Source: a virus. From it: 27,444 nucleotides of DNA. Numbering within the stretch: position 1 is the first letter of the stretch; every line of letters begins with the position of its first letter. Where the stretch lies: the IMG/VR virus record IMGVR_UViG_3300010371_000099, positions 1-27,444 of that record; one strand, 5' to 3'. The position numbers and the translations under genes are program-made. Below the pieces are notes generated by a model that searched no databases, was not told where the DNA came from, and saw nothing but the letters and a program-made list of their open reading frames with translations. This document shows positions 1-27,444 of the stretch, one piece after another.

Positions 1-308
1 ACCGCGCCGAACGTGGCGCCGACCCCGGCGTCCGATGTCGTGGCGTACGTCGCCACCCCGCCGTCGATGGGCGCGGGCGCGGGGGAGAGGGAGAGGCCGT
101 GGTAGCGGCCGGAGGTGATGGCGAGCCGGAGGTCGTCTTCGTAGTTGACGATGGAGTTCACGTCATCGGCGCCGATGCGCTTGAACGCCGGGTCCGGGCT
201 CGAGGCGTACTTGTCCACCTTCGGCGTGGGGTGATACCCGCCGTCGTAGACCTGCGCGCTCGCCGGCAAAGCCGCCAGCAGCGCCACGATGACGAGCGCG
301 CGCTTCAC
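1..308 (-). CDS. Secreted protein of unknown function, 3' part cut by window edge
   Basis: Reading leftward from a GTG at 308, 102 codons are open to the window edge. The GTG overlaps the TGA of the gene before it (GTGA, 305-308), which implies translational coupling. The N-terminus is a clear Sec signal peptide: MKR, a hydrophobic core, then a likely cleavage after PASA. The mature start is QVYDGGYHP. The visible mature part is rich in D, G, A, P and S, with no enzyme motif I can name. It lies in an operon with another secreted protein and the sigma factor. Function is unknown. The start choice rests on the overlap and the signal peptide. Confidence 0.6.
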   Translation of the reverse strand, partial: MKRALVIVALLAALPASAQVYDGGYHPTPKVDKYASSPDPAFKRIGADDVNSIVNYEDDLRLAITSGRYHGLSLSPAPAPIDGGVATYATTSDAGVGATFGA

Positions 309-748
309 GGCGCGAGCACGCTCACGTTGAGGGTGCCACCGTCAGCCGAGACGCCGCAGACGGCGTTCTGCGCGTCCACCAGCCCCCAGACGCGCGCGCT
401 GTCTGCCGCAATCGGCGAATCGGCGCCGAGGACGGCGAAGGTGGCGCCCGCGTCGGGGAACGGCCCGCCGTCGGTCGGGGCCGCCACGAAACGCGTGTAG
501 CACTTCGTGGCCGCGTCGCAGTACGTGCTCGTGCCCGCGCCTGCGTCGACCATCACGCAACACCCAGGCGCACCCTGGGGCATCGCGCAGGAGACGGTGT
601 ACTTGGGCGCGCTCGGCAGCGGCATGACCAGCTGAGGCGTCGCGCCGGGAATTGCATTCGGCCGCGTCGCGAGCGCCTGGGGGATGAAGACCACGCCCAG
701 GGCCACGGCGAGCAGACCACCTGCGACCATCCATCCGATTCGACTCAA
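305..748 (-). CDS. Secreted small protein sharing a C-terminal motif with the 14.4 kb moron protein
   Basis: A 147-residue protein with a signal peptide at residues 1-27 (probable cleavage after QALA). The mature part has several cysteines (CAMPQ, CCVM, YCD, CYT, VCG) suited to disulfides outside the cytoplasm. Its last 18 residues, VCGVSADGGTLNVSVLAP, closely match the end of the protein at 13923-14405 (ICAVSVDGGSLLVSIVNP). I chose the TTG start at 748 because AGGAGG sits 5 nt before it. The alternative ATG at 730 has no such site and would shorten the signal peptide. A five-codon leader ORF ends on this start. It may be a lysogenic-conversion or envelope protein; its role is unknown. Confidence 0.65.
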   Translation of the reverse strand: MSRIGWMVAGGLLAVALGVVFIPQALATRPNAIPGATPQLVMPLPSAPKYTVSCAMPQGAPGCCVMVDAGAGTSTYCDAATKCYTRFVAAPTDGGPFPDAGATFAVLGADSPIAADSARVWGLVDAQNAVCGVSADGGTLNVSVLAP

Positions 749-762
749 GGCAGCCTCCTCAT
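745..762 (-). other. Five-codon leader ORF (MRRLP) overlapping the next start
   Basis: ATG at 762, then AGG AGG CTG CCT and TGA at 747-745. The TGA overlaps the TTG start of the secreted-protein gene as TTGA. The two AGG arginine codons also form the Shine-Dalgarno site of that gene. A copy of the recurrent GCAACC motif sits directly before the ATG. This is seen in the sequence; a coupling or leader-peptide role is inference. Confidence 0.35.
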
Positions 763-781
763 GGCTGCCTCTGGTTGCTCC
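763..781 (-). promoter_or_regulatory. Start-associated motif copy, variant (GCAACCAG)
   Basis: Minus strand reads GGAGCAACCAGAGGCAGCC and then the ATG of the five-codon leader. GCAA to ATG is 16 nt, longer than the usual 12-13. It fills the gap between the sigma gene and the secreted-protein gene. Confidence 0.45.
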
Positions 782-787
782 GCGCGA

Positions 788-802
788 TTAGCCGCCGGCT
801 AA
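788..802. terminator. Inverted repeat over the sigma gene stop
   Basis: TTAGCC-GCC-GGCTAA is a perfect 6-bp-arm inverted repeat that includes the sigma gene's TAG. No T-run follows on the minus strand, so it is a weak terminator candidate or an mRNA-end hairpin. Confidence 0.3.
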
Positions 803-1476
803 GCTGCGACCTCCGGGTGCCAGCGCCGCATCCGCCCCTGCACCTGCAGCAGCGCCGCGTCCCAGATCGCCTTGACCTCGGCCTTGGTGCGCTTGAGGTG
901 GTTCGCGATCTCCTCCAGCGACATCGGCACCTTGCCCAGGGCGTGGAACACGAACACCTTGCGCTCGAGCGGCTGGAGCTCGTCGACCGCACGCTTCAGG
1001 TCGGCCATCACCTCGGCCTGCGACGCCTGCTCTTCCGGGTCCGGATCGTTCGCGGCCTCAGTGGCGACGTCATCCAAATCGGCCTGGCCGGGCACCGCCA
1101 CCTCGCCATGGGTATGGGCGAAGCGCACGGGTGACGTCAGCCGACGGGACGTGCGCCGCGCCTGCACCAGGACGGCCTTGCGGATGTATGCGCCGAACGG
1201 TGTGCCCTGCTCCGGGTCGTAGCGCGGGATCGCCTTCTCCACCTCTTCGGTGGCGTCGATGATCATGTCGAGCAGATGCGGGCTCTGCGCCTTGAATTCC
1301 TTGAGCACGATCCGGCAGACCTTGTGCGTGTTCGCGCGCAAGAGATGAAGTCGGAGCTTGTCGGTCGGTCGTCGCCGGAACGCGAGCCACAAAGGGCGCT
1401 GGTCCTCGTCGGACATGGCCCACTGCTTGGCCTCGGTGAGGAAGGTCTCGAGCCCTGCGTTCGTCGTCTCTCGCAT
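799..1476 (-). CDS. Phage-encoded sigma-70 family RNA polymerase sigma factor
   Basis: A 225-residue protein with the two conserved sigma-70 parts. Region 2 spans about residues 40-120, with LLDMIIDATEEVEKAIPRYD followed by PEQGTPFGAYIRKA, the counterpart of the DLIQ...FDPERG..F..YA..IR motif. Region 4 spans about 163-217, with LQPLERKVF and the helix-turn-helix SLEEIANHLKRTKAEV. An acidic linker lies between them. The length fits a compact alternative sigma factor closer to the RpoH type than to ECF factors. I prefer the ATG at 1476; a TTG at 1506 would add ten residues without a better ribosome site. It lies at the distal end of the tail operon and could redirect host RNA polymerase to phage promoters. 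That target is inferred. Confidence 0.82.
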   Translation of the reverse strand: MRETTNAGLETFLTEAKQWAMSDEDQRPLWLAFRRRPTDKLRLHLLRANTHKVCRIVLKEFKAQSPHLLDMIIDATEEVEKAIPRYDPEQGTPFGAYIRKAVLVQARRTSRRLTSPVRFAHTHGEVAVPGQADLDDVATEAANDPDPEEQASQAEVMADLKRAVDELQPLERKVFVFHALGKVPMSLEEIANHLKRTKAEVKAIWDAALLQVQGRMRRWHPEVAA

Positions 1477-1498
1477 AGGAGAGACTGTAACCGAGCGT

Positions 1499-1527
1499 CC
1501 TACCAAATGGTAGGCACCGGACTACCC
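1499..1527 (-). promoter_or_regulatory. Three GGTAG/CTACC half-sites in the sigma gene leader
   Basis: The 60-nt gap before the sigma gene holds GGGTAG (1527-1522), CCTACCA (1514-1508) and TGGTAGG (1505-1499) on the minus strand. The last two form a perfect 7-bp-arm palindrome. The middle arm can also pair with the first, so two hairpins exclude each other. It could be an operator with three half-sites or an RNA switch controlling the sigma factor. Confidence 0.45.
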
Positions 1528-1536
1528 TTTGGACGG

Positions 1537-1860
1537 CTACACCGACTGCGTGATCTGGACCGAGATGTAGCCGCTGTTGGGTGACGTCGAGGTCTGCCCC
1601 GAGCCGTTGGTGATGACGAACTCGGCGATGTACGTCCCTGCGGTCGCCGTGTCCTCGGAGGTCCACGCGTACTGCACCTTCCCGTTGGCGGCGTCGGTGA
1701 TGGAGGCCGGCGCGTTCACGGCGGGCGTGGAGTGCACCGCCTGGCGCATGCGGAACTGCACCGTGCAGTCCGTGAGATCCATCGGCTGCCCGGTGGCATC
1801 GGTGAGCGCGGCCGAGAGAACGGGAAGCTGGTTCCCGGTCTTGATGTAGAAGTCAGCCAT
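1537..1860 (-). CDS. Tail/baseplate-associated protein, BppU N-terminal-like beta domain
   Basis: A 107-residue protein of one beta-rich domain. The opening FYIKTGNQLPVLSAALTDA, then DLTDCTVQFRMR, GKVQYAWTSEDTATAG and YIAEFVI follow the pattern of the N-terminal domain of phage baseplate upper proteins (BppU/DUF2479-like: ligand of unknown type, all-beta, multimeric in virions). There is no signal peptide or catalytic motif. Its ATG overlaps the end of the gene before it by 8 nt. Being downstream of the tail hub supports a role on the virion tail tip. The family match is by pattern only. Confidence 0.6.
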   Translation of the reverse strand: MADFYIKTGNQLPVLSAALTDATGQPMDLTDCTVQFRMRQAVHSTPAVNAPASITDAANGKVQYAWTSEDTATAGTYIAEFVITNGSGQTSTSPNSGYISVQITQSV

Positions 1861-2098
1861 CGGAGGCCACCGAAACGGTGAGAGTGGAAGCGGTGGTCTT
1901 GGCGTGCTTCAGGCCGGAATCGGCGAGGGCCATGGTGAGCTCGCTGGCATCGAGGTTCGCCGCGCTGGGGCCGTAGGGCAGCGTCCCGCCCGCGCTCGCA
2001 CCGAGAGGCAGCGGCAGTGCCACGTCTTCACCAAGGAGCGTCGCGGTGGTTTGCCCGCTCGAGGTGACGCGCGCGAAGACTGGCGGGAGCGGAGCCAT
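1853..2098 (-). CDS. Small tail-cluster protein of unknown function
   Basis: An 81-residue protein, MAPLPPVFARV to TVSVASDG. It is rich in A, S, T and L, probably beta-stranded, with no cysteines, membrane segment or known motif. The ATG at 2098 is preceded with no gap by the start-associated motif (GCAATCTGGGAC), not by a clear Shine-Dalgarno site. Its stop overlaps the next start. The coupling to the BppU-like gene suggests a tail-fibre or baseplate accessory protein. Function unknown. Confidence 0.55.
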   Translation of the reverse strand: MAPLPPVFARVTSSGQTTATLLGEDVALPLPLGASAGGTLPYGPSAANLDASELTMALADSGLKHAKTTASTLTVSVASDG

Positions 2099-2113
2099 GT
2101 CCCAGATTGCTCC
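2099..2113 (-). promoter_or_regulatory. Start-associated motif copy, abutting ATG
   Basis: GGAGCAATCTGGGAC then ATG at 2098; GCAA to start is exactly 12 nt. Confidence 0.55.
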
Positions 2114-2119
2114 GGAGCT

Positions 2120-2254
2120 CTATCGCGTGGGCTTCGGCTGCTGCGGCTGCGGCTGCGGGCTCGGCTGCGGTGACGGTCCGCCCTGCCCTGGCTGTTGTGG
2201 CGGAGCCGATGGTGGCCATGGACTCGGTGGCTGCGTGTCCTCGCGACGGCTCAT
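2120..2254 (-). CDS. 44-residue Pro/Gln-rich microprotein
   Basis: ATG at 2254 follows directly on the TAG of the previous gene (2257-2255) and the frame runs to a TAG at 2122-2120. The 44 residues hold about 14 Pro and 10 Gln, ending in a run of QP pairs (QPQPQQPKPTR). It has low complexity and is likely unstructured. The exact TAG-ATG junction and the fit between neighbours argue for translation, but such composition can arise by chance in G+C-rich DNA. Function unknown. Confidence 0.4.
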   Translation of the reverse strand: MSRREDTQPPSPWPPSAPPQQPGQGGPSPQPSPQPQPQQPKPTR

Positions 2255-2737
2255 CTAGGCGAACCTGTCGCGCAGCTGCTCGGTGATTTCGGCCTGCACG
2301 CTGCGCGCGAGCCGATTGTCTCGGCCGGTCCCGTCTTCGCGCTCCAGCTGCTCGCCGTCGCGCACCAGCCGGCAGAACTCGCGCGCGACGTCCTCTTTCT
2401 CCACCACGCCGCGATCGATCTGCCGGAAGCCGCCCGCGACCGCAGTCCATCGGCTCGCAATGTCCGACCACTTCCGCGCGTGGTCCGAGAGTTGGAGGAT
2501 CGGCCCGAGCACCGAGAAGACCGCCGAGGTGACCACGAGCGCCGACCACGCATGCGCGGACCAGCCGTCGAGCTTCGCCACGAAGGTGACGACCGCGCCT
2601 GCGCCACACGCAGCGGAGAAGCAGCGCATCAAGAGATCCCAGCGCGCGCAACGGTCCGCGCGACGGCGGTAGTACGACTCGTTGAAGCTGGCCGTCGCCA
2701 GGGACTCGAGCAGTTTGCGATCGGTGGGCTGTTCCAT
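2255..2737 (-). CDS. Two-TM membrane protein, SLATT-like architecture
   Basis: 160 residues from the ATG at 2737. The frame is open 14 codons further, but I prefer MEQPTDRKLLES. A charged helix (NESYYRRRADRCARW) leads to a hairpin of two membrane segments at about 36-54 and 62-84. Next comes a helical cytoplasmic part (HARKWSDIASRWTAVAGGF...) rich in charged residues. This layout matches SLATT-type two-TM proteins, known as pore-forming effectors in anti-phage and nucleotide-signalling systems. The similarity is architectural only. Alternatives are a holin or a superinfection-exclusion protein. It starts back to back with the plus-strand island. Confidence 0.5.
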   Translation of the reverse strand: MEQPTDRKLLESLATASFNESYYRRRADRCARWDLLMRCFSAACGAGAVVTFVAKLDGWSAHAWSALVVTSAVFSVLGPILQLSDHARKWSDIASRWTAVAGGFRQIDRGVVEKEDVAREFCRLVRDGEQLEREDGTGRDNRLARSVQAEITEQLRDRFA

Positions 2738-2762
2738 GGCGAGACAATAGCAGGGACGCGGC

Positions 2763-2793
2763 TTGACTTCGCTCGGCATCCTGGGGTTACGGT
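2763..2793 (+). promoter_or_regulatory. Possible sigma-70-type promoter for the plus-strand island
   Basis: TTGACT at 2763-2768 and TACGGT at 2788-2793, spaced 19 nt, lie just before the ATG at 2805. The spacing is long and the -10 is weak, but a promoter is needed here because both genes run against the surrounding operon. Confidence 0.25.
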
Positions 2794-2804
2794 TCTCGCC
2801 AGAA

Positions 2805-3266
2805 ATGCCCAGCGAGATCGAACGCCAGCGCGAATCGACGCCAATTCTGGCGCCAAGGAAGAATCGCGGATTGGTGATGGGCGCGGCTGGAGGAGCGGCT
2901 CAGCTTGGGCTCGTCGGCGCCAGTTGGTGGCAGAACCGGCGAGATGAACCCCAGATCAAGAAGCAGCATCTTGAATCGGCTCGTCAGGCATTTGAGCACA
3001 TGGCCGGAATGGACATCGCGCCTGCGGGCGTTCGGCTGATTGGCTATACGCACATCAAGGACGGTTGCCTGGTTGTGGAGGTGGCCAAGCCGTGGTTCCG
3101 GGTCTCCCGAGATGACCGCACGAAGATGGCCCTTGAGCTGCGCGACGGCTGGCTTAAAGCGGCTGGAGTCGATAGCAGTTGCTTTGAAATGGTCGATGCC
3201 GATGGCCGTCGGTTGCTTTCGTTTGATTCGAGCTCCCCGAATGTTCGATTCGGGAATGCGTTCTAA
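2805..3266 (+). CDS. Unknown protein on the opposite-strand island
   Basis: 153 residues from the ATG at 2805 (an upstream frame is open to 2763). N-terminal basic segment, then a Gly/Ala-rich weakly hydrophobic stretch (GAAGGAAQLGLVGASWW). A compact alpha/beta domain follows at about residues 75-140, with KDGCLVVEVAKPWFRVSRDD, LRDGWLKAAGVD and MVDADGRRLLSF. The domain looks like a real folded protein, but I cannot name the family. Third positions carry visibly more A and T than the minus-strand genes (2941-3000 is 30 of 60 G+C by hand count), which suggests separate acquisition. It sits 12 nt before a lipoprotein gene in the same direction. Confidence 0.6.
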   Translation: MPSEIERQRESTPILAPRKNRGLVMGAAGGAAQLGLVGASWWQNRRDEPQIKKQHLESARQAFEHMAGMDIAPAGVRLIGYTHIKDGCLVVEVAKPWFRVSRDDRTKMALELRDGWLKAAGVDSSCFEMVDADGRRLLSFDSSSPNVRFGNAF

Positions 3267-3278
3267 CGGGTGGGTCCG

Positions 3279-3497
3279 ATGCGCTGGCTGGGCTTGATGG
3301 CATTGATGACGGTGTGCGCGTGTGGGCAGCCCGTAGCAGAGGGCGCTGATTCGGATGCCGGAACGAGCGTCGATGCCGGCCATCTGGACGCAGGGCCGCT
3401 CGACGCCGGCCCGGTCGACGCTGGCTGCATCCCATGCGACCCGCCATTCGATGGCGGCTACTGCGGCGCAACGCCGCCGAACGGTCGCCGCTGCTAG
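3279..3497 (+). CDS. Small DAG-repeat lipoprotein
   Basis: 72 residues from the ATG at 3279 (a GTG at 3270 is possible). The N-terminus is a lipoprotein signal: MRWLGLMALMTV then CAC. The acylated cysteine is probably the second one, with V-C-A-C as an imperfect lipobox. The mature part carries repeated DAG units spaced 5-6 residues apart (DAGTS, DAGHL, DAGPL, DAGPV, DAGC), then a Cys/Gly-rich tail. DAG-rich linkers are common in myxobacterial lipoproteins. Its TAG and the TAG of the converging tail hub gene share the tetranucleotide CTAG (3494-3497). It may be an envelope protein made by the prophage or phage; function unknown. Confidence 0.6.
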   Translation: MRWLGLMALMTVCACGQPVAEGADSDAGTSVDAGHLDAGPLDAGPVDAGCIPCDPPFDGGYCGATPPNGRRC

Positions 3498-6283
3498 AGC
3501 AACATCTGCGTGATCGAGAAGTAGGACGGCACGTCGTTGCCGCCGGATCCTGGCGTTCCGCCGTTAAGCGTGAGCGTGTTTCCTGAGCTGCCGGAGGGCA
3601 CGAGTACGATTCGCAGCTGGGTCGATGCCGCGATCCCCTGAATCGGCGCGGTGAAGCACATGTCCGCATTGCCACTCGCGTTGAACAGGACCACTGGGAA
3701 CGAGCGGATCTGCGACCAGAAGCTACCGGTGAAGAATTGGATGGTGGCCTGAACCCCGTTTCCTGAGTGTCCGCCTGCGACAAGGCAGCGGATATTAACG
3801 AGGAACGTGGCGTTGCCGAATAGCGTGGTGATCACGCCGGTGCTGGTGTTCAGCATGCCGGACGTTCCGAAGAACAGGTGATCCCAGGCGATCGCGAAGC
3901 CCGTGCTGGAATCGGCGAACGTCGGGCTTGTGGAAATGAATCCGCCGAGGTTCTGCACCAAGTTCGGATTGATGTGCGCAAGGTTCGCGTACCCCGTCGT
4001 GACCGTGAACTCCGGGCTCGGCGGGTACGGATTCCCGTTCACGTCCTTGTGGATGATCCGCGCCTTGTAGGTCGTACCCGGCTGCAGCGCGCCGATCGCA
4101 CTTCCGCCGCTGCCACCAGGCGCCAGGTCGAAACGTCCAGCGTTTCCCTTCGTGACGAACGTGCTCGCGTTCGCGGTGAAGCCTGAGCTCGTCGACAGGT
4201 GCAGCTCGGTCGTCGCGTATCGACGCTCGCGCGAGCTGGGCAGCGTGAAGCCGATACTCGCGCCGGCGATCGTCGAGGTGACGTTCGGGATCCGCGTCGC
4301 CACGCCACCGAGCTGCTTCACCGCGCCGTTGCCACCTGGAACCGCAAAGAGGTCCGTCCAGCGGTGATGCCCCGCGCTCGGCTTCCCGCGCAGGGTGAAT
4401 GTCGAGATCGCGGGGCCATTCTGCGCGGCACCGTGCTGGATGGAGAAGGCGGCCAACGTCTGATCACTGTTCCAGTGCAGGTTGTCCGCCTGCATCGTGA
4501 TCACGTCGGCGAGGTCGAGCCACCACGAGAGCTCGAGCTCCGCCTCGACTTCGACGGGGTCCTGGCCGTAGTCGCTCAAGATCGCCGCAGCGATGTTTCC
4601 CGCGGTCGTCGCGCTGTTCACGCCCGTATTCGCGTCCGGGGTGATGACCGCGCCCAACTTGCCGTACTTGGAGATCGAGCCCGAGTCCTGCGCGAGCGCG
4701 TACGACAGCACCGGGTTGCCGGTGGCGTCGACGTTGACGCCATCCCACCAGCCGACCTTGATGTAATTCCGCACCGTGTCGAGGTCGCGCGAGACAGTCT
4801 GCACGTCGCGGTACTTCGACGGCGGGAACGTGTATGCGCTCGACGTGCTCGCGCGGAGCGGGTTGTAGAACGTAAGGAAGAACCCCGACGAGCCCGCGCC
4901 GGCCCAGTTCTGGGTGTTGGGCGCGCTGTTCGTGCCGCCGAGGGTGACCGGCGTAGAGTCGGCCCAGCGATAGCGGATGTCCCAGGCGTTGATGTTCGCC
5001 AGGTTCTGGAGCGCCTGAAGGACGTTCATCCCGCTCTGCGTGTACGGGCGGCAGACCTCATAGCTTTGGAGCGGGCAATAGAGCTGCCACGCGCCAGCGC
5101 CCATGTTGTCGTCGAGCACCATCTGCATCTGCGTCTCGAGCGGCGTGCCACACATCTGGCCCACGTTGGTCCAGTTGTGCCCGTTGTCGGCGACGGTGCC
5201 GCCCAGCGTCGCGCTCCAAGATGGCGTCGAGCTCCCGCTACTGAAGGTCGAGCCCGTCTTGTTCTTGAACCAGTAGGTCACGTTGACCGTGCCGACCGCG
5301 GTGGAGACCGCGACGGTGCCCGTGACGATGGAGTTGGCCGGGTAGCTCGTCGATGCGGCCCACGGCACGCCGGCCTGCAGCCCCGCCTCGCCGACGTTCG
5401 TCCAGGTGAGGCCGTTGTCTGAGACGGTTCCGCCGATGGTCGCGGGCCAGCTCGGCGCGGTCGGCTGCACGCACGTCCACGTCACGCCGCCATCGACCAC
5501 GGTCAGCCCGGCTTGCTGCGGCCACGTTGGCTCGGTGCTCCCGGACGTGTGCGTGCCGGTCATCGTGTACGTGAAGCCGTTGGGGATCGTCGGCGTCACC
5601 GTTGCATTGGTGTAGCTGTGGCTGGCGATCCAACTGTTCGCCGCGGCCTGCCCTGTCGACCCGGTGCACCGCAGCCACGGCCCTGTGGGCGCGTCGGGGT
5701 TCTGCGGAAACGTCGGGTCAGTCGGCTGCGGCACCACCACGGCGCCGATGGTCGAGGAGCCCAGGTATGCCGACGAGCCGCTTCCGATATATCGCTGTCC
5801 CGGCTGCCACACGCCGTAGGCGCGATCGTCGAGGATGTACGCGCGTTGCAGCCGTACCGTGAGGTCGGAGCAGTCCAGCTGCATCGGGTCGGGGCCGCTG
5901 TTGAGCGTGTCAATGCAGCCGTCGAAGACCATCTGCCACGAGCCCGACTGCGGCGCGATGCCCGACGGCTGGAGCTGCACGTAGAGGCGAATGCGCGTGT
6001 TCGGCAGGAGCAGCTGCGTGCCGCCGCCAAGTGCGTTCAGGACCGAGGTCGAGAGGTCCGGCGACAGCGAGAGCCCGAAGATCTCGCGCGTCAGGTTCAC
6101 GGTCGCGGTCATCAGCGCCGTGTCGTGGTCCCACTTCCACGTGGCGGCGACGACAAAGTTGTAGCCGCGCTGCGCGGTCAGATCGCGGAACGTGCCGCCC
6201 GAGTCCTGCACGTCCACGCGGAGCCAGGTCGCCTGGCCCTTCGCGCTGAAGATCTTGTCGTCCTGCGTGGAGTGGAAGCGCAC
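3494..6283 (-). CDS. Tail hub and host-recognition (central fibre) protein
   Basis: 929 residues, downstream of tape measure and distal tail genes, where siphophages encode their tail-tip hub. Residues 1-170 look like a hub N-domain (VFDGCIDTLN, LDCSDLTVRL). Inserted at about 216-375 are carbohydrate-binding-like repeats ending in DGGVTWTCV, DNGLTWTNVG and DNGHNWTNVG, with an SGSTEPTWP type motif. The hub continues at about 376-645 (MNVLQALQNLANINAWDIRY). A fibronectin-III-like domain follows at about 665-765 (LQPGTTYKARI). The C-terminus, about 780-929, resembles a C1q/TNF-like jelly-roll trimer head (FLVNIRC, YFSITQML). The start is GTG at 6283, just after a start-associated motif. It likely binds the host surface; domain names are by pattern. 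Confidence 0.7.
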   Translation of the reverse strand: MRFHSTQDDKIFSAKGQATWLRVDVQDSGGTFRDLTAQRGYNFVVAATWKWDHDTALMTATVNLTREIFGLSLSPDLSTSVLNALGGGTQLLLPNTRIRLYVQLQPSGIAPQSGSWQMVFDGCIDTLNSGPDPMQLDCSDLTVRLQRAYILDDRAYGVWQPGQRYIGSGSSAYLGSSTIGAVVVPQPTDPTFPQNPDAPTGPWLRCTGSTGQAAANSWIASHSYTNATVTPTIPNGFTYTMTGTHTSGSTEPTWPQQAGLTVVDGGVTWTCVQPTAPSWPATIGGTVSDNGLTWTNVGEAGLQAGVPWAASTSYPANSIVTGTVAVSTAVGTVNVTYWFKNKTGSTFSSGSSTPSWSATLGGTVADNGHNWTNVGQMCGTPLETQMQMVLDDNMGAGAWQLYCPLQSYEVCRPYTQSGMNVLQALQNLANINAWDIRYRWADSTPVTLGGTNSAPNTQNWAGAGSSGFFLTFYNPLRASTSSAYTFPPSKYRDVQTVSRDLDTVRNYIKVGWWDGVNVDATGNPVLSYALAQDSGSISKYGKLGAVITPDANTGVNSATTAGNIAAAILSDYGQDPVEVEAELELSWWLDLADVITMQADNLHWNSDQTLAAFSIQHGAAQNGPAISTFTLRGKPSAGHHRWTDLFAVPGGNGAVKQLGGVATRIPNVTSTIAGASIGFTLPSSRERRYATTELHLSTSSGFTANASTFVTKGNAGRFDLAPGGSGGSAIGALQPGTTYKARIIHKDVNGNPYPPSPEFTVTTGYANLAHINPNLVQNLGGFISTSPTFADSSTGFAIAWDHLFFGTSGMLNTSTGVITTLFGNATFLVNIRCLVAGGHSGNGVQATIQFFTGSFWSQIRSFPVVLFNASGNADMCFTAPIQGIAASTQLRIVLVPSGSSGNTLTLNGGTPGSGGNDVPSYFSITQMLL

Positions 6284-6298
6284 GCATCGGGTTGCCCC
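6284..6298 (-). promoter_or_regulatory. Start-associated motif copy, abutting GTG
   Basis: GGGGCAACCCGATGC then the GTG start of the hub gene; GCAA to start is 12 nt. No Shine-Dalgarno site at normal spacing is seen. Confidence 0.6.
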
Positions 6299-6322
6299 GT
6301 GCGGTCATCGCGCGCGCCGCTC

Positions 6323-7153
6323 CTACGCCTCAATCAGGTCGAACGCGAAGTCCATGTTGTTGTCGACGAACGAGCCCGAGATGGCTGCCTGGATCACGTC
6401 GAACTGGCCTGGCTGCGCCATCACGTTGATCGTCGCCGGCATGAAGTCGCCGCTCGCCTGCATGGTCGGATATGGCGAGGGCCACGCCTGCGTGTTGTGG
6501 AACGTGTAGAGCCCGCTCACGAGGTCCAAGGGGCAGTATGCGGGCACGGTCACGATCTCGTCGTAGTAGATGTTCGTCGCGCCATCTGCGCTCGCGTGCT
6601 GGATGGTGATCGTGTTCGTGCTGGTGTTGACGGTGAGCCAGTTAGGCAGGCCCGTACCCAGCAGCGTCCCATTCTGGTAGCGCTGCACTGTGCCGCCGAC
6701 CACCGAGGTCACAATGTAGTGGTTGTAGGTCGTGCCGCTGTCGTAGCGCCAGCACATGAGCGTCCAGCCGAATGCCACGCTGGGCAGCGTCGCCGTCGCC
6801 GTGTCCGAGCTGCTGCCGTGGATGAGCAGGCAGCCCACGCCGTACTTGGGCTGCACCGTCGAGAATGCCGCGCCGCTCACGGCCAAGGCCTGAGCCTTGT
6901 CGCTGAGGAGATCGCCGCTCTCAAAGGACCAGTGGTCGCCCAGGGCCTCGAGCACGTTCGCGATGAAGATCGCGTCGGCCTGCGCCATCAGCTGCGTGGT
7001 CGCCGAGTACCGCCACTTCTTCGCGTTAAAGTTGTTGTGGGCGCTTCCGTCGTTCGCGCGATCGATGCCCTTGCCGATGATGTCGCGCTTCGGCTGCGGC
7101 TGCTTCGCAGTGATGATCGGGATGACGATCCCATTGAGAGAGAGAAAGCTCAT
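6323..7153 (-). CDS. Distal tail (Dit-like) protein
   Basis: 276 residues between tape measure and hub, the usual Dit position. The start MSFLSLNGIVIP and the following basic segment fit the opening of phage tail proteins that ring the tube end. The centre is beta-rich and resembles a LamG or carbohydrate-binding insertion (FGWTLMCWRYDSG, YQNGTLLGTG, IYYDEIVTVP). The C-terminal part (GDFMPATINVMAQPGQFDVI) returns to a tail-core style. ATGA overlap with the tape-measure stop gives tight coupling. The assignment rests mainly on position. Confidence 0.6.
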   Translation of the reverse strand: MSFLSLNGIVIPIITAKQPQPKRDIIGKGIDRANDGSAHNNFNAKKWRYSATTQLMAQADAIFIANVLEALGDHWSFESGDLLSDKAQALAVSGAAFSTVQPKYGVGCLLIHGSSSDTATATLPSVAFGWTLMCWRYDSGTTYNHYIVTSVVGGTVQRYQNGTLLGTGLPNWLTVNTSTNTITIQHASADGATNIYYDEIVTVPAYCPLDLVSGLYTFHNTQAWPSPYPTMQASGDFMPATINVMAQPGQFDVIQAAISGSFVDNNMDFAFDLIEA

Positions 7154-10100
7154 CGGAACTGGCCTCCCGTCCCGCGGCCCAGCTTGCCGGTGATTTTCCG
7201 GAGGTTCGCCATCGTCTGATCGAGCGGAGATCCGTTGCCCTGGACGACGACCACGGTCGTGCCGCCGCCAGGACTGCCGCTGGTGTACGCGCCGAGGTTG
7301 AAGCCGGTGGGCGTGTTGGCGAGCACCTGGGTGAGCGCCTGGACAGCCTTGGTGTTGTCCTGCGTGGCCATCGCCGCCGACAGCGACGCATCAGCCATGT
7401 CCTGGAGCAGCTTCGCGGGATTTCCGGCGTCGTACGACTCCTGCACGGCATAGTTCGCCTGGTTCACGCTCTGCTGATCCTGCTGCACCTGCTTCTGGAG
7501 CGCGTCGATCACCGCCTGCGACATCCCGTGGGCTTGGGCGTATGCGAGGGCCTGCTCATCGGCCTGTTCCTTCTGGCGCGCTTGGTTCAACTGAGCCGTG
7601 GCCTGGTTCACGGACATCAGCGAGGACGCGAAACCCTGCGCGGCCTGGGCGGCGGAGTTCATCGCGGTTGCGGTGCCGTTGGTGTTGATGAGCAGCCCCT
7701 CGAGGGACTGGCCGAGCGTGTCCATGTAGCCGCCGATCACCGGCAGCGTGTCCATGTCGTGCAGGATTGAGTCGAACCACTGAATCAGCCCGTTCCAGAA
7801 TCCGGCGATGTCGCTGACGACCTTCTGCACGCCATCGGTGAAGCTCTGGATGGCCCCGCTGAACATCCGGAAGATGCCGCCGAGAATCTCGATCGTGATG
7901 ACGATCGGGTCGAAGAGATTGACGAGTATTTCGAAAATCGAAGCGAGCTCGATCAGCGGCTGAAGAAGCGGGGTCACGGCGAGCAGCAGGTTCGCAATCG
8001 GCTGAACCAGCTCGGCGATCGACTTCAGGAATGGCATCGCGACACTCGCGAGGATGTTCCCGAACTCGGCGAAGATCTGGCCGAGGATCTCGATGATGGG
8101 ATGAAGGATCGTTCCGATCTCCGTGATGACCGGAACCAGTGGACCGAGCCCCGAGCCGATGGCGTTCGAGAGGTCAGCGAAGATCGCGTCGACCTGGGCG
8201 ACGAATGCTTTGAATTGCGAACTCTGGCTGAGCAAGTCGTAGCCGGCAGCAGCGAGCCCGCCCGCCGCGCCCCCGGACTTCAGGCCCGCTGCGGTGTCAT
8301 TGGCGAGCTTCCCGAACTGGGACGCATTGGCAGCCTGCGCTCCAAGCGAGCCGAGGCCCGCGCCTGCCTGGTACGCGGCGAGCTCCGCGCGCGCGCGGTC
8401 CATGTTCTGGCGCTTCAAATCCTCGAGCGCGGTTTCATCGTCGACGATCTTCCGGAGAAGGTCGGCGTTCTCCTTCTTGATTCGCTCGATCTCCTTCTGG
8501 GCCTCCTGCTGGTCGCCGACAATCGACAGGTTATTAAGTTGCTGATTGTTCGCGTCGATTTGTCCCTGGAGATCCTGAACCGCCTGCACCTGTGCGGCCT
8601 GAACTTTCGAATAGGCAGCATCGACGGCAGCCTGCGCCGACTGCACATCCGAGAAGGTCCCGTTGCTCTGCGCGTCCTTCAGGTGTTGCTCGGCAGCATT
8701 GGCGCCCGTCTGCGCGTTCTTGATCGCGTTCTGGTCGGCCTCCTGCTGGATCTTCGCGGCCTGGGTTGCCGCATCCACGCGTGCGGTCGCTGCATCGACG
8801 GCGCCCTTCAACTCTGCCGCTGCCGCCTCTTGCTTGCGCTTGTCGGCCTCAGCGGAGATCTGCGCCATCTCCTGCTGGACCTTCTGCGCCTGGCGCCAGG
8901 CTTCGAGCCGGGCCTTGTCGACCTCATCCGAGACCTTCTTGAGGTCTTCGGCGGCCTTCTCGTCATCCGCTTCGCGCTTGGCCCTTGCAGCCTCGCCCTC
9001 AGCAATCAGCTCGTCGTAGCGGCGCTTATCTTCGTCGTTCTGTGCCTGTTGCTGCTGGGCTTGCGCGTACATCGCCTGGCGCTGGACCTCGCCTGGGTCC
9101 TTGCCGCCACCCGCGAGGTCGAGAACCTTCTTCGCGTTCGAATAGAGGTCTTGGATCATCTTGGTGGCGACGCCCACCGGGCCCATCGCCAGCGATAGAA
9201 TCCAACCCTTCGTGCTGTCCTTCAGGGAGTCGAACGCCTTCACGCCAGAGTTGATGATCTCGACGATCGACGTGAGCGCCGGAAGCGCCGCGCCGCCGAG
9301 GTGCGCGGTCATCTCCTCCCAACTCGACTTCAGCGAGACGACTTGGTTGGCGTATGTGCCCGAGGCCGCCGCCGCGTCATCGGCCAGCTTCCCCGACTGC
9401 GCCATGATGATGTTGTAGTTGACCTGTGCTTGCTGGGCCTCGGTGAGCTGGGCGTAGCTCTCCGTGAAGCCTTCCTTCTGGGCTTCTTGGCTCTGCGTCG
9501 TCGCATTGAGCGCAATGCCGAACTCATAGAGCCCGCGACCCATGCCATGGAGACCAGTGTTCAGGCGCTGGATCGCATCGTCGAGCGAGATGCCGCGCGC
9601 GATCGACATCTGCACGGCCATCTTGGTGAGGCCTTCGGCGGCATCCGTGGATGCTTCGGAACTCATGCCGAGCCCTTCGGCCATGACCTTGGCGGCCGTC
9701 GCCGCCTGCATCATGTCGTCCCTGGATCGACCGAGCAGTGCGCCGGCGGTTTCGGCCCACTCCGCGACACCATCAGAGGCGACGCCGAATGCAGACTGGA
9801 AACGAACGCCAATCATCTGCGCGGACGCAGCGGCGTTGATCGTTTCGAGCGCGATTTCCTTCAGAGTGTCGACGACCTTCTTGCCTGCTTCGAACCCGAC
9901 AGAAACGCCCAGGAGGTCATAGAGCTTCTGCGTGTTCTCCCTGGCCTCCTTCGCTGCGTCGGTGGCCTCTTTCTGGCGCGCGGTGTTTTCCTTCAGCGCA
10001 TCAGACCAGTCGGAGTTGTAGGCCGCCGCGGCTTCCTTCGCGGCCTGCGCCTGCTGCCGCGCGGCATCGGCTGCGGCCGTGGCTTCTGCGGAGTGCTCCT

Positions 10101-10230
10101 GCGACGCCTGCGCGGCGATCTGCTGCGCCTGCGCAAGCTGGGCGACCATCGCCGCGGCCTGCTGCATGCCAGTCAGAAACTGAGCGACATCCGCGCCGAT
10201 GCTGGCTTGCAGCGCCTGGATGTCGCTCAT
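7150..10230 (-). CDS. Tail tape measure protein
   Basis: 1026 residues, the longest gene here. The N-terminus is Ala/Gln-rich and helical, a long coiled coil spans about 390-620, and a hydrophobic helical region lies at about 700-850 (FEILVNLFDPIVITIEILGG). This is typical of tape measure proteins, which set tail length and enter the host membrane at DNA injection. By the usual 0.15 nm per residue, the tail would be near 150 nm long. It starts 3 nt after the stop of the frameshifted tail chaperone, the classical gene order. No lysozyme or peptidase motif was noticed in it. Confidence 0.9.
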   Translation of the reverse strand: MSDIQALQASIGADVAQFLTGMQQAAAMVAQLAQAQQIAAQASQEHSAEATAAADAARQQAQAAKEAAAAYNSDWSDALKENTARQKEATDAAKEARENTQKLYDLLGVSVGFEAGKKVVDTLKEIALETINAAASAQMIGVRFQSAFGVASDGVAEWAETAGALLGRSRDDMMQAATAAKVMAEGLGMSSEASTDAAEGLTKMAVQMSIARGISLDDAIQRLNTGLHGMGRGLYEFGIALNATTQSQEAQKEGFTESYAQLTEAQQAQVNYNIIMAQSGKLADDAAAASGTYANQVVSLKSSWEEMTAHLGGAALPALTSIVEIINSGVKAFDSLKDSTKGWILSLAMGPVGVATKMIQDLYSNAKKVLDLAGGGKDPGEVQRQAMYAQAQQQQAQNDEDKRRYDELIAEGEAARAKREADDEKAAEDLKKVSDEVDKARLEAWRQAQKVQQEMAQISAEADKRKQEAAAAELKGAVDAATARVDAATQAAKIQQEADQNAIKNAQTGANAAEQHLKDAQSNGTFSDVQSAQAAVDAAYSKVQAAQVQAVQDLQGQIDANNQQLNNLSIVGDQQEAQKEIERIKKENADLLRKIVDDETALEDLKRQNMDRARAELAAYQAGAGLGSLGAQAANASQFGKLANDTAAGLKSGGAAGGLAAAGYDLLSQSSQFKAFVAQVDAIFADLSNAIGSGLGPLVPVITEIGTILHPIIEILGQIFAEFGNILASVAMPFLKSIAELVQPIANLLLAVTPLLQPLIELASIFEILVNLFDPIVITIEILGGIFRMFSGAIQSFTDGVQKVVSDIAGFWNGLIQWFDSILHDMDTLPVIGGYMDTLGQSLEGLLINTNGTATAMNSAAQAAQGFASSLMSVNQATAQLNQARQKEQADEQALAYAQAHGMSQAVIDALQKQVQQDQQSVNQANYAVQESYDAGNPAKLLQDMADASLSAAMATQDNTKAVQALTQVLANTPTGFNLGAYTSGSPGGGTTVVVVQGNGSPLDQTMANLRKITGKLGRGTGGQFR

Positions 10231-10233
10231 GGC

Positions 10234-10879
10234 CTACCCCGCCGGCTTGTTCTTCCGCTCTATGAAGGCCACCCACTCGAGCAGGTAACTCATCGGGTAG
10301 GCCTCCACGTCCCAGACCTCGATCCCTCGCGCGTCTGCGATGGCGAACAGGTTCCACCGCAGCGGCGAGAGCTCGGGGTCAACTGCTTTTGCGCGCGTCC
10401 TCCGTCTTCGCGTTCACCAAGGTCATGGCCGGGCTGGCCAGCTGATCGATGAAGCTTGAGACGGGCTGGTCGAGCAGGGCCGCCGTGTCGGCGTCGTCGA
10501 AGACGCGCTCGCCGGCCTTCACCATCGGGCGAGTCGTGGTCTTGGGCTGTCCGTTCTCGTCGAGCAGCGGCTTGCCATGGGTGTCGAGCAGCGGCACGGT
10601 TTCGGTCATCGGGTTGCCGTCGCCGTCCTTGAGCTGCTCGCCGACGCAGGTGCACTTGATCACCGCAGCCACGCGCAGCTTGGAGATGTTGATGTCCGAC
10701 TTCCCGCTCGCGAGAGCCTCGCTGGCGGACTTCATGATCTCGCCGTGCTCGCGCACCGTGGGCTCGCGGACGGCGAAGAGCTGATCGCCGATCCAGATGC
10801 CGATGGTCTTGAATGAACCCGTGGGCGCGCCGAGAGTCGCCGCACGAGCCCGCTTCTTCACTTCGCTTTCCGTTGCCAT
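10234..10879 (-). CDS. Tail assembly chaperone, frameshifted long form (gpGT-like)
   Basis: After the 166-codon short form, the alternative frame is open to a TAG at 10236-10234, just before the tape measure. The join lies at GCGCGCAAAAGC (10398-10386 region). Lys-tRNA on AAA can slip +1 onto AAA, or the CGC repeat allows -2; both give the same frame. The extension reads AVDPELSPLRWNLF...YLLEWVAFIERKNKPAG, about 50 residues and a product near 214. Its EW.AF-type end is usual for T-type extensions, which recruit tube subunits to the tape measure. A -1 shift, as in lambda, does not give this frame. Frameshifting is inferred from gene order and the open frame. Confidence 0.6.
10379..10879 (-). 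CDS. Tail assembly chaperone, short form (gpG-like)
   Basis: 166 residues between the tail-tube genes and the tape measure. It opens with a charged helix, then GSFKTIGIWIGDQLFAVREP, a beta-start typical of phage tail chaperones. It then has predicted helices and an acidic middle (DGNPMTETVPLLDT). The role is to bind the tape measure during tail assembly and be absent from the virion. GGAGG lies 8 nt before the ATG at 10879. The short form ends ARKSS then TGA, right after the slip site. The order (tube, chaperone pair, tape measure) is the main support. Confidence 0.7.
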   Translation of the reverse strand: MATESEVKKRARAATLGAPTGSFKTIGIWIGDQLFAVREPTVREHGEIMKSASEALASGKSDINISKLRVAAVIKCTCVGEQLKDGDGNPMTETVPLLDTHGKPLLDENGQPKTTTRPMVKAGERVFDDADTAALLDQPVSSFIDQLASPAMTLVNAKTEDARKSS

Positions 10880-10899
10880 GTGTTTGAGCCTCCATAAGT

Positions 10900-10915
10900 G
10901 CGCCGTCTCAGGCGC
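10900..10915 (-). promoter_or_regulatory. Hairpin in the chaperone gene leader
   Basis: GCGCC-TGAGAC-GGCGC, a 5-bp stem, lies between the start-associated motif and the GGAGG of the tail chaperone gene. There is no T-run, so more likely a 5'-leader hairpin than a terminator. Confidence 0.3.
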
Positions 10916-10916
10916 C

Positions 10917-10932
10917 GCCTACGGGTTGCTCG
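10917..10932 (-). promoter_or_regulatory. Start-associated motif copy, distal type
   Basis: CGAGCAACCCGTAGGC lies about 38 nt before the ATG at 10879, followed by a hairpin and then GGAGG. Confidence 0.5.
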
Positions 10933-10950
10933 GTGGGCGGGGGCGGAGCT

Positions 10951-11643
10951 CTACGGCGCGCCCCAGCTCGCTGGCAGCACGGTGAGCCCGCTCGACAACG
11001 CGAACTTCTGCTGCGCGCCCTGGAAGCTGTACGAGCGATCGATGAGCGCGGCGGTCGCGGCCTTCGACGAGATGCTCTCGAAGAGCACCCACGCGCGAAA
11101 CACATATGTGCCGCCACCGTCGGGATCGATCTCCAGCAGCTTCGGCGTGCCGTTGCCGAACCAGTCCCAGAAGCTCTTGTTACCCACGCTCGCACTGGAG
11201 TCGATGACCGTCGAGAACGGATCGAGCCCGGTGATGCTGCCCGAGACGTCGTACATCCCCGCCTGCTTGGTCTTCGCCGCGCCGCCACCGATCACGCTGG
11301 TGTCGAGCATGTCGACCTTGCCCGTGACCGCGTACTGGGTGAGGTCGGCAACCGAGATGATGGGCAGATAGCTACCGTCCACCGTCGGCGCGCCCGCAGG
11401 CGAGTAGGTCGAAATGAAGGTGACGATCCCGAAGTAGAGATCGATGCTGGCGATGTTCGCCGCGGCGACGGGCGAGCCGGAGATCTTGATCGTCGGGGTC
11501 ACGCTCGGGTCGAGGATGCGTTTGACCGAGGTGTTGATCTGGTACGACTTCGACGCGCCAATCTGCGTCGTCGGCTCAGCCGTGAAGCTGGTCGTCGTCC
11601 CGCTCGCGTAGACCTTCGAGTTGTACGAGACGACCTGCGACAT
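10951..11643 (-). CDS. Second tail-tube-like protein (longer paralogue)
   Basis: 230 residues, beta-rich. Residues about 110-140 carry VDMLDTSVIGGGAAKTKQAG then MYDVSGSITG. This nearly repeats the gene before it (RDMLDISTLGGGAAKAKLAG, MTDGQVSIDG), so the two proteins are related in the tube fold. This copy has an extra N-terminal part of about 70 residues. It may be the main tube subunit, a decorated variant or a tail-terminator-end subunit; I cannot say which copy is major. The ATG has GGAG 7 nt before it. Confidence 0.6.
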   Translation of the reverse strand: MSQVVSYNSKVYASGTTTSFTAEPTTQIGASKSYQINTSVKRILDPSVTPTIKISGSPVAAANIASIDLYFGIVTFISTYSPAGAPTVDGSYLPIISVADLTQYAVTGKVDMLDTSVIGGGAAKTKQAGMYDVSGSITGLDPFSTVIDSSASVGNKSFWDWFGNGTPKLLEIDPDGGGTYVFRAWVLFESISSKAATAALIDRSYSFQGAQQKFALSSGLTVLPASWGAP

Positions 11644-11652
11644 GGCGCGCTC

Positions 11653-11730
11653 CTAAACGAGACAGCTGGCCGGGGTGGCGAGCACGGCCGCTGCTCCCTG
11701 CTGGCTGCGGCGGCCCCGAGGCGGCCACAT
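11653..11730 (-). other. 25-codon leader ORF between the two tube genes
   Basis: ATG at 11730, ending in TAG at 11655-11653, and that TAG is part of the TTTAGGAGC Shine-Dalgarno region of the next gene. The peptide is MWPPRGRRSQQG to PASCLV. It may couple translation of the two tube genes, or simply be chance in a 112-nt gap that otherwise shows nothing clear. Confidence 0.2.
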
Positions 11731-11755
11731 GGAGCCTCGCCACCAGCCTCCGCAG

Positions 11756-12163
11756 TTAGGGGGAGCCGACCGCCGTGATGCCGCTGTTGAATTCGCAGGT
11801 CGCGCTGAAGCTGACAGTCGAAGCCGTCGCGCCCTTGATGTCGAACTGGCTGATCTTCGTCTTGACGTAGTAGCCGTTGGTCCCGTCGAAGAGCAGCTGG
11901 ATGTAGAGGTCCGCGCCACTCGCCCATGCAGCGCGCATCGCGGCCTGGCCCGTGTCGCCAGCGATGAAGTCGCCGTCGATCGAGACTTGGCCGTCGGTCA
12001 TGCCGGCAAGCTTCGCCTTGGCCGCACCACCACCGAGGGTGGAGATGTCGAGCATGTCCCGCTTGGGGCCGAAGGTGGCGTTCTTCACGCCGCCGATCGT
12101 GATGAAGCCCGAGGTGGAGGCGGACTCGCCGACTGTCTCGAGATACGCAGCGTTCGCAGACAT
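11756..12163 (-). CDS. Major tail tube protein candidate
   Basis: 135 residues, beta-rich, the size usual for a lambda gpV-like core tube domain. Pattern: an N-terminal loop strand, MLDISTLGGGAAKAKLAGMT, DGQVSIDGDF, a helix (QAAMRAAWASG), DLYIQLLFDG and closing strands (STVSFSATCEFNSG). It forms the hexameric rings of the tail tube. It follows the tail terminator gene and precedes its longer paralogue. The leader holds a start-associated motif and a hairpin; GGAG lies near the ATG. Confidence 0.7.
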   Translation of the reverse strand: MSANAAYLETVGESASTSGFITIGGVKNATFGPKRDMLDISTLGGGAAKAKLAGMTDGQVSIDGDFIAGDTGQAAMRAAWASGADLYIQLLFDGTNGYYVKTKISQFDIKGATASTVSFSATCEFNSGITAVGSP

Positions 12164-12174
12164 GGACCGGAGCT

Positions 12175-12193
12175 CCGTAGGTGACGCCTACGG
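12175..12193 (-). promoter_or_regulatory. Hairpin in the tube gene leader
   Basis: Perfect inverted repeat CCGTAGG-CGTCA-CCTACGG, whose first arm overlaps the end of a start-associated motif. The 7-bp stem with 5-nt loop lies 12 nt before the ATG at 12163, so it could shield or protect the mRNA 5' end. Confidence 0.45.
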
Positions 12194-12201
12194 GTTGCTC
12201 C
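12186..12201 (-). promoter_or_regulatory. Start-associated motif copy, distal type
   Basis: GGAGCAACCCGTAGGC lies 22 nt before the tail-tube ATG and overlaps the hairpin. Confidence 0.5.
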
Positions 12202-12219
12202 GGGCTGCGCGGCTCCAGC

Positions 12220-12654
12220 TCAGGCCACGTACTTGAGGCTGAACGTCATCTGGAACTGCGTCTGGTTCGTCTCGTCGGGCGGCAGCGGGATTGGCTCGCT
12301 CTGGTCCGGCGTGAGCGACAGGTAGCCAGCGGGCTGGTTGAAGCTCATTGCCGCGATGATGCTGCGCGCGAGCGCGAGCGGCGCATCCCAGGCATCGGCG
12401 GCGCCGCGCACGCGCACGAAGATCGTCGGGTCGTAGGTCGCAGTGACGTGGTTGCTGAGGTCGCGGCCGATGTACGGCTCCGGCGCGGGGCCGCCGTGCG
12501 TCCACACCCAGACCTGAATCTGCGAGGCGCCCGGCTCAGTGGGCGAGAGCGGCAGGCCTGTGGCGATGGTGGGGTTGTCCACGCCGAACGTGAGCCCGAG
12601 GCCAGCCGCGGCGAGCGCGGTCGCGAAATCCTTGTCGGGCTGCTTGGCGGGCAT
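12220..12654 (-). CDS. Tail terminator / minor tail protein
   Basis: 144 residues. An N-terminal helix (DFATALAAAGLGLTFG) leads to a glycan-like loop region, then FVRVRGAADAWDAPLALARSIIAAM and a beta end with PDETNQTQFQMTFSLKYV. This follows the pattern of the minor-capsid/tail-terminator family that closes the tail tube at the head end: short-lived sites with RG.....A...A..I. It lies between the gp10-like gene and the tube genes, as expected. The ATG at 12654 is preceded exactly by a start-associated motif instead of a Shine-Dalgarno site. Confidence 0.65.
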   Translation of the reverse strand: MPAKQPDKDFATALAAAGLGLTFGVDNPTIATGLPLSPTEPGASQIQVWVWTHGGPAPEPYIGRDLSNHVTATYDPTIFVRVRGAADAWDAPLALARSIIAAMSFNQPAGYLSLTPDQSEPIPLPPDETNQTQFQMTFSLKYVA

Positions 12655-12669
12655 GCACCGGATTGCCCG
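12655..12669 (-). promoter_or_regulatory. Start-associated motif copy, abutting ATG
   Basis: CGGGCAATCCGGTGC then ATG at 12654; GCAA to start is 12 nt. Confidence 0.6.
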
Positions 12670-12676
12670 GAGCGCC

Positions 12677-13264
12677 CTATCCTCTGCCCTTGTCGAACGC
12701 CGCGCCGACCATGGCCATCTGCTGCGCGCGCATCCGGTTCTTCTCGCTGCTCAGGAAGTGCCGCGCGGCCTCGTGACGTCGGCCCGTGCGCGCGAGGTGG
12801 CGACCGACCTTGCGGCGCAACGTGGCCTCACTCGGCGGCGAGGTGGGGATCGTTGAGTCGGCCTGCGGCGCGGTGACGTCTGCTTTGATGTTCGCGAGGA
12901 TGCGCGCGAGCAGCCGCCGAGCGTACCCGGTGAGCGCCGCCTCGAAGGGCTCGCGGAGGAAGTTCGCCTGCCCGCCGTTCGGGTGCTTGTTCTCGACGAG
13001 CTCGTGAACGGGAAGCGCGTACGGCGCCGAGTAGCCCATGCGCGCGATGGGGTCCGGTGCGCTCACATCGGGCATCGCACACCAAGCGCTGTTGATCAAC
13101 TCGGACGTGTCGACCGGCACCAGCGAGCGCGAGCGCCGCATGATGCCCAGGGCCTCGGTGTAAACCGCGGCCGCAGTGGCCCCCGGCGCCTCGACGCGAA
13201 GCCGCTCGATGTTCGCCTGGAGCTCGGCGAGGCCCTTGATCTGGAACGTGAGCCGGACGGCCAT
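12677..13264 (-). CDS. HK97 gp10-like tail-connection protein
   Basis: 195 residues. The N-terminal half follows the HK97 gp10 pattern: FQIKGLAELQANIERLR, ALGIMRRSRSLVPVDTSELINSAW, then MGYSAPYALPVHELVENKHPNGGQANFLREPFEAAL. Family members sit at the head-tail interface or on the tail top. The C-terminal third is basic (TLRRKVGRHLARTGRRHEAAR) and goes beyond the usual length of about 130-150. It starts 3 nt after the stop of the gene before it. There is no strong ribosome site, which fits coupling. Confidence 0.75.
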   Translation of the reverse strand: MAVRLTFQIKGLAELQANIERLRVEAPGATAAAVYTEALGIMRRSRSLVPVDTSELINSAWCAMPDVSAPDPIARMGYSAPYALPVHELVENKHPNGGQANFLREPFEAALTGYARRLLARILANIKADVTAPQADSTIPTSPPSEATLRRKVGRHLARTGRRHEAARHFLSSEKNRMRAQQMAMVGAAFDKGRG

Positions 13265-13267
13265 GGC

Positions 13268-13498
13268 TCAGCCCTTGTGATGGACCGCCGCCGACACCTG
13301 CAGGAATGAAACGGGGCCGGCTGCTCTCTTCTGGTCGCCGTTCTCCGTGGAACCATCCAGCATCAAGGGGCGGTCGAGCGAGAAGCGAAGCTCGAGCAGA
13401 TCGTCGCTAGCCTGCGGCAACGCGTACTCGATGACCTGCCCGTCGGCGCGGACGATGCGCACGGTCACGCTCGTGAACTCTGGTTCCCACTTCGGCAT
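13268..13498 (-). CDS. Small connector-module protein of unknown function
   Basis: 76 residues from ATG at 13498, with GGTGAG ahead of it. The gene before it stops 7 nt upstream. The sequence is beta-rich (FTSVTVRIVRADGQVIEYALP, LLELRFSLDRPLML) and ends VSFLQVSAAVHHKG. No membrane segment or metal site is seen. The position between the head-closure and gp10-like genes suggests a small virion or assembly part. I cannot name a family. Confidence 0.55.
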   Translation of the reverse strand: MPKWEPEFTSVTVRIVRADGQVIEYALPQASDDLLELRFSLDRPLMLDGSTENGDQKRAAGPVSFLQVSAAVHHKG

Positions 13499-13505
13499 GC
13501 TCACC

Positions 13506-13832
13506 TCACAAGTCCACGCGGTAGAGCGTGTAGCCGCCGCCCTTCGCCGTCGTCGCGCGCACCCGGAGCACCTTGCGCGCCTGCTGCGCATCGCTCGTGT
13601 CCGTGCCGGGGATCCAAACGCGGCTCTTCACGTCGATCGGCTGGTCGGTGCGAAGCAGGTGCGAGCTCGTAATCATCTGGCCATCCGAGCCCTGGAACTG
13701 CTCGTCCTGCGGCGTCACGCGGCAAGCCAGCGGCGTTTGGTCGCCCCAGACGAGCTCACGCGAGCCCGAGGCGGCCAGGCATGTCGGCACCTGCACCGTC
13801 GCGGTCTGCGTGAACCAACTCGAGGCGTCCAT
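13506..13832 (-). CDS. Head closure (head-tail stopper) protein
   Basis: 108 residues starting MDASSWFTQTATVQVP. The strands, LVWGDQTPLACRV, the DGQMITSSHLLRTD loop, VWIPGTD and a close in GGGYTLYRVDL fit the beta-barrel pattern of phage head-closure proteins, which plug the connector before the tail joins. The ATG at 13832 directly follows a start-associated motif. A longer frame exists upstream, but it would run through this motif and close to the terminator. Confidence 0.65.
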   Translation of the reverse strand: MDASSWFTQTATVQVPTCLAASGSRELVWGDQTPLACRVTPQDEQFQGSDGQMITSSHLLRTDQPIDVKSRVWIPGTDTSDAQQARKVLRVRATTAKGGGYTLYRVDL

Positions 13833-13848
13833 GCCCTCGGGTTGCCCC
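13833..13848 (-). promoter_or_regulatory. Start-associated motif copy, abutting ATG
   Basis: GGGGCAACCCGAGGGC then ATG at 13832; GCAA to start is 13 nt. It lies about 20 nt downstream of an intrinsic terminator, as does the copy at 15356. Confidence 0.6.
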
Positions 13849-13866
13849 TGCATAGCCCGCAACGAC

Positions 13867-13892
13867 AAAGGCGCCCCGACCGCAGGCGCCTT
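13867..13892 (-). terminator. Intrinsic terminator after the secreted moron gene
   Basis: Minus strand: AAGGCGCC, 9-nt loop, GGCGCCTT, then a T-rich tail (TTTGTCGTT). The 8-bp stem begins about 31 nt after the TGA at 13923. It would stop transcripts from the moron gene before the head-closure gene. Confidence 0.7.
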
Positions 13893-13922
13893 CGCGAAGA
13901 ATGGAGCGCGCGCCGCGCTGCC

Positions 13923-14405
13923 TCAGGGGTTGACGATGGACACCAGGAGCGAGCCGCCGTCCACGGACACCGCGCAGATCGAGTCGTCGGTGCCGGGCAG
14001 ATGGAAGCGCACGGGCGTGGCCGCGGGCAGATAGTTGTCGCCGCCGACGGATGCGTAGCCGCCATCGCCGGAGCCAGGCGGGTTGTTGTGGCCCTTGGTG
14101 GTCGGGTAGCCGCCATCGGCCGCGCCGTAGCTGGCCGCGGTGCGGTAGTAGGCCGGCGCCGCGCCCAGGAACGTGACCTCGACGTCCGCGCCGCTCGAGC
14201 GGTTGCCGGCGAGGGTCAGCGGCGAGACGCAGAGGCCGTCACCGCCCTGGGGCAGCGCGCCGAGCGTGGGCAGCTGCGGCGAGCCCTTCGAGAGGGTGCG
14301 GATGGTGTTGTAGGCGTAGGCCTCGGCGCGGCGCACCGGGGTGAGCACCTGGAGTGAGGCAGCCGCCAGCGCGACACAGCCGACGAAGGTCAGGAACTTC
14401 TTCAT
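13923..14405 (-). CDS. Secreted protein, moron in the connector module
   Basis: 160 residues with a signal peptide, MKKFLTFVGCVALAAASLQV, and probable cleavage near RRAEA. The mature part is rich in Gly, Asp and Pro (YGAADGGYPTT, GSGDGGYASVGG) with two cysteines. The end, ICAVSVDGGSLLVSIVNP, closely matches the end of the secreted protein at 305-748. It sits between two virion genes (DUF4054-type connector and head closure), where a secreted protein is out of place. It has its own leader, Shine-Dalgarno (GGAGG) and intrinsic terminator, which is the usual form of a moron. It may alter the host envelope or exclude other phages; the function is unknown. Confidence 0.75.
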   Translation of the reverse strand: MKKFLTFVGCVALAAASLQVLTPVRRAEAYAYNTIRTLSKGSPQLPTLGALPQGGDGLCVSPLTLAGNRSSGADVEVTFLGAAPAYYRTAASYGAADGGYPTTKGHNNPPGSGDGGYASVGGDNYLPAATPVRFHLPGTDDSICAVSVDGGSLLVSIVNP

Positions 14406-14437
14406 TGTTGAAATCCTCCGGGCGCGTGGCGCCGCAC
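14402..14437 (-). other. 11-codon leader ORF overlapping the moron start
   Basis: GTG at 14437 starts exactly at the end of a start-associated motif. The frame (M/V RRHAPGGFQQ) ends in TGA at 14404-14402, which overlaps the moron's ATG as ATGA. It spans the leader hairpin and the GGAGG site. This geometry suggests translational coupling; unproven. Confidence 0.35.
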
Positions 14438-14439
14438 GC
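14424..14439 (-). promoter_or_regulatory. Leader hairpin before the moron gene
   Basis: GCGTG-CGGCGC-CACGC, a 5-bp stem, directly after the start-associated motif and before GGAGG. Confidence 0.3.
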
Positions 14440-14453
14440 CTACAGGTTGCACC
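14438..14453 (-). promoter_or_regulatory. Start-associated motif copy, abutting leader GTG
   Basis: GGTGCAACCTGTAGGC then GTG of the leader ORF; GCAA to GTG is 13 nt. Confidence 0.5.
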
Positions 14454-14476
14454 GCGGCGCGGCTCGGAAGGACGAG

Positions 14477-14830
14477 TCAGCAGGGCATCACGAAGCGCGC
14501 GCCGGGCAGCTGCGCGCGCAGCCGCTTGAACAGGCGGCCGTACGGCGTGGAGTCGAGGTCATCGCCGGCGGCTTGGTGGTCGGCGACCGCGTACTTGTAG
14601 GACGTGCCGTCCATCTCCTCGCTGGTCACGCGCCCCGGTGGAATCAGCGACGGGTGCGCGCAGCCGAGCAGGTGCGCTGCGAGGTAGACCGTGCCCAGGT
14701 CGGCCTTGTCGCCGAAGACTCTGGTGTTGATCTGGAGCGCGGCGTCGGCAAGCACGTCATCGAACTCGGGGTCGCCGATGGACGTGAACTCGGCGAAGCG
14801 GTCGGTGACGTCGGTTCGGGTGATCGCCAT
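14477..14830 (-). CDS. Head-tail connector (DUF4054-type adaptor)
   Basis: 117 residues. TDVTDRFAEFTSIGDPEFDDVLADAALQI, then DLGTVYLAAHLLGCAHPS, GRVTSEEMDGTSYKYA and TPYGRLFKRL match the DUF4054 adaptor pattern: helical proteins that dock beneath the portal. AGGAGG lies 4 nt before ATG 14830. It lies directly before the inserted moron. A cysteine at the last position is a minor oddity. Confidence 0.75.
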   Translation of the reverse strand: MAITRTDVTDRFAEFTSIGDPEFDDVLADAALQINTRVFGDKADLGTVYLAAHLLGCAHPSLIPPGRVTSEEMDGTSYKYAVADHQAAGDDLDSTPYGRLFKRLRAQLPGARFVMPC

Positions 14831-14904
14831 CTCGCCTCCTGAAGCACCGCGGGCGGCGCCGAGCTCGCGCCCAGATCACCGCCCGCTGATCAATGCTGCT
14901 CGAG

Positions 14905-15312
14905 CTACTTCTTGCCGTTCTTCGGGTCGGCCTTGAGCTCGTCGATGCGGTCGGCGATGGCCTTCGCGACGTTCGCGGGCGCGCCGTCCTTCCACGACTG
15001 GAGCAGGTCCGCGTTCGTCGTCTCCTTCACCATCTTGATCTGCTCCTCGGGCTTGAGGTCCGAGAGCGTCGATGCGGCCTTCTTGCCCTTGCCCTTGATC
15101 TCCTCAAGCACCTTCTCCTCGATGAGGTGCGCGATCACCGGCAGCTTCTTCGCCTCGGTCCACTCGTCCTCGCCGACCTCATTCAGGCCAGGGAACAGGA
15201 CGTGCGACTGGAGCGCCTTCAGCTTCTTCTCGGCGTCGGGCTTGCGACGGATGTGCGGCGGGGGCAGCGCGCGGAAGCTGTCCGCGTTGTTCATGATGAG
15301 CACGGTGGCCAT
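14905..15312 (-). CDS. Small head-module protein of unknown function
   Basis: 135 residues from ATG at 15312, preceded by AGAGGAAG. An upstream frame is open but lacks a better start and would cross the motif. It is mostly helical and charged: MATVLIMNNADSFRALPPPH, then Lys/Glu-rich helices and a last helix (VAKAIADRIDELKADPKNGKK). Between the capsid and the connector, phages often carry small accessory or DNA-binding head proteins, but I cannot assign a family. It has its own leader after the capsid terminator. Confidence 0.6.
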   Translation of the reverse strand: MATVLIMNNADSFRALPPPHIRRKPDAEKKLKALQSHVLFPGLNEVGEDEWTEAKKLPVIAHLIEEKVLEEIKGKGKKAASTLSDLKPEEQIKMVKETTNADLLQSWKDGAPANVAKAIADRIDELKADPKNGKK

Positions 15313-15355
15313 GGTTTCTTCCTCTGGGGTTGGCTGGGGCGACGCGCGCCGCCAT

Positions 15356-15371
15356 GCCCTCGGGTTGCACG
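15356..15371 (-). promoter_or_regulatory. Start-associated motif copy after the capsid terminator
   Basis: CGTGCAACCCGAGGGC then an ATG at 15355 that is out of frame with the gene. The used start lies 43 nt downstream with its own Shine-Dalgarno site. The surroundings mirror the copy at 13833. Confidence 0.5.
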
Positions 15372-15392
15372 CGCGTAGGCCCGCAAAGAGAA

Positions 15393-15413
15393 AGGGCGCC
15401 ACCTGGGCGCCCT
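15393..15413 (-). terminator. Intrinsic terminator after the major capsid gene
   Basis: Minus strand: AGGGCGCC, 5-nt loop, GGCGCCCT, then TTTCTCTTT. The 8-bp stem begins about 26 nt after the capsid stop. This would raise capsid mRNA over downstream genes. Confidence 0.75.
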
Positions 15414-15439
15414 CGCTCGCTGCTTTGCTGCTGGGCCTG

Positions 15440-16405
15440 TTACACGCCGTCGGCGTAGCAGGCGCTGGCGGGCTTGAAGAACACGATGCCGCCCAGCTCG
15501 CCCTCGGTGTTCACCACGACCTCGAGCCCATCGACCTGCGGCGGATACGCGGTCTGCTCCATGGGGATCACCAGGCCCACCTTCATGTCGTCGGGCGTGT
15601 AGCCCATCATGCGGTCGGTGCTGCCGGCGCCGGCGCCATCCAGGGCTACCCAGGTGTCGATCTCCTTGAAGGTCGCCTGGCTGCGGATCACCCACTCGGC
15701 GATCGAGGTGTCGCTCTGGCTCGAGCGCGGCGTGCCCACCACGACCTCGTAGGCGCTCGTGGGCAGGAGCAGGCGCTGCATGCGCTCCACCTGCTTGGTG
15801 AGCTTCGCGATGAACGCGTGGAAGTTGGTGATGTCCGCGATGATCTCGTCGGGCGTCTTCGTGGTCCACGCCGTGCCGCCACCAGCGCCCGCGGGCACGG
15901 TGAAGGTCGGGACGTTGGGCTGGTTCAGCGCGCCGAGGATGCTCTTCCGGCTCAGGCCGCTGATGCCCACCTGCTCCACCGCATCCTCGAAGCCCTCGGT
16001 GCACGCGTTGGCGCGCATCTGGTCGAGGCTCTGGCCACCCGGGCGCTTCTGGTCGGCGAGGGCCGCCGAGCGGATCTCGTTGAAGGTGTAGCCGTAGCCG
16101 AGGGCGTAGGGCTCGATGCCCGAGGTCACTTCCACGCCGAACGCATCGGCGCGCGGGACGTCGTTGCCGCCGTCGGACATGGCCTTGGCGATGCCGGTGC
16201 GGTCCCACTGGCGGAAGGTGTAGCTCTTCGAGCCGGCCGGAACGCTCCGGTTGGGCGGGAAGAGCTGGCGCACCTTGCGCGCGGCATAATCGACCTGGAT
16301 CCGGCGCTGCTCGATGGCCTCGAGCTCGCGCGCGAAGAAGAACTGCTGCGCGGCGTCCAGGTGGCCGTCCAGGTGGGGCATCTTCATCTTGCGCGCGGCG
16401 CTCAT
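15440..16405 (-). CDS. Major capsid protein (DUF2184 type, HK97 fold)
   Basis: 321 residues. FFFARELEAIEQRRIQVDYA and RQLFPPNRSVPAGSKSYTF fit the N-arm and opening of the DUF2184 family. DRTGIAKAMSDGGNDVPRAD, YGYTFNEIRSAAL, the A-domain helix region (ERMQRLLLPTSAYEVV) and EGELGGIVFFKPASACYADG complete the pattern. It forms the icosahedral shell. The neighbours (protease/scaffold and cement protein before it, terminator behind it) agree. GGAG lies 7 nt before ATG 16405. No separate N-terminal delta domain is present, which fits a separate scaffold gene. Confidence 0.85.
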   Translation of the reverse strand: MSAARKMKMPHLDGHLDAAQQFFFARELEAIEQRRIQVDYAARKVRQLFPPNRSVPAGSKSYTFRQWDRTGIAKAMSDGGNDVPRADAFGVEVTSGIEPYALGYGYTFNEIRSAALADQKRPGGQSLDQMRANACTEGFEDAVEQVGISGLSRKSILGALNQPNVPTFTVPAGAGGGTAWTTKTPDEIIADITNFHAFIAKLTKQVERMQRLLLPTSAYEVVVGTPRSSQSDTSIAEWVIRSQATFKEIDTWVALDGAGAGSTDRMMGYTPDDMKVGLVIPMEQTAYPPQVDGLEVVVNTEGELGGIVFFKPASACYADGV

Positions 16406-16434
16406 GCGGGACTCCGTGTGTCGAAAGGGTCATG

Positions 16435-16450
16435 CCCGGCCGGAGCCGGG
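16435..16450 (-). terminator. GC hairpin after the cement-protein gene
   Basis: CCCGGC-TCCG-GCCGGG, 6-bp arms, lies 9 nt after the cement stop; GGGCATGACCC follows. There is no T-run, so it is at most a weak terminator or a processing hairpin. Confidence 0.35.
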
Positions 16451-16458
16451 CGAGGTCA

Positions 16459-16965
16459 TCAGGTGAGGGCCGCGTTCACGTCGATGAAGAGCGTGGCGAT
16501 GCCGCCGGCCTGCGCGCCCACGAGCCACTTCGCGCCCTTGATGAGGCGCGCGCTGCTGCTGTCGCCATCGAGGCGGAACGAGCCGAGGACGGTGCCGCCC
16601 GCGCCGGACGCGTAGCGCATGTAGACGGGATCGGCCGGGGTGACGGTCTGCTCGGGGCTGACGAAGATCTTGCCCTTCTGGAGCACGGGCATGTTGTCGC
16701 CGGCCTTGTAGGCGCCGGTCGTCAGGCCGTTGGGGTCGCGGCCGTAGGTGTTGAACACCACGCCGGCCAGCTTGCCGCCAGAGCCCGAGGGTGCGACCGC
16801 CTTGCCGGAGGTCGTGCCGTCCTCGTCCACGCCGACGCCCACAGGCATGTCGGCCGAGGCGTTGCCGTTGTAGTAGCTCGCGGCCATCACATCGTCGGTG
16901 TCGGCGAGGAAGCCGGCCGAGCCGACGGGCGCGAACTGCGAGTAGGTGCTCTGGGCGGTACCCAT
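16459..16965 (-). CDS. Capsid structural cement / decoration protein
   Basis: 168 residues, Gly/Ala/Asp-rich and beta-stranded. The opening STYSQFAPVGSAGFLADT, then ASYYNGNASADMPVGVGV, AGVVFNTYGRD and GKIFVSPEQTVTPADPVYMR follow the pattern of gp24-like structural cement proteins. These bind the outside of the shell and stabilise it. It lies directly between scaffold/protease and capsid genes, as usual. GAGG lies ahead of ATG 16965. The family call is by pattern. Confidence 0.7.
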   Translation of the reverse strand: MGTAQSTYSQFAPVGSAGFLADTDDVMAASYYNGNASADMPVGVGVDEDGTTSGKAVAPSGSGGKLAGVVFNTYGRDPNGLTTGAYKAGDNMPVLQKGKIFVSPEQTVTPADPVYMRYASGAGGTVLGSFRLDGDSSSARLIKGAKWLVGAQAGGIATLFIDVNAALT

Positions 16966-17004
16966 GGTGGTGTCCTCAGCCGCTCAGCGCGGCCGGAAAG
17001 AGGT

Positions 17005-17637
17005 TCAGGCCTTCGGGGCGGGACGGCTGGAGAACGCCGGGCGGTAGTTCTTGGCCAGGCTGTCGAGGTGCTCCTCGTGGTCCTTGCGCGCCTTGTCGGG
17101 GTCGCCGCCGCCATCGCGATGCGCCTTGTCCTCGCGCTCGACCTCGGCGCGGAGGCTGGCCTCGGTGGGGTGCTCGCCGTCGAAGCTCTCGAGCGCGGCG
17201 TCGAGGCGGCCGGAGATGTAGCCGCCATCCTTGCCGTCGAGCTTCACGCCCGGCTGCAGCTTCTCCAGCATCAGCTTGTTGATCGCCGCCTCGTCGAGGC
17301 CGTCGAGCTTCGCGTCCGCGCCCAGCACGCGCTGGGCCTTGGAGACGATGGCCACGCGCGCCTGCACGGCGGCGTCCATGCGCTTCGGATCTTCGGCGTC
17401 CTTGCGAGCCTTCTCGCTCTTCTCGAGCTCGGCCTTGATGCCGTCCTCGCGACCCTTGGACTTCTCCAGGTCGGTCTTCGCGGTGACGAGCGCGGTCTCG
17501 GCGTCGGTGCGCAGCTTGCGCTCCGCAGACAGCGCGGCGTCGTGCGCGGCCTGCACGCGGGCGTCGCGGCGGGCGAGGATCTCGCGCACCTGCTCCGGCG
17601 TGGTGCACTCGATGCCGTCGATCGTGATTTTGTCCAT
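17005..17637 (-). CDS. Nested scaffold protein from an internal start (candidate)
   Basis: An in-frame ATG at 17637 (codon 214, MDKITIDGIECTTPEQV) would make the coiled-coil half alone, 210 residues, as lambda Nu3 is made within gene C. A weak GGAG lies 12 nt before it, and two start-associated motif copies lie 27-63 nt upstream within the linker. In other genes this motif occurs before starts. Expression is inferred. Confidence 0.4.
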   Translation of the reverse strand: MDKITIDGIECTTPEQVREILARRDARVQAAHDAALSAERKLRTDAETALVTAKTDLEKSKGREDGIKAELEKSEKARKDAEDPKRMDAAVQARVAIVSKAQRVLGADAKLDGLDEAAINKLMLEKLQPGVKLDGKDGGYISGRLDAALESFDGEHPTEASLRAEVEREDKAHRDGGGDPDKARKDHEEHLDSLAKNYRPAFSSRPAPKA

Positions 17638-18276
17638 GAGGCGCGGCTCCGCGGAAGGTTCATGGCCGGGTTGCACCGGCCGTTCGGGATTGGGTTGCAC
17701 CATGGGCTTGGCCGGATCGGGCGCGGCATCGGCGACGAGCACCGCGTCACCGTCCATGCGGACCCGCGCGACCGGGCCTGCGCGCGCGTCCTTCACGACC
17801 GCCACGTGGTTGCCGACGATGTTTCGCTGGATAGCGTCGTAGGCGCCGTAGTCGGCGTGCGTCCCTGGCGTCATCTCCAGGTCACAGTCGTAGCCGTTCG
17901 AAAGCTGGTCCTTCTTGCCGCTGGTGATCTGCTTCACCAGCGCCTTGTCCGTGACCATCACCGAGCCACAGAGCAAGTCTCCATCGCGGCGGATGTCGTT
18001 GCCGACGTTGCCGCGCTGGTAGAGCGTGGCGTTGTCGGCCGTGACCATCACTGGCGGGTGATCGTCCGTGACCGGCAGCATTTCGAACGACGCCATCGAG
18101 TCGGCCTTGAAGACCTCTTCAGGCAGGCGGAGCTCGCGCCGCGTGGTGCCGTCGGCGAGCCGGTACGTGAAGACGCCCACGCGCGTGAGCACCGCGTCGG
18201 CCTTCAAGAAGCCGTTGGGCAGGAGCTCGGGCTTGCGGCTCGGCGGGCTGGCAAGGTCGTAGCGGCGGACCGGCAT
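17005..18276 (-). CDS. Capsid maturation protease and scaffold (DUF2213 type)
   Basis: 423 residues in two halves. Residues 1-175 follow the DUF2213 pattern: LLPNGFLKADAVLTRVGVFTY, VTDDHPP, GNVGNDIRRDGDLL, DQLSNGYD and IQRNIVGNHVAVVKDARAG. H73, S126 and H157 are candidates for the protease triad; this is inference. A Pro-rich linker (176-213) leads to a scaffold half with a coiled coil at about 240-295 (LEKSKGREDGIKAELEKSEK). The first half likely cleaves scaffold and capsid in the prohead. The ATG at 18276 follows a start-associated motif exactly. Two more copies of the motif lie inside the linker, before a candidate internal start. Confidence 0.75.
   Translation of the reverse strand: MPVRRYDLASPPSRKPELLPNGFLKADAVLTRVGVFTYRLADGTTRRELRLPEEVFKADSMASFEMLPVTDDHPPVMVTADNATLYQRGNVGNDIRRDGDLLCGSVMVTDKALVKQITSGKKDQLSNGYDCDLEMTPGTHADYGAYDAIQRNIVGNHVAVVKDARAGPVARVRMDGDAVLVADAAPDPAKPMVQPNPERPVQPGHEPSAEPRLMDKITIDGIECTTPEQVREILARRDARVQAAHDAALSAERKLRTDAETALVTAKTDLEKSKGREDGIKAELEKSEKARKDAEDPKRMDAAVQARVAIVSKAQRVLGADAKLDGLDEAAINKLMLEKLQPGVKLDGKDGGYISGRLDAALESFDGEHPTEASLRAEVEREDKAHRDGGGDPDKARKDHEEHLDSLAKNYRPAFSSRPAPKA
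17664..17677 (-). promoter_or_regulatory. Start-associated motif copy inside the protease/scaffold gene
   Basis: GGTGCAACCCGGCC then an out-of-frame ATG at 17663; it lies 27 nt before the in-frame internal ATG at 17637. Confidence 0.4.
17688..17701 (-). promoter_or_regulatory. Second, weaker motif copy inside the same gene
   Basis: GTGCAACCCAATC lies 24 nt upstream of the copy at 17664 in the same orientation. The coding repeat (VQPNPERP / VQPGHEPS) could explain both. Confidence 0.3.
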
Positions 18277-18291
18277 GCTCCGGGTTGCTCG
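18277..18291 (-). promoter_or_regulatory. Start-associated motif copy, abutting ATG
   Basis: CGAGCAACCCGGAGC then ATG at 18276; GCAA to start is 12 nt. Confidence 0.6.
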
Positions 18292-18298
18292 GGGTGGG

Positions 18299-18472
18299 TC
18301 AGCGGCGCATTCGGTCGAAGATCAGATCGCGGCGCGCTTTGGCCGCGGCACCGGCGCGAAGCTCTGCGGCGGCGAGTGGGCGTGCCGGCTGGGCGCAACC
18401 GAGCAGCGCGATCCACATCGCCCACGGCAATACGAAACGGCAGAGGCCGGCGTAGACGCGGAGGCGGTTCAC
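18299..18472 (-). CDS. Small lipoprotein in the head module
   Basis: 57 residues from a GTG at 18472 that overlaps the previous stop as GTGA. The N-terminus MNRLRVYAGLCRFVLPWAMW leads to a clear lipobox LLGC at about residues 23-26. The mature lipopeptide is about 32 residues, Ala/Arg-rich (AQPARPLAAAELRAG). A small lipoprotein after a small membrane protein recalls the Rz/Rz1 spanin pair of lysis genes, but the mature part is not Pro-rich and the partner has no periplasmic coiled coil. The role is unknown. Confidence 0.5.
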   Translation of the reverse strand: MNRLRVYAGLCRFVLPWAMWIALLGCAQPARPLAAAELRAGAAAKARRDLIFDRMRR

Positions 18473-18666
18473 GGTACGATCTCGATCCGAAGAGTGATGA
18501 GCGCTCGCCAGATGTTGACGGCGGCGCTGGTAATGGCGCCTACCGCAAGAACCCAGCACCACCAGGGCTCGACGGTCGTGGCGCGGATTGCGTCGCGGAT
18601 GAAGCCGGCCGTCAGCCTTGCGGCTTCAAGGCGCCCGAAGGCCCGACGCGAACTCGGGCCGGTCAC
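18469..18666 (-). CDS. Small single-TM protein, holin-like size
   Basis: 65 residues from a GTG at 18666 (GTGA overlap with the previous gene). A basic N-terminal part (TGPSSRRAFGRLEAARLTAG) is followed by one membrane segment at about 34-57 (EPWWCWVLAVGAITSAAVNI) and a short tail. Its position in the head module between MuF and protease genes is unusual for a holin. It is coupled to the lipoprotein gene downstream. It may be a lysis or envelope protein, or a virion-assembly factor at the membrane. Confidence 0.5.
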   Translation of the reverse strand: MTGPSSRRAFGRLEAARLTAGFIRDAIRATTVEPWWCWVLAVGAITSAAVNIWRALITLRIEIVP

Positions 18667-18950
18667 GTGGTCGTGCTCGGCTTTGGCGCGTCGGCGGAAA
18701 CAGTGTCGACGGTGAGAACCGGCGCGGGCTGCGGAACGTTGCTCAGGTCCGCGACAAGCTTCTGCACCGCGGCCGTGTTCGCCTGCACCGCGAGCGTCGC
18801 CGGGTCGGGGTTCACGGCGCCGGTGCGGGTGTCGATGACGCGCAGGGTGTCGGAGGTTTCGACCTCGACCGCATCGCGAAGCGGCATCCACTTGCCGCTG
18901 TCGAGAAGCTGCTGGGCCTCGAGCGGCCCGGCGATCGTGTACTTCGGCAT
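18663..18950 (-). CDS. Small head-module protein of unknown function
   Basis: 95 residues from ATG at 18950, with GAGGAGG 5 nt before it. It starts MPKYTIAGPLEAQQLLDSGKW; residues 20-50 look like a small alpha/beta unit, and the end is Ala/Pro/Thr-rich (VPQPAPVLTVDTVSADAPK). No cysteine or membrane segment. A motif copy lies in the gap before it, fused to the stop of the MuF gene. Function unknown. Confidence 0.5.
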   Translation of the reverse strand: MPKYTIAGPLEAQQLLDSGKWMPLRDAVEVETSDTLRVIDTRTGAVNPDPATLAVQANTAAVQKLVADLSNVPQPAPVLTVDTVSADAPKPSTTT

Positions 18951-18973
18951 GTGCGCCTCCTCAGGCAGCACAT

Positions 18974-18985
18974 GCGGGTTGCTCA
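18974..18985 (-). promoter_or_regulatory. Motif copy overlapping the MuF stop codon
   Basis: TGAGCAACCCGC: the TGA is the MuF stop, and an ATG follows at 18973, 9 nt from GCAA. The used ATG lies at 18950 after GAGGAGG. Confidence 0.45.
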
Positions 18986-19957
18986 CTGGAGCAGGTCTTG
19001 GACTTCAGCCACCACGGGCGTCGCTTGGCACCGACACCCTGGCGGATCTCCCGGATTCCCGATCGCCGGCGGATCGTCCCAGCGGCACCGCTTGCCGTGC
19101 AGTTTCGCGTGCTCAGGCCGCACCAGGTCGTCCTCCATCGTCTCCCAGGTGTATTCGTCGAGACCCAGTTCCTTCTGGCGCGCCTCGTTCAAGTCGCCGA
19201 AAAGCCCGCGGATGCTGAGATCCGACAGCTGCACCGAGTAGCCCTCGGCCGCATCGCCGCGCTTGCCCAGATCGAGCGTGAAGCGGTCGAGCCCCACCTG
19301 CCCCTCGAGCTCGAACGTATCCGGGCCGCCGCGGTCCTCGGGCGGACCCATGCCGCCGTCTGGCGGAGGTGGTGGTGCGTCCGTGCGCGCGCTGTCTCCG
19401 TGGCTCGGACGGAGCAGTTTCATCGCCACCGCGCGCACCTGCGCGAAGTAGCGCGCGATCAAGGCCTGGATGCCTGCGACACCTTCCGCGGTGAACGCAT
19501 GCAGCCGCGGCGCCAGCTTCGTGTCGGCGATCTTCACCTCGACGCCCAGCGGCCCTTTCAGCTGGCGCACCAACTCCGCGCGCTGGAACGTCGACGTGCG
19601 CGTGGCGTATTCGCTCACCAGCCGTCGCAGCTTCGCCGCGGGCCATTCGCGCGCCCACGAGGCCTGCGCGCGGTCCACGGCTGCGGCGATCTCGTCGTGC
19701 ACCGACTGCCCGGCAGCGGCCTTCTTCGCAAGCTGCGTGTAGCGGTCCTCGATCTCGCGCTTCACCGCCGCGCGCGCATCACGCACGACCACCAAGAGCG
19801 CGGCGAGGTACGAACGCGCGATGGCCTTGGGCGGGACCTGCGGCGTGATCTTCTTCCGCAGCGCCGGGCGTCGGCCGCGCATGGCCTTGGCTGCGGCTCG
19901 GTGCGCGCGCAGCTGCGAAACCGTCACCGCGCGGCGGCCGGCGGCGCCGGGAGTCAT
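18983..19957 (-). CDS. MuF / SPP1 gp7-like head morphogenesis protein
   Basis: 324 residues from the ATG at 19957 (ATGA overlap; the frame is open further but this start is natural). The N-half is helical and basic. The C-terminus carries the MuF signature: YTWETMEDDLVRPEHAKLHG, then DPP...PGDPPGCRC at about 280-310. MuF proteins bind the portal, enter the procapsid and help DNA ejection; some carry toxin domains, but none is evident after CRC here (only QATPVVAEVQDLLQ). It follows the portal by two small genes, as expected. Confidence 0.85.
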   Translation of the reverse strand: MTPGAAGRRAVTVSQLRAHRAAAKAMRGRRPALRKKITPQVPPKAIARSYLAALLVVVRDARAAVKREIEDRYTQLAKKAAAGQSVHDEIAAAVDRAQASWAREWPAAKLRRLVSEYATRTSTFQRAELVRQLKGPLGVEVKIADTKLAPRLHAFTAEGVAGIQALIARYFAQVRAVAMKLLRPSHGDSARTDAPPPPPDGGMGPPEDRGGPDTFELEGQVGLDRFTLDLGKRGDAAEGYSVQLSDLSIRGLFGDLNEARQKELGLDEYTWETMEDDLVRPEHAKLHGKRCRWDDPPAIGNPGDPPGCRCQATPVVAEVQDLLQ

Positions 19958-20355
19958 GCGTCGGCTCCGAGCATGGCCTGGGCCTGCTCCACGGCGGACA
20001 GCAGCGTGCGCGCGCAGACCTTGATCTTGGTCAGCGGCACCTGCTCGAGCTTGCCTGCGCCGTCGAGGCGCGCCGTCTTGCCGAAACCGACCGCGTAGCC
20101 GTGCACGCCCGGAAAGACGGGGATGAGGCGACCGTGCGTGTCGCCCTCGATGGTCATGCGCATCCACGCGCGCTTGCGCGGCTTGGTCTTGCCGGCGGGC
20201 GTGACGTCAGCGAGGGCGGCGCGGCACTTCGCGGCGGTCGCGTCCAGCCAGACGCGGTGCGCGGGCGGCTCGGGGTTGCCGGCGATCGAGGTGAGCGCGG
20301 CGGTGAGATTCGCGAGGCGGAGGGCCTGGGTAGCGGTGTCGGCGGTGTGCATCAC
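19954..20355 (-). CDS. Small protein of unknown function between portal and MuF genes
   Basis: 133 residues from ATG at 20355 (ATGA overlap). A helical N-terminus, a basic central segment (GKTKPRKRAWMRMTIEGD), an alpha/beta core (GRLIPVFPGVHGYAVGFGK) and a helical end. It ends on the MuF start. No known motif; the coupling suggests expression with portal and MuF proteins. Confidence 0.5.
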   Translation of the reverse strand: MMHTADTATQALRLANLTAALTSIAGNPEPPAHRVWLDATAAKCRAALADVTPAGKTKPRKRAWMRMTIEGDTHGRLIPVFPGVHGYAVGFGKTARLDGAGKLEQVPLTKIKVCARTLLSAVEQAQAMLGADA

Positions 20356-20651
20356 CGCTCCTGCTCAATGAACCCAAGACGGCGCTTGCGAGCTGCCAGA
20401 GCGGCGATGCCGTGCTCGTCCATGTACTTCGCCAAGCGCGCCGAGGCATCCGCGAACGTCGAGGCGGTGAATGCCATGCCTTCAGGATCATCGCGGCTGT
20501 CGACCATGATGAACGACAGCGGCCCGTCGCCCTCCTGCGCCGTTCCGATGGCGAGCCCCAGCGGATGCAGCACGCGGCGGTTGATCTCGAAGATCAGCCC
20601 GGCCTCTCGAAGAAACGTCAGGGCCTCATGGGCCTGCTTCACGTCAGTCAT
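20352..20651 (-). CDS. Small phage protein of unknown function after the portal
   Basis: 99 residues. The start has a strong AGGAGG 7 nt ahead of ATG 20651, 12 nt after the portal stop. It runs MTDVKQAHEALTFLREAGLI, FEINRRVLHPLGLAIG, then FIMVDSRDDPEGMAFTASTF and a terminal basic stretch. Similar short proteins of this pattern are common in phage head clusters, but I do not know a role for them. No metal or catalytic motif is seen. Confidence 0.6.
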   Translation of the reverse strand: MTDVKQAHEALTFLREAGLIFEINRRVLHPLGLAIGTAQEGDGPLSFIMVDSRDDPEGMAFTASTFADASARLAKYMDEHGIAALAARKRRLGFIEQER

Positions 20652-20662
20652 GTTCGCCCTCC

Positions 20663-22597
20663 TCAGGGCTTGCTGCTGCTGGACTTCTTCCGGCTCTTCT
20701 TCCCGTCCGTCTTCTTCGCGGGTGCCTCGACCACCGGCTCGCTCCGGGTGTGCGGCGCAACCGGCATCCCTTGACGCTGGTGCGCCTCGACTTCCACGGG
20801 CCCGTTGTCGGTGGGCTCGCCTTCTGCGCCGGGCTTCGCCTGCGCGCCACCTGCGCCACCTGCGCCACCTGCACCGCCGAACGGCACCGGCGCGGGCTTG
20901 GGCTTCGCCTCGAACCCTGCTCCCGTCGAGCCCATGATCTTCTCGGCCTCGACGTCGGTCAGCGGGAACGCGGCCACCAACATCTGCACGCCGGCGTCGC
21001 GCGGGATCGAGCCGCTCGCCACCGCCTGCACGATCTGGAGCATCGCCAGCGTCTGCGGCCCCATGAGCGCGGCCTTGGGATCGACCGCATCCGGGTCCTG
21101 CTGGCTGGGGTCGACAACCACGTTGCCATCGTCGTCCAACGGCGGTGCGCCGTTCTCCATGGCCTCCCGCGTGCCCGTGTCGAGCGACGTATGCGCTGAC
21201 CACGAATCGCCGCCGTGGCGCGATGCCGCGACCTCTTCGGGCGTGAGCACCTGGTTGCGGATCTCGATGTCGTCGGCCTGCGCTGTCTTGAGCCGCACGT
21301 CGGCCTTCTGGAGGTCGTCGAGTTGCCACAGCGACGGCAGGTTGATGCTCCACGACTCGAGCACCTTGCCGTTCGTGGGGCCGCCCTTGGTGAGCATGAG
21401 CAGGCGCACGACGTAATGCAGCGCTGGCTTGAGCACGGACGCGCGGTCGTACTCGATGTCGTCGTAGTACCAGCGAATGTTCGCGTCACCGGTCGCATTC
21501 AGCCCCGCGGGCGCCTGGCCCAGGAGCCGCGACACCGGCATGCGCGCGGCGGCACTCACGCGGTTACTGAAGCGGTCCAGCATCTCCGGGTAGCCGGAGA
21601 GCGGCGTGGTCTTGCGCTCGAAATCCTCGCCGTCTGCGTCGACTGGAATCAGCCGCGCGATCGACCGCATCATGTCCAGCGCCATCAAGCGCGTGGCCAC
21701 GCCGTTCTGGTCGCCATCCTTGGTGCTCGCCACGAGCTGGTAAAGGCCCTTGATCTTGAGCACGCCCTGGCTGAAGTCCTGGAGCAGGTGCGCCGCGCCG
21801 TCCCATGACGTGTCGAAGTCGCGGATGACGCGCCACGCGCGCGCGAGCTCGCCGTCGCCCCAGCCGAAGTTGTAGCTGAGCGCCTGCTGGCGCCGGGAGA
21901 CGATGTTGCCCTCGAACGCAATGATGCGCGTCTCGTGGATGAGCGTCTGGTAGCTGGCCGGCTGGATCGCCTTCACGTCCGGGCCGAGGATGCCCGCGGA
22001 CGCGGCGATCATGGGGATGAGCCGGTAGACCTTCGGCTTTCCGTACTTCGGGTGCATCGGGTCCGTGTACCGGGACGCCGGCTGCATCTCCTCGGGCGTG
22101 AACGCGGTAAGGTACGTGAACGACCGGATACGGCTCTCGTCGAGAGGCATGATCGGGTCCTGCCCGTCATCCACGCCCAAGAGCACCGCGCCGCCGCCGA
22201 ACGCTCGGCGATGCCGCAGCGCCTTCTCGAACTCTTTGAGCACCGGCAGCGCGGGGATTTCGGAGTCGTCGCCACCCTGCCCGGCCGCGGCGTTCACAGC
22301 CTCGGCGCCGTCCTTGTCGTCGGACAGGACTTCGAAGCCCATCCGCACCATTTCCTTGGGTGCGTCGTCGACGATGCGCGCGGCGATGTCGTTGCCGCGG
22401 TACATCAGCTCGAGCTCGGGCTGAGTGAAGTAGTCCGGCGAGAACACCGCCGACATGCGCTTGTCGCGCATCGTGCCGACGCCCGTGACCTGGTTCGCCC
22501 AGCCGTCGGTGCGGAATCCCGATGGCCCCGGCGATGCGCGCGGGGTCACAACGGACAGGCGGGGAGCTGCGGCATCGGAGCGGGCGCGGCGCGACAT
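20663..22597 (-). CDS. Portal protein (DUF1073 type)
   Basis: 644 residues. The core at about 60-440 follows the DUF1073 portal pattern: YFTQPELELMYRGNDIAARIVDDAPKEMVR (read in parts), then RRAFGGGAVLLGVDDG, TLIHETRIIAFEGN, FGWGDGELARAWRVIRDF, and SRLLGQAPAGLNATGDANIRWYYD at the stem/crown. It forms the dodecameric DNA channel. The last 110 residues are Pro/Gly/Lys-rich and flexible, with a GGAGG repeat coded by three perfect 9-bp units. The ATG at 22597 abuts a start-associated motif, 18 nt after the terminase stop. Databases may label DUF1073 proteins as Acb1-like; portal is the better call here. Confidence 0.88.
   Translation of the reverse strand: MSRRARSDAAAPRLSVVTPRASPGPSGFRTDGWANQVTGVGTMRDKRMSAVFSPDYFTQPELELMYRGNDIAARIVDDAPKEMVRMGFEVLSDDKDGAEAVNAAAGQGGDDSEIPALPVLKEFEKALRHRRAFGGGAVLLGVDDGQDPIMPLDESRIRSFTYLTAFTPEEMQPASRYTDPMHPKYGKPKVYRLIPMIAASAGILGPDVKAIQPASYQTLIHETRIIAFEGNIVSRRQQALSYNFGWGDGELARAWRVIRDFDTSWDGAAHLLQDFSQGVLKIKGLYQLVASTKDGDQNGVATRLMALDMMRSIARLIPVDADGEDFERKTTPLSGYPEMLDRFSNRVSAAARMPVSRLLGQAPAGLNATGDANIRWYYDDIEYDRASVLKPALHYVVRLLMLTKGGPTNGKVLESWSINLPSLWQLDDLQKADVRLKTAQADDIEIRNQVLTPEEVAASRHGGDSWSAHTSLDTGTREAMENGAPPLDDDGNVVVDPSQQDPDAVDPKAALMGPQTLAMLQIVQAVASGSIPRDAGVQMLVAAFPLTDVEAEKIMGSTGAGFEAKPKPAPVPFGGAGGAGGAGGAQAKPGAEGEPTDNGPVEVEAHQRQGMPVAPHTRSEPVVEAPAKKTDGKKSRKKSSSSKP
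20844..20870. repeat. Three perfect 9-bp tandem repeats in the portal gene
   Basis: GCGCCACCT repeated three times, with a partial fourth, encodes the Gly-Gly-Ala linker near the portal C-terminus. It is a slippage-prone in-frame repeat, so the linker length may vary among relatives. Confidence 0.8.
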
Positions 22598-22612
22598 GCC
22601 ACGGATTGCCCG
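22598..22612 (-). promoter_or_regulatory. Start-associated motif copy, abutting ATG
   Basis: CGGGCAATCCGTGGC then the portal ATG; GCAA to start is 12 nt. It fills nearly all of the 18-nt gap after the terminase stop. Confidence 0.6.
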
Positions 22613-22615
22613 GGG

Positions 22616-24139
22616 CTAGCGTGCGGCCAGGACGGCACGCAGAAGGTCGACGTGGCTCATCGTGCCCCATCGCAGCAGCAACTGGCTCTGCTGGTCGATC
22701 GCGTCGTCGTTGGCGCCATTCGGGAACGCGCTGTGCTCGGCCATGTAGCGGTCGCGCCAGGGGGCGTGGAGCGGGATGAAGACCTGCCCCGCTTCCGTCT
22801 GCGGCGACGTGGCGGCGCAGCGCGCTTCCTTGCCGCCCTCAGGGTTCACCGCGACCAGTCCGCGGATCTTGCTCTGAAGCGTGGTGATGATCGCCGGACC
22901 GTTGGCCTTGTCCTCGACGAGCACCTCGCGCGCATCGGGGTGGCGAGCTGACTGGGCCTCGAGCCGGCGACACGTCTCGGTGAAGTCCATCCGGTCCCAC
23001 TCGAGCTCGAGCAGGTAGCGGTTCGCATCCACGCCACCCCAGGCGCCGCCGGCGACGAAGTCCGAGGTGTCGGTCTTCTTGAACGCGCAGTCCCAGGACA
23101 GCGCCTTGCGGTCGAACTTCGACGGCAGGACCACCGTGCGCGCCTTCAACTCCGGGATGTCCGCTTCCCAAGGGTGCCGCCAGAAGCGCCACCAGCTGTT
23201 CTTGAACATGCCGCCGTCGGCAGGCGCCGGGCGTTGCTGGTGCTGGCCTGCATAGCCGATCGATCCCAGCGCGGTCGGGCCCTTGAGCTCGTCGAGCACT
23301 GCGCGCGTGAACATCGACGGGAAGAGCAGTTCGCCGGGCTGCGTGCGCGGGTCGAGCTTCTCCAGCGGCCCCGAGGTGCACGGCTTGAGACCACAGGCGC
23401 ACGGCACGTCGGGCTCATATTCGGACGGAAGGCAGAGGTGGACGTAGCCGCCGTGCTTAAGCATGTGGCCGGTCAGATCCTCCTCGTGGAGGCGCTGCAT
23501 CACGATCACGAACGCGCCCGTTGCAGGGTCGTTCACGCGCGTGGGCATCGTCTTGGTCCACCACTCCAGCGCCTCGCGCCGCGCGGATTCGCTGTAGGCG
23601 TCCTGGGCCTTGAGCGGGTCGTCGACCACGACCTTGTCGCCGCGGAAGCCCGTGCCAGCGCCGCCGACCGAGAGCGACATCCGGAATCCGCGGCGTGTGT
23701 TCTCGAAGTAACTCTTGACGTTCTGGTCGCCGGAGAATTTCCATGCTGGCGTGAACAACCGCCGATACCAGTCGGACTCGATGATCGAGCGGCAGCGCAC
23801 TGAGTCGCGAAGCGCGAGGTCGATGGCATAGGAGCCGAAGAGACTGCGACGCTCCGGCGCCCACGTCCATTCCCACGCCTGCCACATCACCGAGACGAGG
23901 ATCGATTTCAGCGAGCCCGGCGGGATGTTGATGATCAGCTTTCTGATCTCGCCGCGGCTCACAGCCTCGAGCGCGCGGCACACGGCGTCGATGTGCCAGT
24001 TCCAGCGCAGCGGCGTGCCGGGCTCGATGATGTGCCAGGCGTAGCGCGTGAACTGCGCGAGTGACTTTCGGCAGCGCTCGGCGAGAGCCTGGCGCGCGAT
24101 CTCCTCTGCGCCGAACTGCGCGAGGAGGTTAGCCGCCAC
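22616..24139 (-). CDS. terL: Terminase large subunit
   Basis: 507 residues, complete. The ATPase has Walker A PPGSLKS at 73-79 (Leu in place of the usual Gly), Walker B VVVDDP at 170-175, and VIVMQRLHEEDLTGHML just after 210 as the coupling region. The nuclease has SWDCAFK (D350), VLVEDKANG (E409/D410) and NDDAID (D478-D482) as metal ligands. It cuts and pumps DNA into the procapsid. A CACGLKPC cluster at about 248-255 may bind zinc. The GTG start at 24139 overlaps the small subunit by 11 nt. Confidence 0.93.
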   Translation of the reverse strand: MAANLLAQFGAEEIARQALAERCRKSLAQFTRYAWHIIEPGTPLRWNWHIDAVCRALEAVSRGEIRKLIINIPPGSLKSILVSVMWQAWEWTWAPERRSLFGSYAIDLALRDSVRCRSIIESDWYRRLFTPAWKFSGDQNVKSYFENTRRGFRMSLSVGGAGTGFRGDKVVVDDPLKAQDAYSESARREALEWWTKTMPTRVNDPATGAFVIVMQRLHEEDLTGHMLKHGGYVHLCLPSEYEPDVPCACGLKPCTSGPLEKLDPRTQPGELLFPSMFTRAVLDELKGPTALGSIGYAGQHQQRPAPADGGMFKNSWWRFWRHPWEADIPELKARTVVLPSKFDRKALSWDCAFKKTDTSDFVAGGAWGGVDANRYLLELEWDRMDFTETCRRLEAQSARHPDAREVLVEDKANGPAIITTLQSKIRGLVAVNPEGGKEARCAATSPQTEAGQVFIPLHAPWRDRYMAEHSAFPNGANDDAIDQQSQLLLRWGTMSHVDLLRAVLAAR

Positions 24140-24575
24140 CGGGCTTCAGCTCGCTGGCAAGGCTCGGGTCGAGAGCGATCAGCGCGTCGAGCTGCTCCGG
24201 AGAGCACTTCGAGAGGTCGATGGTGCGGACCGGCCCACCATCGCGGCCGGTCAGCTCGATGCGGCGGGAGAGTACGCCCTTGAGCTCGGCGGCGAGCCGC
24301 GCAGCGCCAACGCCGCCGGCCTGGGCCTTCTTCACCACCGCGGCGACGATGCCCGCGAAGTGCGTATCGAGCGCCTCGATCCAGATGCCGTCCCACTTCG
24401 CCTTGAAGCCGGGGTCTTCGCGCATCCAGGAGTAAAACGCGGTGCGGCTGACACCGGCCTCGCCGCAGATGGCGACGATGGTGCGGTCAACGCCCGGATC
24501 TTTGGCTGCTTCCAGAACCGCCGCTTGCGCGACGCTGGGGACCCAAGGTGCGCCATTCTGTGCCTGGTCTGCCAT
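24129..24575 (-). CDS. terS: Terminase small subunit
   Basis: 148 residues. Residues about 30-65 carry a helix-turn-helix of the phage small-terminase kind: TIVAICGEAGVSRTAFYSWM then EDPGFKAKWD. This part binds phage DNA at the packaging site; a helical centre for oligomerisation and a C-terminus with DGGPVRTIDLSKCSPEQLDALI for contact with TerL follow. The ATG at 24575 has AGGTG ahead of it. A one-mismatch relative of the start-associated motif (GGAGCGACCC) lies 25 nt upstream. Confidence 0.8.
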   Translation of the reverse strand: MADQAQNGAPWVPSVAQAAVLEAAKDPGVDRTIVAICGEAGVSRTAFYSWMREDPGFKAKWDGIWIEALDTHFAGIVAAVVKKAQAGGVGAARLAAELKGVLSRRIELTGRDGGPVRTIDLSKCSPEQLDALIALDPSLASELKPGGG

Positions 24576-24589
24576 GCGAATTCACCTGC

Positions 24590-24655
24590 TTAGGGTCGCT
24601 CCGCCGCGGGCTCGGGAATGGGCGGGAGGGCTTCGGGGGTGTCGGGGTCAGACAT
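24590..24655 (-). CDS. 21-residue Pro-rich microprotein candidate
   Basis: ATG at 24655 overlaps the previous gene by 8 nt, and the frame closes with TAA at 24592-24590, 14 nt before the small terminase. The peptide is MSDPDTPEALPPIPEPAAERP. It fills a gap that otherwise has no gene, but the evidence for translation is weak. Confidence 0.25.
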   Translation of the reverse strand: MSDPDTPEALPPIPEPAAERP

Positions 24656-24875
24656 GGGGTGCCTTCTTCGACTTCGGCAGGTCGCCAGTGGTCGCCATCA
24701 ACTCCAGGTCTGCGCGCAACTGCGCGCGGAGCGCGTCGCCCATCGCCTTAAGCTCCGGGTCCACTTCGATTGCGTCGAACATCTGCGAGGAAGAACGTTC
24801 GGCCTCCAGGCGATTCAGCTCAGCCAACTTCTCTCGCGCATACGCCTTCCGGCGCTCTCGGCTGTCGTCGGTCAT
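24648..24875 (-). CDS. Small charged helical protein of unknown function
   Basis: 75 residues from ATG at 24875 (ATGA overlap with the gene before it). It is highly charged and helical: MTDDSRERRKAYAREKLAEL, then EVDPELKAMGDALRAQLRAD and a basic end KSKKAPHV. There are no cysteines or membrane parts. The coiled-coil-like pattern and the place just before the terminase genes are all that can be said. Confidence 0.55.
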   Translation of the reverse strand: MTDDSRERRKAYAREKLAELNRLEAERSSSQMFDAIEVDPELKAMGDALRAQLRADLELMATTGDLPKSKKAPHV

Positions 24876-25090
24876 CGGAAATGCACCTCGCCGTGGCACC
24901 GCACCATCGCTGGTCGCCCATTCCCCAGCTCCGACCAGAAAGCAGGGATGTCGCTGCCGGTCAGATAGCCCTTGCCATCGCAGGTCGAACAGCCGCTGTC
25001 GTTGTGCCAGCGGTTCCAGTCGAGGCCCCGAGGATCTGGCTCGCTCTCGTCGTCGTCGTCGTCGAAGTCTTCGGTGGTCCAGGCGGTCAT
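24872..25090 (-). CDS. Small protein with CxxCxGxG-type zinc motif
   Basis: 72 residues, with ATGA overlaps at both ends. A strongly acidic run (DFDDDDDESEPD) at the N-terminus is followed by SGCSTCDGKGY, half of a DnaJ-like zinc-binding repeat, and RCHGEVHFR at the end, which may supply further ligands. It is probably a small DNA- or protein-binding zinc protein. No family can be named. Confidence 0.55.
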   Translation of the reverse strand: MTAWTTEDFDDDDDESEPDPRGLDWNRWHNDSGCSTCDGKGYLTGSDIPAFWSELGNGRPAMVRCHGEVHFR

Positions 25091-25455
25091 TGGTCGCGCT
25101 CCCGGTGAAGCACGACGGTCGCACCCAGGCGGTCATCGGCTGCGTCCGCCTGGGCACACAGGTGGCGCGCCAGATCGCGAGCCTCGGTGGACGTCAGTCG
25201 GCGCAGCACAACGGTCGAGCCGTTGCTTCCGAGAAGGATCTCGACCTCGCGCCCGGTCGCACGAAACGCCACGACAGGCGGAGCCAGCGGACTGCGGCAG
25301 ACCTGACACGTCACCTCGCCGTAAAGATCGTCGCCCTCGATTTGGATCACCGTGCCGATGATGGGCAGTCCGCAAATGGTCAGGCCTGCGGCAAGATTCT
25401 CCATCGCGTGGACGTCGTGGCCCGCAAGGGCCTCCTCTCGCTCGGCGCGCGTCAT
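25087..25455 (-). CDS. Small protein of unknown function with a CxxC pair
   Basis: 122 residues; ATGA overlap with the gene before it. A central CQVC motif sits in a beta-rich context (GTVIQIEGDDLYGEVTCQVC). The last third has VVLRRLTSTEARDLARHLCA, a helix typical of small regulatory domains. No signal peptide or enzyme motif is seen. It belongs to the coupled small-gene chain. Confidence 0.5.
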   Translation of the reverse strand: MTRAEREEALAGHDVHAMENLAAGLTICGLPIIGTVIQIEGDDLYGEVTCQVCRSPLAPPVVAFRATGREVEILLGSNGSTVVLRRLTSTEARDLARHLCAQADAADDRLGATVVLHRERDQ

Positions 25456-25649
25456 AAGCCGCTCCGCACGCGAATGGCGAACTCAAGCGATAGATGCCAC
25501 GCGGCCCACGTGCCGAGGAAGGTCCAGCCCTCTCCGAATGGTGAGACATGGGCAGCGACTAGCAGGTGCGAGATTACGGCGGTCCGCACCATGACGAGCG
25601 CGAAGTCCATGAACTCGTCGAAGCCGCTTGGGGATTCGCGCGCGCTCAC
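25452..25649 (-). CDS. Small two-TM protein
   Basis: 65 residues from a GTG at 25649 overlapping the previous stop as GTGA. Two hydrophobic segments are visible at about 14-34 (FALVMVRTAVISHLLVAAHV) and 42-58 (WTFLGTWAAWHLSLEFAI), with a short basic end. The size and hairpin form fit a small class II holin or an unknown membrane accessory protein. It lies far from any visible lysis enzyme. ATGA overlap with the next gene. Confidence 0.45.
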   Translation of the reverse strand: MSARESPSGFDEFMDFALVMVRTAVISHLLVAAHVSPFGEGWTFLGTWAAWHLSLEFAIRVRSGL

Positions 25650-25942
25650 GTTTGCGCCTCCAGCCACGCCAGCGCCACGTTCACCTTCGGCGTGGCGAGC
25701 TTCCTCGACGGTTCGCGGCGCCGGCTTGAACGACTCGATCGCGCGCAGTCGCTCTCAATCCTGACCCGAGCGCCGATCGACATCTGCTCAGCCGCGCGCG
25801 CCGGAACCGCGGCCGTGATCAGGTGGTTCTCTGTCGACCCAGATGAACCGAGAACCTTGAAGCGACACCAGACCTTTCCGTCGCCTCCAGTCGATCCAAT
25901 CTCGACAACTTCGCACTCCTCGACGAGCTTCGCTTTGCTCAT
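25646..25942 (-). CDS. Small protein of unknown function after the ParB-like gene
   Basis: 98 residues; ATGA overlap with the ParB-like gene. The first 65 residues look like a small beta-barrel (EVVEIGSTGGDGKVWCRFKV, ENHLITAAVPA, GARVRIES). A basic Ser/Arg-rich linker (SSRSSRRREPSRK) leads to a last helix. It could bind nucleic acid, but no family is recognised. Confidence 0.5.
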   Translation of the reverse strand: MSKAKLVEECEVVEIGSTGGDGKVWCRFKVLGSSGSTENHLITAAVPARAAEQMSIGARVRIESDCARSSRSSRRREPSRKLATPKVNVALAWLEAQT

Positions 25943-26883
25943 GGTGTCGTCTCCCCCGCCCTAAACGTCACCACCACGAACCCCGGGTGCGCTGCGAACT
26001 CCGACACCTCGGGTCGCCCCAGCCCCTTGAGCGCCGCCACGGCCTCTCTGGCGCGTTCGGAGTCGACGACCGCCGGTAGCTTCAGGGTGGCCGGCGCGGA
26101 CTCGCCTGAGGCCGACGCGGCGGCCTTGTGCTCGCGAATCCAGGCCATGAGCGTGCGCGGACCTTCGACCTTGGGGATTTCGGCGACAGGCTTGCCTTCG
26201 ATCCTGGCAGCCAATGCGGCCTTATGGGCACGCACGGCCTTCAGCACGGGTTGGAGCGCCTTGGTGAGTGCTTCCGGATCGGCCAGCGCCGCGGCGGCGT
26301 CGGTGATCGCCAGCTCGTCGTTCTGCACCGCGGCGATCAGCGCCTTGTTGCCGCTCTTCTGGATCTTCTCCGCGCGCTCGATGGTGTCGGCGGACACGCT
26401 CACAGCTCGAGCTGCCAGGTCGCTGGCGCGGATTGGCTCGCTCGAACCTGTGCCGCTTTTAGCGGCAGAGGGGTCGGCCTTCTTCTGCCGCTCCGCGGCC
26501 TCCGCGCGCAGGGCCGGCAACGCGGCCACGGCCGTGAACACACGCTGCTGCGTGGTCAGGTGCCGGCGCCCGTGATCATTCGCGGCGAGCACGTAGGCCG
26601 TGGGGGTTCCACACTCGCCGTTCCACTCGACGTAGAGCGGCTCGCGCCGTGGCTTCTCGGTCATGCCGCAGGCCATGAAGCGATTGCGGCCGTCGAGGAT
26701 GAGCCCGCGGTAACGCATGATCGGCTGCAACAGCCCGTGCTTCTCGATGTCCTTCGCGAGCGCGACCAGCTGGTCCGACGACATGAGCGGCAGGTGTTCC
26801 GCCGATGGGTGCGGCCGATAGTGCTGCTCCGGGTCGGTGATGGGCGTCTGCGGCCCGATGCTCTTCGCTTCGCTCTTCTTCAT
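25939..26883 (-). CDS. ParB-like nuclease-domain protein
   Basis: 314 residues from ATG at 26883, with GGAGGGG just ahead of it. Residues about 20-85 follow the ParB N-terminal domain: RPHPSAEHLPLMSSDQLVAL, KHGLLQPIMRYRGLILDGRN and RFMACG. A helical part (about 105-260) holds a Q-R-V-F-T-A helix and likely DNA-binding segments, and the C-terminus is Ala-rich. In phages such proteins occur with packaging or with DNA modification and partition genes; here it precedes the terminase genes. It could help choose packaging sites or act as a transcription factor; the role is not proven. Confidence 0.7.
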   Translation of the reverse strand: MKKSEAKSIGPQTPITDPEQHYRPHPSAEHLPLMSSDQLVALAKDIEKHGLLQPIMRYRGLILDGRNRFMACGMTEKPRREPLYVEWNGECGTPTAYVLAANDHGRRHLTTQQRVFTAVAALPALRAEAAERQKKADPSAAKSGTGSSEPIRASDLAARAVSVSADTIERAEKIQKSGNKALIAAVQNDELAITDAAAALADPEALTKALQPVLKAVRAHKAALAARIEGKPVAEIPKVEGPRTLMAWIREHKAAASASGESAPATLKLPAVVDSERAREAVAALKGLGRPEVSEFAAHPGFVVVTFRAGETTP

Positions 26884-26933
26884 TGCCCCTCCAAAGTTTG
26901 AGATGCCAGCAAGATTCAATGTTTATTAATTAT
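26884..26933 (-). promoter_or_regulatory. AT-rich gap, possible promoter before the ParB-like gene
   Basis: The 50-nt gap reads AATTAATAAACATTGAATC and onward, the most A+T-rich spot of the window. It holds TTGAAT and TAATAA-like boxes but no clear pair at 17 nt. It could be the promoter of the late operon. Confidence 0.3.
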
Positions 26934-27152
26934 TCAGGACAGCGACGAATCCATGAGGAACGCAAGATCGAGCCAGCCGTTCTTCTTCGCGCTCAGAACG
27001 CCACGGCAATGCGGCGAACAGGCGCGCTCCTGGGTTCCACGGAGAGCCTCGCCGCACGCTCGGCACTTTCGCCCGTTCGGCTTCGCGGCATAGCGAGCGT
27101 GCTCCGCCTTACCCTTCTCCGACGCGTTCCATTGCTTTGCGCGAGCGTTCAT
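26934..27152 (-). CDS. Small zinc-finger protein
   Basis: 72 residues from ATG at 27152, which overlaps the previous stop as ATGA (27149-27152). A longer frame is open, but this start is natural. A basic helix (MNARAKQWNASEKGKAEHAR) leads to CRACG...ACSPHCRG, a C-x2-C...C-x3-C zinc site, and a terminal helix. Similar zinc fingers occur in HNH-associated and other small phage DNA-binding proteins, but no nuclease residues are seen here. Confidence 0.55.
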   Translation of the reverse strand: MNARAKQWNASEKGKAEHARYAAKPNGRKCRACGEALRGTQERACSPHCRGVLSAKKNGWLDLAFLMDSSLS

Positions 27153-27444
27153 TCGGTGCGCCTTTCGTGACACGCACAGCCGCACTTCCCGGGCTCAGGG
27201 TGCTCCACGTGCCCGGCCTGGCACTCCACGCAGCCACGAAGATGCGTGACCTCGATGCGGATGCCGGAGGCGCCGCGCTCTTGCCGGTAGTGCCATGCGA
27301 TGAGCTTCGAGCGGTCGTCGAGGCCGAGCTGCTTGGCCACTTCATCACACACACCCTTGAACGCGCCCTGCAGGTTGTCGTCGTCGAGCGCGCGCAGGGA
27401 CACACGCGTCAGCGTCACGATGCAGGGCAGATGCGTGACGACCT
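27149..27444 (-). CDS. RusA-like protein, start beyond the window edge
   Basis: The frame is open to the right edge (VVTHLPCIVTLTRVSLRAL), so the 5' end is missing; a GTG at 27418 could be a start, but the upstream residues fit the same family. The signature LDDDNLQGAFKGVCDEVAKQ then LGLDDR and a WHYRQERG stretch matches RusA-like Holliday junction resolvase family members common in phages, with the D-D-N-L acidic site. The C-terminus (CVECQAGHVE, CGCACH) is Cys/His-rich and may bind zinc. It would act in DNA recombination or branch removal before packaging. Confidence 0.65.
   Translation of the reverse strand, partial: VVTHLPCIVTLTRVSLRALDDDNLQGAFKGVCDEVAKQLGLDDRSKLIAWHYRQERGASGIRIEVTHLRGCVECQAGHVEHPEPGKCGCACHERRTE

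What the first reader, a model, noticed from the sequence alone, without database searches (positions are those of the whole stretch)
799..1527. A phage sigma factor behind a three-arm GGTAG/CTACC control region
A sigma-70-family gene lies at the end of the tail operon, unusual for siphophages. The 60-nt gap before it has one CCTACC arm flanked by two GGTAG arms, so that two hairpins (6 bp with a 4-nt loop, and 5 bp with an 8-nt loop) exclude each other, or one regulator binds three half-sites. This could be autoregulation, or control of a switch from host to phage promoters.
Basis: partly seen in the sequence, partly recalled or inferred. Interest (0 to 1): 0.62.

Follow-up and report, generated by a model that had tools for sequence, protein, structure and literature searches.

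The report
Phage sigma gene with paired operator
An uncultured tailed phage carries a gene for a sigma factor, a protein that redirects the bacterial transcription machinery, and the 60 bases before it hold what looks like a paired protein-binding switch site, a sensible but only modestly novel control arrangement.

Summary
The sequence facts are mostly right. The ORF at 1476-799 (minus strand) encodes a real, divergent sigma-70 factor: TIGR02937 scores 61.8 bits against a cut-off of 42.9, and Foldseek matches sigma-32, sigma-S and WhiG. It looks two-domain, ECF-like. No close relative turned up in four collections.

The leader is exceptional: the most structured 75-nt window on the coding strand by z-score (rank 1 of 1825). 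The two "mutually exclusive" hairpins, however, differ by about 9 kcal/mol, so an equilibrium RNA switch is not supported.

The three arms are better read as four half-sites: two CCTACC-N4-GGTAGG-type palindromes 22 bp apart (1536-1521 degenerate, 1514-1499 perfect). The same pair, same spacing and order, occurs in one distant relative (L131), but the palindrome is absent from 48 other relatives, and L131 shows no sigma gene beside it.

My best reading is an operator-controlled promoter for an accessory sigma gene; translational control is the main rival.

Noticed in passing, and statistically stronger: an 11-copy start-associated motif (GCAAYCCG) before many structural genes, absent before sigma.

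The parts
799..1476 (-). Sigma-70-family factor, 225 aa (ATG at 1476-1474; stop at 801-799): sigma2 (about residues 40-115), disordered linker, sigma4 helix-turn-helix (about 147-220)
   Evidence: TIGR02937 61.8 bits vs cut-off 42.9; Pfam Sigma70_r2 and r4 below gathering scores; AlphaFold2 pLDDT 71.5 with low-confidence linker; Foldseek top hits sigma32, sigmaS, WhiG, sigmaE. Codon bias supports the ATG and not the upstream TTG 1506.
1499..1514 (-).
   Evidence: Only exact CCTACCNNNNGGTAGG in the window; perfect in L131 9199-9214 as well.
1521..1536 (-).
   Evidence: 3-mismatch match; counterpart in L131 9177-9192 CCTACC-ATAG-GGTAGT, also 22 bp upstream.
1466..1485 (-). H2: perfect 7-bp inverted repeat GTCTCTC-CTATGC-GAGAGAC, start codon in the 6-nt loop
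   Evidence: pairing probability 0.99. Comparable perfect 7-bp repeats occur at 0.66 per kb, so it could be chance.
1487..1525 (-). H1: predicted long RNA hairpin built on O2 (-19.6 kcal/mol)
1484..1489 (-). TACAGT, candidate -10 element 7 nt before the ATG, within GGTTACAGT
   Evidence: Sequence; GGTTACRGT occurs exactly twice in the window, here and at 2785-2793 (+), 14 nt before another ATG. Consensus scan finds no sigma-70 promoter.
305..748 (-). Downstream gene, putative exported protein, TTG start with AGGAGG inside an 8-bp hairpin and a start-associated motif upstream

Best explanation
A sigma-70-family (ECF-like, two-domain) factor encoded in the accessory gene cluster that follows the tail genes has its own promoter. 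Two palindromic operators 22 bp apart (about two helical turns), lying 23-60 bp before the start codon, are bound by dimers of one unidentified phage or host regulator. Binding covers the -35 region of a promoter whose -10 is probably TACAGT, so the regulator represses or activates the sigma gene separately from the upstream tail operon. The mRNA would be very short-leadered or leaderless, which fits the missing Shine-Dalgarno sequence. The sigma factor then directs host core polymerase to promoters not visible on this contig. Shown: sigma family membership, the palindrome pair, its recurrence in one related phage, and no Shine-Dalgarno sequence. Inferred: dimer binding, promoter, leaderless transcript, target genes.
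For: Sigma identity. Perfect 16-bp palindrome with a degenerate copy 22 bp upstream. The same pair, spacing and order in L131, a contig with related TerL, portal, protease and other head proteins, with 16 of 24 non-pattern positions identical, p 1.5e-5 per hit. The leader lacks the start-associated motif carried by neighbouring genes 2098 and 748 (PWM rank 305), so it looks like a separately controlled unit. No Shine-Dalgarno sequence. GGTTACRGT shared with the + strand accessory gene at 2808.
Against: No consensus promoter in the scan. The palindrome is absent from 48 other relatives searched. In L131 the element lies in a non-coding stretch at the contig end, 2.7 kb upstream of TerL, with no sigma gene on the contig. 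The five database hits are no more than chance would give for such a pattern (own estimate); only L131's extra identity and kinship lift it. No regulator gene could be assigned. The RNA reading of the same bases is not excluded.
Confidence: 0.45

Rival explanations
1. Translational control: the sigma mRNA carries H1 and H2; H2 holds the AUG in a hairpin loop and no Shine-Dalgarno sequence exists, so translation stays low until a protein (perhaps the sigma factor itself or another phage protein), temperature or coupling to the upstream tail gene opens it.
For: Lowest folding z of 1825 windows and of 28 gene starts (-4.7, none of 300 random windows as low). H1 and H2 pairing probabilities above 0.98 in longer transcripts. 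Sense H1 is more stable than antisense (-19.6 vs -14.4).
Against: With O2 and H2 held fixed the remaining structure is ordinary (z -1.1). H2-type repeats are common enough for chance. No covariation could be tested for want of relatives; no Rfam family. A transcript starting near the ATG would lack the 5' arm of H2.
Confidence: 0.25
2. No dedicated control: the sigma gene is co-transcribed with the tail genes or read as a moron, and the palindromes are neutral or serve as an RNA-processing or 3'-end-stabilising hairpin for the upstream transcript.
For: Same strand as the tail genes, 60-nt gap; three-arm layouts are at chance frequency on the whole strand; the palindrome is missing in 48 relatives.
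Against: Extreme stability rank and the shared operator pair in L131.
Confidence: 0.23
3. One reading: two mutually exclusive RNA hairpins toggling sigma expression.
For: The middle arm really can pair with either flank; the alternative is 10 of 11 paired when extended.
Against: 8.9 kcal/mol in favour of one state, alternative probability 2e-6 to 4e-4; no terminator with a U-run.
Confidence: 0.04

Closest known systems
Phage-encoded sigma-70 factors (survey in PMC9429907; ECF superfamily model TIGR02937)
   Same: Sigma2 and sigma4 domains; sigma genes occur in 13.4% of 4,350 phage genomes surveyed there.
   Different: No close sequence relative found in viral contigs, phages, plasmids or genomes; not shown to be required for phage development.
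Sigma genes beside the terminase in TerL-related phage contigs L024, L023, L038
   Same: Same sigma-70 superfamily in phages with related large terminases (3 of 50 records above cut-off).
   Different: There the gene stands directly upstream of the terminase genes; here it follows the tail genes. Only 19-29% identity.
Tandem-operator promoters of phage and host dimeric repressors (general knowledge)
   Same: Two 16-bp palindromes about two helical turns apart, just upstream of a start codon.
   Different: The sequence CCTACC-N4-GGTAGG matched no operator that I could find in one literature search; no regulator identified.
Start Associated Sequences (SAS/ESAS) of cluster K mycobacteriophages (PMC3203893)
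   Same: Repeated, one-orientation motifs just before gene starts, about half with extra inverted repeats; comparable to the GCAAYCCG motif of this window.
   Different: The sigma leader lacks the motif; the motif itself is GCAAYCCG, not GGGATAGGAGCCC.

Membership tests
Sigma-70 family (TIGR02937, superfamily level) | Score above curated cut-off | tested here: met
   61.8 bits vs 42.9; 62.2 bits
Sigma-70 family (Pfam) | Sigma70_r2 and Sigma70_r4 above gathering score | tested here: not met
   21.4 vs 24 and 16.8 vs 24.1 bits; near misses in the right order
Sigma-70 family | Sigma fold | tested here: met
   Foldseek: the best matches are sigma chains or RNA polymerase-sigma complexes, E 5.7e-7 for sigma32; TM-scores low (0.28-0.43) because the two domains are placed differently
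ECF (group 4) sigma factors | Only sigma2 and sigma4, joined by a linker | tested here: inconclusive
   Model shows two helical domains with a mostly pLDDT<50 linker at 116-146, but the alignment held 4 sequences
Sigma-70 family | Binds core polymerase and directs promoter recognition | not testable with these tools
   Needs purified protein
Equilibrium RNA switch / riboswitch | Two alternative structures of comparable stability, or an Rfam match | tested here: not met
   8.9 kcal/mol apart; no Rfam hit
Intrinsic terminator | G+C-rich hairpin followed by a T-run | tested here: not met
   None called at 1477-1536
Conserved operator | Same sites upstream of the same gene in relatives | tested here: inconclusive
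   Same pair in L131 only, gene context there unknown; no relative with an orthologous sigma gene was found
SAS/ESAS-like start motif | Copy of the phage's own start-associated motif before the gene | tested here: not met
   Sigma leader PWM score 1.4, rank 305

The most novel reading that the evidence does not exclude
A two-operator module (CCTACC-N4-GGTAGG twice, 22 bp apart) shared by very distant phages is the binding site of a so far unknown phage or host regulator; here it gates a phage ECF-like sigma factor whose start codon is also locked in an RNA hairpin, giving both transcriptional and translational control of a late or lysogenic transcription switch.
Probability: 0.15. Interest if true: 0.55.

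Novelty: new member of a known kind. Interest (0 to 1): 0.35.

Why it matters
Phage sigma factors decide which host polymerase molecules serve the phage. A sigma gene placed after the tail genes with its own operator pair, rather than beside the terminase as in the three sigma-bearing relatives found here, would suggest an accessory or lysogeny role and gives a concrete short DNA site with which to fish for the regulator.

Tried and rejected
Close relatives of the sigma factor: none in viral contigs, genome contigs, phages or plasmids, nor in 50 TerL-related records by protein search. Leader as terminator, Rfam RNA or conserved DNA in phages and plasmids: nothing beyond chance. TTG 1506 as the start codon: rejected on codon bias (-12.5 bits for 1506-1477, +10.5 for 1476-1417). 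Leader's GGGTAGTCCGGTGC as a copy of the phage start motif (12/14 to one copy): rejected, PWM rank 305. Gene starts being structured in general: not so, p 0.15. Shared 16-mer of the start motif in IMG/VR: 19 single hits, no phage with repeated copies.

Full report
What the window is. The window is an entire IMG/VR virus record of 27,444 bases, linear and probably a fragment. Packaging, head and tail genes run on the minus strand: small terminase 24575-24129, large terminase 24139-22616, portal 22597-20663, protease 18276-17005, major head protein 16405-15440, tail tube 12163-11756, tape measure 10230-7150, tail protein 6283-3494. No tail sheath was found, so a siphophage is plausible. After 3494 come small accessory genes: two ORFs on the + strand (2808-3266 and 3270-3497), a weak SLATT-like membrane protein (2779-2255), a BppU-N-like protein (1860-1537), the sigma gene (1476-799) and two putative exported proteins.

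The protein. Residues 44-213 match TIGR02937 at 61.8 bits, above the 42.9 cut-off. Pfam regions 2 and 4 match in order but below their gathering scores. A structure model (mean pLDDT 71.5, four-sequence alignment) shows two helical domains and a disordered linker; Foldseek returns sigma factors, sigma-32 first. The helix-turn-helix MSLEEIANHLKRTKAEVKAIWDAAL looks canonical (sequence). No close relative was found. Among 50 contigs with a related large terminase, three carry a full sigma gene, each immediately upstream of its terminase genes. Placement after the tail genes is therefore different, while possession of a sigma factor is not rare: 13.4% of surveyed phage genomes (PMC9429907).

The leader. 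On the minus strand the 60-nt gap reads CCGTCCAAAGGGTAGTCCGGTGCCTACCATTTGGTAGGACGCTCGGTTACAGTCTCTCCT, then ATG. The RNA 1536-1462 folds at -33.5 kcal/mol, z -4.07, 0 of 200 shuffles. In a scan of 1,825 windows on this strand the leader has the lowest z, and it is the lowest of 28 gene starts. Holding the 16-bp palindrome and the start-codon hairpin fixed leaves nothing unusual (z -1.1), so these two features carry the signal.

From three arms to two operators. Scanning IMG/VR for the exact three-arm geometry gave five contigs, no more than chance would give for such a pattern (my estimate). One of them, L131, encodes a related TerL (33%), portal, protease and another head protein. Its element, CCTACC-ATAG-GGTAGT-TTGCTG-CCTACC-ACTT-GGTAGG, aligns with the window's CCGTCC-AAAG-GGTAGT-CCGGTG-CCTACC-ATTT-GGTAGG. 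Of 24 positions outside the search pattern 16 agree; random sequence of L131 composition reaches that in 1.5e-5 of trials, and the other four contigs score 5 to 8. An independent repeat search finds the L131 copies as direct repeats 22 bp apart, and a relaxed palindrome scan finds the degenerate partner exactly 22 bp upstream in both phages. The sites are thus best read as two palindromes, i.e. four half-sites, about two helical turns apart. Reservations: 48 other relatives lack the palindrome, and in L131 the element lies in a non-coding stretch at the contig end with no sigma gene on the contig.

Start region. The ATG at 1476 has no Shine-Dalgarno sequence, unlike many genes of this phage, and sits in the loop of a perfect 7-bp inverted repeat (1485-1466). 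A TACAGT lies 7 nt before the ATG within GGTTACAGT; GGTTACRGT occurs exactly twice in the window, the other copy being 14 nt before the + strand ATG at 2808. The consensus scan finds no sigma-70 promoter in this region, so the promoter is inferred.

Mechanism. I favour operator-controlled transcription of an accessory sigma gene (0.45), with translational control by the start-codon hairpin as main rival (0.25) and no dedicated control next (0.23). The RNA and DNA readings use the same bases; without relatives carrying this sigma gene, covariation cannot decide between them.

A separate pattern. While comparing gaps I found a motif, (A/G/T)GCAA(C/T)CCG with minor variants, in eleven strong copies, all on the coding strand. 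GCAAYCCG occurs 13 times on that strand and never on the other; shuffles average 2.0, maximum 7. In leave-one-out scoring all eleven copies exceed every other site in the window. Five begin exactly 12 nt before a start codon (genes 22597, 18276, 12654, 6283, 2098); another is 13 nt before ATG 13832 in the ORF called from 13868; four lie 30-50 nt before 748, 10879, 12163 and 14405; one is 56 nt before ATG 15312. The 13832 and 15312 starts are my reassignments. The motif resembles the start-associated sequences of cluster K mycobacteriophages (PMC3203893), which are of unknown function. The sigma leader lacks it (rank 305), which again marks sigma as separately controlled.

Noticed in passing
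Minus strand: 22609, 18288, 15368, 14450, 13845, 12666, 12198, 10929, 6295, 2110, 778 (weaker: 24599, 18982, 17674): Start-associated motif GCAAYCCG, eleven strong copies on the coding strand only, five exactly 12 nt before a start codon; resembles SAS of cluster K mycobacteriophages. Several copies sit in small predicted hairpins with GCAA in the loop.
   Followed up: partly
12175-12193 (-), leader of tail tube gene 12163: CCGTAGG-CGTCA-CCTACGG, the only other CCTAC/GTAGG inverted repeat on the coding strand besides the sigma leader (expected about 0.04), inside a longer two-part stem ending 3 nt before the ATG.
   Followed up: partly
13923-14405 and 305-748 (-): Two putative exported proteins that are diverged paralogues (28% over 119 aa, E 5e-5), one between head-tail connector genes, one after sigma.
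   Followed up: no
2808-3497 (+): Two + strand ORFs (152 aa; 75 aa with DAG repeats and a lipoprotein-like start) inserted against the direction of the tail operon, with TTGACT upstream: moron-like.
   Followed up: no
745-801 (-): The gap after sigma has a 6-bp hairpin over the sigma stop codon and an 8-bp hairpin holding the AGGAGG of gene 748.
   Followed up: partly
17005-18276 (-), near ATG of MDKITIDG: Possible nested scaffold start inside the DUF2213 protease gene, with a weaker start-motif copy at 17674, about 36 nt upstream.
   Followed up: no
L131 7489-9272: 1.7-kb stretch without convincing genes, 46% G+C against 53% for the contig, upstream of the terminase genes, holding the operator pair at its end; no tRNA or Rfam match.
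   Followed up: partly
25939-26919 (-): ParB-like protein upstream of the terminase genes (phrog_4715, E 2.6e-5), with a relative in L062.
   Followed up: no
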